This document shows, one piece after another, positions 1-64,000 of a stretch of DNA of 64,000 nt; the first letter of the stretch is position 1; every line of letters starts with the position of its first letter. The stretch is from contig JAATFL010000012.1 of the NCBI GenBank assembly GCA_015655215.1, positions 62,001 to 126,000 of the forward strand. The letters are read 5' to 3'. The position numbers and the translations under genes were made by a program. Below the pieces are notes generated by a model. That model was not told the DNA's origin. It saw only the letters and a list, made by a program, of their open reading frames with translations, and made no database searches. The stretch comes from Coriobacteriia bacterium. Lineage in GTDB: Bacteria > Actinomycetota > Coriobacteriia > Coriobacteriales > RUG033.

Positions 1-664
1 ATGGCATTATCTGGAATGGGTCGGCAGTCAGTTCCTCAAGGTCGTTCAAATCGAGGAAACTATCCCATCGGAAGCCTTCATCGCTGAGGTATTGGGTTAG
101 ACGGGTTTCAAACAGCCCAACGGCCTCATCATGGGTGACGATAGGGGGGAGGGTGTCCCAAAAAGAGCGAAATGCAGGGGAGCTGAGAACCTTGTCACGA
201 AAAACAATGAAGAACGTCTGTATGTGTGGGGGAAAGATTCCAGAAGGACTGTATCCTATCGGGTCAAAACTAAATCCAAAGTGCTTGCTGATTCCCCAAA
301 AATCCAGCTCTGGCCGCTGTTCCATGGAGGCAAAGACCGAATCGAATCCGTAAAAGGGGCCGTATGTCGTGAGATTGGTTAAGACAAGCTCGCGGCACAA
401 GGTGATAGACGTCCATCCCAGTGCCTCGATGCCGGTCTTGTAGGCCCAAGCATCATAGCCGATGTTCTCCCGTACGATGACACGTTGGGTATATGATTCG
501 AGAATCTCGACGGTTCGGGGAGACGCGGGCCCGTTGCACACGATGACGAGTGTATCGAGGTTACGGGAGAGTTCATCGAGGTAATACTGTGCATAACGGT
601 CTATGATACCCTGCTCGTCGAAGAAGACGCATACTCCAAGCCGTTTGGCGCCGGGTTCTTCCAT
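1..664 (-). CDS. RgpF-family rhamnan synthesis protein, 5' part only (cut by window edge)
   Basis: Reading the minus strand from an ATG at 664-662 gives an open frame of 221 codons that runs off the left edge. The product starts [19 protein letters not shown] and contains the RgpF landmarks [25 protein letters not shown] and LDFWGIS. These align with ENIGYDFGAW, LCNNSCFGPL and DFWGITAFP in the two complete RgpF paralogues further right. RgpF proteins act in synthesis or modification of rhamnose-glucose polysaccharides of Gram-positive walls. This copy starts directly in what is the C-terminal half of the other two, so it is a more divergent or single-domain member. It is divergent from rfbA, separated by about 290 bp. 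The family call is firm; the acceptor and linkage are unknown. Confidence 0.85.
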
Positions 665-862
665 CGCGTCCGCCTCATGATTCCCCCATTTGGATGGGTG
701 TCAGTATCGCACTCTTGTCTTGATGGATCTATTCTAGCGCATGGGCAAGGGTTGCGTTATATGATCCTTTTGCGGGGTGATCGAGATACCGTTCCCAGCG
801 TACAGGTGGACGTGTCACAGGATACTGTCACGGAGTTGGATGGGAACCTTGCGCACAATTCC

Positions 863-871
863 TGGTATGAT
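863..871 (+). promoter_or_regulatory. Possible extended -10 promoter upstream of rfbA
   Basis: The sequence TGGTATGAT matches the extended -10 pattern TGnTATnAT, and it lies about 85 bases before the rfbA start. No convincing -35 hexamer sits 16-18 bases upstream, which extended -10 promoters can tolerate. A second TATGAT is at 760-765. The 291-base gap between the divergent RgpF gene and rfbA shows no other feature. Confidence 0.3.
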
Positions 872-955
872 TGCATACCGGTCAGAATGGATTACAGATG
901 TTGCTTACAGGCTTGTATTTCTACACAGGGAATATGGGCTATTGGAGGTAATCAC

Positions 956-1852
956 ATGAAAGGTATCATCCTTGCTGGCGGTTCGGGCACGCGTCTGTAC
1001 CCGCTTACCACGGTGACATCCAAACAGTTACTGCCGGTTTATGACAAGCCGATGGTCTACTATCCGCTCTCCACGCTCATGCTCGCAGGTATTCGTGACA
1101 TACTCATCATATCTACACCACAGGACCTGCCGAATTTTAAGTCTCTCCTCAAGGATGGCTCCGAGTTCGGCATTAACCTCACCTATGCCGAGCAGCTGAG
1201 CCCCGATGGTCTCGCGCAGGCCTTCGTCATAGGTGAGGAGTTCGTCGCCGGAGACGCCTGCGCATTGGTATTGGGAGATAACATCTTCTTCGGTAACGGC
1301 TTGGGTAGGCACTTACGTCGTGCGGCGGGCATCGAACGCGGTGCGACGGTCTTTGGCTACTACGTTGACGATCCTGAGCGCTTCGGCGTTGTTGAGTTCG
1401 ATGCGAGCAACCATGCTATTTCCATTGAGGAGAAACCTACGCATCCCAAATCGAATTATGCCGTGACCGGTCTCTATTTTTATGATAGCCGTGTCTGTGA
1501 ACTCGCCCATCAGGTCAAGAGATCCGCCCGCGGAGAATATGAGATTACCGACCTCAATCGTATGTATCTCGAGGCAGATGAACTTGATGTGGTCACGCTG
1601 GGACGTGGCTATGCATGGCTTGATACGGGCACCATGGAGTCACTGTATCGCGCCGGAGAGTTCGTGCGCGTGGTTGAGGGGCGAGAAGGCCTCATGATCT
1701 CCGCCATCGAGGAGATTGCCTATACCAATGGGTGGATCGACCGCGATACACTACTGATTTCAGCTCAACGTTATGGCAAATCGCCATATGGCGCCCATCT
1801 TATGAAGGTTGCCAATAATGAGATTCTCAGCAGTGCGGAGGGCGTGCTTTAG
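956..1852 (+). CDS. rfbA: Glucose-1-phosphate thymidylyltransferase
   Basis: Makes dTDP-glucose from glucose-1-phosphate and dTTP, the first step of dTDP-L-rhamnose synthesis, in the cytosol. The N-terminus carries the nucleotidyltransferase signature [11 protein letters not shown] followed by [12 protein letters not shown], and the family motif LGDNIFFG lies near residue 110. The frame is open upstream to 677, but the ATG at 956 is preferred because GGAGG lies just before it and the protein then begins exactly at the conserved MKGIILAGG, giving the usual length of about 298 residues. It is followed with no gap by rfbD, so the rhamnose genes form one operon in the order A-D-B-C. Confidence 0.95.
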
Positions 1853-2746
1853 ATGCGGATTCTGATAACGGGGGCGCAAGGCCAACTCGGCAACGAACTG
1901 CGTCGCCTTCTTACAAGCGGGCAAGCTGAGATAGGCCCCATTCCCCTCGCCTATGAGGGAGCCGAGGTAAGTTACGCGAATCATGGATCACTCGACATCA
2001 CCGATGCCGCCGCCGTGAGCAGTTATGTGGGGGAGGGACATTTCGACCTCGTCGTCAATTGCGCAGCGATGACCAATGTCGATGCTTGTGAAACCAATCG
2101 CGCGAGTGCTTTCGCCCTCAACGCGCAGGCACCTCGCAACCTGGCATGTGCTGCGAGGATGGCGGGGTCAAAATTGGTGCAGGTCTCCACTGACTACGTG
2201 TTCTCGGGTACCGACTCCGCCAAGCGTCTGGAGTCCGATCCGTGCAATCCCCAGAGTGTCTACGGGGAGAGCAAGCTCGCTGGAGAGCAAGCTGTGCTTG
2301 ACGAGTGTCCACGGTCGTTTGTGGTGCGTACCGCTTGGCTCTATGGGTACAAAGGACACAACTTCGTAAAGACGATGCTCAAAGCAGGGCGCGAGAGAGG
2401 AGAAGCGAAGGTGGTCGACGACCAGTGCGGGAATCCTACCAACGCCAATGACCTCGCCTACGAGATCCTCAAGATAGCCGAGACCGACAATTATGGCATC
2501 TACCACTGCACCAATGACGGCACTGTCTCGTGGTATGGGTTCACCCAGGCTATCTACAAAGACGCTGGCATCGATGTCGATCTCAGGCCCTGCACCACCG
2601 ACGAGTTCCCGCGCCCGGCCAAGCGTCCGGCGTTCTCTTCGCTTGACAACGCGCATTTGCGTGCGACCATCGGTGATGAGATGCGTTCTTGGCAAGATGC
2701 ATTGGCTACCTATATACATAATCTTGACGAATTGGGAGACAAGTAA
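1853..2746 (+). CDS. rfbD: dTDP-4-dehydrorhamnose reductase
   Basis: Catalyses the last step of dTDP-L-rhamnose synthesis, NADPH-dependent reduction of dTDP-4-keto-L-rhamnose. The 297-residue protein opens with a Rossmann glycine motif (GAQGQLG), carries VSTDYVF, and has the extended-SDR catalytic tyrosine and lysine in YGESKLAGE near residues 139-143. The ATG directly follows the rfbA stop, indicating translational coupling. It is placed second in the operon, before rfbB and rfbC, although its reaction comes last. Confidence 0.95.
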   Translation: MRILITGAQGQLGNELRRLLTSGQAEIGPIPLAYEGAEVSYANHGSLDITDAAAVSSYVGEGHFDLVVNCAAMTNVDACETNRASAFALNAQAPRNLACAARMAGSKLVQVSTDYVFSGTDSAKRLESDPCNPQSVYGESKLAGEQAVLDECPRSFVVRTAWLYGYKGHNFVKTMLKAGRERGEAKVVDDQCGNPTNANDLAYEILKIAETDNYGIYHCTNDGTVSWYGFTQAIYKDAGIDVDLRPCTTDEFPRPAKRPAFSSLDNAHLRATIGDEMRSWQDALATYIHNLDELGDK

Positions 2747-3802
2747 GTGAAAACCTATCTGGTCACCGGCGGTGCCGGCTTCATCGGATCGAACTTTGTG
2801 CTCTATATGCTCGGTACATACGATGACATTCGTATCGTCAACGTCGATAAACTCACCTATGCGGGCAACCTTGAGAACCTTGCTTCTTTGAAGGGTGATG
2901 AGCGTCATATCTTTTCACAGACCGACATCTGCGATAAAAGTGCCCTTGAGAAGTTGTTTTCGGAGTATGAGGTGGATTATGTGGTCAACTTCGCTGCCGA
3001 GAGCCATGTCGACCGCTCCATCCTCATCCCTGAGCTTTTTGCGCAAACCAACGTCATGGGTACGGTGACGCTCCTCGACGTTGCAAAGCGAGCATGGGAA
3101 CAAACCGATGGCACGTTTGGCGATCATCGTTATCTGCAGGTGTCCACCGATGAGGTGTATGGCTCGCTTGGTGCGGAGGGGTATTTCAAGGAGACGACAC
3201 CCCTTGACCCCCATAGTCCATATTCGGCATCGAAGGCTTCAGCTGATCTTTTCGTGAAGGCGTACGGAGATACCTACCGGTTCCCCGCCAACATCACACG
3301 ATGCTCCAACAACTACGGTCCGTTCCAATTCCCCGAGAAGCTTATCCCCCTCGTGATCAACAATGCACTCGACCATAAAAGTCTACCCATCTACGGAGAC
3401 GGCATGAACGTACGTGACTGGCTCTATGTGGAGGATCATTGCAAGGCCATCGACCTTGTGTTGCACAAGGGCGTCTTGCGCGAGGTTTACAACGTGGGTG
3501 GACATAACGAGCGTTCCAATAACTTCATCGTTCACAGGGTTATCGAGTACATCCATGACCATGTCGATGCCGAGGTCACCGATACGCTCATCACCTATGT
3601 CGAAGACCGCAAGGGGCATGACCGACGTTATGGTATTGACCCCGAGAAGATCAAAGATGACCTTGGCTGGTATCCGGCGACCACCTTCGAGGTGGGTATC
3701 GAGAAGACCATTGAATGGTACCTCAAGAACAAGGTTTGGATGGAGCATGTTACGTCAGGTGCATATCAGGGTTACTACGAGAAGATGTATCGCAACCGTT
3801 AG
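2747..3802 (+). CDS. rfbB: dTDP-glucose 4,6-dehydratase
   Basis: Converts dTDP-glucose to dTDP-4-keto-6-deoxyglucose with bound NAD. The sequence shows the NAD motif GGAGFIGSN at the N-terminus, AAESHVDRSI, STDEVYGSLG, and the catalytic YxxxK as YSASKASADL. Length is 351 residues, normal for the family. The start is a GTG immediately after the rfbD stop. The gene sits third in the rhamnose operon; a 51-base spacer then leads to rfbC. Confidence 0.95.
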   Translation: MKTYLVTGGAGFIGSNFVLYMLGTYDDIRIVNVDKLTYAGNLENLASLKGDERHIFSQTDICDKSALEKLFSEYEVDYVVNFAAESHVDRSILIPELFAQTNVMGTVTLLDVAKRAWEQTDGTFGDHRYLQVSTDEVYGSLGAEGYFKETTPLDPHSPYSASKASADLFVKAYGDTYRFPANITRCSNNYGPFQFPEKLIPLVINNALDHKSLPIYGDGMNVRDWLYVEDHCKAIDLVLHKGVLREVYNVGGHNERSNNFIVHRVIEYIHDHVDAEVTDTLITYVEDRKGHDRRYGIDPEKIKDDLGWYPATTFEVGIEKTIEWYLKNKVWMEHVTSGAYQGYYEKMYRNR

Positions 3803-3853
3803 ACATTTCAGAGACCCGCTGGTCACACATAGGAAAGAGGAGGGTTATCCAAC

Positions 3854-4408
3854 TTGAGCAACTTCATATTCCACAAGACTGCCATCGACGATGTCTTTAT
3901 CATCGAGCCTAAGGTGTTTGGCGATGACCGTGGATATTTCATGGAGACCTATCATTTCGAGGACTTCAAAGCTGCAGGGATCCCCAATGTCTTCGTACAA
4001 GATAACCAATCAAAATCGAGCAAAGGTGTGTTACGAGGCCTTCATTTCCAAACGGAAGGATTCTCGCAGGCTAAGCTTGTGCGTGTCATCTCAGGTGAGG
4101 TCTATGATGTTGCTGTTGACATCCGCAAAGGTAGCGCCACGTTTGGGAAGTACGTGGGTGTGACCTTATCTGCCGAGAACAAGAGGCAATTCTTCATTCC
4201 CAAGCATTTCGCCCACGGCTTCCTCGTGCTTTCCCACGAGGCGGAGTTTGTCTACAAGTGTGATGCCCTCTATGCCCCTGAGCACGATGCCGGCATCATG
4301 TGGAACGACCCTGAGATCGGTATCGAGTGGCCGGACGTGGATGTGCCCTTGCTACTCTCCGAGAAGGATGGCAAGCACCCAAGGCTGCAGGATATCGACT
4401 GGCAGTAA
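3854..4408 (+). CDS. rfbC: dTDP-4-dehydrorhamnose 3,5-epimerase
   Basis: Epimerises dTDP-4-keto-6-deoxyglucose to dTDP-4-keto-L-rhamnose. The 184-residue cupin-fold protein has the family landmarks GYFMETYH, VQDNQSKS, GVLRGLHFQ with the catalytic histidine, and the second conserved histidine motif KHFAHGFLVL. Translation appears to start at a TTG preceded by a strong purine-rich ribosome site (GAGGAGGG). With rfbA, rfbD and rfbB it completes the dTDP-L-rhamnose pathway within the window. Confidence 0.94.
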   Translation: MSNFIFHKTAIDDVFIIEPKVFGDDRGYFMETYHFEDFKAAGIPNVFVQDNQSKSSKGVLRGLHFQTEGFSQAKLVRVISGEVYDVAVDIRKGSATFGKYVGVTLSAENKRQFFIPKHFAHGFLVLSHEAEFVYKCDALYAPEHDAGIMWNDPEIGIEWPDVDVPLLLSEKDGKHPRLQDIDWQ

Positions 4409-4444
4409 ACCGTTGTGCCAACGCTTGGTTAGAGAGGCATGTGA

Positions 4445-5227
4445 GTGAACCCTATCATTGCTATTCGGGAATTCAAGAAACATAATTTCTTACTCTATTA
4501 CCTGACTGCCCGGGACTTTAAAGTCAAGTACCGCCGTTCAGTCCTTGGTATATTCTGGAGTGTACTGAACCCTTTGCTGATGATGATCATTCTGTCATTG
4601 GTGTTCTCAAGCATCTTCAGGGCTGATATCGCAAATTTTCCCGTGTATTTGATATTGGGCCAATCCTTATTCCAATTCATGTCAGAAGGTTCTTCATCGG
4701 CTATGAGTTCTATTTTGGCGAATGCGCCACTTATTAAGAAAGTGTACATCCCTAAATACATCTTTCCTTTGGAAAAGGTCATCTTCGCATTCGTCAACTT
4801 CGTGGTTTCCCTCGTAGCCGTCGCCCTCGTCATGCTCGTCTTCAAGGTTGTTCCAAGCTGGCAGATTGTTTTTTTGCCCCTTCTCCTTGTCTACATGATG
4901 CTGTTTACGCTTGGTCTTGGACTGCTTCTGAGTGCCTTGGCAGTGTTCTTCAGGGATATCATCCATCTCTATGGTGTCCTGGTTACGGCATGGACATATC
5001 TCACACCGCTGTTCTATCCTATCTCGATGCTTCCCGATTGGCTCCAACAAGCATTGCAGTTTAACCCTATGCTGCATTACGTTAATTATTTCCGTGATAT
5101 CTTACTCTATCATACAGCCCCAACGCTTCTTGAGAATCTCATCTGCATAGTGTTCGCCGTTGTAACCCTTGTCATTGGCTTGTTCGCCTTTAGGAAGAGT
5201 CAAGATAAGTTCATCTTGCATGTATAA
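4445..5227 (+). CDS. ABC-2 type polysaccharide export permease (Wzm/RgpC-like)
   Basis: An integral membrane permease that moves a lipid-linked glycan across the cytoplasmic membrane. The 260-residue protein has about six hydrophobic segments and the ABC-2 hallmark near the N-terminus (FKVKYRRSVLGIFWSVLNPLL), followed by FPVYLILGQSLF. The GTG start fits the GAGAGG just upstream; the alternative GTG four bases earlier is in another frame. The stop is 10 bases before the ATPase gene, its obvious partner. Base composition is lower in GC than most of the window. The association with rhamnose genes and RgpF proteins points to export of a rhamnose-rich wall polysaccharide, as RgpC/RgpD do in streptococci; the substrate itself is inferred. 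Confidence 0.9.
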   Translation: MNPIIAIREFKKHNFLLYYLTARDFKVKYRRSVLGIFWSVLNPLLMMIILSLVFSSIFRADIANFPVYLILGQSLFQFMSEGSSSAMSSILANAPLIKKVYIPKYIFPLEKVIFAFVNFVVSLVAVALVMLVFKVVPSWQIVFLPLLLVYMMLFTLGLGLLLSALAVFFRDIIHLYGVLVTAWTYLTPLFYPISMLPDWLQQALQFNPMLHYVNYFRDILLYHTAPTLLENLICIVFAVVTLVIGLFAFRKSQDKFILHV

Positions 5228-5237
5228 GGAGTAAGTC

Positions 5238-6038
5238 ATGAGCGAGCAAGACATCGAGGCGAAATCAAATGGTACGATGTGCAAGTCACATGCTATCTAT
5301 GATGAGGATATGGTTGTCGTCACCCATGCTTCCATGCATTTCAACCTGTCATCCGAGATAGTCGATAACGTTAAGGATTATTTTATCAAGCTTGTGCAAC
5401 GCAAGTTGTTCTATCAGGATTTTACCGCTGTTGACGATATCTCGTTCAATGTTAAGAAAGGTGAGGTTTTCGGTATAATCGGCACCAATGGGTCCGGTAA
5501 GTCCACGATGCTTAAGATGATCTCGGGCGTGCTCAAACCAACGACGGGTACTATAGAGGTTCGTGGTAACATCTCACCCCTCATCGAGTTGGGGGCGGGG
5601 TTCGACCCTGAGTTGACAGCACGCGAGAACGTTTATCTTAACGGAGCCATCCTTGGCTATAACAAGAAGTTCCTTGATGACCATTTTGAGCAAATCGTCG
5701 AGTTTGCCGAGTTGCATGACTTCATGGACGTTCCCATCAAGAATTACTCATCCGGTATGGTGGCTCGTATCGGTTTCGCCATCGCCACAGTGGTAAAACC
5801 CGACATCCTCATCGTTGACGAGATTCTCTCCGTGGGTGATTTCCTTTTCCAGGAGAAGTGCGAGAACCGAATCAACGAGCTTATGGATGGTGGTACGACG
5901 GTCATCATCGTCTCACATTCGATAGAGCAGATTGAGCGTCTGTGTGATCGGGCACTGTGGATCGAAAAAAGCAAACAGCGTATGTTGGGACCAGTAGATG
6001 AAGTGTGCGAGATGTACCGAGCACACGCGGGGGATTGA
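5238..6038 (+). CDS. ABC transporter ATP-binding protein for polysaccharide export (Wzt/RgpD-like)
   Basis: Cytosolic ATPase that drives the permease encoded just upstream. The 266-residue sequence shows Walker A GTNGSGKST near residues 82-90, the ABC signature YSSGM near 168, Walker B ILIVDEI near 190 and the switch histidine in VSHSIEQ near 224. The N-terminus before the ATPase core (MHFNLSSEIVDNVKDYF) is typical of teichoic acid and O-antigen exporters. There is no C-terminal carbohydrate-binding extension, unlike the long Wzt proteins that recognise a capped chain, so any length control must work differently. It ends just before a large hairpin that separates it from the convergent RgpF gene. 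Confidence 0.92.
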   Translation: MSEQDIEAKSNGTMCKSHAIYDEDMVVVTHASMHFNLSSEIVDNVKDYFIKLVQRKLFYQDFTAVDDISFNVKKGEVFGIIGTNGSGKSTMLKMISGVLKPTTGTIEVRGNISPLIELGAGFDPELTARENVYLNGAILGYNKKFLDDHFEQIVEFAELHDFMDVPIKNYSSGMVARIGFAIATVVKPDILIVDEILSVGDFLFQEKCENRINELMDGGTTVIIVSHSIEQIERLCDRALWIEKSKQRMLGPVDEVCEMYRAHAGD

Positions 6039-6062
6039 GAACCGGTAGGTTCGATTGATCCC

Positions 6063-6110
6063 ATCGAGATGCTCCCCATGCTTCGAACGAAGCATGGGGA
6101 GCATCTCGAT
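6063..6110. terminator. 23-bp perfect inverted repeat between convergent genes
   Basis: Positions 6063-6085 are the exact reverse complement of 6088-6110, with only two bases between the arms. The element lies between the stop of the ABC ATPase gene and the last base of the convergent RgpF gene, whose stop codon it touches. It has no clear T-run on either side, so it would act as a strong bidirectional hairpin rather than a textbook intrinsic terminator. Confidence 0.75.
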
Positions 6111-7816
6111 TATCTGCACCCTAAAAGGTCTGAGCCGAGGAATCCTTCGAGCTTCTCGATCTGAGAGGAGCATGCCATCTTGTAACTTTTCTTCTTTACA
6201 AAGGGCATGCCAAGGATGGTCATCTCGTAGGGCCAGGTATACCCGGTTGTCTCGCCGATGTTGGTGGCATAGGATTCCGATGCAGGGCAGAGGACGTTCC
6301 ACGTGAACCCAGCTTCAACCAATGAGGTACTGAGCATCTCCTCACCGTCTTCAATCGCCTTGTCGCGGTCGGTCGGTGTTGCTAGGTTGTTCCAGAATGA
6401 CCAGAACGCAGATGAAGAGAAGACGTTGTGGTGAAATCCGAGGAAAAACGATTGCACGTGATGTCGATGCTCCTCGGATGCGGGAAAGGCCGTGATGCCC
6501 CAGAAATCATAGGTGTCACTACCCTCATCATCCTGGTACTGCCTATCCATCGTGCTGTAGATGTGCTCGAAAGGGATGAGAGGACCAAAGCAACTGTTGT
6601 TGCAGAGGATGAGCTCGTCGAAAGAGCCGCGTGTGAGCAGGGTGCGATGGGAGAGGAGCACCTCTTGCCATGCCCCGAAATCGTAACCGACGTTATCCCG
6701 TTCGATTACCTCATCGGCATAGCGAGATGCTGTCGCACGACCCTGCGCGGAAAGGCCGCCGTTGCTGATGTAGATGATGTGCGTGGCGATTGCCGATAGT
6801 GCGGAAAGATAATGTTCATCAGCGGCCTCCACCTCACCATCGACGTTGAACGCGACGAAGAGTGCGACGCGTTCATGCGTATACGGTGCGTCGGCGGGTG
6901 CCGTGAGGTTGAAGCACTTCTTGGAGTGAAAGCCGTTCGAGCGGGCGAGGTAGGACCATGAGCGCTCGATCACGTGGGCAAGGGTGCTGTCGATCTGGTC
7001 ACCCTCTGCGTCAAAATCGAGAGCGGAGGGATACTGCCCCTCGAAAACTTGGTGTACGGCGCTCACGCGTGCCCAGAACATCGTGCCGGCAGGGAAGTCG
7101 ACGGGACCGGACGTCTGGGGGTTTGGGACGTTGAGGTCCCCAAGCAATTGGAGGATATCTTTCTGATAACGTTTCCAGTAGCGGATGTAGTTCTCGCCCA
7201 AGAGCGGGTAACGTTCAGGGTAGATGATGCCGAGGCGTGGGTCACTCTCGAACGCTTCAAATGTCTCGGCGATGTTCGCCTGGGTTCCAAAAAGGTGCCA
7301 GTAGAGATACCGCCTCCAATCATCACCCCATTCAACCGTCCCACTGTGCTTCGAATGCACGTGGCAGAAATAGTCGTATGCGGCGATATGCGGCCGCAGT
7401 TGCTCGAGGAGGGGGGCGACGTCGCGTCCGCGGTTCGCAAAGACCTCGATGGTAGTGGTTCTTGCGCGGCAGGTACCGGTGAAAGCCGAGCGGATGCGGG
7501 CGGCCTTCTCCTCGGTGTCGGTGGAGATCCAGCAATCGAACGAGTAGGGGATCTCGTTGAGGTTCCCGATCAGTTCCGGGCAGTCCTCAGGATAGAAGAT
7601 GTGCAATTGACAGGCGATGCGAGGGGTACCGTCGGCACGCTCGAAATCTGCATGTGGCTCGCTACCGTAGAAGGGGACAGGCACGGGGGCTTTCCCCTCG
7701 TAGTGGTCAAGACGGCGTTGGATGCGGTGAGGGGAGAGAAAGTTCAGGGTGACGGCGGCGGTCTCCTGGAGACCGTCTTCCGAGAGGTGCTTGAAGAATT
7801 TCCCAACCAATCCCAT
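6110..7816 (-). CDS. RgpF-family rhamnan synthesis protein
   Basis: A 568-residue protein of the RgpF family, which in streptococci takes part in assembling or decorating rhamnose-glucose polysaccharide. Two parts are visible. The N-terminal half (about residues 60-290) contains RIACQLHIFYP, FDCWISTDT, NRGRDVAPLL, VHSKHSGTVEWGD and GIIYPERYPLL. The C-terminal half contains RDNVGYDFGAW, LCNNSCFGPL and DFWGITAFP. It is a close paralogue of the gene at 10283-11944. It lies on the minus strand, opposite to the exporter and glycosyltransferases around it, and diverges from the glycosyltransferase at 8045. No transmembrane segment is obvious. The family call is firm; the exact reaction is not. Confidence 0.88.
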   Translation of the reverse strand: MGLVGKFFKHLSEDGLQETAAVTLNFLSPHRIQRRLDHYEGKAPVPVPFYGSEPHADFERADGTPRIACQLHIFYPEDCPELIGNLNEIPYSFDCWISTDTEEKAARIRSAFTGTCRARTTTIEVFANRGRDVAPLLEQLRPHIAAYDYFCHVHSKHSGTVEWGDDWRRYLYWHLFGTQANIAETFEAFESDPRLGIIYPERYPLLGENYIRYWKRYQKDILQLLGDLNVPNPQTSGPVDFPAGTMFWARVSAVHQVFEGQYPSALDFDAEGDQIDSTLAHVIERSWSYLARSNGFHSKKCFNLTAPADAPYTHERVALFVAFNVDGEVEAADEHYLSALSAIATHIIYISNGGLSAQGRATASRYADEVIERDNVGYDFGAWQEVLLSHRTLLTRGSFDELILCNNSCFGPLIPFEHIYSTMDRQYQDDEGSDTYDFWGITAFPASEEHRHHVQSFFLGFHHNVFSSSAFWSFWNNLATPTDRDKAIEDGEEMLSTSLVEAGFTWNVLCPASESYATNIGETTGYTWPYEMTILGMPFVKKKSYKMACSSQIEKLEGFLGSDLLGCR

Positions 7817-8044
7817 GAGGCGGATTCCTTTCGCTGGGCGTTTCTGGTGGACGAAGGTGAAACACAGCTCTGTCGGCCCTGTAGTATACGTTCTTGGGTA
7901 CCGCTTGTGCGTGGGACCTGGGCTTGGTCGGGGTATGGGATGCGTTCACGCCTCTTGTCCGGGCCGGTGGTGGGTGGGAAGATGGCCTATACTTCGTTAG
8001 ACGCACAACTGCTGGTGGTACGATAAAGGCGAGGAGAGCGCTAC

Positions 8045-9271
8045 GTGAAGAGAATCGCCATCATAACCATGGGCGTTTCGTTGGATGGGGAGAAAGGGTA
8101 TACCCGCTTTCGCTCCCTGGCGGATCTACTGGTGGATGCCGGCTACGATGTCGACCTCATCACCACGACGTTTCAGCATTGGGAGAAGGTCCAACGGGAT
8201 ATCGCGTCGATAGACCGTAGTCGCTATCGATTCAATCTGCGGTTCATCTCCGAGCCGGGGTATCGACGCAACGTCGACCTGCGACGGGTCCGCAGCCATC
8301 GCATCGCCGCCCAAAACCTGACGGACCTTTTGGAGCACGATGGTACCTACGACCTGATCTATTGTGAGATTCCCCCTAACGATGTGGCGCGAGCAGCAGC
8401 TGAATTCGCCTGGACCCACCACATCCCCTTCGTGGTCGATGTGAACGATCTTTGGCCAGAGGCCATGAGGATGGTCGTCGATGTTCCGCTTGTCTGTGGT
8501 ATCGCCTTCCATCCACTCATCCGTGATGCCGAGCGGACCTATGCCCTGGCATCGGGCATCGTGGGAACTTCGGACGAGTATCGCGACCGCCCCGGGGCAC
8601 ATCAATCCCTCGACGTTCCGGCTATCACCGTCTACGTAGGCAACGAGCTCTCCGCCTTCGATGAGGGTGTCCGCCGATATACGAGCGAGTTTGGGAAGCC
8701 CAAGGGTAGGTTCTGGGTCACGTATGCGGGGACCATCGGTACGAGCTATGACATCCGCACGTTGGTAGCCGCCGGCGCCGAGCTGTTGCGCCGTGGGCAT
8801 GAGGACATCACCATCAAGATATTGGGTGATGGTCCTCTCGGTGCGGCCATGCGTGCGCTTGCCCGTGATTGCGGTGCATGCAACGTGGAGTTCCTCGGCT
8901 ACACACCCTATCCCAAGATGGCTGCATGCTTGGCGAACTCCGATGTGTTGGTCAACTCGTTTGTTCGCAAGGCACCACAGAGCATCGCCACCAAGGTAGG
9001 TGACTATCTCGCCGCCGGTAAGCCGATGATCAACACCTGCATGAGCCCTGAGCTGCGAGCAAAGGTGGTGGCCGATGGGTTTGGGGTCAACATCGAACCC
9101 GAGAACGTGCAGGTGCTCGCCGATGCCATAGAATCGCTCGTACGGGATCCTGGTCTTTGCGAGGAGATGGGTCATAGGGCGCGCGTCATCGCCGAGGAGC
9201 AGTTCGACCGTCCGCGCTCATACCAGCGCATCGTCGCCATGGTAACCCAGCTGACGAACGGTACCCGATGA
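8045..9271 (+). CDS. GT4-family glycosyltransferase (WbuB-like)
   Basis: A 408-residue cytosolic glycosyltransferase with the GT-B fold. Landmarks are the N-terminal KRIAIITMG, the VDVNDLWPEAM motif typical of WbuB-like sugar transferases, and a C-terminal nucleotide-binding region with KILGDGPL, EFLGYTPY and KVGDYLAAGKPMI. The GTG start follows a GAGGAG ribosome site. The gene overlaps the next glycosyltransferase by four bases (ATGA), so the two are co-translated. Neighbouring rhamnose and export genes imply that it adds a sugar to the wall glycan; donor and linkage cannot be read from sequence. Confidence 0.85.
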   Translation: MKRIAIITMGVSLDGEKGYTRFRSLADLLVDAGYDVDLITTTFQHWEKVQRDIASIDRSRYRFNLRFISEPGYRRNVDLRRVRSHRIAAQNLTDLLEHDGTYDLIYCEIPPNDVARAAAEFAWTHHIPFVVDVNDLWPEAMRMVVDVPLVCGIAFHPLIRDAERTYALASGIVGTSDEYRDRPGAHQSLDVPAITVYVGNELSAFDEGVRRYTSEFGKPKGRFWVTYAGTIGTSYDIRTLVAAGAELLRRGHEDITIKILGDGPLGAAMRALARDCGACNVEFLGYTPYPKMAACLANSDVLVNSFVRKAPQSIATKVGDYLAAGKPMINTCMSPELRAKVVADGFGVNIEPENVQVLADAIESLVRDPGLCEEMGHRARVIAEEQFDRPRSYQRIVAMVTQLTNGTR

Positions 9272-10248
9272 ACGGAAAGGGCCGAGAGGCAACGCCAGTG
9301 GTCGCAATCCTCCTTGCAACCTATAACGGGGAGCACTATCTCGCCGAGCAGATCGATTCCATCGTGGGCCAGTCCTATCGAGACTGGGTGCTCTATGTCT
9401 CGGATGATGGTTCGGCCGATGGGACGTTGGACATCATCGACGCCTATCGGGACAAATTGGGCGATAGGCTCAAGATCATCTCCCATGAGCCCTATGGGTC
9501 GCACACGGTCAACTTCCTACGCGGGTTCGCTGCGATCGATGCCGATTACCTTATGGCCTGCGACCAGGATGACGTCTGGTTTCAAGAGAAGGTCGCGGTT
9601 TCCGTGCGAGCCATGCGCAGCGAGGAAGCGCGTTTCGGAACCGACAAGCCGTTGCTCGGGTTCACGGACATGATCGTCACCGACGAGAGGCTCAAGGAGC
9701 TCTCGGATTCGCTCTACTCGTTCGAGGGTACCTCTCCCGTACGTCGACAGCTCGGTCAGCTGCTGCTTCAGAGCGTGGTCTCCGGCAATACGATGATCAT
9801 CAATCGTGCCCTTAACGGGTTGCTGAGAATGTGCGACGAGTACGGAGACATCATCGGCCACGATGAGTGGGCCTCCCTCGTGACCACCGGTGTGGGCGGG
9901 GAGATCTTCTACATAGATCGACCCACCTTGTGCTATCGACAGCACGCCTTGAACGTCGCTGGGGCCTCGAACTGGGGGTCTGCGCGAACCGTGGGGGAGA
10001 AGGCGCGGTTGCGTCCTCAGGATCTGCTTATGCAACGCATACGACAGTCCCGGAGGCTCCTCGCTGCATATGGACGGTGCCTTGATTCCAAATCGCTTGA
10101 GGTCACGACGGCGTTCTCCCGGTTCCCGTCCCTGCCCTATCCTGCCCGAGTGCGTTCCTGCTTCGAGTATCATCTCTGGAAACATGGGATCGTGCGCAAG
10201 ATAGGGCAACTCGTATACCTGGCGAAGCTGTCCCATGAGTTGACCTGA
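9268..10248 (+). CDS. GT2-family glycosyltransferase (RgpB-like rhamnosyltransferase candidate)
   Basis: A 326-residue GT-A type transferase. The N-terminus VAILLATYNGEHYLAEQIDSI and the metal- and nucleotide-binding motifs DDGSADGT and CDQDDVWF are diagnostic of GT2, and this arrangement is shared with streptococcal RgpB-type alpha-rhamnosyltransferases. It overlaps the preceding glycosyltransferase by four bases and faces a convergent RgpF gene. In this locus dTDP-L-rhamnose is the natural donor, which is inference from context. Confidence 0.85.
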   Translation: MNGKGREATPVVAILLATYNGEHYLAEQIDSIVGQSYRDWVLYVSDDGSADGTLDIIDAYRDKLGDRLKIISHEPYGSHTVNFLRGFAAIDADYLMACDQDDVWFQEKVAVSVRAMRSEEARFGTDKPLLGFTDMIVTDERLKELSDSLYSFEGTSPVRRQLGQLLLQSVVSGNTMIINRALNGLLRMCDEYGDIIGHDEWASLVTTGVGGEIFYIDRPTLCYRQHALNVAGASNWGSARTVGEKARLRPQDLLMQRIRQSRRLLAAYGRCLDSKSLEVTTAFSRFPSLPYPARVRSCFEYHLWKHGIVRKIGQLVYLAKLSHELT

Positions 10249-10253
10249 GCGCC

Positions 10254-10280
10254 ATGTCATCATCGACAGGATGGTGACAT
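10254..10280. terminator. Hairpin between convergent glycosyltransferase and RgpF genes
   Basis: Eleven-base arms (10254-10264 and 10270-10280) pair around a 5-base loop with one G-T type mismatch. The hairpin fills most of the 34-base gap between the two convergent stop codons. No T-run follows it. Confidence 0.5.
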
Positions 10281-10282
10281 CC

Positions 10283-11944
10283 TCAACGTGTCATGAGAGC
10301 CAACGCTTTCCTCACCTGGGCATCGCCCTGGTTGACGAGCGCCTTCTTCTTGAGGAGGGGCACACCGAGAACGGCGGCTTCGTAGGGGAAGGAGTAGACG
10401 AGGTCGACGTTGACCTCCCTCTCGAACCACTCGGCAGCGGGGCAGTAGGCGAGCCAGCAGAGCCCTGCCCGCTCGAGTGCCGGGGTGAGGGCGCATTCGC
10501 CAGCCCTGATGGCCTCGGCGCGGTCCTTGGGAACGGGGAGCTGCTCCCAATAGGCCCAGAAGGCAGGGGAGGACCAGGCGGGGCGCTCGAATACCAAGAA
10601 GTATGACTGAAGATGCCGGGGCACGTCCTGATGGTTTGGAAAGGCGGTGATGCCCCAGAAATCGGCTGTTCCATCCATGTCGCCAAAGATGTTCGAGAAC
10701 GGCTGGAGGGGTGCCATGCTGCTGTTGTTCGCGATGATCACCTGCTCATAGGCTTGCGACTCGATGGTCGAACGCTGGGAGAGGAGCGCTTCTTTCCAGG
10801 CACCGAAATCATAGCCGATGTTCTCCCGTTCGACGATCTCGTCAGCCAAGGCGGCGAGGGTGCTCCGGACCGCGGGCGCAAGCATTCCGTTGCTGATGAG
10901 GACGAGGTGAGTCACCTCGGGGCGTAGTGCGGCAAGCGTCGAGTGGTCCTCGTCTGAAAGTGACCCATCGGGTGACACGGTGACGAAGAAGGCGATGCGG
11001 GTGGTGGTTTTGTCAGGTTGTGTGTATACCACTTCGCAAGGGGAGAGGTTCAGGGACTTGATGAACGAGAAGCCGTTGGCGCGGGCGAGATAGACCCAAC
11101 TGCGTTCGATCACGTGCGCAAAGGTCGATTCGACCTGGTCAGCCTCGGGAGCGAAGGCGTCGAAGTCGATGGCATCGTCTTGGAATAGCTGACGCACGGC
11201 AGGTACCCGAGCCCAAAACATCGTTCCCGCTGGATAGACGATGGGGCCTCTCATGTCCGCATGGGGAAATCCGAGATGGGCGAGGAGTCCTTTGATCGCC
11301 GTGGAGTAGCGTGTCCACCCCCCCAGGAAGTACTCCGTGATCAAGGGGTATCGTTCGGGGAAGATGAGACCCACATAGGGGTTCCTCTCGAACGTCTCCA
11401 ATATCTGGGCGACGTTTGTCTGGCTGCCGAGGAGGTTGTGGTACAGATAGGTGCGCCATCCATCTCCCCACTCGACGGTGCCGCTTGATTTGGTGTGAAC
11501 ATGGCACAGGTAGTCATAGGCATCGAGATTGCCTTGCATCTGGTGGAGGAAGGGTGCCACATCGCGTCCACGGTTCTCGGTTACATCGATATGACAGCGC
11601 CGTGCCCTGCAGTGTTGCTCAAAGGCCTGCCGGATGGTGTCGGCCTTTTCTTGGGTGTCGGTGGTGATCCAGCAGTCGAAGCGATAGGGAATCATGTTGA
11701 GCTGTACGATCAACTCGTCGCACATGGGTGGGTAGAAGATGTGGGCCTGCACGGCGATGCGCGGTGTCTCGTCAGCTCGGTCGAATGCGATCGAGGGGTC
11801 GCAACCTCGAAAGGGGGAGGCCCCCGGGCCGGTGTCGAATCGCCGCATCGTCTTCCTGAGACGTATATGGTCGATGACGGAGGCCGCGGTGCTGTGTATC
11901 CCGGTTTCGTGAAGGTGCATGCAGAGGTTTCTGATGATGTTCAT
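10283..11944 (-). CDS. RgpF-family rhamnan synthesis protein (paralogue)
   Basis: A 553-residue paralogue of the gene at 6110-7816. The same landmarks appear in the same order: RIAVQAHIFYP, FDCWITTDTQEKAD, NRGRDVAPFL, VHTKSSGTVEWGDGW, GLIFPERYPL, then ENIGYDFGAW, IIANNSSMAPLQPF and DFWGITAFPNH. Roughly half of the positions in the N-terminal halves are identical by eye. It is on the minus strand and its start diverges from the large membrane protein gene at 12190. Two full-length RgpF proteins in one locus suggest two separate steps or two acceptors in the glycan pathway; this is inference. Confidence 0.88.
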   Translation of the reverse strand: MNIIRNLCMHLHETGIHSTAASVIDHIRLRKTMRRFDTGPGASPFRGCDPSIAFDRADETPRIAVQAHIFYPPMCDELIVQLNMIPYRFDCWITTDTQEKADTIRQAFEQHCRARRCHIDVTENRGRDVAPFLHQMQGNLDAYDYLCHVHTKSSGTVEWGDGWRTYLYHNLLGSQTNVAQILETFERNPYVGLIFPERYPLITEYFLGGWTRYSTAIKGLLAHLGFPHADMRGPIVYPAGTMFWARVPAVRQLFQDDAIDFDAFAPEADQVESTFAHVIERSWVYLARANGFSFIKSLNLSPCEVVYTQPDKTTTRIAFFVTVSPDGSLSDEDHSTLAALRPEVTHLVLISNGMLAPAVRSTLAALADEIVERENIGYDFGAWKEALLSQRSTIESQAYEQVIIANNSSMAPLQPFSNIFGDMDGTADFWGITAFPNHQDVPRHLQSYFLVFERPAWSSPAFWAYWEQLPVPKDRAEAIRAGECALTPALERAGLCWLAYCPAAEWFEREVNVDLVYSFPYEAAVLGVPLLKKKALVNQGDAQVRKALALMTR

Positions 11945-12189
11945 CGAATAGGTCCCTTGCTTACGTTTTGCAGATGGATGGCCGGTGATCTCATATGATA
12001 CTCGACTAGGTCCTATGGCGAACCGTAGTGCTGGATGCTACTCCCGTGGGGTGGCACATACCCCTCTTGTCTCTGCTCCTCGGCCGGGTGTTTCAGCAGA
12101 ACCGCAGGGGCCAGTGGGGTTTTGTCATATACTATGTGTCCTGAGCAGTGACGATGAGATTACCGAAGCACGGCGAAAGGTATTGCAGT

Positions 12190-14310
12190 ATGAAGCTTGC
12201 TCATCGGCACGATATGTTTATAACGGTATCGCTCATCATCTTGGCCGCTGTTGTTCTTTCGGTGATGAATGCAGTTTACTTCTTCTACTTCTATCAGGAT
12301 GATGGGGTTCGCAGGTTCACGGTTGCCGTAGGTTTCTGCGTGTTCCTGATTCTGATCGCGCTCTTGTATCGTTTTGGCCGCACGATAGGTTCCTGGGCAT
12401 TCCGATATCGCTTCGCCTTGGGTGGCGGACTCTTCGTTCTTTGCGTCGTGTTTGGGGTGAGCGGTTCCTCGATTGGGCTGACTTCTCAGTTTACCGGTGC
12501 GCAGGACAACGGTATTCTCTTCGGTATCAGCCGGCCAATCCGCAGTGATGAGTGGGTAGTTCTGACACCGTTCACCCTATCGCAATATCAGACGGGGTTC
12601 TCATATACGAGTGACCTCTTGCGTGCTGCGGTAACGGACATAACAACCGTCTATGCTCTTCCCGTCATGGATATATCCATGGTATTCCATCCCTTCATGC
12701 TCGGGTATCTCTTTCTGGTTCCCGCGCAGGGACTTGCCTTCTTCTGGTGCGGGCGCATCATCGCACTGTTCCTTGTCTCCTTTGAGATGATGCGTATCAT
12801 CACTGGTGACAAGCGTGGGCTTTCCGCGGTGGGGGCACTTCTTATAACCCTCTCTCCGCTCGTGCAGTGGTGGTTCGCGGTCAATGGGTTGGTTGAGATG
12901 CTCGTGGGGGGGCAGTTGGCAATCGTCCTTTTCCATCATTACGTTGACGAGCCCCGGCTCTGGATGAGATCCCTTCTCGTGGTGTGCATGATGCTTTGCC
13001 TCGGCATGTTTTTATTCGCCCTGTATCCTGCATGGGAGGTTCCGCTTGCCTATCTGTTCCTACTTCTGCTTGCCTGGCAGATATGGGAGAATCGAGGCAA
13101 GTTGAAAGCGCTTCCTAGAAAAGATATAGGAATCTGGCTTCTCGGTGTCGTCATCCTTTCCGTGCTTGTGATTCGTATGGTCTATCTTTCCTGGGATGCC
13201 ATCCAGATAACCCAGAGTACGGTCTATCCGGGGCAGCGAAGCAGCACGGGGGGTGGTTGCGCTTCGCTTCTACTTGACTATGCCGCCAGCGTCGCGCTGC
13301 CTATCTTCAATAGTTTCCCCTATCTGAACTCCAGCGAGAGTGCGATGGTCATCGATCTGTTCCCCCTGCCCTACATCCTTGCCGCAATCGTGCTTCTTCG
13401 CGAAAAGACTAGAGATTTCCTGTCGATATCACTGTTTATCCTGGGTGTGGTGCTTCTTCTCTTTGGCACTGTAGGGTTTCCCGAGTTCCTCGCCAAGGCT
13501 ACGCTGCTCTCGCACTCGACTGCCTCGCGCGCCATGGCCATTGCCGGGTTCGTCGGCCTCATCCTACTGGTACGCTCACTGGTTCTGATGAAGCGGCCGG
13601 TCGGACGTACGCTGGCTGTGGTTATCGCCGTGTCGGTCTGCCTGTTAGCCCTGTACTTGTATTCCATCTATTCTCCGGGATACCTTGGCAGTAGGGCGGT
13701 ATGTGCGATCGTCCTTGGCACCATCGCGATCCCTACCTATCTCGCCTTGAGATACCCCGTGCGGAAGGCGGCGGTGCTCTTCTGTGTTTCAATGACCATC
13801 ATCGCGGTCTATGCGGGGGCGTTTGTGAACCCGATTCGGTCCGGATTGTCGGTCGTGTATGATTCGCCTCTGTATGCAGGGGTGAGCGAGGTGGTATCAG
13901 AAGATCCCACGGCCTCTTGGGCGGTCATCGGTGACACAATGGCGGAGAACAACCTCTTGGCTATAGCCGGAGCTCCCACCGTCAATACGGTGAATACCTA
14001 TCCCAACCTCGCCATTTGGAACAAGCTCGACCCGACGGGGACGTATGCGGATATCTATAATCGTTATGCACACATCAAGATCGATGTTGTCTCAGATGAC
14101 TATGGCGATCCGATATTCGAATTAGTGCAGACGGATTCATTCAAGGTACACGTCACCCTGACCCAACTGCACGATAGCCTCGGGGTGACCTACCTTTACA
14201 CGCAAGAGGACCTGACCCAATACGACACCTCGGATGTTTGGGTCGAAGAGGTGGACACCGGGAAAACGCTCCCCGACGGCTGGCGTATCTATCGCATTGA
14301 GTCGCGGTAA
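12190..14310 (+). CDS. Large multi-pass membrane protein of a polysaccharide locus (GT-C-like)
   Basis: About 706 residues with a dozen or more hydrophobic segments from residue 8 to about 550, then a roughly 130-residue soluble C-terminal part. The first large outer loop carries the acidic motif RPIRSDEWVVLTPF, reminiscent of GT-C membrane glycosyltransferases and YfhO-like proteins, which have catalytic acids in that loop. Such proteins use polyprenyl-phosphate sugars to decorate glycans outside the membrane, so a late decoration role is plausible here. The start at 12190 is chosen because GAAAGG lies 9 bases upstream and a membrane segment follows; in-frame starts at 12148 (GTG) and 12154 (ATG) have weaker sites. 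I do not assign a specific family. Confidence 0.6.
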   Translation: MKLAHRHDMFITVSLIILAAVVLSVMNAVYFFYFYQDDGVRRFTVAVGFCVFLILIALLYRFGRTIGSWAFRYRFALGGGLFVLCVVFGVSGSSIGLTSQFTGAQDNGILFGISRPIRSDEWVVLTPFTLSQYQTGFSYTSDLLRAAVTDITTVYALPVMDISMVFHPFMLGYLFLVPAQGLAFFWCGRIIALFLVSFEMMRIITGDKRGLSAVGALLITLSPLVQWWFAVNGLVEMLVGGQLAIVLFHHYVDEPRLWMRSLLVVCMMLCLGMFLFALYPAWEVPLAYLFLLLLAWQIWENRGKLKALPRKDIGIWLLGVVILSVLVIRMVYLSWDAIQITQSTVYPGQRSSTGGGCASLLLDYAASVALPIFNSFPYLNSSESAMVIDLFPLPYILAAIVLLREKTRDFLSISLFILGVVLLLFGTVGFPEFLAKATLLSHSTASRAMAIAGFVGLILLVRSLVLMKRPVGRTLAVVIAVSVCLLALYLYSIYSPGYLGSRAVCAIVLGTIAIPTYLALRYPVRKAAVLFCVSMTIIAVYAGAFVNPIRSGLSVVYDSPLYAGVSEVVSEDPTASWAVIGDTMAENNLLAIAGAPTVNTVNTYPNLAIWNKLDPTGTYADIYNRYAHIKIDVVSDDYGDPIFELVQTDSFKVHVTLTQLHDSLGVTYLYTQEDLTQYDTSDVWVEEVDTGKTLPDGWRIYRIESR

Positions 14311-14399
14311 CTAGTATGCTTTGATACGTCCGTCTCTCGAAGCCGTCATGGCTCCCATCGCATCATCTGTGCCAGATCCCTCTGGAGGTATGTCTCGCC

Positions 14400-15635
14400 A
14401 TGGTCCCAGTCTCCACCCAGTCTCCCATTCCCTTCTCGCCTCCCGATATCACCGAAGCCGAGATCTCCTCGGTCGTCGAGACGATGCGTTCCGGTTGGAT
14501 CACCACCGGCCCCAAGACCAAGGAGTTCGAGCGTCGCCTCGCCGCCTACTGCGGTACCCCTCGGGCAGTGTGCCTCAACTCGGCCACGGCGAGTCTGGAG
14601 AGCGCCTTGCGTCTGTTGGGCGTGGGGCCTGGCGACGAGGTCATCACCTCTGCCTACACCTATACCGCCTCCTGCTCGGTCATCGTGCATGTGGGTGCGA
14701 CCCCGGTGTTGGTGGACGTCGCCGCGGGCTCCTACCAGATGGACATCGAGGCCCTCGCCGCCGCCATCACACCACGCACCAAGGTCATCATCCCGGTCGA
14801 CGTGGCGGGGGTGATGTGCGATTACGACCGCATCCTCAAGATAGCGACGGATAAGGCCGCGATGTTCTCTCCTGCCAACCATCTTCAAGGTTCCTATGGT
14901 CGAATCATCATCCTGGCCGATGCCGCCCACTCGTTCGGGGCGATGCATAACGGTCGACGTTCGGGTGACGTCGCAGACCTCACGGCCTTCTCGTTCCACG
15001 CGGTGAAGAACCTCACCACCGCCGAGGGGGGCGCGCTCACTTGGCGTTCGCATGGCGGCGTGGATGACGAGGTCCTCTATCATCGCCTGCAGTTGCTGTC
15101 CCTCCACGGGCAGTCGAAGGATGCCCTCGCGAAGAACCAGCTTGGAGCATGGGAGTATGACATCGTCGATACCGCCTACAAGTGCAACATGACCGACATA
15201 ATGGCTGCCATCGGACTCGTCCAGCTTGATCGGTATCCTTCGATGGAGGCACGTCGTCACGAGGTCCTCGACGCCTATCAGGCAGGCATCGTCTCCGAGG
15301 ACGTTGAGCTTATCGACCATTTCCCACTTGCGGGAGCTTCGAGCATGCACCTTGCACTCATCCGCCTCCTGGGGCGCGACGAGCACTTCCGCAACAGCCT
15401 CATCGTCAAGATGGCGCAGCGAGGTGTGGCCACCAACGTCCATTACAAACCGCTGCCGATGCACAGCGCCTACAGGAAGCTCGGTTTCGACATCGCCGAT
15501 TTTCCCCAGGCTTTCAACCAATATCGCTGCGAGGTGACGCTTCCGCTGTACTCCACGCTCGACGAGACCCAGGTCGGGCGCATCATCACCGCCTTCCACG
15601 AATCCTATGACGAGTGCGTGGCCGATGGCGACTAG
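14400..15635 (+). CDS. DegT/DnrJ/EryC1-family sugar aminotransferase (PglE-like)
   Basis: A 411-residue PLP-dependent transaminase that converts a nucleotide-linked 4-keto sugar to a 4-amino sugar. It shows the N-terminal FSPPDITEAEI and SGWITTGPKTKEFE stretch of the PglE/DegT group, NSATASLESAL, SAYTYTASCSV and the PLP lysine in FSFHAVKNLTTAEGG. It overlaps the sugar-transferase gene and is followed by the 4,6-dehydratase at 16373, which would supply its keto-sugar substrate. Together they match the bacillosamine-type pathway. No PglD-like N-acetyltransferase is visible in the window, so the product may be the unacetylated 4-amino-4,6-dideoxy sugar or the enzyme may lie elsewhere. Confidence 0.88.
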   Translation: MVPVSTQSPIPFSPPDITEAEISSVVETMRSGWITTGPKTKEFERRLAAYCGTPRAVCLNSATASLESALRLLGVGPGDEVITSAYTYTASCSVIVHVGATPVLVDVAAGSYQMDIEALAAAITPRTKVIIPVDVAGVMCDYDRILKIATDKAAMFSPANHLQGSYGRIIILADAAHSFGAMHNGRRSGDVADLTAFSFHAVKNLTTAEGGALTWRSHGGVDDEVLYHRLQLLSLHGQSKDALAKNQLGAWEYDIVDTAYKCNMTDIMAAIGLVQLDRYPSMEARRHEVLDAYQAGIVSEDVELIDHFPLAGASSMHLALIRLLGRDEHFRNSLIVKMAQRGVATNVHYKPLPMHSAYRKLGFDIADFPQAFNQYRCEVTLPLYSTLDETQVGRIITAFHESYDECVADGD

Positions 15636-16251
15636 TGCAGCGAGACGGGCACCGGCGCGAGGATTCTACGCCCGCGTCGTCAAGCGTGCCATCGATACCG
15701 TGCTTTCCCTCATCGGCATGGTCTTCTTCCTGGTCATCTTCGTCTTCGTCGCCATTGCCATCAAACACGAGGACGGCGGGCCCGTCTTCTACAACGCGGA
15801 GCGCATCGGGCGGGACTTCAAGCCGTTCAAGATGTACAAGTTCCGCTCGATGAGGCCAGGCGCCGCTCTCAGGATCGCAGAGGATGGCCTTGCATGGGTG
15901 GGAGATGATGACCCGCGTGTCACCAAGGTGGGCGACTTTCTCCGGCGTACCAGCATCGACGAGGTGCCGCAGATCATCAACATCCTCAGGGGCGACATGA
16001 GCTTCATCGGTCCACGTCCCGACCTTCGAGAGGAAACCGCGCTGTACGAGGGGGCGCAGCGCCGTCGCCTTGACGTATCCCCGGGGATCGGCGGCTACGC
16101 CCAGGTCAATGGGCGCAATGCGCTCACACGCGAGGATCGTCTTGCGCTTGACCTGCAGTACGTCGACTCCATTTCATTCGTCCTGGATTGCCGTATCTTT
16201 TGGAGATCGATCGTCACGGCGCTGCGCGGTGATGGCATCTATAACAGATAG
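15625..16251 (+). CDS. Polyprenyl-phosphate sugar-1-phosphate transferase (PglC/WcaJ-core type)
   Basis: A roughly 208-residue initiating transferase that places a sugar-1-phosphate on undecaprenyl phosphate at the inner face of the membrane. It has one hydrophobic segment (residues about 21-44) and the family motifs FKMYKFRSM, DEVPQIINILRGDMSFIGPRP and PGIGGYAQVNGRN. It is the small single-membrane-segment form, as in PglC, not the five-segment WbaP form. I place the start at the ATG at 15625, which overlaps the aminotransferase stop by 11 bases; an in-frame ATG at 15607 is possible. Its neighbours suggest the donor is the amino-dideoxy sugar nucleotide made by the flanking enzymes. Confidence 0.9.
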   Translation: MATSAARRAPARGFYARVVKRAIDTVLSLIGMVFFLVIFVFVAIAIKHEDGGPVFYNAERIGRDFKPFKMYKFRSMRPGAALRIAEDGLAWVGDDDPRVTKVGDFLRRTSIDEVPQIINILRGDMSFIGPRPDLREETALYEGAQRRRLDVSPGIGGYAQVNGRNALTREDRLALDLQYVDSISFVLDCRIFWRSIVTALRGDGIYNR

Positions 16252-16319
16252 GCATCCTTCCACCCCGAGGAGCGAGCGGTCGAATCCCGGATGTCGGCAT
16301 CTTGCATGGAATATAGTCG

Positions 16320-16325
16320 TATAAT
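16320..16325 (+). promoter_or_regulatory. Consensus -10 hexamer upstream of the dehydratase gene
   Basis: A perfect TATAAT lies 48 bases before the dehydratase start. A TTGCAT lies only 12 bases upstream of it, too close for a standard -35, so this is a weak or extended-type promoter call. Confidence 0.3.
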
Positions 16326-16372
16326 CAGCGGGTTGACGCATCAGTCGCGAAGCCTGTCACTCAAGGAGCTCA

Positions 16373-18250
16373 ATGAACTTCCGGATCACACCTCGGATGA
16401 TATTCCTGTTGTTCTGGGATATCGCTGCGACCTACCTGGCCTTTTATGGGGCAAGTTTGCTGACCGTGCAGCAGTATCCGCTCTTCGTGAGTACGGAGAG
16501 CCTGTTCTTCGTCGCCATCCTCGCCGTGGTCAACATCGCGGTGTTCCTCGTCTTCCGTCTCTACAGTGGGATTTGGGAGTATGCCTCCGTCGACGAGGGT
16601 GTCCAGCTTCTCGCCGCCACCGCCCTGGCCACGTTCCTGGGGGCCATCGTCGACTGGTTGCTCTTCATCTCCGGAGTCGACATCCGCGTTCCCATACGGG
16701 TGTTCTTCGTTGCCTGGTTGCTCCTGTTCGCCCTCGTCGCGGGTGTACGGATGAGCTTTCGCTTTCGACGTCGATATGGGTTCGCCGCACACGGCGGTCG
16801 TGCCCCCAAGTCCAAGCGACCTCGCACGTTGATCATCGGAGCGGGGGAGACCGGCTCGCTTACCATCCGGCGCATGGTCTCAGGGGATTACATGGGCCAG
16901 GGATTGCCGGTCGCTGCAGTTGACGACGACCCCGCCAAGCAAGGGCTGCGCATCTCCGGCGTGAAGGTGATGGGCACGCGGGAGGATATACTCACGCTGG
17001 TCGATCGCTACGACATCTCGCAGATCGCCGTGGCGATCCCCTCCGCGACGGTTGCCGATCGCCGTGATATCTATGCGATCTGCAAGCAGACGGAGTGCAC
17101 GCTCCTCACCCTTCCGGACAACATCCGCGACTTGCGTATGGATGAGCTCGATGACGTGAAGTTGCGCCACGTCGACCTCGCCGATCTTCTGGGTCGGGAT
17201 GAGATCATCCTCGACACGCGTCTCGTCTCCCGTCACATCGCGGGTAAGACGGTCCTGGTGACAGGCGGCGGCGGGTCGATCGGTTCGGAGCTATGCCGTC
17301 AACTTTGCACGGTCGCTCCCCAGCAACTCGTGATTCTCGATATGTACGAGAACACCACGTATCTGCTCAAGCGCGAGCTCTTGGAACGGTACGATGATAT
17401 CGACATCCGCATCGAGATCGGTTCCGTCACCGACACCGACTGCCTGAAGCGGGTCTTCTCCACCTACCATCCCACCGCGGTGTTTCACGCGGCGGCACAC
17501 AAGCACGTGCCGCTTATGGAGGATTGCGCCATCGAAGCGGTGCGCAACAACATCTTTGGGACGCTCAACGTCGCCCGGTTGGCGGACGCATACGGTGTCG
17601 AGCGCTTCACCTTCATCTCGACGGACAAGGCAGTCAACCCATCGAGCACGATGGGTGCCACCAAGCGCATGGGTGAGATGATCATTCAGTACTACGCCCA
17701 TACGAGCAAGACGGTCTTCTCATGCGTGCGTTTTGGGAACGTCCTGGGTTCAGCTGGCTCGGTGGTGCCCATCTTCAAGGCGCAGATCGCCGAAGGTGGC
17801 CCGGTCACGGTGACCCATCCGGACATGATGCGCTACTTCATGACCATCCCCGAGGCATCCCGTCTGGTGATCACCAGTGCGGCCTTGGCCAAGGGAGGCG
17901 AGGTCTTCATCCTCGACATGGGCGAGCCGGTACATATCGTCGACCTTGCCAAGAACCTCATTCGCCTTGCCGGTATGCGTCCAGGTGAGGATATCGAGAT
18001 CAAGTACATTGGTCTTCGCCCCGGTGAGAAGCTCGTCGAGGAGTTGCTGATGTCCACCGAATCAACCATCCCCACTCCCAACCCGTCGATCACGGTGTCG
18101 GTCTCCGATGAGGTCTCCTACGAGGAGGTAGAGGGGAAGATGCGGCTTTTGAGCGATGCCATCGACCTCGATGATATTGACAACGAATCCATGAAGCAGG
18201 TCCTTGCAGAGGCGGTTACTACCTATCAGCCCCAGGGGATTGACAGATAG
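16373..18250 (+). CDS. Membrane nucleotide-sugar 4,6-dehydratase (PglF/WbpM/CapD family)
   Basis: A 625-residue protein with four N-terminal membrane segments (about residues 7-125), a first Rossmann domain starting near residue 145 (TLIIGAGETGS), and a C-terminal SDR domain with TGGGGSIGSELCRQL near residue 290. The active-site region STDKAVNPSSTMGATKRMGE has the Met-Lys form seen in WbpM and PglF instead of the usual Tyr-Lys. The family removes water from UDP-GlcNAc to give the 4-keto-6-deoxy sugar. Upstream are the aminotransferase and sugar transferase that would use the product. The start follows AAGGAG. The UDP-GlcNAc substrate is inferred from family members. Confidence 0.9.
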   Translation: MNFRITPRMIFLLFWDIAATYLAFYGASLLTVQQYPLFVSTESLFFVAILAVVNIAVFLVFRLYSGIWEYASVDEGVQLLAATALATFLGAIVDWLLFISGVDIRVPIRVFFVAWLLLFALVAGVRMSFRFRRRYGFAAHGGRAPKSKRPRTLIIGAGETGSLTIRRMVSGDYMGQGLPVAAVDDDPAKQGLRISGVKVMGTREDILTLVDRYDISQIAVAIPSATVADRRDIYAICKQTECTLLTLPDNIRDLRMDELDDVKLRHVDLADLLGRDEIILDTRLVSRHIAGKTVLVTGGGGSIGSELCRQLCTVAPQQLVILDMYENTTYLLKRELLERYDDIDIRIEIGSVTDTDCLKRVFSTYHPTAVFHAAAHKHVPLMEDCAIEAVRNNIFGTLNVARLADAYGVERFTFISTDKAVNPSSTMGATKRMGEMIIQYYAHTSKTVFSCVRFGNVLGSAGSVVPIFKAQIAEGGPVTVTHPDMMRYFMTIPEASRLVITSAALAKGGEVFILDMGEPVHIVDLAKNLIRLAGMRPGEDIEIKYIGLRPGEKLVEELLMSTESTIPTPNPSITVSVSDEVSYEEVEGKMRLLSDAIDLDDIDNESMKQVLAEAVTTYQPQGIDR

Positions 18251-18258
18251 TAACCGCC

Positions 18259-18286
18259 TAAAGGGTCTTGACAGATGCTCCCTTTA
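18259..18286. terminator. Weak hairpin between convergent dehydratase and glutaredoxin genes
   Basis: Seven-base arms TAAAGGG and CCCTTTA pair around a 14-base loop just after the dehydratase stop, followed by AGGTTTT. This could end transcription of the polysaccharide genes. Confidence 0.4.
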
Positions 18287-18328
18287 AGGTTTTCAGGGGC
18301 ACTTGGGAAGATATGCATTGATGAGATA

Positions 18329-18571
18329 CTATTGCTGGGGGAACGTTTCGTCCAGATAGGCGATGATATCATCGCTCTCGTACATAGGCTTACCGTCGAT
18401 GAACAGACAGGGGACCTGTGCCATGCCTCCTACGCGTTCAAGTTCTTCGCTAGCCGAGCGGTCGATGCTGACGTCGCGCATGGGAATTGAGATTTCGTGA
18501 CGGGACATGAACGTCATCACCTTACGGCAGTACGGGCAGGTTGGCTTCATGTACAGGACCAGGTCGCTCAT
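18329..18571 (-). CDS. Glutaredoxin-like thiol-disulfide oxidoreductase
   Basis: An 80-residue thioredoxin-fold protein with the dithiol active site CPYC at residues 12-15, the cis-proline motif QVPCLFIDG and the glutathione-binding-like region YESDDIIAYLDE. These are the three glutaredoxin hallmarks, and the length fits a small glutaredoxin. Because actinobacteria often lack glutathione, its electron donor may be a different thiol or a reductase; that is inference. It stands alone on the minus strand, convergent with the polysaccharide locus. Confidence 0.9.
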   Translation of the reverse strand: MSDLVLYMKPTCPYCRKVMTFMSRHEISIPMRDVSIDRSASEELERVGGMAQVPCLFIDGKPMYESDDIIAYLDETFPQQ

Positions 18572-18945
18572 GGGATGCTCCTTGTCATCAGGGTCTTTTC
18601 GGTGTAGAGCAATTCAAGAGTATACTCCCGAACGATAGCATGGGGGTTTCATGCTATCCGACTGTTGCCATGGTTCCGGCGCTTCGGCGTCATCACATAG
18701 CCGCTCGGTCGCCGTCGATCCGAGCTCCCCGCCCGCCGCTTGCCGTACCTGCCGTCCCTCGAAGCGTCTGGGCGACTGCGGCCCGCCAGTCGTATCGGCT
18801 ACACCGTCTCACCTGCTATAGTTTGCCACACCGTTGCACCGCGGCCGCAGACCATCTGTGCACTGCCATGCACGGGGTGTCGTACAGCGCGCCACGTCAA
18901 CCGAACCATCGATCCACGCCCATGGCGTCTTGAGGGGGCCAACGT
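18572..18945. other. Intergenic region with a 9-bp hairpin
   Basis: No convincing gene lies in these 374 bases. A perfect 9-base inverted repeat, GATAGCATG at 18634-18642 and CATGCTATC at 18650-18658 around a 7-base loop, and a palindrome GAGTATACTC at 18618-18627 lie in the upstream region of the minus-strand glutaredoxin. They could be operator or promoter elements for it. The remaining stretch shows only low-quality open frames. Confidence 0.45.
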
Positions 18946-19917
18946 ATGCATGCAGTGTCTCAGGGAGGGGGAGTGTCTCGTGCTGACCAGCAGCCGACAG
19001 GGGACATGCGGCGGACTGCACTCCTCTCGTCCGTCGCCTTGCAGCACATCTGCACGACGCTTGAGTGCAGTCCGCGGGAGATCGTCAACGTGCGGGCGCT
19101 CAAGAGGGGTCACACCAACACGAGCTATCTCTTCGATGTCGATACCCGGTATTCCACCTCGAATCATTACATCTATCGTGAACCGGGGGCGGGTACCGAG
19201 CGGATCATCGATCGCGAGCGTGAGGCATTCGCCCAGCGTGCCGCCGATGACCTCGGTCTTGACGGGACCACCATCGCCCTCAACGCCGTTGAGGGCTGGA
19301 AGCTCTCGCGCTTCATACCTGGCGGCATCGATTTCTCATATCGCAATCCTTCTCAGGTCAGGCAGGCGTGTGGGCTTCTTCGCCGCCTCCATGACGCGGC
19401 CATACCCTGTCCCTGGAACACCGATGTGGCTCAGGGCAACGCCGACTTGCACCGATTGCTGGGCGAACAGGGCGTCGGCGATCGCTACGACCTGGCCAAG
19501 ATCGAGAGCGACATCGAGGATATCCAACGTGGCACGGACCGAGATGGCGTCTCCAAGGTGCTCTGCCACAACGATGCCTGCGACATGAACTTTCTCGTCA
19601 CCCCCGGTGAGATGCGTCTCATCGACTGGGAATATGGGGGACAGGCCGATCCTGGTACCGATCTCGCCTCTTTCATCTGTGGTATCCGACACACCGATGA
19701 CGAGGTCGCCGCCATCCTTGTCGCTTATTTTGGTCGTACGCCAACCGAATCCGAGTGGCGTCATGCGATTGGTTGCATAGCACTTTATTGCTACCATTGG
19801 CTTCTATGGGCGGAATACCGTGAGACGCAGGGGATGGTGGGGAACCACATGCCGGCCATCTGGGTCGACTACGCCAAGGAGTACGTACCGCTGGCCCGTT
19901 CGCTCTACCGGGATTGA
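18946..19917 (+). CDS. LicA-like choline kinase / aminoglycoside-phosphotransferase-fold kinase
   Basis: A 323-residue small-molecule kinase. It carries YREPGAGTERIIDREREA, typical of bacterial LicA-type choline kinases, the catalytic Brenner motif LCHNDACDMNFLV (catalytic Asp, then Asn) and the metal-binding LIDWEYGGQADPGTDLA. In other bacteria LicA phosphorylates choline for phosphocholine decoration of surface glycans or teichoic acids. No cytidylyltransferase or transferase partner (LicC, LicD) is next to it, so choline is the most likely but not the only possible substrate. The start at 18946 has GAGGGGG 7 bases upstream; an in-frame ATG at 19006 is an alternative. Confidence 0.75.
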   Translation: MHAVSQGGGVSRADQQPTGDMRRTALLSSVALQHICTTLECSPREIVNVRALKRGHTNTSYLFDVDTRYSTSNHYIYREPGAGTERIIDREREAFAQRAADDLGLDGTTIALNAVEGWKLSRFIPGGIDFSYRNPSQVRQACGLLRRLHDAAIPCPWNTDVAQGNADLHRLLGEQGVGDRYDLAKIESDIEDIQRGTDRDGVSKVLCHNDACDMNFLVTPGEMRLIDWEYGGQADPGTDLASFICGIRHTDDEVAAILVAYFGRTPTESEWRHAIGCIALYCYHWLLWAEYRETQGMVGNHMPAIWVDYAKEYVPLARSLYRD

Positions 19918-19957
19918 CGGCTCCCGACGAGATAGGCGATGTCAAGAGAGCAGGGCG

Positions 19958-20010
19958 ATTCGACGAATATGCACCACATGGTATAAACTATTCCCACCGT
20001 GCATGTGGTG
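19958..20010 (+). promoter_or_regulatory. Putative argR promoter with overlapping palindromes
   Basis: TTCGAC (19959-19964) and TATAAA (19982-19987) are separated by 17 bases and make a reasonable promoter 100 bases before argR. The -35 lies in the palindrome ATTCGACGAAT (19958-19968). A 9-base inverted repeat, CACCACATG at 19972-19980 and CATGTGGTG at 20002-20010, flanks the -10 and the expected start point, which is where a repressor would bind. Confidence 0.45.
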
Positions 20011-20085
20011 GATTCATACGGTTGCCGTCGATGACGCATCCTCCTCACCGAGATTCTTGGGGACAGTTGGCACAGAAGGAGAGAG

Positions 20086-20565
20086 ATGGCTCGTAAACGC
20101 AATAACCGGCAGGAAGCGATCCGTGAGATCGTTCGGGAACGTCGTATAAGGGCCCAACGGGAACTTGTCACCTCGCTCCAGGAACGGGGCTTTGACTGCA
20201 CGCAGGCCACGGTGTCGCGTGATGTCACCGAGATGGGTCTCGAGAAACTTCCCGATGGGGTCTATGTGCTCGCGGAGGACCTGCACCTCAAGCGGATGGT
20301 GTCCGACATGGCCATCGACGTGCAGCACAGCGGCAACTTGGTTTTGGTGAAGACGGTTCCCGGCTCTGCACCAGGCGTTGCGAAGGCGATCGAGGGCGCG
20401 GAGTTCCCCGATGTCCTGGGATCGGTCGCAGGAGATGATACCATCATTCTGGTTACCGCAGACGAGACGAGAGCTGTCAAGGTAGGGGATGCCATCCTCA
20501 AGATCATCCCCTTGAAGTCATCCGACGGCGCTCGTCTCGCCATACCCTTCATGACCTCTCACTAG
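20086..20565 (+). CDS. argR: Arginine repressor
   Basis: A 159-residue transcription factor that senses arginine. The N-terminal winged helix-turn-helix includes RREL-type residues and the recognition element CTQATVSRDVTEMGL; the C-terminal hexamerisation and arginine-binding domain includes VKTVPGSAPGVAKAID-like residues and GSVAGDDTIILV. The ATG follows GAAGGAGAG. It lies upstream of argH, a likely target, with only a small membrane-protein gene between them. The palindromes in front of it suggest autoregulation, although they do not closely match the classical ARG box. Confidence 0.93.
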   Translation: MARKRNNRQEAIREIVRERRIRAQRELVTSLQERGFDCTQATVSRDVTEMGLEKLPDGVYVLAEDLHLKRMVSDMAIDVQHSGNLVLVKTVPGSAPGVAKAIEGAEFPDVLGSVAGDDTIILVTADETRAVKVGDAILKIIPLKSSDGARLAIPFMTSH

Positions 20566-20825
20566 GAAGGGAAACCGTCCTTTGTATCTGGTCCGTGAGA
20601 TGGACGCCCTCCGCCATGCGCAGCCCTGACGTTCGATTCGGGTCATGCCTCACCGCACCGGCGAATTCGAGCCGAGGTTTCCATGAAACGCGCCGTTCGC
20701 GCATTCACTCTGGAAATCACCGTATACCTGGCCATGGAGGTGGATACTCACGATATGATCTTTCATGAGCTGTTGCGGAAGGGTTGACAGCTTCGGTATG
20801 ATTTATCGATAGGAAGGGAAGACCG

Positions 20826-21020
20826 ATGGACTCGTTTCTGTTCGCATCCTTACACGTGGTTATCATCACCGTCATTCTGCTGCTGCCCGTGGCGCTCATA
20901 GCCTTGCTCGTCTACTATTTCGTATCCACGCGGAAGAAGCGACGTGTGACATCCAACGCCGCCACGAAGGCTGCGGCCACCTCGACCGGACAGGGTTCGC
21001 ACGGCACCAAGGAGAAGTAG
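20826..21020 (+). CDS. Small single-pass membrane protein
   Basis: A 64-residue protein with a membrane segment at about residues 8-33 and a basic, then Ala/Thr-rich, cytosolic tail beginning STRKKRR. It has a good ribosome site (AGGAAGGGAAG) and ends five bases before argH, so it is probably translated from the same transcript. TTGCGG and TATGAT, 18 bases apart at 20773-20802, are a possible promoter. I do not recognise a family; small size and coupling to argH are the only clues to function. Confidence 0.6.
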   Translation: MDSFLFASLHVVIITVILLLPVALIALLVYYFVSTRKKRRVTSNAATKAAATSTGQGSHGTKEK

Positions 21021-21025
21021 GGATC

Positions 21026-22465
21026 ATGGAAAGCGCAGATAACCCGACCACCCCTGAGCGCAAGGCGCTTTGGGGTGGTCGTTTCGAAGGTCATCCTCAA
21101 GAGTTCACCCAGCGTTTTGGCGCGTCGCTCCCGGTCGACCGTCGCATGTGGCGTGAGGACATCAGGGGTTCGCAGGCCCATGCTCGCATGCTTGGCAGGC
21201 AAGGTGTCCTCTCGAAGGAGGACGTCGAGAGCATCGTCGCCGGTCTTGATAAGGTGGGCGCACGCATCGAATCAGGTGAGTTCGTCTGGGATGTCGAGGA
21301 TGAGGACATCCACATGGCTATCGAGCGCTCCCTCACCGCGGACATCGGTGACGCTGGTGGACGTTTGCACACCGCACGCTCCCGAAACGACCAGGTGGCG
21401 ACCGACGCGCGCCTTTACGCCAAGGAACTGGCCCTCGACCTTGCGGACTCGCTGCTCGCCATCCGGAGCACCCTGGTCGAGGTCGCTGCCAAGAACCCCG
21501 GAGCCGTCATGCCGGGGTACACGCATATGCAGCGAGCGCAACCGGTGCTTTTCGCTCACCATATGCTCGCATACTCCTGGATGTTCGCCCGTGATTTCAC
21601 TCGCGTGATGGCCGCCTATGACGCCGCGGATACGCTTCCCCTCGGCAGCGCCGCACTTGCGGGCACGACATATCCTCTCGACCGGTCGTATGTGGCCGAG
21701 CAGCTTGGGTTCGCCGCCGTCTCTCAGAACTCGCTCGATGCGGTGAGCGATCGCGACTTCCTGCTCGATTTGGACTATGCCTGTAGCGTGGGAATGGTAC
21801 ACCTGTCGCGCTTGGCCGAGGAACTCGTGCTGTGGTCCACGGGCGAGTTCGGATTCGTCACGATGTCGGATGCCTACTCCACAGGCTCATCCATCATGCC
21901 CCAGAAGAAGAACCCCGACTTCGCCGAGCTGGTCCGTGGCAAGTCGGGTCGAGTGGTTGGCCACCTCGTGGCGTTGCTCGTCACGCTCAAGGGTCTGCCG
22001 TTGGCATACAACAAGGATATGCAGGAGGACAAGGAAGGCGTGTTCGACGCCGTCGACACCTTATCGGACTGCCTCAAGGTGATGGATGGCATGGTCGCGA
22101 CGATGCATATCAACATCGAGGCCATGCGTGCGGATGCACAGGGGGGCTTCATGGCGGCGACCGACCTTGCCGATTATCTGGTGGGAAAGGGGCTGCCCTT
22201 CAGACAAGCGCACGAGGTGGTGGGACGTATCGTGCTCGAATGTGAGAAGGCCGATCGCACGCTGCAGTCGCTTACCCCATCGGAGCTGGGGGGCTTCTCT
22301 GACCTGTTCGACGATGACGCGATTAAGGCGGTTGATATCGATCGCGTCGTGGCGCGCCGTACGACGGTTGGGGGTACCGGCCATGATGCCGTGGCGGCTC
22401 AGCTTGCACGGGCTTGCGAGCTTCTCGCGAAAGACGTGTCCCGCGTCAAGGCACTGAGAGGCTGA
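21026..22465 (+). CDS. argH: Argininosuccinate lyase
   Basis: Catalyses the final step of arginine synthesis, cleaving argininosuccinate to arginine and fumarate in the cytosol. The 479-residue protein has the N-terminal LWGGRFEG, the active-site region HTARSRNDQVATD, TPGYTHMQRAQP-like residues (MPGYTHMQRAQPV) and the fumarase/aspartase superfamily signature GSSIMPQKKNPD. Length is normal. No other arginine biosynthesis gene is in the window apart from argR. It ends at a strong bidirectional terminator shared with the convergent penicillin-binding protein gene. Confidence 0.96.
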   Translation: MESADNPTTPERKALWGGRFEGHPQEFTQRFGASLPVDRRMWREDIRGSQAHARMLGRQGVLSKEDVESIVAGLDKVGARIESGEFVWDVEDEDIHMAIERSLTADIGDAGGRLHTARSRNDQVATDARLYAKELALDLADSLLAIRSTLVEVAAKNPGAVMPGYTHMQRAQPVLFAHHMLAYSWMFARDFTRVMAAYDAADTLPLGSAALAGTTYPLDRSYVAEQLGFAAVSQNSLDAVSDRDFLLDLDYACSVGMVHLSRLAEELVLWSTGEFGFVTMSDAYSTGSSIMPQKKNPDFAELVRGKSGRVVGHLVALLVTLKGLPLAYNKDMQEDKEGVFDAVDTLSDCLKVMDGMVATMHINIEAMRADAQGGFMAATDLADYLVGKGLPFRQAHEVVGRIVLECEKADRTLQSLTPSELGGFSDLFDDDAIKAVDIDRVVARRTTVGGTGHDAVAAQLARACELLAKDVSRVKALRG

Positions 22466-22488
22466 TGCGGGCGTCTTCGGTCGAAGGG

Positions 22489-22534
22489 AAAACAGGGAAG
22501 GGGTCGGCTGTCATGCCGACCCCTTCCCTGTTTT
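22489..22534. terminator. Bidirectional intrinsic terminator (20-bp arms)
   Basis: Positions 22489-22508 and 22515-22534 are perfect reverse complements around a 6-base loop. The stem begins with AAAA and ends with TTTT, so it works as an intrinsic terminator in both directions. It lies between the convergent argH and penicillin-binding protein genes. Confidence 0.9.
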
Positions 22535-22560
22535 CGATCCCACCTTGTATCCGACGGGAT

Positions 22561-24666
22561 CTATGCGTTGTTGTTGCCATTCGTCTCGGTGTTCGTGGCC
22601 GTGTTGTTGCTACTCGTCTCGGTGTTCGTGTTGGTGGTGGTGTCGCCACTCGTCTCGGTGTTCGTGTTGGTGGTGTTGCTCGTGGTGTCCGTGGTCGTTG
22701 TGGTCTTGCTCGTGTTGGTGGTGTTGCTCGTCTTTCCGGTGCTGGACGTGGTACCTCTCAATGCCGTGCTCCATGTGCTCGTGTCATAGGTGGGTGTCGA
22801 CGCCGTGGCGAACTCCTCGATCGTGCTGTCGGCCAGCGCAGCTGTCATGTACTGCTTCCAGACCGGTCCGCACGTGGTACCTCCATAGCCGTACACGCCA
22901 TCGTAGTAGATCTTCGTCTCCGTGCGGTAGCCCAGCCATACCGCCGTGGATAGTTGTGGGGTGTATCCGATGAACCAGTTGTCCCGGTTCTCCTCTGACG
23001 TACCGGTCTTGCCTGCTGCGACCTGACCGGAACTCAACTCGGCCGTGGTGCCCGTGCCATCGGTGACCACCCCTTCGAGCACTTGCGTTGTCGCATAGGC
23101 GATCTCGGGCGTGATGGCCTGCACGTCGGTCGTCTGGTTCTGGTAGAGCACGGTGCCGTCGGGGTCTACCACGCTGGTGATGGCCACGGGGGCGCGGTAG
23201 ACCCCGCCTGCGGCGAGGGTGGCATAGGCGCTGGCCATCTCAAGGGTGTTCACGCCGGAGACGCCCAGTGTGAGGGAGTCGTAGGAGACCAGGTCGCTGG
23301 TGATGCCCATGTCATGGGCCACGCTCACGACGGACTGTGCACCTATCGCATCGATAAGGCGTGCGTATACGGTGTTGATCGAGGTCCAGGTGGCATATTT
23401 GAGCGTCACGTCCCCGGACGCCTCTCCCTCCATGTTGTTCACCGTCCAGTTACCGATGGTCGCCGGGGAGTTGGCGTTGATGTAGGTGTCTGGCGAAACG
23501 CCTGCCTGCAAGGCCGCGATCAACGTGAAGGTCTTGAACGAAGAACCTGCCTGGCGGGACATCTGCGTCGCGAGGTTGAACTGATCGGTGCTGTAATCCT
23601 GTCCCCCTACCATCGCCACGATGTACCCGTTCGACGGGTCGATCGAGGTGAGTGAATACTCGAGACCGCTGTCCTGGCCCTCGAGCCCATCGGTGCAGGC
23701 TTCCTCGGCTGCGGTCTGGTCTGCGGAGTTGAGGGTCGTGTAGATGGTGAGGCCGCCCTTGAAGACCTCCGAATCGGTGAAATCCTGAGCGAGCAGGGTC
23801 TTGACGTAGGCGACGAAGTAGGGTGCGGCGTAGATCCCATTATCGGTGGTGGTGGAGACGTTGAGTGTGAGGGGCTCCGCACACGCCTCGTCGTATTGCT
23901 CCTGGGTGATGTCCCCGGCGCTGAGCATACGTGCGAGCACCACGTTGCGTCGCGCCTTCGCGGCGTCGGGATTGTAGACGGGGTTGAGGTACGTGGGGGA
24001 CTGCGGAAGACCAACGAGCGTGGCCGCCTCCGCCAACGTGAGATCGGATGCGGATTTCGAGAAGTAGTGCTGCGCCGCCGCCTCGATACCATATGCGCCA
24101 TCACCGTAGTTGATGGTGTTGAGGTACATCATCAGGATATCGTCCTTGCTGTATATCTTCTCGACCTGAAGGGCGAGGTAGGCTTCGCGAACCTTGCGCT
24201 TCAGCGTCACGTCCGTCATCTCATCGAGCAGCAGCGTGTTGCGCACGTATTGTTGCGTGATGGTCGAGGCGCCTTCCGAGTTGCCTTCAAGCTGCGCGAT
24301 GATGGCACGTCCGATGCCCTGGATGTCGATGCCGTTGTGCTGGTAGAAGCGAACATCCTCCGTGTCGACGGTGCCATCGAGCACGTAACTGCTCACCTTG
24401 TCGATCGTGGTGGGGTCGCGGTTCTCCGAGGCGAACTCGGCGAGGAGGACCCCGTCTGCCGAGTAGACCTTGGAGGGAGTGGCGACCGCGTAGGCGCTTG
24501 CATCCGTGTAGTCGGGAAGGTCGGTGAGCCAGCTATCGCACAGCTTGATCATTCCCACGACACCGGCGCCGGTCACGATGACCAACCCCAGCAAGATGCT
24601 CAGAACAGCGAAGAGCACTCCATGCGGTCTACCTTCTCGGCGGGCTTTTCTCACTCGCGAAGTCAT
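22561..24666 (-). CDS. Class A penicillin-binding protein (transglycosylase and transpeptidase)
   Basis: A 701-residue bifunctional peptidoglycan synthase anchored by one N-terminal membrane segment (about residues 17-41). The GT51 domain (about 75-255) has the catalytic-glutamate region TEDVRFYQHNGID and EGASTITQQYVRN; the transpeptidase domain has the catalytic serine in GSSFKTFTLI and KTGTSEENRDNWFIGYT. The last roughly 65 residues are almost entirely Thr, Asn and Ser with short repeats, probably a wall-spanning or flexible outer tail. The start at 24666 is preferred over the upstream frame at 24699 because AGGAGG lies five bases before it. Confidence 0.94.
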   Translation of the reverse strand: MTSRVRKARREGRPHGVLFAVLSILLGLVIVTGAGVVGMIKLCDSWLTDLPDYTDASAYAVATPSKVYSADGVLLAEFASENRDPTTIDKVSSYVLDGTVDTEDVRFYQHNGIDIQGIGRAIIAQLEGNSEGASTITQQYVRNTLLLDEMTDVTLKRKVREAYLALQVEKIYSKDDILMMYLNTINYGDGAYGIEAAAQHYFSKSASDLTLAEAATLVGLPQSPTYLNPVYNPDAAKARRNVVLARMLSAGDITQEQYDEACAEPLTLNVSTTTDNGIYAAPYFVAYVKTLLAQDFTDSEVFKGGLTIYTTLNSADQTAAEEACTDGLEGQDSGLEYSLTSIDPSNGYIVAMVGGQDYSTDQFNLATQMSRQAGSSFKTFTLIAALQAGVSPDTYINANSPATIGNWTVNNMEGEASGDVTLKYATWTSINTVYARLIDAIGAQSVVSVAHDMGITSDLVSYDSLTLGVSGVNTLEMASAYATLAAGGVYRAPVAITSVVDPDGTVLYQNQTTDVQAITPEIAYATTQVLEGVVTDGTGTTAELSSGQVAAGKTGTSEENRDNWFIGYTPQLSTAVWLGYRTETKIYYDGVYGYGGTTCGPVWKQYMTAALADSTIEEFATASTPTYDTSTWSTALRGTTSSTGKTSNTTNTSKTTTTTDTTSNTTNTNTETSGDTTTNTNTETSSNNTATNTETNGNNNA
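22585..22745. repeat. Imperfect tandem repeats coding for the Thr/Asn-rich tail of the penicillin-binding protein
   Basis: The 18-mer CTCGTCTCGGTGTTCGTG occurs at 22613-22630 and again at 22649-22666, a 36-base period equal to 12 residues, with degenerate copies on both sides (CTCGGTGTTCGTG near 22586, GTGTTGGTGGTGTTGCTCGT twice near 22666-22732). The period keeps the reading frame, so copy-number changes would lengthen or shorten the tail. Confidence 0.75.
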
Positions 24667-24873
24667 GTAGCCTCCTGTCTCGTAACGAACGATTATCACC
24701 TAACGGCCGCGGTTTTACCAGGTATGATGCCAGGTGACGTCCGTTGAGGAGTCTCGACGGGTAGTTGTCCAGAAAAAACACACTTCCCCGCGTGCGACGT
24801 GAGGAAGGATCTCCTGCAATCGACCTGCGCCGCGTCCACGATGGATGCGGTTCCTTCGACACGAAAGGCCTCC

Positions 24874-27393
24874 ATGTCTCAAGACGGTGCACCGATACTC
24901 GAACTGCTCGCCCCGGCGGGGACGGAGGAGGCGGCTTGTGCGGCGCTTGCAAACGGCGCCGATGCCGTCTACCTGGGGCTGGAGGAGTTCAACGCACGGC
25001 GTAATGCCGACAACCTCACGATCGAGGCGCTGGGGCGCGTGTGTCGCCTCGCACATCTGGGCGGTCAGCGCGTCTACCTCGCGATGAACACGGCGCTGCT
25101 GGAGGGCGAGGTCGCACGTGCCCTCGACCTCGTCGATGCTGCATGGGGGGTGGGCATCGATGCGGTTATCGTGCAGGACCTCGGCTTCCTGGCTGCGTTG
25201 CGCGAGCATATGCCCTGGGTCGACGTCCACGCTTCGACGCAGATGAACGTTCACGATGCCCATGGGGTGGCCCTTCTGCGCGACCTTGGTGCGACCCGGG
25301 TGACACTGGCACGCGAGCTGTCGCTCGAGGAACTCGTACCCCTCACCGCGCTGGGTGTTGAGATCGAGGTCTTCGGACATGGCGCGTTGTGCGTGTGCTA
25401 TTCCGGGCAATGCCTGATGTCGAGTCTCATCGGCCGTCGTTCGGCGAATCGTGGGCTGTGCGCGCAGGCCTGCCGCCTGCCCTGGACGCTCGCGGACGGC
25501 GCCGGCGATGCGGCGGTCGATCCCGAGGAGGTGGGTCGCTACCTGCTCTCGCCGCACGACCTCGCCACCATCGGAATCATTCCCGACCTCTTGGAGATTG
25601 GCATCGCATCACTCAAGATCGAGGGACGGATGAAGTCCCCCGAGTACGTGGCTATCGTGACGGGCACGTATCGAGCGGTGCTCGACCGTGCCCTGGCGGC
25701 GAGGGATGCCGCCACGATCGCCTCGACCGCAGACGTTCCCACCTCCACTCCCACCGATGAGGAGCTCGACTCCCTGGCGGAGGCGTTCTCGCGCGGCTTT
25801 ACCACCGGGTATCTGCAAGGCGAACGCGGTAACGCGCTCATGGGCTACAAACGCCCCAACAACCGAGGCGTGCGCGTGGGTCGCGTCTCCGCACTGGGCG
25901 ATGGTCTGGTGACGCTCTCGATCGAGCGCGGCATCGCGGTGGGTGATACGCTCGAGTACTGGACGAGTCGGGGGACCATCGTCGAGGAGGTCACCTCCCT
26001 CATGCTCGATGGCGAGCAGGTGGACGCGGTCTTGGCGGGAGCCTCTCCGCAACTGGTCGTCCATCGCCCGGTTGCTCCGAGCGATCGGGTCTTCCGCGTG
26101 CGCAACGGTCGGCTTTCGGCCAGGGCGCGTGACAGCTTCGAGGGTTTTGTCGGTCGGACGCACCCGGTGGTGGCAGAGGTGACCCTCCTCGTCGGCCAAC
26201 CCCTGCGCATCGCGTTCACCGATGAGCAGGGTAACCGTGGCGAGGCCCTCGGCCCCCTGGTCGAGCCCGCTCGCACCAAGCCGGTGCGCGAAGAGGACGT
26301 GCGCGTGCACGTGGGTCGTTTGGGTGGGACCCCGTACGAGGTCATCTCCTGGTCACTGGACGTCGACTCCGCCGCCGGCGTGGGCTTCTCGCAACTCCAT
26401 CATGTGCGCCGCGATGCGCTCGCCGCACTCGAGGAGCGGATCCTCGAATCGTGGTCGAGCAGGGTCACGCCATACGTCCCGAGCGCGGTTTTGCCCGTGG
26501 GCACCTCACCGTGCGTTTCGCGCCGCGATGCGCCGACCCTTTCCCCGCGATCCGCAGAGTCCGTCCCACTCCCTCGGATCGCCGTTCTCGGTAACCGGGG
26601 AAACGCATCGGCCATCGCCGAGGAGGTGGCGCATCTCGATGGCGCGTACCTCGAGTTGCCAGCCGTCGATCTTGCCTTCGAGGATGCCGGCGCGACCCGA
26701 CCGGACGCCGACTGCATCTTCCTGCCCAACATCTGCCATGACGGTGGGGACAAAAGGGTGCTCGACCTCGTCGGCCCTGGTGTGCGCGTCGTCGCCGACA
26801 ACCTGAGCCTGCTCGATGAGTGCGTGCGTCGAGGTGCCGTGGTGGAAGCGGGCCCCCATATCCCCATATGGAACCGTGAGGCCGTCGCCCTCGTCGACAG
26901 CCTGGGGGCTCGGCGCATCTGGCTCTCGCCGGAACTCTCGTTGGCGCAGGTCCGCGAGCTCGCGGCCATCTCGTCGCTGCCACTGGGACTCACCGTCACC
27001 GGCGCCCAGGAGTTGATGGTGACCGAGCACTGCGAGCTCATGTCCATGGGGCCATGTACGCACGACTGCCCCACCTGCCCTCGTCGAAGCGAGCACCGCT
27101 ACCTGATCGATCGCAAGGACTATCGCTTTCCGGTGCGCACCGACGCCGTCGGCCGCGGGCACGTCTACAACTCCGCGCCACTCGACGTTCTCTTCGCGTT
27201 GCCCGACCTCATCGTGGCCGGCATCTCGGCGATCCGCATCGATGCGACCCTGCTCGATGGGGAGCAGGCACGTGCGGTGCTGCATCGCGCGTTGAGGGCC
27301 CGCGAGTCGACCCGGACTGGCCATGCGTCTGGCGATGCCATCGACAAGGTGCCAGGCGCCACGACCGGTCACCTGTTCCGAGGCGTGCTGTGA
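24874..27393 (+). CDS. U32-family protein with DUF3656-like C-terminal region (RlhA/TrhP-type RNA hydroxylation)
   Basis: An 839-residue protein of the peptidase U32 family. The N-terminus ELLAPAGTEEAACAAL, DADAVYLG-like residues (GADAVYLGLEEFNAR) and HASTQMNVHD are family landmarks. The cysteine-rich signature CVCYSGQCLMSSLIGRRS, followed by NRGLCAQACR, is where iron-sulfur ligands lie in RlhA and TrhP. The long C-terminal half resembles the DUF3656 arrangement of RlhA, and a second Cys cluster, CTHDCPTC, is near residue 727. Characterised relatives hydroxylate cytidine in 23S rRNA or uridine in tRNA wobble positions. Older databases call these collagenases, which is probably wrong here. The start at 24874 follows AAAGG; upstream in-frame starts exist at 24799 and 24841. 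Confidence 0.85.
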   Translation: MSQDGAPILELLAPAGTEEAACAALANGADAVYLGLEEFNARRNADNLTIEALGRVCRLAHLGGQRVYLAMNTALLEGEVARALDLVDAAWGVGIDAVIVQDLGFLAALREHMPWVDVHASTQMNVHDAHGVALLRDLGATRVTLARELSLEELVPLTALGVEIEVFGHGALCVCYSGQCLMSSLIGRRSANRGLCAQACRLPWTLADGAGDAAVDPEEVGRYLLSPHDLATIGIIPDLLEIGIASLKIEGRMKSPEYVAIVTGTYRAVLDRALAARDAATIASTADVPTSTPTDEELDSLAEAFSRGFTTGYLQGERGNALMGYKRPNNRGVRVGRVSALGDGLVTLSIERGIAVGDTLEYWTSRGTIVEEVTSLMLDGEQVDAVLAGASPQLVVHRPVAPSDRVFRVRNGRLSARARDSFEGFVGRTHPVVAEVTLLVGQPLRIAFTDEQGNRGEALGPLVEPARTKPVREEDVRVHVGRLGGTPYEVISWSLDVDSAAGVGFSQLHHVRRDALAALEERILESWSSRVTPYVPSAVLPVGTSPCVSRRDAPTLSPRSAESVPLPRIAVLGNRGNASAIAEEVAHLDGAYLELPAVDLAFEDAGATRPDADCIFLPNICHDGGDKRVLDLVGPGVRVVADNLSLLDECVRRGAVVEAGPHIPIWNREAVALVDSLGARRIWLSPELSLAQVRELAAISSLPLGLTVTGAQELMVTEHCELMSMGPCTHDCPTCPRRSEHRYLIDRKDYRFPVRTDAVGRGHVYNSAPLDVLFALPDLIVAGISAIRIDATLLDGEQARAVLHRALRARESTRTGHASGDAIDKVPGATTGHLFRGVL

Positions 27394-27599
27394 GGGTCGA
27401 CCCGTGGGCGGTTTCAAATCGAGGTGCACGACCGTGCCGTGCCCCGAGGGCGCTTTGAGGTGCACCCGTGCCGCACTGGCGTCACACGCGCCGGCTCGTT
27501 GGCAATCCGTCGCCCCAAGATGTTAGGATGGACCCCATGTACTGCGCGGGCCGGCCGTCCATCGGTTGTGCCATGATTCCGAATGAGAGGATAGGTTCG

Positions 27600-28820
27600 G
27601 TGCTTTCGACTGCAGAGCAACTCCATATCATCGAGAGCGGCGTCGACCAGATCACCCCCGAGGCCGATCTCGCCAAGAAGCTCGATACGGGCATGCCGCT
27701 CACCATCAAACTGGGCGTGGACCCCACGGCGCCCGACCTGCATCTGGGTCACGCGGTGCCATTGCGCAAGATGCGCCAGTTCCAGGACATGGGTCACCGG
27801 GTGGTCCTCATCATCGGCGACGGCACCGCGCTCATCGGCGACCCTTCCGGCCGCAACTCCACGCGTCCACCGCTTTCCCGCGAGCAGATCAAGGCCAACG
27901 CCTCCACCTACGTGGAGCAGGCCATGAAGATCCTCGATCCCGAGAAGACCTCGTTGCGCTGGAACTCCGAGTGGCTGCTGTCGCTTGACCTCGAGGGACT
28001 GCTCAAGCTTGCCTCCAAGTTCACCGTGGCGCGCATCCTCGAACGCGACGACTTCTCCAACCGCTACAAGGCCCAGGAACCCATCGCCATGCACGAGTTC
28101 CTCTATCCGATCATGCAGGCCTATGACTCCGTGATCATCGAGGCCGACGTGGAGATGGGCGGTCGCGACCAGCTCTTCAACCTGCTCGCCGGGCGCGAAC
28201 TCATGGAGAAGCTCGGGATGGAGCCCCAGATCGCGCTCACGTTGCCGCTCCTCGAGGGGCTCGACGGCGTTCGCAAGATGAGCAAGTCATACGGTAACTA
28301 CATCGGCCTCACCGACACCCCCGAGGACATGTTCGGCAAGGTCATGTCAATCCCCGATGAACTCATGGTCAAGTACTTCCGTCTTGCGAGCACCGTCTCG
28401 GTCGACGAGGCCGATGCCATCGAGGTGGGACTGGCCGACGGCTCCCTGCACCCCAACAAGGTGAAGCGTCGGCTCGCGGCGAACATCGTCGCGCTCTACC
28501 ACGACGAGGGCGCGGCCGCTGCGGCCGAGGAGGCGTTCGACCGCGTCTTCAAGGAGCACGTGGCACCTACCGACATCCCCTTGGCGCACGTCGCGCTCAT
28601 CGAGGATGCCGAAAAGGGCGGCGTGTACCTTCCCGCCCTCCTCGCGCAGATCAAGCTCGCCACGTCCTCGACCGATGCCCGTCACCTCATCGATGGCGGC
28701 GGCGTCAAGGTGGCGGGCGAGACGGTGGAGCCACACGTGTACTTTCTACCCGCAACCCAGCTTGCAGGCGTCACTCTGCAGGTGGGTAAGCGCAAGTTCG
28801 TGCGACTCGTCATCGCGTAG
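27600..28820 (+). CDS. tyrS: Tyrosyl-tRNA synthetase
   Basis: A class I aminoacyl-tRNA synthetase charging tRNA-Tyr. The HIGH motif appears as HLGH in PDLHLGHAVPLRKM, the KMSKS motif as KMSKSYGN, and the C-terminal S4 RNA-binding domain includes HLIDGGGVKVAG. With the GTG at 27600 the protein has 406 residues, normal for the family, and GAGAGG lies upstream; an in-frame ATG at 27573 is possible. I see no T-box leader in the gap before it, so regulation by uncharged tRNA is not supported. Confidence 0.95.
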   Translation: MLSTAEQLHIIESGVDQITPEADLAKKLDTGMPLTIKLGVDPTAPDLHLGHAVPLRKMRQFQDMGHRVVLIIGDGTALIGDPSGRNSTRPPLSREQIKANASTYVEQAMKILDPEKTSLRWNSEWLLSLDLEGLLKLASKFTVARILERDDFSNRYKAQEPIAMHEFLYPIMQAYDSVIIEADVEMGGRDQLFNLLAGRELMEKLGMEPQIALTLPLLEGLDGVRKMSKSYGNYIGLTDTPEDMFGKVMSIPDELMVKYFRLASTVSVDEADAIEVGLADGSLHPNKVKRRLAANIVALYHDEGAAAAAEEAFDRVFKEHVAPTDIPLAHVALIEDAEKGGVYLPALLAQIKLATSSTDARHLIDGGGVKVAGETVEPHVYFLPATQLAGVTLQVGKRKFVRLVIA

Positions 28821-29002
28821 CGACAGGCGACGCTGTGGGTGCGGTCGCGCCTTGTAGCCGTCTTGTCATGGGATTCTGCACGGCGGCGTGGTAGTTTTGC
28901 GCATGTTCAAACAAGCGGTGAGCCCGTTTTAGCGCATGGTTCGTGGTTTGCCGATACGGTACGTGAAACGAGAGAATCCAGAGCTTACGTTGGAGGTATC
29001 CC

Positions 29003-29233
29003 ATGGTTGACCAGTCAAAGATCGTCGAGGTCATCGACCTCATCCGTCCAGCCCTGCAGGCGGACGGCGGCGACATCCAGTTCATCGACGTGGATGACGG
29101 CGGTGTCGTGACCGTTGAGCTCCAGGGGGCCTGTGCCGGTTGCCCCATGTCTCAGATGACCATCTCGAGTTCCGTCGAGCGCATCCTCAAGGAGCGCGTC
29201 GAGGGCGTCACGAAGGTGGTCGCTGCCGAGTAA
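29003..29233 (+). CDS. NifU-like iron-sulfur cluster scaffold/carrier
   Basis: A 76-residue stand-alone NifU C-terminal domain (Nfu type). It has the conserved ALQADGGDIQF and the cluster-binding dithiol CAGCPMS, then EGVTKVV. These small proteins carry iron-sulfur clusters to target enzymes. It is preceded by GGAGG and lies between tyrS and a run of small cysteine-rich proteins. No other iron-sulfur assembly gene is in the window, so it probably works with a SUF system encoded elsewhere. Confidence 0.92.
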   Translation: MVDQSKIVEVIDLIRPALQADGGDIQFIDVDDGGVVTVELQGACAGCPMSQMTISSSVERILKERVEGVTKVVAAE

Positions 29234-29406
29234 CGCACCGTTCGACACGTGCGCACATGCATGGCGATCATGGAGGGGTGAGGCCGACGGGGTCTCGCTC
29301 CTCCCTGTCGCGCAGGTTGCGATCCTCTCGTGGGGCGTGTGGCCAATCGTGCGTTTAGATGATGCACGGGCGAGAGGACCGGTAGGACGAAGGGAGCGTG
29401 GGAAGC

Positions 29407-29703
29407 ATGGCGAACTGCTGGGAGAGGCGCGGCTGCGATGAGACGATGAGTGCCTCATGCCCTCATGCGGTTGAGGGCAGGTACACACCCTGCGTGCTCG
29501 ATTGCCAATTCGCGGTGTGTCATAACCCGCAACACGTGCAGGTGACCGATCTCGACCTTATCCTCGACCCCGCGGTAGACCGTCGTGCTGCCCAGAAGAT
29601 GGGCTGTCGCACGTGTGGGTTCTTCCTCACGCATGGACCCCGCCTGGAAGGTCGCGACGAGGCGCGCGACCCCGAGCCCCTCGCATGTGTCTACGAGCCG
29701 TGA
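29407..29703 (+). CDS. Small cysteine-rich protein of the two-CW type
   Basis: A 98-residue protein starting MANCWERRGCDE, with nine or more cysteines arranged as CWE-C, SCPH, CVLDCQFAVC and CRTCGFF. The N-terminal NCWE...C...CP pattern and the later Cys-Cys pairs resemble two-CW domain proteins, whose function is not established; metal or cluster binding is plausible. A GTG at 29398 is an in-frame alternative start. It lies 32 bases before a GNAT gene, and the two may be co-transcribed. Confidence 0.6.
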   Translation: MANCWERRGCDETMSASCPHAVEGRYTPCVLDCQFAVCHNPQHVQVTDLDLILDPAVDRRAAQKMGCRTCGFFLTHGPRLEGRDEARDPEPLACVYEP

Positions 29704-29735
29704 ACGTACGATTCCAAAGATCTCAAGGGAGTACC

Positions 29736-30158
29736 ATGCCGTCTCTGGTCTGCGCATTCGATCGCAAGGACGACGCCTTCGAGGTTCGGCGGCGTGTCTA
29801 TGTGGAGGAACAGGGGTTTGCAAACGAGTTCGAGCCCATCGACGACACCGCCATCCACGTCACCCTGTATGTCGATGGCGTGCTGTGTGGATGTGCACGG
29901 GTGTTCCCGGGCCCGGATGGTGAATCAGGGTTCGTGTTCGGACGCCTTGCCGTCCTTCCCGAGTTCCGCCATCAAGGCCTTGCAGGGGTGCTGCTCGACA
30001 CCACCGAGGACAAGGTCCGCGAGTTGGGGGGCACGCGCATCGACCTGCATGCGCAGTGCCATGTCGTCCCCTTCTACGAGGCGCATGGCTACCAGGCCTA
30101 CGGCGATGTGGGTCTGGACGAGGGCGTCGAGCACATCTGGATGGCGAAGGAGCTGTGA
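29736..30158 (+). CDS. GNAT-family N-acetyltransferase
   Basis: A 140-residue acetyltransferase fold. The acetyl-CoA binding motif is RHQGLAGVLLD preceded by FGRLAVLPEF, and the C-terminus FYEAHGYQAYGD is the usual last GNAT strand-helix. The N-terminal FEVRRRVYVEEQGF resembles ElaA-like members. The substrate cannot be inferred. The ATG follows AAGGGA. Confidence 0.85.
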   Translation: MPSLVCAFDRKDDAFEVRRRVYVEEQGFANEFEPIDDTAIHVTLYVDGVLCGCARVFPGPDGESGFVFGRLAVLPEFRHQGLAGVLLDTTEDKVRELGGTRIDLHAQCHVVPFYEAHGYQAYGDVGLDEGVEHIWMAKEL

Positions 30159-30261
30159 ACCCCTCTCGGGTCTGCGATTCGGGTAAATGGCTGCCCTTCC
30201 CGTGAAGAATGATCTACAATCAGGATGTCCCTGCGAGGTGACGAGGGGAAGGAGGTCCGAC

Positions 30262-30558
30262 ATGCGCTTCGAGGTCGGTTGCCCATGCTGTGGATTGCAG
30301 ATCATGACGTCCGAGGATATCGCCTCGATGATTGCCGTGCGCAAGGACCTCGCACTCACCTCCTTCATCTGTCCTCGATGCGGTTCGCGTCTCGCCGTCA
30401 TGACGGGGATGCCATCGTGTCTGAACCGGGTCCCCGCGGGCCCTTCCCGTGAGACGATCCAGGTCTATCTCGACTACTTTCACCATGAGCTCGAGGACGT
30501 GGAGAGCGTGGATGATGCGATAGCCGAGATAGACGGTTACCTCCCACATGGGGACTGA
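30262..30558 (+). CDS. CpXC-type zinc-ribbon protein
   Basis: A 98-residue protein with two Cys pairs, CPCC at residues 7-10 and CPRC near 40, separated by about 30 residues as in the CpXC domain, followed by a mostly acidic helical tail. It probably binds zinc. The ATG at 30262 has a very strong ribosome site (AAGGAGG). Its function is unknown; it ends 135 bases before lgt. Confidence 0.65.
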   Translation: MRFEVGCPCCGLQIMTSEDIASMIAVRKDLALTSFICPRCGSRLAVMTGMPSCLNRVPAGPSRETIQVYLDYFHHELEDVESVDDAIAEIDGYLPHGD

Positions 30559-30693
30559 GGTTCAACGCGCATATCGCCAGGGCATGGGCTATAGTGGTCG
30601 CCACTCCCCATGGTGTCGAGGAGGATGGGTGCTTCCCGGCATCTAACGACCATCGATCCCATGCCTTTTCGATAACGACCTCGAGGAGACCCC

Positions 30694-31560
30694 GTGCTCA
30701 ACAGCATCTATCAGTCGCTCAATCCCGTCGCGTTCTCCATCGGGCCCTTCGTGGTGCGTTGGTACGGTCTTGCGTACCTTGCCGCGTTCGTCTGCGGGTA
30801 TCTGCTTATCGTGCGCATCTCTCGCTCCTGGAAACTTGCCATCACCAGCGATGACGTGCTCACCATAGTGCTGTGCGCGGCGTTTGGGGTGCTGATCGGC
30901 GCCCGCCTCGGCTATTGCCTGTTCTATGGCGATGGCTACTACTTCTCCCACCCCCTGGAGATCTTCGCCCTCTCCGAAGGGGGGATGTCGTTTCATGGTG
31001 GACTTGCCGGGTGTCTGGTTGGCGGATGCGTCGCCTCGCGCCTTCTTGGGATACCCTTTCTCACGCTTGCGGACTTCGGGGCGATCGTCGCCCCGGTGGG
31101 CCTCTTCTTCGGCCGTATCGCCAACTTCATCAACGGCGAGCTGTGGGGCAAGGTCACCTCGATGCCGTGGGGTGTGGTGTTCCCCACGGGTGGCTCTCTT
31201 CCGCGACATCCCACGCAGCTCTACGAGGCCGCACTCGAGGGTCTCGTGCTCTTCGCGATCCTGTTCGTGCTCGCCCGTCGTAAGCCAACGCTTCCCCGAG
31301 GGAGCTTTCTGGGGACGTTCCTGGTCTTCTACGGCATCTTTCGCTTCCTCATCGAGTTCGTGCGCGTCCCCGACGCGCAGCTTGGATACATCATCGGCGG
31401 GGTGATCACGATGGGGCAGATACTCTCGCTCCCGGTGATCGTCGCCGGTCTGATCGTGCTGCTATGGGTGCGTACGCATCCGCGTCCGCAACAGGGCAAG
31501 GCACTCGGCTCCGACGGGGGCGATGGCTCCGACGACCAGCCTGCGCCCGGTGCCGACTAG
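30694..31560 (+). CDS. lgt: Prolipoprotein diacylglyceryl transferase
   Basis: Transfers diacylglycerol from phosphatidylglycerol to the lipobox cysteine of prolipoproteins in the cytoplasmic membrane. The 288-residue protein has about seven membrane segments and the family signature GRIANFINGELWG, plus the MSFHGGLAG motif with its essential histidine and the RHPTQLYEA motif. The GTG start follows GAGGAG. The C-terminal tail is hydrophilic and Asp/Gly-rich, unlike the core. This is direct evidence that the organism makes lipoproteins. Confidence 0.95.
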   Translation: MLNSIYQSLNPVAFSIGPFVVRWYGLAYLAAFVCGYLLIVRISRSWKLAITSDDVLTIVLCAAFGVLIGARLGYCLFYGDGYYFSHPLEIFALSEGGMSFHGGLAGCLVGGCVASRLLGIPFLTLADFGAIVAPVGLFFGRIANFINGELWGKVTSMPWGVVFPTGGSLPRHPTQLYEAALEGLVLFAILFVLARRKPTLPRGSFLGTFLVFYGIFRFLIEFVRVPDAQLGYIIGGVITMGQILSLPVIVAGLIVLLWVRTHPRPQQGKALGSDGGDGSDDQPAPGAD

Positions 31561-31808
31561 GTCTCCTCCCGGGGTGATTCGATGTGGGACCACCCAGATT
31601 CCTCGAACTGCCCATAGACGGGCAACGTGGGTTCGCGCATACTCGGTCGATCGTCTGCATCGTGTGGCAAGACCGCCCGGGGTTCGAGGTGACGGGAATC
31701 ATGGCATCTACGGTGCCAAGCGGGTAAACGGGCAGGCCGCCGGGACACCCGGAGGGTCCGGACGGGCTCATTCATACCAGGGAAGCGCGTGGGTGATGGA
31801 GGGTTGAT

Positions 31809-33569
31809 GTGAACGATACCGACGTCGCTGCCAAATCGTCCGTCACGAGCGAGGACGGTCGCTTCGTGCCGGCTCCCCTCGATGGGCACGAGGACTTCAC
31901 CCGTGGACGCTGCGGACTCCCGTTCAGGGAACAGCTTTCGGTGCGTGCGGCCGTCGTCGGACTTGCGGGATGTGCGCTCATCACCGTAGGGTCGGTGTAC
32001 GTCGCACTCAAGCTCGGCGCATTGCCGTGGCCCATCATCTTCGCCGCGATCGTCTCCATGAGCATCTTGCGCCTATTCGGCAAGACCAACATCAACGAGG
32101 TCAACGTCACGCACACGGTGATGAGCGCGGGTGCCATGGTGGCAGGGGGCATCGCCTTCACCGTCCCCGGCATCTGGATACTCGATCCCACCGCTCACCT
32201 CTCGGCCGTATCCGTTCTCATCGCGTCGCTGTGCGGAGTGGCGCTCGGGCTCCTGTTCACCGCCTTCGCCCGACGCCGCTTCGTCGTCGAGCAGCGGCTA
32301 CCCTATCCCATCGGCCAGGCGGCTGCCGAGACGATGCTCGCCACCGGGCGCAGCACGGGTGCGACGAGACCGTTGCTCGCGGCCATGGGAATCGCGGGCC
32401 TCTGGGCCTATCTGCGCGACTGGTGGGGGGCGATACCCTCGCTGTTCCTGTCCAACGTCTCGATCCCCGGTGTGAGCTTCGGCATCTACGCATCACCGAT
32501 GATGCTCTCCATCGGCTTCCTCGTGGGCCCCGTGGCGGGAACCGTCTGGCTGCTTGGCGGCCTTCTCGGTGACTTCGTCGTCGTCGTGGGTGGTTCCGCG
32601 GCGGGCCTGTGGACCATCGCCACGGGCCAGGGCATCAAGTCGTCGCTCGGCATCGGCGTCATGCTCGGCTGCGGTATGGGAGTCATCGTCAAGCACACCC
32701 TGCATCTGCTTGCGCATCGTGTAAACCCTGCGACCGATACGGGCGCTTCGGGTGTTCACCCGGCAAGGCCGGCCGTCGACCCGCTGGCACCGCGTTGGTA
32801 TCGTGCGGTGCCCGTGGTGTTCGCCCTGGTGGCTCTGCTCGCTAGCCTCGCGCTGGGCATCGACATCGTGGCCAGCCTCGTCATGATCGCCGGGGCCTGG
32901 CTCGTCGGGCTGATGTCATCGCAGACCGTGGGTGTTTCGGGGATAAACCCGATGGAGGTCTTTGGCGTCATCGTGCTGCTCGCCGCCCGTGCCATCACCG
33001 GGGTGGGCGGCACCGACGCCTTTCTCATCGCCGCGGTCGTGGCGGTGAGCTGTGGACTGGTCGGTGACCTTATGAACGACTACCGCGCAGGGTACGTGCT
33101 GGGGACCTCGCCCCGTGCACAGTGGTGGGCCACCGCGATGGGTGCGGTCCTGGGTGCGTTCGTGGCCACGGGCGTGCTCTTCTTGCTTGCGAGCGCCTAT
33201 GGCACCGGGTCGTTTGGTGCCGGCAAGCCGTTCATCGCCGTGCAGGCCAGCGTCGTGGCCTCCATGGTGGCAGGTGTCGCCAACGTTCCCGCGCTGGTGG
33301 TGGGTGTCGTGGCCGGGTGTGGCCTCTACCTACTCGGACTACCGGTGCTCACGCTTGGCCTGGGCATCTACCTCCCGTTCTACCTCAGCCTCACGGCTGG
33401 TCTGGGTGCGCTCGTGAAACTCGCCGTGACCCGTATGCCCCACCACTCCTCGCCCGAACAGGTCGAGGTCACCGGATCCGTCATCGCCTCGGGCCTTCTG
33501 GGTGGCGAGGCGTTCGTGGGAGTGGCGATCGCACTGGTGCAGGTGTCCATGGGGATTGCCGCCCTGTAG
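31809..33569 (+). CDS. OPT-family oligopeptide/metal-complex transporter
   Basis: A 586-residue membrane protein with about 14 hydrophobic segments. The N-terminal FREQLSVRAAVVGLAGCALITVG, a central RLPYPIGQAAAE motif and an internal repeat of the gluconate-like helices are typical of the OPT family, which imports peptides or metal chelates with protons. The GTG start has GGAGGG upstream. It is a single gene in a 248-base gap on the left and a promoter region on the right, so context does not narrow the substrate. Confidence 0.8.
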   Translation: MNDTDVAAKSSVTSEDGRFVPAPLDGHEDFTRGRCGLPFREQLSVRAAVVGLAGCALITVGSVYVALKLGALPWPIIFAAIVSMSILRLFGKTNINEVNVTHTVMSAGAMVAGGIAFTVPGIWILDPTAHLSAVSVLIASLCGVALGLLFTAFARRRFVVEQRLPYPIGQAAAETMLATGRSTGATRPLLAAMGIAGLWAYLRDWWGAIPSLFLSNVSIPGVSFGIYASPMMLSIGFLVGPVAGTVWLLGGLLGDFVVVVGGSAAGLWTIATGQGIKSSLGIGVMLGCGMGVIVKHTLHLLAHRVNPATDTGASGVHPARPAVDPLAPRWYRAVPVVFALVALLASLALGIDIVASLVMIAGAWLVGLMSSQTVGVSGINPMEVFGVIVLLAARAITGVGGTDAFLIAAVVAVSCGLVGDLMNDYRAGYVLGTSPRAQWWATAMGAVLGAFVATGVLFLLASAYGTGSFGAGKPFIAVQASVVASMVAGVANVPALVVGVVAGCGLYLLGLPVLTLGLGIYLPFYLSLTAGLGALVKLAVTRMPHHSSPEQVEVTGSVIASGLLGGEAFVGVAIALVQVSMGIAAL

Positions 33570-33670
33570 GTGGCCAGTGACGGTCGGGCGCGGTATCCTA
33601 GGGTCACTACTCCTCGCTGATGGGGTTGATTCCTGCGTATCGCCGTCCATCCGTTGAGACGAGCGTCCAA

Positions 33671-33698
33671 TTGAGCTAGTATACGTCAGCTGTATAGT
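33671..33698 (+). promoter_or_regulatory. Putative yebC promoter
   Basis: TTGAGC (33671-33676) and TATAGT (33693-33698) are separated by 16 bases and lie 83 bases before the yebC start. Confidence 0.5.
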
Positions 33699-33780
33699 TC
33701 GCCGTGCCCGCTTTTCGGAGGAATGCCTGCCGCGGCGTCAAGGTGTGGTCATCTATCTGACGTTCGAAGAGAGGTACCCC

Positions 33781-34548
33781 ATGTCTGGACACTCCAAGTG
33801 GGCAACCACCAAGCACCGTAAGGCTGCGCAGGATTCCAAGCGCTCCGCCTTGTTCTCGAAACTCTCCCGCATCATCACCGTCGCCGCGAAGGAGGGTGGC
33901 GATCCCAGTCCCGAGAACAACTCTGCGCTCGCCGCCGCCGTTGACAAGGCCAAGGGCTACTCCCTGCCCAAGGACAAGATCGATACCGCCATCAAGAAGG
34001 CGTTTGGCAGCGGTTCCGGGGCTGCCGTATATGAGACGATCGTCTACGAGGGCTACGGTCCCGCCGGTGTGGCGATCTACCTCGACTGCCTTACCGATAA
34101 CCGCAATCGCACCGCGGCTGACGTGCGTGCCGCCTTCTCTCACGCAGGTGGGAACCTGGGCACCACCGGCTCGGTCGCATTCCAATTCGAGCGCAAGGGC
34201 CGTCTCTTCGTGGAGAAGGAGGGCAACGCAGAGGATGAGGACGAGTTCATGATGGCCGTCGCCGAGGCCGGCGGCGAGGACTATGAGGACGATGACGAGC
34301 AGTGGATCGTCTACACCGAGCCCAAGGAGCTCGCCAGCGTGCGCAACGGCCTCAAGGAGCAGGGGGCCGAGGTGAAGGGTGCCGAGCTTTGCATGGTTCC
34401 CACCACCACGGTCACCGTCTCCGTATCGGATGCCAAGAAGGTCATGCGCCTCATCGACAAGCTCGAGGAGCTCGATGACGTGCAGAACGTCTACCACACG
34501 ATGGAGCTTACCGACGAGGTGCTCGAGGCGCTCGAGGCCGACGAGTAG
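33781..34548 (+). CDS. yebC: YebC/PmpR-family transcriptional or translational regulator
   Basis: A 255-residue protein of the highly conserved YebC family. It begins MSGHSKWATTKHRKAAQD and contains the family blocks PENNSALAAAVDKAKGY and LPKDKIDTAIKKA, then a long acidic C-terminal region. The open frame extends upstream to 33745, but the ATG at 33781 gives the conserved N-terminus and has GAGAGG before it. In many bacteria yebC lies directly upstream of ruvC, as here. Members act as transcription regulators or assist translation of proline-rich stretches; which applies here is unknown. Confidence 0.95.
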   Translation: MSGHSKWATTKHRKAAQDSKRSALFSKLSRIITVAAKEGGDPSPENNSALAAAVDKAKGYSLPKDKIDTAIKKAFGSGSGAAVYETIVYEGYGPAGVAIYLDCLTDNRNRTAADVRAAFSHAGGNLGTTGSVAFQFERKGRLFVEKEGNAEDEDEFMMAVAEAGGEDYEDDDEQWIVYTEPKELASVRNGLKEQGAEVKGAELCMVPTTTVTVSVSDAKKVMRLIDKLEELDDVQNVYHTMELTDEVLEALEADE

Positions 34549-34645
34549 GTGCGTCCTCGCGCGGTGCATCGGGGCCGCATCGCGGCAGATGCACCGCGGC
34601 GATGCCGGTCCCATCCCACCACCACATCCCATCGACAGGTCGTTC

Positions 34646-34684
34646 GTAAAGGGCTCGCATCTTTTCACGATGCGAGCCCTTTAC
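34646..34684 (+). terminator. Terminator after yebC (16-bp arms)
   Basis: GTAAAGGGCTCGCATC at 34646-34661 pairs perfectly with 34669-34684 around a 7-base loop. It isolates yebC from ruvC, so ruvCAB needs its own promoter. Confidence 0.8.
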
Positions 34685-34703
34685 CTTTGATGGCCGTTTG
34701 GCT

Positions 34704-34722
34704 TATTATAGAACAAATGTTC
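34704..34722 (+). promoter_or_regulatory. LexA/SOS box overlapping the ruvCAB promoter
   Basis: GAACAAATGTTC at 34711-34722 is an exact match to the Gram-positive LexA half-sites GAAC-N4-GTTC, and sits directly after a TATTAT -10 (34704-34709). This is the position where LexA would block the promoter. The following operon encodes the Holliday-junction resolvase, a typical SOS target. No other match to the box was noticed in the window. Confidence 0.7.
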
Positions 34723-34896
34723 GATGAGAGGAACGCGACCAAAGGCGGATGCATGCCACAGACGAGAGCTTCGGGGACGACGGTTGGTCGCGCACGGGAC
34801 GAAGCGTCCCGGGTGATGTTGGCGCCCCGCCCGCAGGCCAATGCGTCATGTTTCGCGTTGGGGCGGTCATCATCCAGGTCGTTGGAGGATGACATC

Positions 34897-35442
34897 GTGA
34901 TCCTGGGCATCGACCCTGGTTTGGCCAACACGGGCTGGGGGGTCATCGTCCAACGGGGGTCGCTCTGCCGGCCACTTGCCTATGGGTGCATCAGCACCAC
35001 TGCGGATCAGGACCTCGCCCTGCGCCTCAAGGGGATCCACGATCGGATGGCCGCCGTCGTCGAGCGCTACCGCCCCGCCGAGGTGGGGGTGGAATCGGTC
35101 TACTTCGGCGTCAACTCGCAGAGCGCGTTCGCGACGGGGCAGGCACGAGGTGCCGCTCTCGTAGCCACGGCAGAGGCTTCGCTGCTTACGGGCGAATACA
35201 CGCCCATGCAGATCAAGCAATCGGTCGTGGGCACCGGTGCGGCGGACAAGCATCAGGTGCAGTACATGGTGCGGGCCATGCTCGAGCTTTCCCAGGACAT
35301 CAAGCCGGATCACGCCTCGGACGCCCTGGCCGCCGCCATCTGCCATGCCCATATGCGCAGAGGTCGGATGCTCGAGGAGCGTGTGGCCGCTCAACGTGCC
35401 GATGAGGGCCGGGCGACGCCCCGGCAAAGGAGGACTCCATGA
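34897..35442 (+). CDS. ruvC: Holliday junction endonuclease RuvC
   Basis: A 181-residue RNase H-fold nuclease that cuts Holliday junctions symmetrically. The first catalytic aspartate is in ILGIDPGLANTGW at the N-terminus, the catalytic glutamate in VGVESVYFG, and the C-terminal pair of aspartates in PDHASDALAAAICHAH. The GTG at 34897 with GGAGG upstream gives the standard N-terminus. The C-terminal tail is short and basic. It overlaps ruvA by four bases, so ruvC-ruvA-ruvB form one operon behind the SOS-box promoter. Confidence 0.93.
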   Translation: MILGIDPGLANTGWGVIVQRGSLCRPLAYGCISTTADQDLALRLKGIHDRMAAVVERYRPAEVGVESVYFGVNSQSAFATGQARGAALVATAEASLLTGEYTPMQIKQSVVGTGAADKHQVQYMVRAMLELSQDIKPDHASDALAAAICHAHMRRGRMLEERVAAQRADEGRATPRQRRTP

Positions 35443-36029
35443 TCGCGTTTCTCAGGGGCAATCTGGCCTCGGTGGGGATTGCGGGCGTCGTCATCGATGT
35501 CAACGGCATCGGTTTCTCGCTCGGAATGTCCACGCGTTCCCTCTCATCGCTCCCTCCGGTGGGCGAGCAGGTGCAACTGTGGACGTATCTGCAGACGAGC
35601 GATGCGGGGATGGCTCTGTACGGGTTTTCCAGCGACGAGGAGCGCCGGTTCTTCAGCAAGCTCATCGCCGTCTCGGGCGTTGGGCCCAAGGTCGCCCTCT
35701 CCGCGCTCTCGTCCTTCTCGCCGGGTGACCTTTCGATGGCGATAGCGAAGGATGATGACAAGCGCATCGCCACCATCCCCGGCATCGGCCGCAAGACGGC
35801 GCAGCGCATCATCCTCGAACTCAAGGGGGCGCTCTCCAACGAGCCCAACTTGTTCACCCTCGTCGCCGAGCAGGCCGTGGATGGGCGCGTCGAGGTTTCG
35901 GCGGCGCTCCTCGGCATGGGTTTCACGACTGCCGAGATCGAGCTCGCACTGCGCGACTACGATGGCGTCGCGTCTGATTCGGCAGAGGCGATACGCTACG
36001 CGCTCAAGAGACTGGGGGCCTCGCATTGA
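35439..36029 (+). CDS. ruvA: Holliday junction DNA-binding protein RuvA
   Basis: A 196-residue protein that binds the four-way junction and loads RuvB. The N-terminal OB domain begins [13 protein letters not shown], the helix-hairpin-helix region includes [11 protein letters not shown] and [16 protein letters not shown], and the C-terminal RuvB-binding domain follows residue 140. The start overlaps the ruvC stop (ATGA) and its stop overlaps the ruvB start. Confidence 0.95.
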
Positions 36030-37114
36030 TCTGGGAGGCGGAGGATGCCACCGCTTACGGTGTCGGCGGGCAAGGATTGGGCAGCCAGGCTTCGAGCTTG
36101 ACGGGTCCGGGCGTCCAGGAGCGCCTGATAGCGGCCGAACTCACCGAAGGGGACCTCGAGGTCGACCGCTCGCTTCGCCCCGCCCTGCTCGACGACTACC
36201 TTGGCCAGTCAAGGGTGAAGGAGAACCTCCGGGTGCTCATCGATGCCGCCCGACAGCGCAAGGACACGCTCGACCACGTGCTGTTCTCCGGCCCTCCGGG
36301 GCTTGGGAAGACCACGCTCGCAGGCGTCGTCGCCAACGAGCTCGGTGTCGCCGTCAAGACGACGAGCGGTCCTGCCATCGAACGTACCGGTGACCTGGCG
36401 GCGATCCTCACCAACCTCCAAGCGGGGGACGTCCTCTTCATCGACGAGATACATCGCCTCAACCGAGCGGTCGAGGAGGTCCTTTACCCGGCGATGGAGG
36501 ATTTCGTCCTCGACATCGTGATCGGAAAGGGTCCGGCAGCCCGCTCCATCCGGCTCGACATACCCCCCTTCACGCTCGTCGCCGCCACCACCCGCACCGG
36601 ATTGCTCACCGGGCCGCTCCGCGATCGCTTCGGTATATCGTTTCGTCTCGACTACTACTCCGCAGAGGAGTTGCGCGACATCGTCGTGCGGAGCGCGTCC
36701 ATCCTGGGGGTCGAGATGGAGGAGGGGGGTGCCGTCGAGATAGCCCGGCGCAGCCGGGGAACCCCCCGTCTGGCGAACCGTCTCCTCAAGCGCGTGCGCG
36801 ACTATGCCGAGGTGCGTGCCGGTGGCGTGATCACCGAGGAGGTGGCCTGTCGTGCCCTCTCCTTCTTCGAGGTCGACGGGCTCGGGCTCGATGCGCTTGA
36901 CAACAAGGTGCTTGACCTGCTCGTCAACACGTTTGGCGGTCGTCCCGTGGGGTTGAGCACGATCGCGAGCGCCCTGGGCGAGGATGCCGGCGCCCTCGAG
37001 GACGTCTACGAGCCGTTCCTGCTGCAGCAGGGGCTAATCCAGCGCACGCCGCGCGGTCGGCAGGCAACGCCACGGGCCTTCGATCACCTGGGCGTTCCCT
37101 TCAAGGCGACGTGA
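36026..37114 (+). CDS. ruvB: Holliday junction branch-migration ATPase RuvB
   Basis: A 362-residue AAA+ motor. It shows [14 protein letters not shown], Walker [10 protein letters not shown], Walker [11 protein letters not shown], sensor [10 protein letters not shown] with the following arginine finger GPLRDRFG, and the C-terminal winged helix. Translation appears to start at a TTG overlapping the ruvA stop, giving a 45-residue N-terminal extension rich in Gly/Ala/Glu before the conserved core. If that TTG is not used, the first internal start would cut into the conserved region. Confidence 0.95.
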
Positions 37115-37206
37115 GGGTCCTCGGGTTCCCTCGCCGTGCCGCTTGACGTATCATGTCATCGCACCCACCGGGGCTCACGACGAGTCGCAGCAGAGAGGAA
37201 GCGTCC

Positions 37207-37632
37207 ATGCTTCAGCAAGATTACCTGATGCGCCTCATACTCATGTCCGTCCAGGCGCTCATGGGTGCGGTGTCCGCCCGCAAGGACGGGGATCCCGACC
37301 TCGCCGTGATGCGCATCAACGAGATGATCGGTACGGCGGCTGACATGGACGGCGATGTCCTGCTCTCGCTTTCTCCGGAGTCCCTCGGGACGATTCTCGG
37401 TCTAGGGGATGCGATGAACGATTCGGTCGCCGAGTACGTCATGCGCGCCCTGGTCTTCGAGGCCGACGTGCTGCGCAACGAGAAGGGCGACCCTGGGCTT
37501 GCTGACATCCGTCTCGCCCAGGCCCGCGGCATCGCCCAGGCGTTCGCCCTCGACTTCGACCCGACGGTTCTCGATGGCCTCCAGGCACGTGAACTCCTCG
37601 ACGATGTGCAGGGGCTCACGGGAAACCGCTGA
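37207..37632 (+). CDS. Uncharacterised protein, possibly DUF6483-like
   Basis: A 141-residue soluble, mostly helical and acidic protein starting [18 protein letters not shown]. The N-terminal QDYLMRLI segment resembles a group of small uncharacterised proteins (DUF6483). It has no cysteines, no membrane segment and no obvious catalytic motif. The ATG has GAGAGG upstream; the frame is open to 37153. It follows ruvB by 92 bases and may be on the same transcript. Function unknown. Confidence 0.6.
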
Positions 37633-37685
37633 AGTCGAACGTCTTTTCCGGGCACTCCGTCGACTGCCCGTGGACCCTGTCTGGA

Positions 37686-37719
37686 GAATTCCGGGATTTT
37701 TGGAAAATGCAGGGAATTC
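37686..37719. repeat. Short inverted repeat after the small helical-protein gene
   Basis: GAATTCC at 37686-37692 and GGAATTC at 37713-37719 form a 7-base stem around an A/T-rich loop containing a run of five T. It may be a weak terminator for the preceding gene. The rest of the 269-base gap before the cold-shock gene holds a TAGACT -10 candidate at 37795-37800 and an approximately 100-base leader. Confidence 0.4.
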
Positions 37720-37901
37720 GGGCGTTTGGGGGCAGTTTCCTCCACCTCGGGCAACATTCTCAAGATTTTGTTTCCCATATGAATTCGAACGAGGTAGACT
37801 GTGAACAGCGGTTGCTCGACCGCTCGTCCGCATTATGGATTCCTTGGTTGGGGTCCGTACTGCATAGCAGTTGCCCTTTGTGGCAGAAAGAAAGGTTCGA
37901 C

Positions 37902-38105
37902 ATGGCTGAAGGTACTGTCAAGTGGTTTAACCCCGATAAGGGCTATGGCTTCATCTCCCGCGAGGATGGCGACGATCTGTTCGTCCACTTCTCCGAGATC
38001 CAGATGGATGGCTTCAAGACCCTTGACGAGGGCACGTCCGTTGTATTCGAGATCACCACTGGTCAGAACGGCAAGCTGCAGGCCAGCAACGTCCGCAAGG
38101 CGTAA
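37902..38105 (+). CDS. cspA: Cold-shock domain protein
   Basis: A 67-residue single-stranded nucleic-acid-binding protein (one cold-shock domain). It carries both RNP motifs, KGYGFIS and DLFVHFS, and the N-terminal EGTVKWFNP. It probably acts as an RNA chaperone. If transcription begins near the TAGACT at 37795-37800 the mRNA has a leader of about 95 bases containing AGCGGT...ACCGCT, in keeping with the long structured leaders of csp genes. A hairpin follows the gene. Confidence 0.96.
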
Positions 38106-38137
38106 ATCGCTTAGCATTGCATAGAATTGCTGTCGGA

Positions 38138-38161
38138 GGAGGCGGTCCTAGGACCGTCTCC
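38138..38161 (+). terminator. Terminator after the cold-shock gene
   Basis: GGAGGCGGTCC (38138-38148) pairs with GGACCGTCTCC (38151-38161) with one G-T pair, followed by TTT. Confidence 0.65.
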
Positions 38162-38235
38162 TTTGCGTGCTGGGATGGGTCACGCCCTCCCTGGAGGAAA
38201 GCGTCGGGATCCGAGCGGCTGTGCGGGGAGGTGCC

Positions 38236-39051
38236 ATGTCCGAGAGAAGAGGATTGCTGCTGCATGCCTGCTGTGGGCCATGCACCATCGAGCCACTGCG
38301 CGCTCTGACCGAAGAGGGCTGGGACATCGCCATCGCATACGTGAACCCCAACATCCAGCCCGACGACGAGTACGCCCGTCGCCTCGCGACGCTTGAGGAC
38401 TACGCGGCCGTTCAGGGTATACCGGTCCTGCGCGGCCTCTCGGACACCGCCGTCAAGGATATCTGGCAGCGTGAGGTGGGGTGCTTCGGCGCCGACCGCT
38501 CCCGGCGCTGCCGCGCGTGCTACCGCCTTCGCCTGCGCGAATCGGCCCGCATGGCTGCAGAGCAGGGGTTCTCGGCGCTATCGACCACGCTCTCGGTCAG
38601 TCCCTACCAACTCACCGATGTCATTGCCGAGGAGCTTGAGGCGGCGGCGAGCGAGATGCACGTCGACCCGGTGTCCCGGGACTTCCGTCCCCTGTATGCC
38701 GCGGCGACGCGCATCTCGCGCGCTCAGGGCATGTATCGCCAGAACTACTGCGGATGCCTCATCTCGAAGGGCGAGGCCGAACTCGAGCGGGAGCTCCGCC
38801 GCAAGCGGCGTCGGGCTGAGGCGGAGGTTCGCGCGATGCAGCGGGAGGCCGAGCAGACCGCCCATGCCGTCGAGATCGCCGCCCAGAGGGCAAGCAGGGT
38901 CGCCCACGACGAGCTGGTCCGCAAGAAGCGCGCGGCACGCGATGCCGCACGTGCCGCGCGGAACGCGGCGTCCGACACGTCCCCACAGGTGCACCCGTCC
39001 TTCGCATCCCATACGGATCAACCCACTTCTCCCGAGAGGAATCGTGCATGA
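38236..39051 (+). CDS. queH: Epoxyqueuosine reductase QueH
   Basis: A roughly 271-residue enzyme making the last step of queuosine synthesis in tRNA, reducing epoxyqueuosine; it is the cobalamin-independent alternative to QueG. It has the conserved LLLHACCGPC at the N-terminus, GCFGADRSRRCRACYRLRL with the second pair of cysteines, and SVSPYQ. After about residue 180 it carries an unusual Arg/Ala/Glu-rich coiled-coil tail that the family usually lacks. It overlaps queA by four bases, and tgt follows, giving a queuosine operon. Confidence 0.92.
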   Translation: MSERRGLLLHACCGPCTIEPLRALTEEGWDIAIAYVNPNIQPDDEYARRLATLEDYAAVQGIPVLRGLSDTAVKDIWQREVGCFGADRSRRCRACYRLRLRESARMAAEQGFSALSTTLSVSPYQLTDVIAEELEAAASEMHVDPVSRDFRPLYAAATRISRAQGMYRQNYCGCLISKGEAELERELRRKRRRAEAEVRAMQREAEQTAHAVEIAAQRASRVAHDELVRKKRAARDAARAARNAASDTSPQVHPSFASHTDQPTSPERNRA

Positions 39052-40214
39052 GGACCGATGATTTCGACTACGAGCTTCCCGATGGACTCATCGCACAGGA
39101 ACCGGCGATGCCACGCGACTCCTGCCGGTTGCTGGTGCTCGACCGTCGTACCGGCGCGATCGAGCACAGATGCTTCTCGGACATCATCGACTACCTCGAG
39201 CCGGGCGACCTGCTCGTAGCCAACGAGACCCGCGTCATGCCGGCGCGACTGATCGGTCACAAGCGGGGGACGGGCGGCGCGGCGGAGACGTTGCTGCTCA
39301 AGCAACGCGAAGGTGCGGATGTACGGGTCGATGACGGCTGTCGGGGTCTTGACGTGACCCCTTGCCCCGCCGCACGCGTCGCCGTGTGGGAGTGCCTCGT
39401 CAAGCCGGGGCGTCGTCTGCAGCCGGGCGCGACCATCGAATACGCGCAGGGTGGTCCCGATGCCGCGCCAGATGACCCCGTCCTGCTCACCGGAGAGGTC
39501 CTCGGACACGTCGAGGGTCGAGGTGAGCGCCTGGTGCGCTTCTCCGCTGCCGAGGGCCTCACGCTCGACGAGGCCTTCCACCGCGTGGGACGTGTCCCGC
39601 TGCCGCCGTACATCACCGCCTACCACGGCGATGCCGAGAACTATCAGACGGTCTACTCGACCGACGAGCGAAGCGCCGCCGCGCCGACTGCGGGGTTGCA
39701 CTTCACGCCCGAGCTCCTCGCGCGCATCCAGGCCAAGGGCGTTCGCTTCGAGACCGTTGACCTCGAGGTGGGGGTGGACACGTTTCGCCTGGTCGAGGAG
39801 GACGATCCCACCCGGCACGCCATGCACACCGAGCGCTATACGGTGCCCCAACGCGTGGTCGACGCCGTGCACGCCACGCATGCCGCGGGTCATCGCGTGG
39901 TCGCGGTGGGCACCACGTCCACGCGATCGCTCGAAAGCGCGTGGGATGCCACGGCGGGTCCCACCGGTGCCGACGGCGTGCCCGTGGGGGGGCTCGTCGC
40001 ACGAGACCATGCGGCGACCTCGCTCTACATCCTCCCCGGTTATCGTTTCCATGCCATCGATGCGCTCATCACCAACTTCCATGTTCCGCGTTCGACGCTC
40101 ATGATGCTGGTCTCGGCGCTCGCAGGGCGTGAGCGTATCATGTGCGCTTATCAGGAGGCCATCAACCAGCGCTACCGCTTCCTCTCGTTTGGGGACGCGA
40201 TGCTCATCAGATGA
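39048..40214 (+). CDS. queA: S-adenosylmethionine:tRNA ribosyltransferase-isomerase QueA
   Basis: Transfers and rearranges the ribose of SAM onto preQ1-modified tRNA to form epoxyqueuosine. The 388-residue protein has the family blocks DYELPDGLIAQ, DLLVANETRVMPARL, YHGDAENYQTVYS, SAAAPTAGLHFT and TNFHVPRSTLMMLV. It is about 30-40 residues longer than usual, with the surplus around residues 85-130 in a loop. The start overlaps the queH stop, and tgt begins 40 bases after its stop. Confidence 0.95.
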   Translation: MRTDDFDYELPDGLIAQEPAMPRDSCRLLVLDRRTGAIEHRCFSDIIDYLEPGDLLVANETRVMPARLIGHKRGTGGAAETLLLKQREGADVRVDDGCRGLDVTPCPAARVAVWECLVKPGRRLQPGATIEYAQGGPDAAPDDPVLLTGEVLGHVEGRGERLVRFSAAEGLTLDEAFHRVGRVPLPPYITAYHGDAENYQTVYSTDERSAAAPTAGLHFTPELLARIQAKGVRFETVDLEVGVDTFRLVEEDDPTRHAMHTERYTVPQRVVDAVHATHAAGHRVVAVGTTSTRSLESAWDATAGPTGADGVPVGGLVARDHAATSLYILPGYRFHAIDALITNFHVPRSTLMMLVSALAGRERIMCAYQEAINQRYRFLSFGDAMLIR

Positions 40215-40254
40215 GCGGCATCGCCTCGCCCACTCGTCCGAAAGGAGGGCCGCC

Positions 40255-41391
40255 GTGGCCCTGTTCGACTTCGATCTCCTTGCGACCGACCCGCATACGC
40301 ACGCACGCCGTGGCTGCTTCCACACGGCGCATGGTGACGTGCAGACCCCCACGTTCATGCCGGTCGGTACGCGCGCGGCCGTCAAGGGCGTGACGGTGGA
40401 CATGCTCCATGGACTCGACGCCCAAGTGGTGCTCTCCAACGCCTACCACCTCTATCTGCGCCCTGGCGCCGAGCTGGTGGAGAGGGCCGGAGGGCTGCAT
40501 CGGTTCATGAACTGGGACCGCGTCATCCTCACCGACTCGGGGGGCTTTCAGATATTCTCGCTCGCCGACACGCTCAAGCTCGATGACAACGGCGTCGCCT
40601 TCCGCTCCATCGTCGATGGTTCCAAGCACTACTGGACGCCCGAGGACAACATGCGCATCCAGCAGCAGCTGGGCGCCGACATCGCCATGCAGCTCGACCA
40701 GTGTGCCCCATACCCTGCCGAGAAGGCCTTCGTCGAGCAGGCCGTGGAACGTTCGGCGGCGTGGGCCCGACGGTGCCGAACGGCGCACGTCCGCTCGGAC
40801 CAGGCACTCTTCGGAATCGTACAGGGTGGCGTGCACCTCGACCTGCGCCTGCAGAGCGTCGAGATGCTCGCACGGGTCGTCGCCGAGGAGGGCGCGTTCG
40901 AGGGCTATGGTATCGGGGGCTACTCGGTGGGCGAGAGCCACGAGCAGATGTTCGAGACGCTCGGCACCATCGCTGCTGCCCTGCCGGTCGATGCGCCCCA
41001 CTACCTGATGGGCGTCGGCAACCCCACCACGCTCGTACGGGCCGTGGGGGAGGGCGTCGACCTCTTCGACTGCGTCCTACCCACTCGCACCGCACGCATG
41101 AACACGGCCTTCTCGTCGGAGGGGCGGCTCAATCTCAAGAACGCGCGCTTCAAGGCGGACTTCGAACCGCTCGACGCTCAGTGCGACTGCCCGGTTTGCC
41201 AGGGATATACGCGCGCCTATCTGCATCATCTCGTGATCTGCAAGGAGATGGGGGCGGGCATCCTGCTCTCCGTCCACAACCTGCACTACCTCATCGACCT
41301 CATGCGCCGCGCTCGCGAGGCCATCGAGGCGGGCACCTACGCGGAGTTCATGGCGCACTGGTCCGACTTGCCGGCGGCGAACGACTACTGA
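40255..41391 (+). CDS. tgt: tRNA-guanine transglycosylase (preQ1 inserting)
   Basis: Exchanges guanine-34 in tRNAs with GUN anticodons for preQ1. The 378-residue TIM-barrel enzyme has the catalytic-site motif TDSGGFQIFSL, FGIVQGGVHLDLR, and the zinc site CDCPVCQGYTRAYLHHL. The GTG start at 40255 is supported by AAAGGAGGG a few bases upstream. With queH and queA it makes a three-gene queuosine operon; synthesis of preQ1 itself is not encoded in the window, so the cell may import preQ1 or make it elsewhere. Confidence 0.95.
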   Translation: MALFDFDLLATDPHTHARRGCFHTAHGDVQTPTFMPVGTRAAVKGVTVDMLHGLDAQVVLSNAYHLYLRPGAELVERAGGLHRFMNWDRVILTDSGGFQIFSLADTLKLDDNGVAFRSIVDGSKHYWTPEDNMRIQQQLGADIAMQLDQCAPYPAEKAFVEQAVERSAAWARRCRTAHVRSDQALFGIVQGGVHLDLRLQSVEMLARVVAEEGAFEGYGIGGYSVGESHEQMFETLGTIAAALPVDAPHYLMGVGNPTTLVRAVGEGVDLFDCVLPTRTARMNTAFSSEGRLNLKNARFKADFEPLDAQCDCPVCQGYTRAYLHHLVICKEMGAGILLSVHNLHYLIDLMRRAREAIEAGTYAEFMAHWSDLPAANDY

Positions 41392-41408
41392 GGCTGGGCG
41401 TCTGCATG

Positions 41409-41435
41409 GGGGCGACCGCGCATCTCGGTCGCCCC
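41409..41435 (+). terminator. Terminator of the queuosine operon
   Basis: GGGGCGACCG (41409-41418) and CGGTCGCCCC (41426-41435) form a perfect 10-base stem with a 7-base loop, 18 bases after the tgt stop. No T-run follows. Confidence 0.65.
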
Positions 41436-41484
41436 GACAAGCGCATGACATCCGTCTGGGGGGAAGCCCGTGTCGTTGTCGAGG

Positions 41485-41512
41485 TTACGTTCATACTCGT
41501 TTGAGGTATCAT
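41485..41512 (+). promoter_or_regulatory. Putative secD promoter
   Basis: TTACGT (41485-41490) and TATCAT (41507-41512) with 16-base spacing lie 81 bases before secD. Confidence 0.45.
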
Positions 41513-41592
41513 TCACTGCGGACAACCACAGGTGTGGGCGAGCGCTTCTCGTCTGCGATGCGACGCGACAACATCCTTACCGGGAGGACTGA

Positions 41593-43266
41593 ATGGCATT
41601 CGGGAGATCGAAGAGGGCCGAGTCGTCGGCTGATGAGTTCAAGATGGGCGTGGGCAATCCAAAGGCCAGTGCGAAGGCGATGGAGAAGCGCAATCGAAAG
41701 GCCCTGAACGAACGTACGGCCGAGGAGAGGGCCGAATCCGTATCCGATGACCAGCAGAGTCCCGTACGGGGTCGCGATTCCGATAAGCTCGATGCGAGGC
41801 ACCGCACGACGGGGGAGCGATCCGCGCGTGCAGGGTCGGGCGCCCGCGGCGCGAGGCGCCGTCGCCATCCACGTGACACGCACAACATCAAGCTCTTCGT
41901 CGTCCTGCTGTGCATCGTCGCGTTCTCCATCTTCATGTTCTACCCGCCGGCGACCAAGATCACCCAGGGACTCGATATCCAGGGTGGCCTCTCCGTCATC
42001 ATGACGGCGACGCATGCTGACAACTCGGCGGTCACCAGCGATGAGATGGATCAGGCCGTCTCGATCCTCACCGCACGCGTGAACACGCTCGGTGCATCCG
42101 AGGCGACCGTCCAGCTGGACGGCAACGATTCCGTCCTCATCCAAATCCCCGGTGTGGAGGACGCCGAGACGGCGCTCTCCACCATCGGCGCGACCGGCAC
42201 GCTCGAGTTCGTCGACCTCGACAACATCACGGACCAGAGCGAGGTCACGGCCATCGAGAACGGCCAGACCGGCCAGACGCTCGACTCGTCCACGTACACC
42301 GCCTTCATGACCGGGGATTCCATCACCAAGGTGTCCGTCGGCCAGGAATCGACGGGAAGCGCCTACTACGCGGTCAACCTCACCCTCGATGGCGATGGCA
42401 CCAAGGCGTTCTCCGACACCTCCACCGCCTTGTACCAGACCAAGGGGCAGATCGCCATCCTACTCGACGGCGTCGTGCAGAGCGCACCGGCCGTGGAGTC
42501 GGCCATCACGAACGGTCAGGTCGCGATATCGGGCAACTACACCCTCGATTCGGCCAAGAACCTGCAGACCATCCTCGAGTCCGGTGCGCTGCCCGTGACC
42601 CTGACGTTCTCCCAATCCCAGGTCGTGGGCCCGACGCTTGGTCAGCAGTCGCTCACCGCGGGCGTGCTCGCCGCGGGTGTTGGCATGCTCGTCGTGATGA
42701 TCTACCTGCTGTTCTTCTATGAGGGGCTCGGCGTGCTCACGGCGGCGAACATGGGCGTGTTCGCCGCACTTTATCTGGGCATACTTGCGACACTCTCGCA
42801 TTTCGGTCTCTTCGCGCTCTCGCTGTCAGGACTGGCGGGCATCGTGCTCACCATCGGAATGGCAGCCGATTCCTCGATCCTGGTGCTTGAGAGATTCCGA
42901 GAGGAGATACGCATGGGACGCTCGGTCAAGGCTGCTTCGATCACCGGCGTCAAACATGGTATCGGAACCTCCATCGACGCCGATGTGGTCACCTTCGTCT
43001 CCGCCATCGTCCTCTTTGCCGTCGCCGTCGGTTCGGTCAAGGGCTTTGGCCTCACGCTCGCGCTCGGCATCGTCTGCGACATCATCACGATGCTGCTCTT
43101 CAAGGCACCGGCCATCCGTCTGCTCGCTCCTGGCCAGATAGCTCGCCATCCGGGTTTCTGGGGCATCAAGGGCGACCTTGCGGAGGGCGAGAGGATCGCG
43201 GCCGCCAACGGGGTTCGCACCGCGTCCAGAGCCTCCAAGAAGAAGGGGGGTGCTGCGAATGCGTAG
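41593..43266 (+). CDS. secD: Protein translocase subunit SecD
   Basis: A 557-residue membrane protein that uses the proton gradient to help the Sec channel release proteins outside. The core has six membrane segments, the first domain motif KITQGLDIQGGLSV after the first segment, and the RND-type LTIGMAADSSILVLERFREE. Before the first membrane segment lies a 95-residue charged extension rich in Arg, Ser and Glu, which most SecD proteins lack. It overlaps secF by eight bases. Confidence 0.93.
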   Translation: MAFGRSKRAESSADEFKMGVGNPKASAKAMEKRNRKALNERTAEERAESVSDDQQSPVRGRDSDKLDARHRTTGERSARAGSGARGARRRRHPRDTHNIKLFVVLLCIVAFSIFMFYPPATKITQGLDIQGGLSVIMTATHADNSAVTSDEMDQAVSILTARVNTLGASEATVQLDGNDSVLIQIPGVEDAETALSTIGATGTLEFVDLDNITDQSEVTAIENGQTGQTLDSSTYTAFMTGDSITKVSVGQESTGSAYYAVNLTLDGDGTKAFSDTSTALYQTKGQIAILLDGVVQSAPAVESAITNGQVAISGNYTLDSAKNLQTILESGALPVTLTFSQSQVVGPTLGQQSLTAGVLAAGVGMLVVMIYLLFFYEGLGVLTAANMGVFAALYLGILATLSHFGLFALSLSGLAGIVLTIGMAADSSILVLERFREEIRMGRSVKAASITGVKHGIGTSIDADVVTFVSAIVLFAVAVGSVKGFGLTLALGIVCDIITMLLFKAPAIRLLAPGQIARHPGFWGIKGDLAEGERIAAANGVRTASRASKKKGGAANA

Positions 43267-44176
43267 CTATCTTCGCCACGAGGTCGACTTCATCGGCCTG
43301 CGCAAGATATTCTTCATCATCTCCGCCGTCCTCATCGTCATATCGCTCGCCTCGCTCGCCACCCGGGGTCTTAAGTTGGGCATCGAGTTCCAAGGTGGCA
43401 CCTCGATCGACTTCCAGGACACCGGCAACATCACCACCGAGCAGATACGCAGCGCGTTCGACGTGGCGGGCGTGACCGCCTCCTCCGTACAGACCACGCA
43501 GACCAACGGCATCGACGGCTTTCTGGTACGCACTGCGGAGACGAGCCCTGATATCGCCAGCGGCACGGCGACCACCGTCGCCGACTCGCTTGGACTCTCC
43601 TCCGACTCCTTCCAGGTGACCACGATCGGTCCGGAGTGGAGTACGAACATCCTGCAGAGTTCGCTGCTCGCGTTCGTCATCTCCATCCTCGCCATCATCG
43701 CCTACATCGCGATCCGATTCGAATACAAGATGTCCCTCACCGCGGTGATCGCCCTCTTTCATGACCTCATCATCGTCGTCGGCATCTACTCGGTGACGGG
43801 ACGCGAGGTCACACCCAACGTGGTGGCCGCGTTGCTCACCATCCTCGGTTACTCCCTGTACGACACGGTGGTCGTGTTCCATCGCATCAAGGACAACGCG
43901 AATCCCGAGGGGAGCCACTCGTTTTTCTGGATCGCAAACCATTCGATCAACCAGGTGTTCACCCGCACCATCAACACCACGCTCACGTCGCTTCTCCCCG
44001 TACTGTTCATGCTGCTCTTCGGCGGTGCGACCCTCAAGGACTTCGCCTTCGCGATGACCTGGGGCCTGGTGCTGGGTTCGTACTCGTCCATCGGCATCGC
44101 CGCACCCCTGTTCACGCTCTGGAAGTCGCGTGAGCCGCAATACAAGCGTCTTGCGAAGAAGTACGACGACAAGTGA
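43259..44176 (+). CDS. secF: Protein translocase subunit SecF
   Basis: A 305-residue partner of SecD with six membrane segments. It has the first-domain motif GIEFQGGTSIDF, the SecF signature GYSLYDTVVVFHRIKDN and TRTINTTLTSLLPVL. The ATG at 43259 overlaps the end of secD, consistent with translational coupling and complex formation. An extended hairpin follows. Confidence 0.95.
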   Translation: MRSYLRHEVDFIGLRKIFFIISAVLIVISLASLATRGLKLGIEFQGGTSIDFQDTGNITTEQIRSAFDVAGVTASSVQTTQTNGIDGFLVRTAETSPDIASGTATTVADSLGLSSDSFQVTTIGPEWSTNILQSSLLAFVISILAIIAYIAIRFEYKMSLTAVIALFHDLIIVVGIYSVTGREVTPNVVAALLTILGYSLYDTVVVFHRIKDNANPEGSHSFFWIANHSINQVFTRTINTTLTSLLPVLFMLLFGGATLKDFAFAMTWGLVLGSYSSIGIAAPLFTLWKSREPQYKRLAKKYDDK

Positions 44177-44182
44177 GGGCAA

Positions 44183-44213
44183 CGTACCGGCGTGCGGTGT
44201 GAGCGCCGGTACG
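44183..44213. terminator. Hairpin after secF
   Basis: CGTACCGGCG at 44183-44192 pairs perfectly with CGCCGGTACG at 44204-44213 around an 11-base loop. No T-run; probably a terminator or mRNA-stabilising hairpin. Confidence 0.5.
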
Positions 44214-44303
44214 ACGAAGGCGTCGGGGGGCGTTGATTGCACGTCGCTTGGATGCCAGCCCCGGGTCTGGGCATTCGGCTTCGATGATGGAAGGTTCGGC
44301 CAT

Positions 44304-47300
44304 ATGGATTCGAGGAGCACGAGGACCTGTTGCTGGAAACTCAAGGCGGCCGACGAGGACCGAGTCTCCCAAATCGAGGCGACCTGCGGCCTGCCCCATC
44401 TCGTCGCGCGCACGCTGGTCGCACGCGGGGTCGACACGCCGCAGCTCGTGAGCGAGTTCTGCAACCCATCCCTCGATCGCAGCTGGGCGGATCCGCTGGC
44501 GATTCCCGGCATGCGCGAGGTGGCCGATGAGGTATGGGCCACCATGCAGCGTGGCGAGCGCATCGCCGTCTTCGGCGACTTCGACGTCGACGGCATCACC
44601 GCGACGGCACTCCTCACCCGGGGGCTTCGCGCCCTTGGTGCCGATGTGACCCCCTTCGTGCCCACGCGGTACGGCGAAGGCTATGGTCTCTCCCCCGAGG
44701 CTCTCGATCGCGTGCTCGAGAGCGACCCTGCGCTCGTCATCACGGTCGACAATGGCATATCCGCAGCTCAAGAGGCCCGTATCCTCGCTCGAAGAGGCGT
44801 CCGCCTCGTCGTCACCGACCATCACGAGCCCTCGAACCTCGTCCCCCAGGGGGTTCCCGTCGCCGACCCGAAGCTCATACCCGATGGTCCATCGAGGGAA
44901 CTCGCCGGCGTGGGCGTCGCACTCAAGCTCGTGTGCGAGCTGGGGGATAGGGCGGGGGAGGAGGACCTGTGGCGGGAGTTCACCGACCTGGCCGCCCTCG
45001 GCACCGTCGCCGACATCATGCCGCTCACCGAGGAGAACCGCGCGCTCGTCGCCGATGGCCTCGCACGTATCAACCGCAACCCACGTTCGGGCTTCTCGGC
45101 GCTGGCGGCGCTCGCCAACACCTCGACGAAGACCCTGTCCGCCGAAGACCTCTCGTACACGCTCATCCCACGCATCAACGCCGCGGGCCGTGTGGGTGAC
45201 CCTGCCGTCGCGTTGGGGCTCTTCCTCACCGACGATCCCGATGTCGTCGACGAGACCGCGCATCTCCTCGAGGACATCAACACGCGTCGTCGCGCCCTCG
45301 AGGTCGAGCTCGACGGGCAAGCCCGCGCGCAGCTCGCGGTGACGTACCATGGCGAGCGCGCCCTCATCCTTGCGGGAGAGGGATGGCACGAGGGTGTCAA
45401 GGGCGTGGTCGCCTCGCGTCTCGTGGGCACCTATGGCGTCCCGACGATCCTGTTCACCGTCAAGGATGGGGTGGCGAGGGGCTCGGGACGGAGCATCGGC
45501 TCCATCAACCTGTTCGAGGCCGTCTCGGCATGCTCGGATCTGCTCGAGCGCTTCGGCGGGCACGAGATGGCGGTGGGCCTCACCCTCCCGGAAGAGAGCC
45601 TGCCCTCGTTCCGCACGCGTTTCCTCGCTCAGATGGACGCCCTCTCCCCTCGCGCGTTCGAGAGCGTGCGCGAGGTCGATGCATCGGTGGGGCTCGAGGA
45701 GCTCACCGTCGATGCCATCGACGCGATATCGTGTCTCGAACCCTTTGGCCAGGGCATGCGTGCGCCGCTCCTCGTGGTGGAGGACGTCTTCATGACCGAC
45801 CAGGGGAGCGTGGGTCGTGATGGCGACCATCTGCGCTTCACCGCAAGCGATGGTCGCTCCAACGTATCGGCGATCTACTTTCGCTGTCCGGACATGGAGC
45901 GTATGCTCTCGTGCGACCAGGCCGTCGACGTCGTGTTCGAGGCTCAGGTCAACGAGTGGCGCGGACATCGCAACCCCAAGATGCTCGTGCGCGCCGTCGA
46001 GACGCACGACTCCCTCCACGCCATCGATGGCAGCTGCATCGGGAGCCCCCTGGGGGCCGATGCCGATACCGGGGAGGATGTAGGGGGTCTCGTCGACTCC
46101 CCTGCTCCATCCGATGGCACGGCCACCACCATGGCATCCGTCGACGACCCCACTCTGGGGACCGAGGAGCAGTCGCTCGTCGAGCGACTGGTGGAACGGG
46201 CCGACGACTACCTCGTCGCCGATCCCTACGCGGGCATCGAACAGGCTTCCTCGTTTCACACCAAGGTGGCGGGCGTCACCTTCGAGGGACGTCAGGAGCT
46301 CATCGCCCAGTTGCGAGCGGGCGATGAGTTGGAACTGGCGAGAGACCACGCAAATCGGTTCGACCCCAACGCGGTTGCCGTCTTGGCCCCTGTCGGGCAG
46401 GTGGGGTTCCTCAACCGCCGGCTTGCCGAGAAGATCGCGCCCGTTCTCGACGCGGGCGCGTCATATCGCGCCTGCGTCGAGAACGTGACCGGTGATGACA
46501 TCCCCGCCGAGGTCATCACCTCCCCTCCTGGTCACGCCATCCTGCAATCCGATCGCAGTCGGGGGCTCAACGTCATCGTGTCCCGCACCGATGCCGTCGC
46601 CGAGCAGGCTGCCCATGCAGCCTCGGGGGCAGCGGTCGCCAAGGCGCGTCTCTCACAGCTCGCGGCCCCACAGTTGACGGATGCGCTTCGTCAGACCCTC
46701 ATCGGCGAGCGGGCCCTTCGCCCATCGCAAGCGGAGACGCTCGCGCATCTCGCCCGTGGCGAGTCGACGCTCGCCGTGATGGCCACGGGGCGCGGCAAGT
46801 CCCTTATCTTCCATCTTCACGCCGCCCGCACCGCCTTGCACGAGCACAAGGCGAGCGTCTTCGTCTATCCGCTGCGTGCCCTGGTGACCGACCAGATCGA
46901 GCACCTCTCCGACACCTTCGAGGCCCTTGGCCTTGACGTGTGCACGCTCACCGGCGATACGCCCGCGGAGGAACGCGCTCGCGTGTTCGATGCCCTGGCC
47001 GATGGATCGGTCGGCGTCGTGCTCACCACGCCCGAGTTCCTCGACCTTCACGCCGCTCGCTTCGCGGCCACCGGCCGCGTGGGCTTCCTCGCCGTGGACG
47101 AGGCGCATCACATCGGCATGGCGCGCGCCGGCCATCGCCCGTCGTACGGACACTTTCCCGCCATCCGGGCGACGCTCGGGAACCCGGTGTGCCTTGCCGT
47201 CACGGCGACGGCGGGATATGACATCGCATGTTCCATCGACGAGGCGCTCGGCATCACGGCACACGTGCTCGACCCATCGGCTCGCTCCAACCTCGACCTT

Positions 47301-48233
47301 GCCGATGGGCGCGGCGCGCGACCCCATCGATCCCAGATGCGCGATCTCTACCTCGCCTCGCTGGTCGCACATGGCGAGAAGACCATCGCGTACGTGAACT
47401 CGCGAGAGGGGGGCGTCCGCATCACGCGCATGTTGCGAAAGCGGGTGCCCCAATTGGCGCGGCAGATCGCCTACTACCATGCGGGTCTGCCCAAGTCGGA
47501 CCGCCTGGCGGTCGAGCGGGCCTTCAGGGAGGGGGAGGTGACCACCCTCGTCGCCACCTCGGCGTTTGGGGAGGGGATCGACATCCCCAACGTGCGCAAC
47601 GTCGTCCTCTATCACCTACCCTTCTCCGACGTGGAGTTCAACCAGATGTCGGGTCGGGCGGGGAGGGATGGTCGACCATCGACGATCCATCTTCTGTTCT
47701 CGGCGCAGGACGCGTCGATCAACGAGCGCATCCTCAGGGCCGGGGCGCCAAGTCGAGAAGATCTCGCCACGTTGTACCGGACGCTACGCCAGGCGGCCGA
47801 CGAGGGTGCGATCGGACTGGCCGCACCCGCGCCCACGGATGCCCCAGGTGTCTGGGCCGCCCCAACCCGAGACGTCACCGACGTCCACGTTCCCTCATCT
47901 GCGCCGCCGCTCACCAACGAGGACATCGTCGCGCGCTGCCTTGGGGCAAAGGCGCGCTGCGGACTCGACGTCCATGGCGTCTCCGGCGGTTTGGCCGTGT
48001 TCGCGGAACTGGGTCTCGTCGTCGTGCGGGGAAGGGGGCCGGCGCGCCGGATATCGTTGGTCCGTGGTCCGCAGCACGTCGACCTCGCGCATTCGACCCG
48101 GTATCTCGAAGGTCATGGAGAGCTCGACGAGTTCTCCGCCTTCAGGGAATGGGTGCTCGATTCGCCGGCAGACGACCTGCTCGCGCGCATCAATCGGCCT
48201 ATCCTACCGTTCCCTTCTGTTACGGAGACCTGA
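44304..48233 (+). CDS. RecJ-HIRAN-RecQ fusion: single-strand exonuclease joined to a superfamily 2 helicase
   Basis: A 1309-residue protein with three parts. Residues about 30-575 are RecJ: the DHH motifs GDFDVDGIT (91-99) and DHHEP (172-176), then DHHA1 with GSGRS near 393-397 and FGGHEMAVGL, and an OB domain. After a low-complexity linker (about 580-645), residues about 654-735 form a HIRAN domain, with RFDPNAVAV and VGFLNRRLAEKI. From about 790 on is a RecQ-like helicase: Walker A ATGRGKS (827-833), DEAH box (932-935), FGEGIDIP, and motif VI QMSGRAGRDGR (1114-1124). No RQC zinc cysteines are seen at the C-terminus. The ATG at 44304 follows GGAAGG. RecJ digests 5' ends unwound by RecQ in RecF-pathway resection, so this is probably a one-chain end-resection enzyme; that is inference. 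Confidence 0.9.
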   Translation: MDSRSTRTCCWKLKAADEDRVSQIEATCGLPHLVARTLVARGVDTPQLVSEFCNPSLDRSWADPLAIPGMREVADEVWATMQRGERIAVFGDFDVDGITATALLTRGLRALGADVTPFVPTRYGEGYGLSPEALDRVLESDPALVITVDNGISAAQEARILARRGVRLVVTDHHEPSNLVPQGVPVADPKLIPDGPSRELAGVGVALKLVCELGDRAGEEDLWREFTDLAALGTVADIMPLTEENRALVADGLARINRNPRSGFSALAALANTSTKTLSAEDLSYTLIPRINAAGRVGDPAVALGLFLTDDPDVVDETAHLLEDINTRRRALEVELDGQARAQLAVTYHGERALILAGEGWHEGVKGVVASRLVGTYGVPTILFTVKDGVARGSGRSIGSINLFEAVSACSDLLERFGGHEMAVGLTLPEESLPSFRTRFLAQMDALSPRAFESVREVDASVGLEELTVDAIDAISCLEPFGQGMRAPLLVVEDVFMTDQGSVGRDGDHLRFTASDGRSNVSAIYFRCPDMERMLSCDQAVDVVFEAQVNEWRGHRNPKMLVRAVETHDSLHAIDGSCIGSPLGADADTGEDVGGLVDSPAPSDGTATTMASVDDPTLGTEEQSLVERLVERADDYLVADPYAGIEQASSFHTKVAGVTFEGRQELIAQLRAGDELELARDHANRFDPNAVAVLAPVGQVGFLNRRLAEKIAPVLDAGASYRACVENVTGDDIPAEVITSPPGHAILQSDRSRGLNVIVSRTDAVAEQAAHAASGAAVAKARLSQLAAPQLTDALRQTLIGERALRPSQAETLAHLARGESTLAVMATGRGKSLIFHLHAARTALHEHKASVFVYPLRALVTDQIEHLSDTFEALGLDVCTLTGDTPAEERARVFDALADGSVGVVLTTPEFLDLHAARFAATGRVGFLAVDEAHHIGMARAGHRPSYGHFPAIRATLGNPVCLAVTATAGYDIACSIDEALGITAHVLDPSARSNLDLADGRGARPHRSQMRDLYLASLVAHGEKTIAYVNSREGGVRITRMLRKRVPQLARQIAYYHAGLPKSDRLAVERAFREGEVTTLVATSAFGEGIDIPNVRNVVLYHLPFSDVEFNQMSGRAGRDGRPSTIHLLFSAQDASINERILRAGAPSREDLATLYRTLRQAADEGAIGLAAPAPTDAPGVWAAPTRDVTDVHVPSSAPPLTNEDIVARCLGAKARCGLDVHGVSGGLAVFAELGLVVVRGRGPARRISLVRGPQHVDLAHSTRYLEGHGELDEFSAFREWVLDSPADDLLARINRPILPFPSVTET

Positions 48234-48359
48234 GGGTAACCGCCCTATACTGATGAGGGATGTTCTTTGTATAGTGCAATCCGACGTCGCAGTCGCATCG
48301 AGCACGTAGGGATTGGGTGCGTGCCGAGAGGTCGAACGATGATTCGAGGGAGGTGCTGT

Positions 48360-50753
48360 ATGGGCACGCAGGATGGTTCGAAGACGAGGGCTCCCGCCGT
48401 CCCCGTCGACAAGGCGGCCGATACCCCCACCGAGAAGCCTGCCGTCGACGTCTCGCCCACCACGTCGCTTGCCATCGCGTCGGGTCCGGGCACCGTCGAG
48501 CAAGGGTCGAGTGGGTCCCGTGAGGCGAGCGCCTTCCCCACCGGTTTCCCGGACAACTTCCCCAAGGTCATGGAGACCGCCTCGTCGTATCTCGCGGAAG
48601 CCGACCTCGACCAGGTACGTCGGGCCTACGAGTTCGCTCGCAAGGCGCATAGCGGCCAGTTCCGAAAGTCGGGTGAACCCTACATCATCCATCCGGTCGA
48701 GGTGGCGCTCATCTTGGCTGACCTTCGGATGGATGTCGACACGCTCACGGCTGCCCTTCTCCACGACACGGTGGAAGACTGCTCCGTCACCCTCGACGAG
48801 GTCACCGAGGCGTTCAGCCCCATCGTCGCCGAGCTCGTGGATGGTGTGACCAAGATATCGCGCCTTGAGATCGAGAGCCTTTCCGAGGAGCAGGCCAACA
48901 ACCTGCGCAAGATGCTGATCGCGATGTCCAAGGACATCCGCGTCATCGTGATCAAGCTCGCCGACCGCCTCCACAACATGCGCACGCTCATGGCGCTGCG
49001 CGAGGACCGGCGCATCTTCAAGGCACGCGAGACGATGGAGATATACGCGCCGCTCGCGCACCGCCTGGGCATCTCGTCCATCAAGTGGGAGCTCGAGGAC
49101 CTCTCCTTCTTCTATCTGGAGCCGGCCAAGTTCCAGCAGGTCTCCAAGATGGTGGCCGAGTCCCGTCGAGCGCGCGAAGAGTACCTCGAACAGGCATCGC
49201 AGCTCCTCGAGGCGGAATTGAGTCGCGTCGGCATCTCGGCGCAGATATCAGGGCGCCCCAAGCATCTCTACTCCATCTACCAGAAGATGACGCAGCGTGG
49301 CAAGGACTTCTCGGAGATATACGATCTCATCGCCCTGCGCCTGATCGTGGACTCGATCAAGGACTGCTATTCGAGCCTTGGCGCCGTCCACACGCTGTGG
49401 CATCCCATGCCGGGACGATTCAAGGACTACATCGCGATGCCCAAGTTCAACATGTACCAGTCGCTTCACACCACGGTGATCGGCCCGGCTGGCCGACCTC
49501 TCGAGATACAGATCCGCACGCAGGAGATGCATCGGATGAGCGAGTACGGCGTGGCGGCGCACTGGCGCTACAAGGAGGGGAGCGACCCCCGTACCGCGCA
49601 CTTCGACGAGCAGCTCTCGTGGTTGCGCCAGATGATCGACTGGGAGTCGGAGACCAAGGACCCCAAGGAGTTCATGGAGAGCCTCCGCATCGACCTTTTC
49701 GACGCGGAGGTGTTCGTCTTCACGCCGAAGGGCCAGGTCATCAGCTTGCGTGCGGGCTCCACGCCCATCGATTTCGCCTACGCCATCCACACGGAGGTGG
49801 GCAACCGCTGCGTGGGTGCCAAGGTCAACGGTGCCATCGTCCCGCTCAGCTACGAGCTGCAGATGGGCGATCGCGTCGAGATCCTCACGCAAAAGTCGTC
49901 CACACCCTCGCGCGACTGGCTCACCCTCGTCAAGACGCCCGGCGCCCGCTCGAAGATCCGCTCGTATTTCTCGAAGGTCACCCGTGGAGACGACATCCTG
50001 CGGGGACGCGAGCAGATGGCGCGCGAGATGCGCAAACACGGCATCGGGATGTCGACGCCCGTCTTCACCCGTTCGGTACGCGACCTCGCCAAGGAACTGA
50101 GCTACCCTACCGATGACGACCTGATGGCCGCGATCGGCACCGGCAAGATCTCGGCACGTCAGATAAGCAACCGCCTGCTGCGCGTGCTCGTCAAGGACTC
50201 GGAGGAGGATGCGGCGGCTAGGATGCCTCCGCTCGCGTTGAACGCCCCCATGACGCCGCCGCATGCGGCGCATCACAAGCCCTCGGGCACGGGTGTGGTC
50301 GTGAAGGGCGTCGACGACGTGCTCGTGCGTCTGTCGCATTGTTGCAATCCGGTGCCAGGGGATGAGATCGTGGGATTCGTCACGCGGGGGCGCGGAGTCT
50401 CGGTACACCGGGCCGACTGTCCCAACGCCAAGAGCCTCATGTCGACCCCGGAGCGCGCGATCGAGGTGGAGTGGGAGGCGGGCGCGGCGACGTCCTTCCA
50501 GGTGGAGATCATCGTGGAGGCGACCGACCGCCTGCGCCTGCTCCAGGACGTGACCATCGTGCTGGGAGATGGCGGTGTCAACGTGCTCGCCAGTTCGACC
50601 ACCTCGCACCGTGATGGGTTCGTGGAGATGCGCTTCCTGTTCGAGGTGTCTGCCACGGAGCGTATCGACCGCATCCTCAGGGACCTCAAGAACGTCGAGG
50701 GCGTCTTCGAGGCGCGGCGCATGCTACCGGGGCAAGCTTCGAAGAAGCACTAG
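48360..50753 (+). CDS. rel: Bifunctional (p)ppGpp synthetase/hydrolase Rel
   Basis: A 797-residue stringent-response enzyme. The hydrolase HD domain includes HPVEVALILADL near residue 110 and an intact LLHDTVED near 132, so hydrolysis should be active. The synthetase domain follows (GRPKHLYSIYQKM near 298), then TGS (VFVFTPKGQVISLRAGSTP near 450), a zinc-finger-like region with LSHCCNPVPGDEIVG, and a C-terminal ACT domain (from about 714). The first 60 residues are Ala/Pro/Thr-rich and not part of the core. ATG 48360 has GGGAGG upstream. A TATAGT at 48270-48275 is a weak promoter candidate. Confidence 0.95.
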   Translation: MGTQDGSKTRAPAVPVDKAADTPTEKPAVDVSPTTSLAIASGPGTVEQGSSGSREASAFPTGFPDNFPKVMETASSYLAEADLDQVRRAYEFARKAHSGQFRKSGEPYIIHPVEVALILADLRMDVDTLTAALLHDTVEDCSVTLDEVTEAFSPIVAELVDGVTKISRLEIESLSEEQANNLRKMLIAMSKDIRVIVIKLADRLHNMRTLMALREDRRIFKARETMEIYAPLAHRLGISSIKWELEDLSFFYLEPAKFQQVSKMVAESRRAREEYLEQASQLLEAELSRVGISAQISGRPKHLYSIYQKMTQRGKDFSEIYDLIALRLIVDSIKDCYSSLGAVHTLWHPMPGRFKDYIAMPKFNMYQSLHTTVIGPAGRPLEIQIRTQEMHRMSEYGVAAHWRYKEGSDPRTAHFDEQLSWLRQMIDWESETKDPKEFMESLRIDLFDAEVFVFTPKGQVISLRAGSTPIDFAYAIHTEVGNRCVGAKVNGAIVPLSYELQMGDRVEILTQKSSTPSRDWLTLVKTPGARSKIRSYFSKVTRGDDILRGREQMAREMRKHGIGMSTPVFTRSVRDLAKELSYPTDDDLMAAIGTGKISARQISNRLLRVLVKDSEEDAAARMPPLALNAPMTPPHAAHHKPSGTGVVVKGVDDVLVRLSHCCNPVPGDEIVGFVTRGRGVSVHRADCPNAKSLMSTPERAIEVEWEAGAATSFQVEIIVEATDRLRLLQDVTIVLGDGGVNVLASSTTSHRDGFVEMRFLFEVSATERIDRILRDLKNVEGVFEARRMLPGQASKKH

Positions 50754-50937
50754 GCGACAGGCATTCTCCTTGGACGTGAAAGAGCAGGGTGAGGCACTTC
50801 TCGCTGATGGGGTTTCTCCTGGTATCCCCTCCTGCCCGGGGAGTGACGCGGTCGATCGTCGCCATCGATGCGTGGTATCATCGACAGGTATGGATACTGT
50901 GGCCGCATGGGGTTTCATGTGCGCGAGGGATGATGCC

Positions 50938-53900
50938 GTGAGTTGCTCGATGAGCCAGGATAACGCACGGGGCTTCACGCTGATGGAGATGCTCGTCTCC
51001 GTCGCGATCATCGCCATCCTCGCCGCCATCGCGATCCCCCTGGTGGCGAACCTCAACACCAGCCTGAACATGCTCAAAGCCGATTCGTACGCCAAGGAGA
51101 TCTACTATGCGGCGCAGAATCGGCTCGCCTCCATGGAGGCGACGGGGGAGCTCGACCAGCTGACGCTTCCCGACGCCGACAAGCTTACCGTCGAGCCGGC
51201 CGACTACGCGCAAAACGCCGGTAGCGACGTGGACGACGGATGGCAGAGCCTCTATCGCCTCGATAGCGATGGAACGGATGACGACGCGGTCGTGAGTCGG
51301 ATCATGGATGCCGCGAGCGTGAGCGACGGCGCAATCGGCACGGGAAGCTACATCATCGAGTTCTCCCCCTCGAGCGGGGAGGTCTACAGCGTCTTCTACT
51401 CGGAGAAGACCGATCTGACCTATGGCGACGTACGGGCGCTCGACGAGGGACAGGGCGGTCGGAGCAAGGCAAACCGCACCTCCGGACTCATCGGGTATTA
51501 CTGCGGGGGCAGCATCAGGGTCGTCGGCACGTCCGTCAAGCTCACGCCCACGGTCTCCCTCGTCAACGCCGAGGAGCTGTACGCCCACATCACCTGCGAT
51601 GGCAGCCCTCTGTCTGCCGGCGTCTCCAAAGAGCTCACAGCGACACTCACCTTGACCGATGAGCAGAGCGGTAACTCGTGGTCGAAGGATATATCGACCG
51701 CTTTCCTGACGGACGGCACGTCGGAGGAAGACGTCGTGCTCGATAGCATGCAAACCGGTGAATCGTTCGCCCAGATAACTGATGCGAATGGCGATGGGGC
51801 CACCATATCCGCCGGCGAGATCGCCCCTGGGGACGATGTCACGGCAACGGTGACGGTGAGATACAAGGGCAAGGGCACCATCGCCACGGCGACCTCGAAC
51901 ACGGAGAACAGCCTGTACCAGAGCCTTGGCGTCGAGGACGGCATCCTCACGGCCAAGGTCGCCAACGTCAGGCAGCTTGACAATCTCCGGGATGGCACGT
52001 GTTCGGCGGTCAAGGGGAGCTTCGCCAAAGTCGTGCAGACGGGCAGCATCGACTTCGATGCGACCACGTGGAGCGTCGATGCTGCAGGAGACGCGCCGCT
52101 TTCGTCCGGCACCATCGCCTGGAACAAGGCGAACGTGGCGGGGTGCCCTGACACCGGTTACGTCAACCCGTTGGGCGCGGGCATCGGCGATGGAGGTGCC
52201 GATGGGTTCACACCCATCAGCGCCATCGCAACGCAGTGGTCGTACGATGGCCAGGGCAACTCCATCAGGAACCTCTACGTCGTCGGCGCGCAGACCATCG
52301 GATCGACCAGTACCGGAACGGGGCTCTTCGGCACCATGACCGGTGCCATCTCCAACATCGTCCTGGTGGATCCGGTCGTCATAGGCGGTACGTACACCGG
52401 CGCCCTCGTCGGCAGCATGAAGGGACCCGCCGTCACCAACTGCGGTGTCTATCTGGAGCCCGACTCCGCGGGGAGCTACAGTGCGGTGACGGCTCGATGC
52501 ACGGTATCCGCATACGACGGCTCCGTCTGCGTGGGTGGTCTCATCGGGGACTGTGGAGGTGCTACCGTCACCACGTGCTTCGCCGCCATCAACGTGCTTC
52601 CCGTCGCCAACGGCTCCATCACCGAGACGGGAGGGCTGATCGGCCGGTTCCTCACGGAGAGTTCCAGTGCGATCTCGAATTCCTATGCCTCGGGCGATGT
52701 CACCGCATCGAGCGTTGCCGGGGGACTTGTCGGAGAGGTCTATGGCGCATCGCAGCAGGCCTGGGATACGCAGAGCGGCATATCGGACTGCTACTCGACG
52801 TCGGACGTCACCGCCGACACCCGCGGTGGTGGACTCATCGGTGAGAGCCTCTCCACACGGCCAACCATCACGGGCAGCGCGGCATATGGTTACGTGACCA
52901 CTTCGAGCGGTGATCTCGACCTCCAATCCTCCGGTGGGTTCATCGGCTATGACGGCGCTGGCGGGGCAACCCTCGTTGGCTGCTCATATCTTTCCCAGAC
53001 CGGTTACAACGATAGCTACGCCAACCCCTGGGACGGTGCGGGTCTTGCGGCCACGTCCTACGATGACATGGCCAACGCTGCGACGAACACGTTGACCGCG
53101 GCCAACAGCCACCCATATGACAGCGCGCTCGCCTCCACGGCCTTTCCCTTCACGCCCGTGCTGGCAAACCACTATGGGGACTGGCCGGTGAAGGTAGAGG
53201 TGAAGCCGACGCTCGTCTACTACGAGAAGTACCAGCACACGTCCTCGGACGATACGGTCACGTACTCGTACGGCTACTATGCCGCCAACACGAGCACCGC
53301 AAGCGCCAGCAGCCTGGGGGAGCTGGCGCTCGACACCCTGGAGACCGGCGAGGCGATGGCCGCAAGCGGTGACATCGTCGTCGAGGATGGCTATGCGCTC
53401 ATGACGAGCTCGGCGGTCGACAGCGGTGCCATCGGCTACTCGCTCAACGGCGGACAGTCCTCAACCTTCCAGGTCAGCACCACGCCGACCGACGATGCCA
53501 ACACCCTGGTGGCCCTGACGTCCGCTCCGGTGCCGCTCACGCTCACCTCTACCGGCGATGCATCCACGGCCGTCACGCAGGCCTATCTCTATCAACTCCC
53601 CTTCGCCTTGCAGGAGCCGGACCGTACGTCAGGGTCATCGAGCTTCTACGATGACCTCACGCTGACGATGCCCTCGCAACAGGTCTACACGTACTACTAC
53701 TGCGGGGACTTCGCCGAGACGTCCATCAACCCGGATGCGAACGGGTCCACGTCGGCACCGAAGGCGGGGGATCTCACGGTCCTGGTCCGCAGCGCGCGCC
53801 AACTCAACGCGCTCGGCCAACGGGACTTCTATTGGAACACGGACAACAGCAACGGTTGGACCCTTCGTTTCGAACAGGGCTGCGACATCAGCTTCTCCGA

Positions 53901-54906
53901 TTACGTCACGACCTACTGCAGCCAGCCATTCGACCTGACGAGCACCACGGGCACGTATGGCAACAAGCCCATCGGCACGGTGGATGACGCCTTCAGCTTC
54001 GACTACGACGGCGGCACGGTCGCCGTGCGTGACTACAACCATGACGCGGTCTCCGCCCCTGATGCCGGCTATGAGATACGGGACTACTGCCTTGTGTCCG
54101 GCGACCAGTTCGTCGGCTTGTTCGGCGAGGCGTCCGGCGGCACCATCGGCAACGTGCACCTGACATCGTCGACGACCGGGACGGCCTCGGCATCCGTGGT
54201 CTCGACGTACAGCGCGACGGGTGCCTCGGGAACGGGTGCCGTGGGTGCGCTCGTGGGACTCCTCTCCGTCTACTCGGGCAGCACCGGAGCGCAGGTGTCG
54301 AACTGCAGCGTCGTGGGGTACCGGGTGGAGTTCACCAACGACGATGCGAGGGGGCATACGGCCATGGACTCCTATAACGCCGCGGCCGGCGGCCTGGTCG
54401 GGTACAACATGGGCGTCGTGAGCGGCAGCCTGGCCGACAACTACGTCGTCCGCATCACGGCGTTCAACCAGAAGGCTCCGTTGGAGTCCATCGGCGGTCT
54501 GGTCGGGTCGAATGCCGGGACGATCGCCAACTCGACGGTTCTCAGCGATCGCGTCCCCTCCGGCGCATCCGAGCTCCAATATCGCGTCAACACCGGGACG
54601 TCCAAGGCGACGGTGAGTTTCGGTGGCATCGCGGGACGTTACTATGCCCAGTGGACGGATGTGACCCTGACCGCCTCGATCTCAGGCAGCACGTCCCGGT
54701 GCATCATGACCAGCGCTGCGGCCGCGGCCGGGACACAGGGAACCGTCGAGTACTACGGCATCGCCAACGGCGCCACGGGCAATATGGGCAACACCGGCAC
54801 CTACGGCAACTCCTTGAAAGGCTACGCGATCGATGCGACCAACGCCTTTAACAGAGGACTCATCTTCACCACGACGCCCGATTCCTCACGGGGGACCCTC
54901 CGATGA
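50938..54906 (+). CDS. Giant prepilin-like surface protein with GLUG-type repeats
   Basis: A 1322-residue protein that begins as a type III-signal prepilin: 12-residue leader ending in Gly, then FTLMEMLVSVAIIAILAAIAIPL with Glu at +5 of the mature protein. After the roughly 60-residue pilin helix is an exported beta-rich region with two similar blocks. Each starts with a RQLDNL or RQLNALG motif (near residues 342 and 950) and leads into GLUG-like repeats such as GGLIGDCGGATV, GGLVGEVYG and GGLVGYNMG. No membrane anchor or sortase motif is present at the C-terminus. I choose the GTG at 50938 because GAGGGA lies 7 bases upstream; the frame is open upstream to 50569. It overlaps the next minor-pilin gene by four bases. 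Likely a pilus-associated adhesin; this is inference. Confidence 0.8.
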   Translation: MSCSMSQDNARGFTLMEMLVSVAIIAILAAIAIPLVANLNTSLNMLKADSYAKEIYYAAQNRLASMEATGELDQLTLPDADKLTVEPADYAQNAGSDVDDGWQSLYRLDSDGTDDDAVVSRIMDAASVSDGAIGTGSYIIEFSPSSGEVYSVFYSEKTDLTYGDVRALDEGQGGRSKANRTSGLIGYYCGGSIRVVGTSVKLTPTVSLVNAEELYAHITCDGSPLSAGVSKELTATLTLTDEQSGNSWSKDISTAFLTDGTSEEDVVLDSMQTGESFAQITDANGDGATISAGEIAPGDDVTATVTVRYKGKGTIATATSNTENSLYQSLGVEDGILTAKVANVRQLDNLRDGTCSAVKGSFAKVVQTGSIDFDATTWSVDAAGDAPLSSGTIAWNKANVAGCPDTGYVNPLGAGIGDGGADGFTPISAIATQWSYDGQGNSIRNLYVVGAQTIGSTSTGTGLFGTMTGAISNIVLVDPVVIGGTYTGALVGSMKGPAVTNCGVYLEPDSAGSYSAVTARCTVSAYDGSVCVGGLIGDCGGATVTTCFAAINVLPVANGSITETGGLIGRFLTESSSAISNSYASGDVTASSVAGGLVGEVYGASQQAWDTQSGISDCYSTSDVTADTRGGGLIGESLSTRPTITGSAAYGYVTTSSGDLDLQSSGGFIGYDGAGGATLVGCSYLSQTGYNDSYANPWDGAGLAATSYDDMANAATNTLTAANSHPYDSALASTAFPFTPVLANHYGDWPVKVEVKPTLVYYEKYQHTSSDDTVTYSYGYYAANTSTASASSLGELALDTLETGEAMAASGDIVVEDGYALMTSSAVDSGAIGYSLNGGQSSTFQVSTTPTDDANTLVALTSAPVPLTLTSTGDASTAVTQAYLYQLPFALQEPDRTSGSSSFYDDLTLTMPSQQVYTYYYCGDFAETSINPDANGSTSAPKAGDLTVLVRSARQLNALGQRDFYWNTDNSNGWTLRFEQGCDISFSDYVTTYCSQPFDLTSTTGTYGNKPIGTVDDAFSFDYDGGTVAVRDYNHDAVSAPDAGYEIRDYCLVSGDQFVGLFGEASGGTIGNVHLTSSTTGTASASVVSTYSATGASGTGAVGALVGLLSVYSGSTGAQVSNCSVVGYRVEFTNDDARGHTAMDSYNAAAGGLVGYNMGVVSGSLADNYVVRITAFNQKAPLESIGGLVGSNAGTIANSTVLSDRVPSGASELQYRVNTGTSKATVSFGGIAGRYYAQWTDVTLTASISGSTSRCIMTSAAAAAGTQGTVEYYGIANGATGNMGNTGTYGNSLKGYAIDATNAFNRGLIFTTTPDSSRGTLR

Positions 54907-55709
54907 AAAGCCGCATGGGCAGGATGTCGCGCAAGCTTTCCGGCAACCAGGGTGCCTCCATGGTCGTGGCTCTCCTCTTCTTCGCTCTCTGTGCATCGGT
55001 GGCAGCCGTCATCCTCATGGCGGCATCCACCAACGTGGACAGTACATCACAGCAACGCGATGACGACGAGGCGTATCTTGCGGTGAGTTCCGCGGCGCAG
55101 ATGCTCAAGGCGGACCTCGTCGGTCAGGATCCCTCGTATTCCGTATCGGTCAGGACCAAGGTCTACAGCTGTGGCTTGCCGCATGGTGACGGGGGCGTCC
55201 AAGCGGGATTCCCCGTGGTGACCTTCGCGGCCGCCGGTGGAGGTGTTGTGCAGAGGACGCCGCTCATGGTCGTCATGCAAGACGGCATCACCGCGATCGT
55301 CAGCGGTGCATCCGAATACTCGACGACGCTCATCGTGTCGGCCGACGACTTCGAATCGGTGACCGCCACGCTCGCCATGGACAACGACTTCGACATCACG
55401 ATCACGTTGGAACCATCGGCGGCGGATTCGTACTCCCCGTACACGATGACCCTATCGGCTACGGCAACGCCATCCGCCACCGCCACCACGGACACATCGG
55501 TTACCGAAGACACCAACCCCCATGATGCGAGCGCGAGGGTCTGGGTATGGGCGAGCACCGTATCCTATTACGAACGCACCCAATCCAACGAGGGCAGGGA
55601 TGGCTATGGTTCCTACCAGGTGGCCACCACGGGCTACACGGCGACCACCGTCACCGAATCGTTCGGCGTAACGTGGGCCAACGTGGCGCTTTCGAAGGGG
55701 GCGGCGTGA
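54903..55709 (+). CDS. PilX/GspK-like minor pilin component
   Basis: A 268-residue protein with a short basic leader and a hydrophobic helix (about residues 18-38, beginning ASMVVALLFF) after a Gly at 17. The Glu at +5 of normal pilins is absent, as in GspK and several PilX-type proteins that cap the pilus. The remainder is Thr/Ala/Ser-rich beta-type sequence. It overlaps the giant pilin-like gene by four bases and is followed within two bases by another minor pilin. It probably belongs to the tip complex. Confidence 0.65.
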   Translation: MKSRMGRMSRKLSGNQGASMVVALLFFALCASVAAVILMAASTNVDSTSQQRDDDEAYLAVSSAAQMLKADLVGQDPSYSVSVRTKVYSCGLPHGDGGVQAGFPVVTFAAAGGGVVQRTPLMVVMQDGITAIVSGASEYSTTLIVSADDFESVTATLAMDNDFDITITLEPSAADSYSPYTMTLSATATPSATATTDTSVTEDTNPHDASARVWVWASTVSYYERTQSNEGRDGYGSYQVATTGYTATTVTESFGVTWANVALSKGAA

Positions 55710-55710
55710 C

Positions 55711-56484
55711 ATGATGAAATCAGCGCGATCGCGCGTGCTCTCCAGTGCGGGGGAGAGTCTCGTCGAATCCCTCGCCGCATTGCTCATCTGCTCGATGGCG
55801 ATCGCCTTGCTCATGGGTGCGGTCGTGACGGCGGCCAAGATCAACTCCACGGCGATCACGGCACAGGAGACCCTCGAACGTGCGCAATCTGCCGCAGAGT
55901 CCTACACATCGACGAAATCAAGCACCCGTGCGGTATCCGTGACGACGCAGGATGGGGAAACGTCATTGGGCACGTACACCGTCATTTACTATGGCGAGGA
56001 CCAGAGTGGCCTTGCGGACTCGCTCGTCGCCTACAAGTACGGTGGCGCTTCCGCCCCGAGCTACCTTGCCGGCGCCCAGGCGTTGGTCGCCTCCAATCCC
56101 ACCACCTATGCGTCCACCGATGCCGGGACGAAGGCGCTGTCCGCGGCATATGCGAGAGCCTACGGGGGAGAGTTCCCAAAGCTCACCTCAGCCGAGCTCG
56201 CGCTCTCCACGGCAGCGGTCCCGTCCACGTACTGGAAGCCCATCCATGCGAGCAACGGGGCGTTGATCCTGTGCGCGACCACCACCACCGCATCGGTCTC
56301 GACGGGTACGTCCGCGGCCCAGAACACGGTTCTCATCTACTACGATGGGACGTATTACGCGTACCTGAACCCCCTACACGGCGATAAGTCGATGTGGATC
56401 GGCAATGGCTCCTTCGACGTCTCGATACTCGGCAACCCCACCCGGACCGATGTCTATGGCCAGTGGTGGAAGGCGGTGTCATGA
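55711..56484 (+). CDS. Minor prepilin with a non-standard +1 residue
   Basis: A 257-residue protein whose N-terminus MMKSARSRVLSSAG is followed by ESLVESLAALLICSMAIALL, a typical pilin helix. If cleavage occurs after Gly14, Glu sits at mature +5 as required, but +1 is Glu and not Phe or Met. The rest is a Ser/Thr/Tyr-rich globular domain. It is coupled to the next minor pilin gene (ATGA overlap) and resembles a GspI-type tip subunit by position. Confidence 0.65.
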   Translation: MMKSARSRVLSSAGESLVESLAALLICSMAIALLMGAVVTAAKINSTAITAQETLERAQSAAESYTSTKSSTRAVSVTTQDGETSLGTYTVIYYGEDQSGLADSLVAYKYGGASAPSYLAGAQALVASNPTTYASTDAGTKALSAAYARAYGGEFPKLTSAELALSTAAVPSTYWKPIHASNGALILCATTTTASVSTGTSAAQNTVLIYYDGTYYAYLNPLHGDKSMWIGNGSFDVSILGNPTRTDVYGQWWKAVS

Positions 56485-57143
56485 TGGCGCCTTCGGCCCG
56501 TGGACCTCGTCGTCGCACGCTCTCGTCTGCTGGGCATCGACATCGTCCGTCTTCCATGTCGAGCCCATCGCCGGGGTTCACCCTCATCGAGACGCTTGCG
56601 GCGATCGTCATCATCGTCCTCGTCTCGGGCCTCATCGCCACCGGTGCGTCCGTGGCGGTGCGCGTCATGCATCAATCGACCCAGGTATCCGATGCCGCCG
56701 TGCTCGCCTCGACGCTCAACACGCGAATGGGCGATATCCTGCGGTATGCCTCGGTCGAGGTGGATGGGAGTGGCTCGGTCCAGACCACGACGTCAGGCGA
56801 CGTGCTCTTCGACAGCACCGAGGTCACCGATGCCGACGGCGCCACCCTGAGGGCCGCCCATCTTACGACCGTCCTTGCGGATGGTGCGGGGCATAACCCC
56901 ATCGTCATCCGAGAGGGAGAAGGTATTGCCACCATTGATATTCCCATCGTGAACAGCGGCTCATACGGCGAACTCGCCATCACGCACTTCACGCTATCAT
57001 ATGCAGGCGGGGTCTTCACCGGCAGCTATACCATCGTCCCGGTAGATGAGGTCTCCTCTGCATCCCCGTCATTCTCACGAGAGGTCACCTTCTCGTATCG
57101 GTCCCTGGTCGATGCGACGGATGTGTCCGGCCACAGCGGTTGA
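56481..57143 (+). CDS. Minor prepilin (GspJ/PilW-like)
   Basis: A 220-residue prepilin with a classical signal, PG followed by FTLIETLAAIVIIVLVSGLIA, where Gly32 would be the leader end and Glu37 the +5 residue. The 32-residue basic leader is long; an in-frame ATG at 56556 would give only seven residues but has no clear ribosome site. It overlaps the preceding gene by four bases and is 89 bases before pilB. Fourth member of the minor pilin run. Confidence 0.75.
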   Translation: MMAPSARGPRRRTLSSAGHRHRPSSMSSPSPGFTLIETLAAIVIIVLVSGLIATGASVAVRVMHQSTQVSDAAVLASTLNTRMGDILRYASVEVDGSGSVQTTTSGDVLFDSTEVTDADGATLRAAHLTTVLADGAGHNPIVIREGEGIATIDIPIVNSGSYGELAITHFTLSYAGGVFTGSYTIVPVDEVSSASPSFSREVTFSYRSLVDATDVSGHSG

Positions 57144-57232
57144 CGGTTCGATGTGAGGGCGTCCGTCGTGGTCGGGTATGTGCACGTGCGTAACCGGTAG
57201 GGTATCTCATAGCAGGAGGCAAGGAGTCCATC

Positions 57233-58933
57233 TTGGCCAAGTACACCAAACTCGGTGATCTTCTCACCTCGACCGGCGTCATCACCGAAGAACAGCTCGC
57301 TCAAGCCCTGCAGCTGCAGCGGGTCTCCAAGAAGCGTCTCGGACAGGTGCTCGTCGACAACGCGATCATCAGCGAGATGCAACTCATCGAGGCCCTCCGC
57401 CTGCAGCTTGGCGTCGAGTTCATCGACCTGGGCAAGGTCGCGATCCCTTCCGAGATGACCAAGATGCTTCCAAAGTCCATTGCCCGCAAGCATCAGATGG
57501 TGCCCGTCAAGGTGATGGGAAACGATCTCTACATCGCCATGGTCGACCCTCTCAACTTCATCGCCATCGAAGAGGCCAAGGTCGCCACCAAGCGGCATAT
57601 CATCCCCATGATCTCGACCTCGGCCGCGGTGAGTCGGGCCATCGTCACCCTCTACGGCAACGAGGGCGTCCGTCTCGCCATCGAGGACATGCAGCGCGAG
57701 TCCGCGGAGGACGGGGTCCGGATGCTCGGCAGGGACGCCAACCTCATCGGCGAGGACGATAGCTCGTCGGCTCCGGCCATCCGCCTCGTCAACTCGATCA
57801 TCGAGCGCGGCATCGGCGAGCGCGCAAGCGACATCCACCTTGAACCGCAAGAGGACTCGATGGCGGTGCGCATGCGCATCGACGGCATCATCCATGCCGT
57901 CCTCACCGTGCCCAAGGAACTGCAGCCCTCGCTCATCTCACGCATCAAGATCATGTGCGGCATGGAGGTCACCGAACGTCGCATACCACAGGACGGTCGT
58001 GCGATCGTGCGCATCAAGATGCGTGAGATCGACCTGCGCGCCTCCACCATCCCCACCATCTACGGCGAGAAGGTCGTCTTGCGGCTGCTCGACAAGAACG
58101 CGCAGATCCTCACCCCCAAGGGTCTGGGCATCGAGGGCGAGAACCTCGAGAAGTACGAGAAGCTGCTCGTGCTCAAGCAGGGCGTCATCCTCATGGTGGG
58201 TCCCACGGGTTCGGGTAAGTCCTCGACGATGTACACGATGCTCGACCAACTCAACACCGAGGCCGTCAACATCGTCACGCTCGAGGACCCGGTCGAGTAC
58301 AGCATGGCCGGTATCAACCAGGTGCAGATCAACGAGAAGCTCGGCATGACGTTCGCCTCGGGGCTGCGGTCCATCCTGAGGCAGGACCCCGACATCATCG
58401 GCGTGGGCGAGATCCGCGATGGCATCACCGCCGAGATCGCGATGCGTGCCGCCATCACGGGCCATCTGGTGCTCTCCACCATCCACACCAGCGGCGTCCT
58501 GTCCGCCCTCGACCGTCTTGCCGACATGGGTGTGGCGCCCTATATGATGTCGAGCGCCCTCGAGGGACTCGTCTCGCAACGTCTCGTGCGTCGCGTGTGC
58601 CCGCAATGCCGTGAGAGGTATCAACCCACGGCCGAGGAGCTGCTGCGCGTCGGATTGCCCGCCGAGGAAGCGGGACATCTCATGCTCTACCGGGGGAAAG
58701 GATGCCCCGAATGCTTCGGTACCGGCTATCGTGGTCGTATCGCCGTGTTCGAGATACTCCTCTTCGATGACGCGATTCGCCATGCCGTCCACGAGCAGCT
58801 TCCACGGGCGGATCTCCTCGCGGCCATCAAGGACTCGGGATTTACCTCACTTGCGGATAACTGCCGGGTTCTCCTGCGCGAGGGGGTCACCACCGCGCAG
58901 GAGATGATCCGTACCATCAACATCACCGACTAG
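57233..58933 (+). CDS. pilB: Type IV pilus extension ATPase PilB with MshEN domain
   Basis: A 566-residue hexameric ATPase that drives pilin polymerisation. The first 60 residues hold two consecutive copies of the MshEN motif (KLGDLLTSTGVITEEQLAQALQ and RLGQVLVDNAIISEMQLIEALR), the c-di-GMP-binding module of some PilB/MshE proteins. The ATPase core has Walker A GPTGSGKSS (323-331) and the Walker B-region GEIRDGITAEIA near 392-403, where the usual ETA is ITA. A zinc site is formed by CPQC (456-459) and CPEC (491-494). The start is a TTG at 57233 with AAGGAG just upstream. Next is pilT, 13 bases later. Confidence 0.94.
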   Translation: MAKYTKLGDLLTSTGVITEEQLAQALQLQRVSKKRLGQVLVDNAIISEMQLIEALRLQLGVEFIDLGKVAIPSEMTKMLPKSIARKHQMVPVKVMGNDLYIAMVDPLNFIAIEEAKVATKRHIIPMISTSAAVSRAIVTLYGNEGVRLAIEDMQRESAEDGVRMLGRDANLIGEDDSSSAPAIRLVNSIIERGIGERASDIHLEPQEDSMAVRMRIDGIIHAVLTVPKELQPSLISRIKIMCGMEVTERRIPQDGRAIVRIKMREIDLRASTIPTIYGEKVVLRLLDKNAQILTPKGLGIEGENLEKYEKLLVLKQGVILMVGPTGSGKSSTMYTMLDQLNTEAVNIVTLEDPVEYSMAGINQVQINEKLGMTFASGLRSILRQDPDIIGVGEIRDGITAEIAMRAAITGHLVLSTIHTSGVLSALDRLADMGVAPYMMSSALEGLVSQRLVRRVCPQCRERYQPTAEELLRVGLPAEEAGHLMLYRGKGCPECFGTGYRGRIAVFEILLFDDAIRHAVHEQLPRADLLAAIKDSGFTSLADNCRVLLREGVTTAQEMIRTINITD

Positions 58934-58945
58934 GGGGTCGAGAGC

Positions 58946-60001
58946 ATGGGTCTGGTTGACGATATCGTGCGTCACGCATCGCAAGAGCGCGCCTCCGACG
59001 TGCACATCGCCGCGGGGCTGCCCGTTCGCTTCCGGGTGGATGGCAGCCTCTTCGACGCCGACACCACGCCTCTCACCTCGGCCGATTGTCGTGCGATATG
59101 CGAGGAGCTCGTCGTCTCTGGTCGCGAGAGGCTCGACATGATGGATGAGATCGACTTGGCGGGCACCTACGGTGAGGGTATCCGGTGCCGCGTCAACATC
59201 TATCGCAGCAGGGGAAGCCTCGTCGTGGCACTGCGCCTCCTCAGTGAGGAGATACCTTCGCTCGCGAGCCTCGGCCTGCCGCCCGTCATGATGGAGTTCC
59301 CCACGTACCGCAAGGGTATCGTCATCATCACCGGCGTGACGGGTTCGGGCAAGTCAACCACCCTGGCGTCCCTCCTCAACGAGGTCAACCACACTCGGCC
59401 CGACCATATCATCACGCTCGAGGACCCCATCGAGTACCTGTACGTCCCGGACAAATGCAGCATCGACCAACGGGCGATCGGATATGACACGGCGAGTTAT
59501 GCCGATGGGTTGCGCGCCTCGCTTCGCGAGGATCCCGACGTGATCCTCATCGGCGAGATGCGCGATCTCGACACCATCGAGACGGCGCTTACCGCCGCCG
59601 AGACGGGTCATCTCGTCTTCGCCACGTTGCACACCAGCTCGGCCGTCGACTCCATCGACCGCATGGTGGACGTGTTCCCCGCAGGACGTCAGAAGCAGAT
59701 CCGCCTCCAACTCTCGCAGACCATCAAGGCGGTGGTGTCGCAGCAGCTGCTCGTGCGCAGGGAGGGGACCGGGCGCATCGCCGCGTGCGAGGTGATGATC
59801 GTGAATCCGGCCATTCGCAACCTCATACGCGAGGACAAGACACCGCAGATGCAGAACACCCTCGCCACCTCGGCGCAAGAGGGAAGTATCACGATGGACA
59901 ACATGCTCATACAGATGGCGAAGGCGAAGAGCATCTCACGGGCCACGGCCGTCGCGGCGGCCCATGACCCCGAGTACGTGAATCGTTTGGTGCGCGCTTA
60001 G
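58946..60001 (+). CDS. pilT: Type IV pilus retraction ATPase PilT
   Basis: A 351-residue secretion ATPase that depolymerises the pilus. It has Walker A GVTGSGKST (130-138), the Asp box DPDVILIGEMRD, the His box GHLVFATLHTSSA, and the PilT-specific signature AIRNLIRE (289-296), which separates it from PilB. Length is typical. The presence of PilT predicts retractable pili, allowing twitching or DNA uptake. Confidence 0.95.
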   Translation: MGLVDDIVRHASQERASDVHIAAGLPVRFRVDGSLFDADTTPLTSADCRAICEELVVSGRERLDMMDEIDLAGTYGEGIRCRVNIYRSRGSLVVALRLLSEEIPSLASLGLPPVMMEFPTYRKGIVIITGVTGSGKSTTLASLLNEVNHTRPDHIITLEDPIEYLYVPDKCSIDQRAIGYDTASYADGLRASLREDPDVILIGEMRDLDTIETALTAAETGHLVFATLHTSSAVDSIDRMVDVFPAGRQKQIRLQLSQTIKAVVSQQLLVRREGTGRIAACEVMIVNPAIRNLIREDKTPQMQNTLATSAQEGSITMDNMLIQMAKAKSISRATAVAAAHDPEYVNRLVRA

Positions 60002-60018
60002 CGAGAGGCTGATGAAGG

Positions 60019-61227
60019 ATGAAGACGTTCAGATATGAGGCCCAACGCAAGGACGGTGAGGTCGACCACGGCATCGTCGAGGCCAACAACCGCGATGAGG
60101 CCATGGGCAAGGTCCGTGCCGACTTTCCCGTCGTCAACCTTCTGGTGGAGACGGGCGGCAGCCGTGACATCGACCTCAGCTTCGGGGGACATCGCACGAC
60201 GGAGAAGGTCCTGGCGCTGATGTGCAACCAGTTCGCCATCATTCTCAAAGCGGGGTTTCCCATCGTGCACACCGTGGAGCTCGTGTCCGACCAGGTCACC
60301 GACAAGGCCATGGGACGTACCCTCAAGGACGTGGCGGGCGACGTGGCCGCCGGGTATGGTCTGGCAGATAGTCTGGCCAACCACGACCGGAGCCTTCCGC
60401 CCACGCTCATCGAGACGATTCGAGCTGGTGAGAGTTCCGGTAACCTGGAAGGCGTCTTCAGGCAGCTTGCCGGCTATTACGACGCCAAGTCGAAGACGCA
60501 CGCCAAGGTGATCTCGGCGATGATCTACCCGAGCTTCGTCGTCATCGTCGCCATCGTGGTCATCATCATCATCATGGTGTTCGCCGTGCCCACGTTCTCC
60601 TCGACGTTCGCGAAGATGGGCGTCGACCTGCCATGGATCACCAAGGCCATGATCGCCATCTCGAACTTCTTCGTCAGCTACATCCTCGTCATCATCATCG
60701 CCATCGCCGCGGTCGCTCTCGGCTTGCGGATGTGGGGGCATCGTGAAACCGGCAGGATGTACTATGCCAAACTCGCGCTGAGGTTGCCGATATTCGGCCA
60801 CATCAGCCTGATGAGCGCGGCGAGCCAGTACGCCTCCACCATGTCGGTGATGCTAGGTGCGGGGCTGCCGGTCATCGAGGCCGTAGAGGTGACGGGGCGC
60901 TCTTTGAGCAACCACTACCTGAGCACGCGCCTACGTGGCATCATCCCCGACCTCGAAGCGGGCAAGCGCCTGGGGCTGTGCCTTGAGAACGTCAAGATGT
61001 TCCCCGATCTCATCAACGAGATGACCGCGGTGGGGGAGGAGACCGGCGCGCTCGAGACCACGCTCGCCACCATCGCCCAATACTATGGCAACGAGGTGAA
61101 CGTCGCCACCACACGAGCGCTCTCCATCATGGAACCGGTGATCATCCTCATCCTCGCGGTGTTCGTGGTGGGTATCCTGTTTTCCGTGTACCTTCCTCTG
61201 TTCAGCATGTATGGCAGCGTGAGCTGA
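60019..61227 (+). CDS. pilC: Type IV pilus inner-membrane platform protein PilC
   Basis: A 402-residue polytopic protein with two T2SF domains (around residues 60-190 and 265-395), three membrane segments, and the KAGFPIVHTVELVSDQV and GAGLPVIEAVEVTGRSLSN family motifs, one per domain. It couples the ATPases to the growing fibre. It follows pilT by 17 bases and is followed by pilA after a promoter region. Confidence 0.93.
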   Translation: MKTFRYEAQRKDGEVDHGIVEANNRDEAMGKVRADFPVVNLLVETGGSRDIDLSFGGHRTTEKVLALMCNQFAIILKAGFPIVHTVELVSDQVTDKAMGRTLKDVAGDVAAGYGLADSLANHDRSLPPTLIETIRAGESSGNLEGVFRQLAGYYDAKSKTHAKVISAMIYPSFVVIVAIVVIIIIMVFAVPTFSSTFAKMGVDLPWITKAMIAISNFFVSYILVIIIAIAAVALGLRMWGHRETGRMYYAKLALRLPIFGHISLMSAASQYASTMSVMLGAGLPVIEAVEVTGRSLSNHYLSTRLRGIIPDLEAGKRLGLCLENVKMFPDLINEMTAVGEETGALETTLATIAQYYGNEVNVATTRALSIMEPVIILILAVFVVGILFSVYLPLFSMYGSVS

Positions 61228-61285
61228 CGATTCGCGGCCTCCTGCCGAATTTGCGCGAGAGCCTGAAGAAACTGTTTGGAAACAA

Positions 61286-61314
61286 GTGACATCCCCTGAA
61301 GGGAGTAGTATTCT
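61286..61314 (+). promoter_or_regulatory. Putative pilA promoter
   Basis: GTGACA (61286-61291) and TATTCT (61309-61314) have optimal 17-base spacing. Transcription would begin about 55 bases before pilA, which also has a very strong ribosome site (AGGAGGAGG). An internal promoter would let the major pilin be made in excess of the assembly proteins. Confidence 0.6.
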
Positions 61315-61375
61315 GAATGGGTAGTTTAACCAATAAGCCTTTCTTACGAGAGGACTTCAGGAGGAGGGACGTGCT

Positions 61376-61762
61376 ATGGGGAACATGAAGCAATCACTGA
61401 GCAAGACCAAGGGGAAGAAGGGCTTTACCCTGATGGAGATGCTGATCGTCGTAGCCATCATCGCCATCTTGGTCGCCATTGCGATTCCAATCTTCAACAC
61501 GCAGTTGAACAACGCCCGTGTGCAGACCGACGCGGCGAACGTACGTTCGGCAAAGGCCGAGGCGGCCGTCACGTACATGACGGCGAACACGACTCTGACC
61601 ACCGCCGCTACCTACTACTTCAATGCGTCTGCCGGCACGCTTGCCACTGCCAAGACTGGCATAGCGGGGTACGGGCAGGCGTCGGGCGAGTCGGGTCAGA
61701 TCGTCCAAGTCGTGATCGCCACGGATGGCACGGTCACCACGACATGGGTGGCTGCGGCATAG
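61376..61762 (+). CDS. pilA: Major type IV pilin
   Basis: A 128-residue prepilin with a 16-residue basic leader ending KKG, then FTLMEMLIVVAIIAILVAIAIPIF with Glu at +5. The mature globular part is short, about 60 residues, with Ala/Thr-rich beta-strand-like sequence and no disulfide cysteines, so the fibre should be thin and unlike Gram-negative PilA with its C-terminal loop. A terminator hairpin follows. It is the only small pilin in the locus and has its own promoter, which marks it as the major subunit. Confidence 0.92.
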   Translation: MGNMKQSLSKTKGKKGFTLMEMLIVVAIIAILVAIAIPIFNTQLNNARVQTDAANVRSAKAEAAVTYMTANTTLTTAATYYFNASAGTLATAKTGIAGYGQASGESGQIVQVVIATDGTVTTTWVAAA

Positions 61763-61792
61763 GCCGTTCCCGATCCGCTTCCTCGCTCCAGT

Positions 61793-61822
61793 GGAAAGGG
61801 CCGCATGACTGCGGCCCTTTCC
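61793..61822 (+). terminator. Terminator after pilA (13-bp arms)
   Basis: GGAAAGGGCCGCA (61793-61805) and TGCGGCCCTTTCC (61810-61822) pair perfectly around TGAC. It limits read-through from pilA into pilD. Confidence 0.75.
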
Positions 61823-61910
61823 TGTATCCGGCGACGGATGTCCCGATGCACCGTGTGTCGTCACGGAACCGAACTTCTCACCGTATCCCATCTTCCGAGG
61901 GGAGCATTCC

Positions 61911-62726
61911 TTGATCTACCAAACCCCCGGCATCCTCATCTACACCATTGCGGTCACCGCGCTCATCGGGCTGTGCATGGGGAGCTTTCTCAACTGTCTC
62001 GTCTGGCGCCGCACGAACGGCGAGTCCGTCCTTGCGGGGCGGAGCCACTGCACGACGTGCAACCACGTGCTCGGACCCCTCGACCTCATCCCCGTGGTGA
62101 GCTGGGTGGCGCTCAGGGGCCGCTGCCGTCACTGTGGTGCGCACGTCTCCGTGCGCTATCTGCTCGTCGAGGTGCTCACCGCCGTCATATACGTTTCCAT
62201 CGTGCTGGGTTTCGACCTCACCGTCGAGGCGGTGGCGATGCTCTTTCTGGCGAGCATCCTCATCTGCATCACGCTCACGGACCTGGATGACTCCACCATT
62301 CCCGACGGCTTCATCGTCGCCGGTGTCGTGGGCGCCCTGGTGTTCGCTGCCGCCCCCGCCATCATCGACGACTCCTCGATGCTCGCGCTGCTTCTCGCAT
62401 GGGGCGGTGCGCTGGCGTGCGGCCTGTCGGTCTCGTTACCGCTGTTCGTCCTCTCGCTCATCATGGACAGGGTGCTCAAGCGTGACTCGCTGGGCGGGGG
62501 CGATATCAAGCTCTTCTTCATGATCGGCATGTACTTCTCGTGGCAGGTCAATCTGTTCACCCTCATCGTTTCCTGCGTGCTTGGCATCGCGTTCTCGGTG
62601 ATCTGGTTCAAGGGGAGACTCGAGACGGGGAGGCAGTTCCCCTTCGGGCCGGCCATCGCCGCCGCCACGTGGGTCTCGATGCTCGTGGGTCCTGCTTGGA
62701 TCGGCTGGTACACCGGGTTGTTCTAG
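61911..62726 (+). CDS. pilD: Prepilin leader peptidase/N-methyltransferase PilD
   Basis: A 271-residue inner-membrane A24 aspartic protease that cleaves prepilins after Gly and methylates the new N-terminus. The methylase part has the two Cys pairs CTTC (47-50) and CRHC (72-75). The protease has its two aspartates in ITLTDLDDSTIPDG and GGGDIKLFFMIG, with about eight membrane segments. The start is a TTG with GAGGGGAG upstream. One peptidase is present for all five prepilin-like genes of the locus. Confidence 0.94.
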   Translation: MIYQTPGILIYTIAVTALIGLCMGSFLNCLVWRRTNGESVLAGRSHCTTCNHVLGPLDLIPVVSWVALRGRCRHCGAHVSVRYLLVEVLTAVIYVSIVLGFDLTVEAVAMLFLASILICITLTDLDDSTIPDGFIVAGVVGALVFAAAPAIIDDSSMLALLLAWGGALACGLSVSLPLFVLSLIMDRVLKRDSLGGGDIKLFFMIGMYFSWQVNLFTLIVSCVLGIAFSVIWFKGRLETGRQFPFGPAIAAATWVSMLVGPAWIGWYTGLF

Positions 62727-62845
62727 ATGCCACGCCGCGCTGTCTGCCTTCGTGTCGCCCCATGCCCGGGCACACGTCGTCGCGGTCGATGACGAGCACC
62801 CTCCTATTTCACGGAGGGGGTTTGGGTTGCCCGCCCGTTCTCTGT

Positions 62846-62853
62846 GCTATCAT
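62846..62853 (+). promoter_or_regulatory. Possible extended -10 upstream of pilM
   Basis: GCTATCAT, preceded by TG, resembles an extended -10 promoter, 40 bases before pilM. No clear -35 at the right distance (TTGCCC lies 15 bases upstream). Confidence 0.3.
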
Positions 62854-62893
62854 ATCAACGTGGTTCATAGTTTTGGAAAGAGACGGGTGCGGC

Positions 62894-64000
62894 ATGAACA
62901 TCGTCGGCATGGATATCGGCAATGGTGATTTGAAGCTGGTGATGCGTCAGCGGGGTACCACTCGTCTGATCGTCGAACGTATGCCGAAGAACCTCGTGGA
63001 CAACGGCCGCATCGTCGATCCTGATTCGATGTCGCGGTTCATCAAGCAGGTCAAGCGCAAGAACAGGATATCGTGGTCGGACTGCGCGCTCGTCCTCCCC
63101 TCGAACGTCACCTACTTCCGCAGTCTCACCGTGCCGGTGATGTCCGAGGAGCAACTCAGGTTCAATCTCCCGTATGAGTTTCGCGACTACGTGGCCAACG
63201 ATTCCGACGAGTACTTCTACGACTACGCGGTCACGGCGATACGCCTCCCCGTCCCCACGGGCGGCGAGGCGCCTGCCGCGTCGTCTGCGGCGGGCAAGGA
63301 GGCATCGGATGCGGACGGCTCTGCGGAACCGATGCCCGAGGTGGATGATGGCGCCGACGGCTCGGCGGTCTTGCCGGGCATCGACATCTGCGCGGCGGCC
63401 GTCGAGAAGGTGGTCATCGACCGATACACCGACATCCTCAGGCACGCCGGATTCAAACTGAGGCTCGCCCTCCCGCGTGAGATGGCATACATCGGGCTGC
63501 TCCGACGCTATCTCGTCGACCATCCCAACGAGGCGAAGAGAGAGTTCTGCATCGTCGACATAGGGTTCTTCCTCACCACCGTCGACATCTACGCGGGCAC
63601 CACGTACGTCGCGTCGCATACGCTCGAGCTGGGTTGCTTCCAGGTCGACCAGGTGATATCCGAGGTCATGGACGTCGAGGAGCACGTGGCGGCGAGCTAT
63701 CGCTACTCCAACCATCACGAGGTGCTCTTCAACCCGAAGTGCGTGGTGGTGTACGAGCGCTTCTGGACGGAGATCGTGCGCATCCTCAACTTCTACAATT
63801 TCGATAACCCCGACAACAACCTGCACGACATCTACTTCTGCGGCGGTGGCGCGGTGCTCGCCGCGCGCGTCAAGCACCTGGTCGACCTGGGAATGCATTC
63901 GAGCCTGACGATGCACGGCATCGCCGACCTCGTCCCGGGGGATGTGGAGCGGACGGACAACCTCTCATCATGCTCGCTCGCCTTGGCCATGGCCCTGACG
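62894..64000 (+). CDS. pilM: Type IV pilus assembly protein PilM (5' part, continues beyond window)
   Basis: An actin-like cytosolic protein that docks to PilN and links to the ATPase. The visible 369 residues start with MNIVGMDIGNGDLKLVMRQRG, an actin-fold phosphate-1 site, and contain FCIVDIGFFLTTVDIYAGT (phosphate 2) and DIYFCGGGAVLAARV (adenosine site). Between residues about 117 and 155 is an Ala/Asp/Glu-rich insert that typical PilM proteins lack. pilN and pilO would be expected immediately to the right of the window edge. Confidence 0.9.
   Translation, partial: MNIVGMDIGNGDLKLVMRQRGTTRLIVERMPKNLVDNGRIVDPDSMSRFIKQVKRKNRISWSDCALVLPSNVTYFRSLTVPVMSEEQLRFNLPYEFRDYVANDSDEYFYDYAVTAIRLPVPTGGEAPAASSAAGKEASDADGSAEPMPEVDDGADGSAVLPGIDICAAAVEKVVIDRYTDILRHAGFKLRLALPREMAYIGLLRRYLVDHPNEAKREFCIVDIGFFLTTVDIYAGTTYVASHTLELGCFQVDQVISEVMDVEEHVAASYRYSNHHEVLFNPKCVVVYERFWTEIVRILNFYNFDNPDNNLHDIYFCGGGAVLAARVKHLVDLGMHSSLTMHGIADLVPGDVERTDNLSSCSLALAMALT

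Follow-up and report, generated by a model that had tools for sequence, protein, structure and literature searches.

RecQ and RecJ are the textbook helicase-nuclease pair and cooperate as separate proteins. WRN carries a RecQ helicase and an exonuclease on one chain, the latter being DnaQ-like with 3′-5′ polarity and not RecJ, and AddAB and RecBCD also couple a motor to a nuclease but are built from unrelated SF1 helicases and PDDEXK nucleases. HLTF and Rad5 combine a HIRAN domain, which has a conserved N-x-x-D pocket motif, with an SF2 motor of the SWI2/SNF2 type on one chain. Bacterial RecJ proteins (TIGR00644), such as those of Escherichia coli, Thermus thermophilus, and Deinococcus radiodurans, possess a DHH-DHHA1-OB core with all catalytic residues and are devoid of HIRAN and helicase domains; the recJ locus adjoins secDF and relA, and the E. 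coli-type protein stops after the OB domain. The tail of D. radiodurans RecJ binds HerA and has no HHpred homolog (PMC4663267), and some Bacillota RecJ proteins, e.g., in Paenibacillus, contain the C-terminal domain PF10141 (ssDNA-exonuc_C).

We analyzed a gene that joins RecJ, HIRAN, and a RecQ-like helicase in a 64,000-nucleotide stretch of Coriobacteriia DNA, referred to as the window. The gene starts with an ATG at position 44304, is stop-free within an enclosing open frame at 44130-48233 (+), and encodes 1309 amino acids with six Pfam matches, all of which exceed the gathering cutoffs. The gene, its domains, and its neighbors are as follows.

44304..48233, + strand: RecJ-HIRAN-RecQ-like helicase fusion, 1309 aa (frame and Pfam; class-wide conservation)
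44559..45005, + strand: DHH, residues 86-234 (Pfam, 71.7 bits; homolog alignment)
45360..45623, + strand: DHHA1, residues 353-440 (Pfam, 50.0 bits; GGH 418-420 invariant)
45675..45992, + strand: RecJ_OB, residues 458-563 (Pfam, 81.6 bits)
45993..46223, + strand: variable linker, residues 564-640 (alignment; dN/dS)
46254..46496, + strand: HIRAN, residues 651-731 (Pfam, 39.0 bits; gathering cutoff, 24.7)
46719..47216, + strand: helicase RecA1 lobe (DEAD), residues 806-971 (Pfam, 74.6 bits; TGRGKS, DEAHH)
47361..47672, + strand: helicase RecA2 lobe (Helicase_C), residues 1020-1123 (Pfam, 93.6 bits; TSAFGEG, QMSGRAGRDG)
47886..48221, + strand: winged-helix-like C-terminal domain, residues ~1195-1306 (conserved; no Pfam family)
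41593..43266, + strand: secD, syntenic neighbor
43178..44176, + strand: secF, syntenic neighbor
48267..50753, + strand: relA/spoT, syntenic neighbor

These data bear out the original prediction of a three-part architecture with HIRAN at residues 654 to 735, two intact catalytic cores, and a helicase devoid of zinc cysteines. The RecJ part scored 463.5 bits with the RecJ equivalog TIGR00644 (cutoff, 396.9 bits). Its catalytic residues D92, D94, D149, D172-H173-H174, and D237, the last of which falls slightly beyond the Pfam DHH match, were invariant in the alignment of 30 homologs, in all of which the DHHA1 signature GGH was also unchanged. By analogy with its family, this part is predicted to be a 5′-3′ single-strand exonuclease. 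A full-length homolog model (pLDDT, 88.9) matched RecJ best in the PDB, followed by RecQ. Purifying selection acts on every domain of the fusion: dN/dS values were 0.02 to 0.38 for RecJ, HIRAN, RecA1, RecA2, and the C-terminal domain (using only pairs that carry the respective domain), whereas the linker consists mainly of gap columns in the homologs and had the highest dN/dS in most compared pairs.

The RecQ-type helicase core spans residues 806 to 1123, and Walker A, DExH, motif V, and the arginine-finger motif VI were invariant across the intact fusions (30 homologs). RecQ (TIGR01389/TIGR00614) is the best match in sequence and fold. (i) The SF2 core carries a RecQ-type motif 0 region. (ii) The best NCBIfam helicase models were recQ, and the top PDB and Foldseek matches belonged to the RecQ family. 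(iii) An AlphaFold model of residues 785 to 1309 (pLDDT, 89; pTM, 0.83) was best matched by RecQ-family structures. However, the curated RecQ cutoffs were not reached (TIGR01389, 173.8 versus 640.2; TIGR00614, 170.9 versus 219.8), no Pfam match to RQC or HRDC was obtained anywhere in the 1309-amino-acid protein, and no cysteine is conserved among the fusions at residues 1140 to 1306, the zinc cysteines thus being absent. In the aromatic-rich loop after motif II, W/F is absent from 52 of 54 fusions and present in 2, whereas the genuine RecQ proteins of Coriobacteriia retain WG(H/N)DFRP. In RecQ, this loop couples DNA binding to ATP hydrolysis; its absence from most fusions implies that unwinding may be weak or differ in mode. 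The helicase is therefore a divergent member of the RecQ kin, and its 3′-5′ polarity is presumed from that family.

As in HLTF and Rad5, the HIRAN domain shares a chain with an SF2 motor, but this motor is RecQ-type, there is no RING domain, and a nuclease is added. Residues K654, G657, R663, Q664, N684, D687, A690, and G701 were invariant in 39 HIRAN-bearing fusions, and the residues that correspond to those of the HLTF pocket (N684, D687, and the aromatic residue 660) are conserved; in HLTF, Y72 and Y93 stack a dinucleotide (PMC4666394). By family analogy, the domain may bind 3′-OH single-strand ends. Many of these class genomes also encode small stand-alone HIRAN proteins. HIRAN is ancestral in the fusion and was lost several times within the Coriobacteriales, with retention of the helicase and the C-terminal domain. 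The proposal that HIRAN replaces the RQC DNA-binding module is contradicted by these losses and by the presence of the winged-helix-like domain after the helicase in all fusion forms, with or without HIRAN. In the AlphaFold model, a helix-helix-strand-strand unit follows RecA2, which RECQ1-type structural alignments span at high root mean square deviation; the profile of the C-terminal domain alone found no PDB chain. The original prediction had missed this domain, as well as the class-wide spread of the fusion and its location at the canonical recJ locus.

The gene order is queA-tgt-secD-secF-recJ-relA, with the fusion in the place of recJ, and all 300 sampled class genomes gave a match to it. 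Among the matches listed, nearly all recJ frames had 1000 to 1390 amino acids; shorter or odd frames were explained by contig breaks or one real loss. The fusion is thus the ordinary recJ in nearly every sampled Coriobacteriia genome, from gut and sediment bacteria alike, and it also occurs in three Actinomycetota families outside this class. One relative (G008) has cleanly lost the helicase and kept RecJ alone, so the fusion is not indispensable. The RecJ and helicase trees were congruent (Mantel r of 0.81 versus ≤0.38 in 500 permutations), and none of the plasmid records searched carries the fusion, which has been inherited vertically since ancient times. The survey of separate genes that the original prediction had called for revealed a genuine RecQ in 26 of 60 class genomes; in the remaining 34, the fusion is therefore the sole RecQ-type helicase.

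RecJ proteins of other Actinomycetota carry C-terminal extensions of ~300 residues; these, as well as PF10141 in Bacillota, match the fusion's RecA2 and C-terminal domain but are devoid of helicase motifs, and the Bacillota proteins also lack RecA1 and HIRAN. Homology to PF10141 rests on a tail-only profile and on direct matches of the profile of the fusion's C-terminal domain; PF10141 itself scored intact fusions, among the matches listed, at best 20.5 bits (cutoff, 26.4) and had no above-cutoff match in 297 Actinomycetota genomes. In the PDB, the tail-only profile retrieved nothing significant, with winged-helix proteins at subthreshold scores only, and neither this nor the C-terminal-domain profile linked domain IV of D. 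radiodurans RecJ to the fusion. In Foldseek, the full-length model aligned with Staphylococcus aureus RecJ (8y30) over ~568 columns, the tail lying outside the comparison. By sequence, these tails appear to be helicase relics, which would make the intact fusion the ancestral form. We consider it quite probable that, in a large group of bacteria, the ancestral RecJ was an ancient fusion of RecJ, HIRAN, and a RecQ-type helicase, which remained whole in Coriobacteriia and a few Actinomycetota families but decayed in other Actinomycetota and the Bacillota (PF10141) to a motor-less RecA2 and winged-helix tail. If so, uncharacterized RecJ C-terminal domains would be explained as relics of a RecQ-type motor, with DNA or protein docking without ATPase activity as their predicted role. 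Neither the fusion nor this origin appears to have been described: a search of open-license PMC articles, a weak negative, retrieved nothing relevant on RecJ joined to RecQ or combined with HIRAN, on RecJ tails resembling a helicase, or on the RecJ or RecQ of Coriobacteriia.

The explanation that we favor as reasonably likely is that the fusion, in intact form, serves Coriobacteriia as their housekeeping RecJ, a single-chain 5′-3′ single-strand DNA exonuclease with its own RecQ-type 3′-5′ helicase and, in the window's lineage, a HIRAN 3′-end sensor. In a daughter-strand gap or at a processed end, HIRAN would dock on the free 3′-OH single-strand terminus, and the helicase would load on the adjacent template strand and travel 3′-5′ toward the downstream fragment. 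It would peel the 5′ end of this fragment, which the RecJ site of the same chain would digest 5′-3′, widening the gap for RecA loading. Such coupling within one chain is suggested by analogy, and RecFOR-type gap and fork processing would be the best-fitting role.

It is less likely, though conceivable, that the helicase half acts mostly in regulation or DNA clamping, through SSB remodeling or RecJ positioning, and not as a processive helicase. The lost aromatic-rich loop and the missing zinc-binding RQC and HRDC point in this direction, as do the decayed forms that remain attached to RecJ elsewhere, since the module must then be useful without ATPase; the invariant Walker A, DExH, and motifs V and VI of intact fusions and the low dN/dS of RecA1 and RecA2 favor a selected ATPase activity. 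We rejected as very improbable that the fusion is the principal or sole double-strand-break resector in place of RecBCD/AddAB. The window's own metagenome-assembled genome (MAG) has no PF12705 match but is just 78.7% complete, and this family was found in 58 of 60 class genomes and in all 50 of high completeness, usually as two close matches, as expected for AddA/AddB. Since AddAB is class-wide, the fusion more probably processes gaps and forks than serves as the main double-strand-break resector, and the label "end-resection machine" in the original prediction was too specific. Genuine RecQ and AddAB-like pairs coexist with the fusion, and resection may be shared. Defense systems include helicase-nuclease fusions, and small HIRAN proteins occur separately in many class genomes, but an antiphage or other mobile function was rejected as exceedingly improbable given the near-universal, fixed housekeeping locus, vertical inheritance, and lack of plasmid copies. 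Finally, although the window derives from a single MAG contig, an assembly or frameshift artifact joining two genes, which the original prediction had raised, is ruled out, since the same unbroken fused frame recurs in hundreds of independent genomes, some of them from cultured strains or assembled as a single contig.

A natural chain with a nuclease, a helicase, and a 3′-end-binding domain offers a ready system for testing physical coupling in resection, with natural controls in the fusions without HIRAN and the one RecJ without a helicase.

The reading frame of the fusion runs from an ATG at 44304 to a stop at 48233 (plus strand) and encodes 1,309 residues without internal stops. Pfam profiles identified DHH, DHHA1, RecJ_OB, HIRAN, DEAD, and Helicase_C in this order, each above its cutoff; the match to the HIRAN model, set beforehand as a test, scored 39.0 bits against a cutoff of 24.7. 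The RecJ third exceeded the curated RecJ equivalog cutoff, and the best helicase-family scores of the helicase third were those of RecQ models, yet far below the RecQ cutoffs. In the PDB, residues 11 to 567 matched RecJ and residues ~790 to 1156 matched RecQ-family proteins. The MAG of the window (1.70 Mb, 78.7% complete) contains a single copy.

In a survey of Coriobacteriia, all 300 genomes sampled had a match, and the recJ open frames listed were nearly all 1,000 to 1,390 amino acids long. In a further set of 55 divergent genomes, the RecJ and helicase halves share one frame throughout the class, the exceptions being frames cut by contig ends and genome G008. The RecJ frame of the latter (locus L079, G008:C6:365000-380000, frame 6236-7948) has 571 residues, ends directly past the OB domain, and is directly followed by a relA open frame; the helicase is cleanly deleted, making this genome a nuclease-only control supplied by nature. 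Named relatives in the GTDB contig set were Coriobacteriia and related MAGs, including the cultured Parafannyhessea umbonata, Olsenella porci, and Kribbibacterium absianum, and the intact three-part protein also occurs outside the class in three families of the same phylum (f31, f84, and f93). Since the gene order queA-tgt-secD-secF-recJ-relA is widely common within the class and partly common to the out-of-class fusions, the fusion is the orthologue of the ordinary recJ and not an extra gene. The RecJ and helicase trees (quick likelihood without bootstraps, rooted on an assumed outgroup) were congruent, with a Mantel r of 0.81 (best of 500 permutations, 0.38) and 26 of 51 splits in common, which fits a single fusion passed on vertically. 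The six domains, the unbroken frame, and the class-wide occurrence thus bear out the RecJ-HIRAN-RecQ-type chain of the original prediction; this form of RecJ is widespread and apparently undescribed in the literature that could be searched.

Both active sites are intact. In an alignment of 30 sequences, the RecJ residues D92, D94, D96, D149, D172-H173-H174, D237, and G418-G419-H420 and the helicase motifs TGRGKS, PLR, DE-HH, TSAFGEG, and Q..GR.GRD were invariant. Across eight pairs, each counted only for domains that it carried, dN/dS was 0.02 to 0.38 in RecJ, HIRAN, RecA1, RecA2, and the C-terminal domain, and mostly higher in the linker.

The helicase is RecQ-like but divergent. As predicted, RQC zinc cysteines are lacking: Pfam gave no RQC or HRDC match in the fusion, and residues 1140 to 1306 contain no conserved cysteine. 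An AlphaFold model of residues 785 to 1309 was confident (pLDDT 89, pTM 0.83), with RecQ-family helicases as best PDB matches; in the model, two RecA lobes precede a pair of helices, then come a winged-helix-like unit of helix-helix-strand-strand order and two last helices. The model of a HIRAN-bearing 1,198-residue homologue (pLDDT 88.9, pTM 0.72) matched RecJ and then RecQ proteins. Whereas genuine RecQ proteins of the class retain the aromatic-rich loop following DEAH, its W/F is absent in 52 of 54 fusions, a loss that makes a serious rival of the reading that the helicase is a non-processive motor. By our own count, 26 of the 60 class genomes examined encode a genuine RecQ, defined by a match across all or most of TIGR01389 (18 over the cutoff by the tool tally); in the other 34, including the single-contig genomes G003, G004, and G057, the fusion is the only RecQ-type helicase shown, and no full-length RecQ match was found in the 78.7%-complete MAG of the window. 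RecQ-like helicases also occur in other frames of 1,173 to 1,264 residues (G011:C2:2091-3248, G014:C7:8031-9185, G022:C35:2115-3188, and G025:C1:27495-28589), which had no RecJ match in the searches run.

In 39 HIRAN-bearing fusions, K654, G657, R663, Q664, N684, D687, A690, and G701 were all invariant, position 660 was aromatic in 38, and position 686 was H, Y, or F in 33. In our alignment, these positions correspond to the pocket of HLTF, in which a dinucleotide is sandwiched between Y72 and Y93 (PMC4666394). Of 120 genomes, 66 have HIRAN within the fusion: every one of the 61 matching genomes from other orders, plus 5 from Coriobacteriales. In a 30-member set, 16 carry it. On the tree (again without bootstraps and with an assumed outgroup root), lineages outside the class are among the HIRAN-bearing forms, and the distribution requires six or more changes, read as losses inside Coriobacteriales; HIRAN is thus an ancestral accessory part and not, as was proposed, a stand-in for RQC. 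A separate HIRAN protein, mostly of 110 to 175 residues, is encoded in about half of the sampled Coriobacteriales with a HIRAN-less fusion (small frames include G043:C9:7625-7909, G025:C20:214699-214941, and G109:C1:564743-565003) and is rarer where the fusion retains HIRAN; these proteins may represent either compensation or mobile elements.

PF12705 matches were found in 58 of 60 class genomes, usually two close together, as expected of AddA/AddB; the two lacking them were a 59%-complete genome and the incomplete MAG of the window, although AddAB-like pairs are present in its near relatives. It is thus improbable that breaks are resected by the fusion alone. Of the original prediction, the three-part architecture is supported, the HIRAN substitution is not, and the end-resection role is drawn too narrowly. 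RecQ helicases travel 3'-5' along one strand, and RecJ nucleases degrade the displaced strand 5'-3'. In a daughter-strand gap, both movements would point the same way, and the 3'-OH end that HIRAN is expected to bind would lie at the opposite edge; because the strand polarities and the 3'-OH position fit this geometry, we propose that the fusion may widen such gaps for the RecFOR/RecA pathway.

The finding matters more for what it suggests about how RecJ tails arose than as a peculiarity of one locus. In other Actinomycetota families, RecJ extends ~250 to 370 residues past the OB domain (examples are in loci L217-L236, e.g., L217:2682-5267). A profile of the fusion RecA2 and C-terminal domain detected these tails at 59, 40, 35, 30, 28, 27, and 27 bits; the RecA1 and HIRAN profiles gave no match to them, and no tail kept the P-loop, motif V, or motif VI. 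Profile-profile comparison of tails and fusion yielded a probability of 98.9% (E ~2e-17, score 134), against scores of at most 19 for 20 column-shuffled controls and one reversed control. Most tail-only recJ genes adjoin relA, the same locus as the fusion. Judged from these comparisons, the extensions appear to be motorless remnants of RecA2 and the C-terminal domain. In the RecJ-core tree (no bootstraps, assumed outgroup root), tail-only proteins fall at three or more separate positions among intact fusions, the pattern that would result if a complete helicase came first and then repeatedly decayed.

PF10141 of Bacillota appears to be the same remnant. In Paenibacillus RecJ it covers residues 581 to 794 (71.4 bits), a segment that scored 31 bits (E 8e-10) with the Actinomycetota tail profile and 20 bits with the fusion C-terminal-domain profile; a Vescimonas (Clostridia) RecJ adjoining relA scored 22 bits with the latter. 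The best of 2,100 shuffled tails reached 12.2 and 5.6 bits with the tail and C-terminal-domain profiles, respectively. PF10141 weakly matched intact fusions and tails in consistent register. The matches listed in a six-frame scan of the loci were RecJ-linked proteins and did not include the four genuine RecQ-type proteins. No sequence link to the Deinococcus radiodurans RecJ tail was found. Phyla other than Actinomycetota were represented in the analysis solely by plasmid and chromid records. Many Bacillus subtilis plasmids of ~84 kb carry a distant RecJ-like DHH phosphoesterase (~23% identity; e.g., NC_021809.1 64346-65848).

One further frame of the window is as follows:

50569-54906, plus strand, very large protein whose frame residues 132-156 form a type IV pilin N-methylation motif

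The two ORFs after it (54903-55709 and 55711-56484) had no Pfam match. Because of the position of the N-methylation motif, the true start of the very large protein is probably near 50960, past relA.

What the first reader, a model, noticed from the sequence alone, without database searches (positions are those of the whole stretch)
57233..57410. PilB with two tandem MshEN c-di-GMP motifs
The first 60 residues contain two consecutive copies of the 24-residue pattern (K/R)LGxxLxxxxxIxxxxLxxALxxQ that forms the MshEN c-di-GMP site in MshE-type ATPases. This points to c-di-GMP control of pilus extension. Near the Walker B region the usual ETA is ITA, which could affect catalysis.
Basis: partly seen in the sequence, partly recalled or inferred. 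Interest (0 to 1): 0.6.

Follow-up and report, generated by a model that had tools for sequence, protein, structure and literature searches.

The report
Pilus motor with c-di-GMP sensor
This gene makes the motor protein that extends a bacterial surface filament (a type IV pilus), and its front end is a complete, ordinary sensor for the signal molecule c-di-GMP; the sensor is of a well-known kind, with one residue that predicts unusually tight binding and one unusual change in the motor's central pore.

Summary
PilB (57233-58933, +, 566 aa) begins with two 24-residue MshEN motifs (residues 6-29 and 35-58) separated by 5 residues, the published layout of ONE c-di-GMP site. It exceeds the curated cut-off of NCBIfam NF053729 (59.5 versus 38 bits). 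All ligand-contacting positions are kept. The only change is Lys for Arg at the first position, which published work links to tighter binding (KD 6-53 nM). The genome holds 9 GGDEF and 7 EAL matches and no PilZ. Among 296 genomes of its class, 103 have PilB; all 103 also have the MshEN motif and GGDEF domains, while PilZ occurs in 2. So c-di-GMP control of pilus extension is well supported by comparison, though binding is untested. The catalytic Glu (E393) is intact; I398 replaces the pore-loop-1 Glu (E400 of Geobacter PilB), thought to contact PilC. It is Glu in 29 of 29 fetched PilB relatives, yet variable in the sister motor PilT, so a catalytic defect is unlikely. The window's PilC has lost 4 of 13 near-invariant basic residues, a post hoc hint of compensation. 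Overall: a new member of a known kind, of modest interest.

The parts
57233..58933 (+). pilB: type IV pilus extension ATPase, 566 aa, TTG start
   Evidence: ORF; Pfam MshEN + T2SSE; aligned end to end with T. thermophilus PilF and Geobacter/Myxococcus PilB
57248..57319 (+). MshEN motif I, residues 6-29 (starts with Lys)
57320..57334 (+). 5-residue spacer between the two motifs
   Evidence: no gap or insertion in residues 6-58 in 29 relatives
57335..57406 (+). MshEN motif II, residues 35-58
57407..57667 (+). MshEN C-terminal subdomain (Pfam MshEN, residues 59-145), holding D105 (57545-57547), which aligns with Asp108 of MshE, the Gua2 contact
   Evidence: PMC5013675 section 4
57761..58912 (+). 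T2SSE ATPase core, residues 177-560; Walker A GPTGSGKS at residues 323-330 (58199-58222)
58409..58411 (+). catalytic glutamate E393 (GEIRD), intact
   Evidence: equivalent to E395 of G. metallireducens PilB
58424..58426 (+).
58946..60001 (+). pilT: retraction ATPase (TIGR01420, 421.8 bits over the 319.1 cut-off)
60019..61227 (+). pilC: platform protein; has lost 4 of 13 near-invariant basic residues (61, 84, 149, 156)
61376..61762 (+). pilin with class III signal
61911..62726 (+). prepilin peptidase PilD
62894..64000 (+). PilM-like ORF (named by eye), running 12 bases past the window end, followed on the contig by PilN-like and PilO/GspM-like ORFs
50941..54906 (+). very large prepilin-like protein (1321 aa) with sub-threshold GLUG motifs
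54903..57143 (+). three minor-pilin-like genes (GspK-like, ComGE-like, and one with a prepilin N-methylation motif)

Best explanation
This is the type IV pilus extension motor of a Gram-positive-type bacterium, gated by c-di-GMP through an N-terminal MshEN domain. Shown: the complete two-motif MshEN sequence, a complete motor core, a complete pilus operon, and c-di-GMP synthesis and breakdown enzymes elsewhere in the genome. Inferred: each 24-residue motif holds one guanine of a single c-di-GMP, with K6 stacking on Gua1; binding repositions the N-terminal subdomains on the hexamer and favours pilus extension. The Lys at the first position predicts a KD of tens of nM or less rather than about 500 nM. 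I398 does not touch catalysis; it removes one acidic residue from the pore that grips PilC, probably a tolerated and perhaps compensated change.
For: Domain model over cut-off across its full length. phmmer of residues 1-146: MshE 8.6e-16 and G. metallireducens PilB 4.2e-23. Ligand columns are more conserved than the rest of the subdomain in 29 relatives: 9 of 12 invariant versus 6 of 49, p 4.5e-5. Model: four helices with local pLDDT about 80, Foldseek matches 5HTL (MshE with c-di-GMP) at 6.7e-4 and c-di-GMP-bound PilF GSPII-B chains at 0.007-0.015. Lys at position 1 is natural in PilF GSPII-B (KD 6 nM; 150 nM as K167R), D. geothermalis PilB2 (13.5 nM) and C. thermophilum PilB (53 nM) (PMC11731258, passages). 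9 GGDEF and 7 EAL matches in the genome. In 296 genomes of the class, PilB 103, all 103 with the MshEN motif and GGDEF; PilZ in 2. Motor residues E393, E355, R269, R284, H411 and H418 invariant.
Against: No binding or pilus data exist for this protein. The best Foldseek match by E-value is PilF GSPII-A (9G1W, 1e-4), which the PilF paper reports does not bind c-di-GMP, so fold alone does not prove binding. Mean pLDDT of the model is only 55 (2-sequence alignment). In C. perfringens PilB2, c-di-GMP bound but did not change ATP hydrolysis (review PMC11656802, passages), so the output step may differ. Motif II has Ala where the consensus has Gly (Gly in 26 of 29 relatives, Asp in 2, Lys in 1). The co-occurrence is not corrected for kinship. 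PilB scores 558 bits against the 675.65 cut-off of the PilB equivalog model. No GGDEF match lies on the window's contig.
Confidence: 0.65

Rival explanations
1. The domain binds c-di-GMP, but the output is not faster pilus extension: it tunes PilB stability, localisation or another process such as exopolysaccharide production.
For: C. perfringens PilB2 binds without a change in ATPase rate, and mutations in M. xanthus PilB MshEN change protein levels (PMC11656802, passages). A second MshEN-motif protein in this genome is an NfrB-like glycosyltransferase.
Against: In V. cholerae the MSHA pilus is reported to be directly controlled by c-di-GMP (PMC7096442, abstract start in the listing); here the gene lies in a full pilus operon with pilT and pilC.
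Confidence: 0.25
2. The domain is a fold relic, kept for hexamer architecture, and no longer binds c-di-GMP (as in XpsE or PilF GSPII-A).
For: Non-binding members exist (PMC5013675 section 12; PMC11731258), and the best fold match is one of them.
Against: XpsE lost many key residues at once; here all are kept, and they are the conserved columns in 29 relatives.
Confidence: 0.06
3. I398 cripples the motor: PilB is a weak or dead ATPase in this organism.
For: Glu in 29 of 29 fetched PilB relatives and in the five solved homologues printed; 6 unique departures at otherwise invariant columns, as many as the most divergent relative.
Against: E393 and all mapped nucleotide-binding residues are intact; the paper says D398 or E400 is conserved, and the D398 equivalent (D396) is kept; the site varies freely in PilT of 20 relatives; a PilT-like ATPase of another genome in the phylum has the same Ile (L050).
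Confidence: 0.05
4. The ITA codon is an assembly or binning artefact of a draft genome.
For: The genome is 78.7% complete in 38 contigs; no close relative is at hand: the only other genome of the family has no PilB.
Against: GAG to ATC needs three changed bases in one codon with the frame intact; the ORF has no other sign of damage.
Confidence: 0.04

Closest known systems
MshE of Vibrio cholerae (MshEN domain, PDB 5HTL)
   Same: Two 24-residue motifs, 5-residue spacer, Leu/Gly/Gln ligand positions, and the Asp of the C-terminal subdomain
   Different: Lys instead of Arg at the first position of motif I; Ala instead of Gly at the turn of motif II
PilF GSPII-B of Thermus thermophilus (PDB 8PDK)
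   Same: Lys at the first position of motif I, which the authors tie to very high affinity
   Different: PilF has three GSPII domains, and its second motif starts with Leu and is one residue shorter; the window's has Arg and full length, in a single domain
PilB of Geobacter metallireducens (PDB 5TSG/5TSH) and Myxococcus xanthus (3JC8)
   Same: Full-length architecture: MshEN, ATPase core, Walker A, GEIRD, His box, four Cys (456, 459, 491, 494)
   Different: Pore-loop-1 Glu (E400 in Geobacter) is Ile398
PilB2 of Clostridium perfringens
   Same: Gram-positive pilus motor with an MshEN domain that binds c-di-GMP (review PMC11656802, passages)
   Different: Not aligned here: its sequence was not at hand

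Membership tests
MshEN c-di-GMP-binding domain | Two 24-residue motifs with a 5-residue spacer | tested here: met
MshEN c-di-GMP-binding domain | First residue R, K or L, then LG, two Leu and Gln in each motif (extended consensus of PMC11731258) | tested here: met
   K6 L7 G8 L22 L26 Q29 and R35 L36 G37 L51 L55 Q58
MshEN c-di-GMP-binding domain | Asp of the C-terminal subdomain contacting Gua2 (MshE Asp108) | tested here: met
   D105, by the equal-length match of query 6-113 with MshE 9-116; Asp in 29 of 29 relatives
MshEN c-di-GMP-binding domain | Four-helix N-terminal subdomain | tested here: met
   Helices 5-13, 19-32, 36-42, 48-59; Foldseek to 5HTL 6.7e-4
MshEN c-di-GMP-binding domain | Measured binding of c-di-GMP | not testable with these tools
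   needs ITC, DRaCALA or DSF
Type IVa pilus extension ATPase (PilB) | Walker A, catalytic Glu, Asp-box Glu, two Arg fingers, His box, four Cys | tested here: met
   G323-S330, E393, E355, R269, R284, H411, H418 and C456/459/491/494 invariant in A1; mapped to Geobacter numbering by an offset of 2
Type IVa pilus extension ATPase (PilB) | Acidic residue in pore loop 1 (D398 or E400 of Geobacter PilB) | tested here: met
   The paper's wording is D398 or E400: the D398 equivalent is kept (D396), the E400 equivalent is lost (I398)
Type IVa pilus extension ATPase (PilB) | Curated cut-off of NCBIfam TIGR02538 | tested here: not met
   558 bits against 675.65; still the best-scoring model. The name PilB therefore rests on architecture and operon
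Type IVa pilus extension ATPase (PilB) | Operon with retraction ATPase, platform protein, pilin and prepilin peptidase | tested here: met

The most novel reading that the evidence does not exclude
In this lineage the grip between the pilus motor and its platform has been rebuilt: PilB lost the pore-loop-1 glutamate and PilC lost several basic residues of its first cytoplasmic domain. At the same time the sensor gained the Lys form of the MshEN site and so a switch set at low nanomolar c-di-GMP. More widely, in this class (where PilZ is nearly absent and, if it is Coriobacteriia, flagella are too) a large c-di-GMP enzyme repertoire serves mainly the pilus.
Probability: 0.15. Interest if true: 0.5.

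Novelty: new member of a known kind. Interest (0 to 1): 0.3.

Why it matters
c-di-GMP control of pili is established mainly in Gram-negative bacteria. Here every one of 103 pilus-bearing genomes of one class carries the MshEN motif together with GGDEF enzymes, while PilZ, the classical receptor, is found in 2 of 296 genomes. That makes a clear prediction of what c-di-GMP does in a group with almost no known receptors. The Lys variant gives a numerical test (KD of tens of nM or less), and the pore-loop change gives a natural test of how PilB drives PilC.

Tried and rejected
Rejected: ITA as a catalytic change (wrong residue; see above). Rejected: two MshEN sites (the two motifs are halves of one). 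Rejected: an orphan sensor without signal (GGDEF and EAL enzymes are present). A c-di-GMP riboswitch before the operon, as recalled for C. difficile: no Rfam family reached its gathering score anywhere in the window.

Led nowhere: the genome-contig scan with the single protein gave one locus, an Omnitrophota MAG with 49% identity, so no named near relative; the class is unnamed by every call, and 'Coriobacteriia' is my inference from recall, never tested. A family search found only one other genome, without PilB. Plasmid and phage searches gave only distant GspE/PulE-type homologues or no match. The viral-contig scan gave one relative, too few for a good model. One literature search on a conserved glutamate found only a paper I did not open.

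Pattern counts told in full: GEIRDxIT occurs in 3 of 396 genomes of the phylum: this PilB, a PilT-like ATPase (L050) and an unrelated frame (L048). The wider pattern with any of F, L, I, M, V occurs in 34 of 296 class genomes at 36 places. I opened 15 besides the window's own: 1 PilT-like ATPase (L059, Val, and its TGH is lost too), 14 unrelated. 20 places were not opened; none lies on a PilB place listed, a list that was itself cut.

PilC hint: 4 of 13 basic near-invariant columns lost versus 8 of 197 others (p 0.003). This was chosen after seeing the data, rests on one lineage, and the window is the most divergent row (12 losses in all); I treat it as a hint only. 20 of the 29 relatives were used for PilT and PilC.

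Full report
Observation. The open reading frame at 57233-58933 (+) encodes 566 residues from a TTG start; AAGGAG lies 6 bases upstream. Its first 58 residues hold KLGDLLTSTGVITEEQLAQALQLQ (6-29) and RLGQVLVDNAIISEMQLIEALRLQ (35-58). NCBIfam NF053729 matches residues 6-58 over all 53 positions at 59.5 bits (cut-off 38). As Wang et al. 2016 describe (PMC5013675; abstract and sections 4, part 1, and 12 read), two 24-residue motifs with a 5-residue spacer make one site for one c-di-GMP.

Ligand site. Of the residues that contact c-di-GMP in MshE (first R, L, G, two L and Q of each motif, and Asp108 of the second subdomain), all are present (K6 L7 G8 L22 L26 Q29; R35 L36 G37 L51 L55 Q58; D105) except that Arg9 is Lys6. 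In 29 relatives fetched from the class (55-62% identity) position 6 is Arg in all 29, so the Lys is peculiar to this genome. The published consensus has since been widened to R/K/L at this place: Thermus PilF GSPII-B (Lys) binds at 6 nM and its K167R mutant at 150 nM, and the Lys-bearing domains of D. geothermalis PilB2 and C. thermophilum PilB bind at 13.5 and 53 nM (PMC11731258, passages). The change therefore predicts tighter, not weaker, binding. Two further departures from the consensus, T12 in motif I and A44 in motif II, are at non-contact positions. Across the 29 relatives 9 of 12 ligand columns in residues 4-64 are invariant against 6 of 49 others (p 4.5e-5), and no relative has a gap or insertion in residues 6-58.

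Fold. AlphaFold2 on a two-sequence alignment (window plus L091) gave a weak model overall (pLDDT 55), but the first 50 residues averaged about 80 and form the four expected helices together with residues up to 59. Foldseek found 17 MshEN-type chains before any unrelated one, among them MshE with c-di-GMP (5HTL, 6.7e-4) and c-di-GMP-bound PilF GSPII-B. The best by E-value, PilF GSPII-A, is a non-binder, so the fold does not by itself prove binding.

Motor and operon. The protein aligns end to end with solved PilB and PilF. It scores below the cut-off of the PilB equivalog model (558 versus 675.65 bits), though that is its best model. It is followed by pilT, pilC, a pilin and a prepilin peptidase, then PilM-like (named by eye), PilN-like (sub-threshold Pfam) and PilO/GspM-like (sub-threshold T2SSM) frames, and preceded by minor pilins and a 1321-residue prepilin-like protein. 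The genome (1.70 Mb, 78.7% complete) has one PilB and one PilT by this search.

The ITA. McCallum et al. 2017 (PMC5424180, passages) name E395 of Geobacter PilB as the catalytic glutamate; it corresponds to E393 here, which is intact, as are E355, R269, R284, H411 and H418 (numbering by an offset of 2). I398 corresponds to E400, which they place in pore loop 1, with PilC modelled in the pore; they state that D398 or E400 is conserved across most family members, and the D398 equivalent (D396) is kept here. Position 398 is Glu in 29 of 29 relatives, in the five homologues printed and in L091. In PilT of 20 relatives the same site is D, E, A, R, S, Q, K or N, so the position tolerates change. A PilT-like ATPase elsewhere in the phylum also has Ile there (L050). 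In line with that, the window's PilC lacks 4 of 13 near-invariant basic residues, all within residues 61-156, against 8 of 197 other near-invariant positions (p 0.003, post hoc, one lineage; 20 of 29 relatives used).

Signal and receptor census. Own genome: 9 GGDEF matches. Of 8 opened, 5 have GGDEF/GGEEF and 3 are degenerate; 7 EAL matches, 7 of 7 with an E-x-L motif (EAL, or EVL in one) and 6 of 7 with the DDF/DDY motif by simple pattern. No PilZ. Two MshEN-motif proteins: PilB and an NfrB-like glycosyltransferase beside a WecB-type epimerase (38.6 bits in the genome search; 34.0, below the cut-off, when the ORF is scanned). Class: of 296 genomes, 103 have PilB at E <= 1e-100, 105 have the MshEN motif at E <= 0.001 (103 over its cut-off), 188 have GGDEF, 2 have PilZ. 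All 103 PilB genomes are in the MshEN and GGDEF lists; MshEN without PilB: 2; GGDEF without PilB: 85; neither PilB nor GGDEF: 108 (Fisher p 1.7e-27 without correction for kinship). In the window's own order, the 34 PilB genomes have a median of 12 GGDEF matches (the scoring limit), and the 78 others with any GGDEF a median of 3. Exceptions: 4 PilB-less genomes of the order reach 12, and one PilB genome has only 2. The tools leave the class unnamed; I take it for Coriobacteriia from recall. For that class a survey reports no flagellar genes (PMC10746217, passages), which would fit c-di-GMP serving pili rather than flagella.

Literature. Searches for Coriobacteriia with type IV pili (6 papers) or c-di-GMP (3), Eggerthella with GGDEF (3) or type IV pil (19, 12 listed), and MshEN with Actinobacteria (6) showed no title on c-di-GMP control of pili in this group (listings only, apart from passages of PMC8669469 and PMC10746217). 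PMC8669469 notes an NfrB homologue in Eggerthella lenta. MshEN in pilus motors as such is long known (PMC5013675; review PMC11656802, passages).

Verdict. A sound observation of an established domain in its usual place. New here are a class-wide pattern, one residue that predicts high affinity, and a misread pore residue that may be worth a test. New member of a known kind.

Noticed in passing
L068:1084-3081 (-) (G000 contig C32, near 11 kb): NfrB-like glycosyltransferase with a C-terminal MshEN-like motif, next to a WecB-type UDP-GlcNAc 2-epimerase: a possible c-di-GMP-controlled exopolysaccharide pair in a Gram-positive-type genome; a homologue in Eggerthella lenta is already mentioned in PMC8669469.
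   Followed up: partly
window 50941-54906 (+): A 1321-residue prepilin-like protein (class III signal at its start, sub-threshold GLUG motifs), far larger than usual pilins, perhaps a tip adhesin; L091, a contig with the same minor pilin-pilB-pilT order, also has a large ORF at that place.
   Followed up: partly
L090:13-4656 (+) (G000 contig C15): A 1547-aa protein (open frame 1777) with three GGDEF-like domains and one EAL domain; of the two GGDEF-like domains opened, one has an intact GGDEF signature.
   Followed up: partly
class-wide, 296 genomes: PilZ is almost absent from the class (2 of 296 genomes, both of one genus) although 188 of 296 have GGDEF domains.
   Followed up: partly
L059 (G242): A PilT-like ATPase with Val at the pore-loop-1 site and AEMAQL where relatives have AETGHL, so the first His-box residue is missing; possibly an inactive paralogue.
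   Followed up: no
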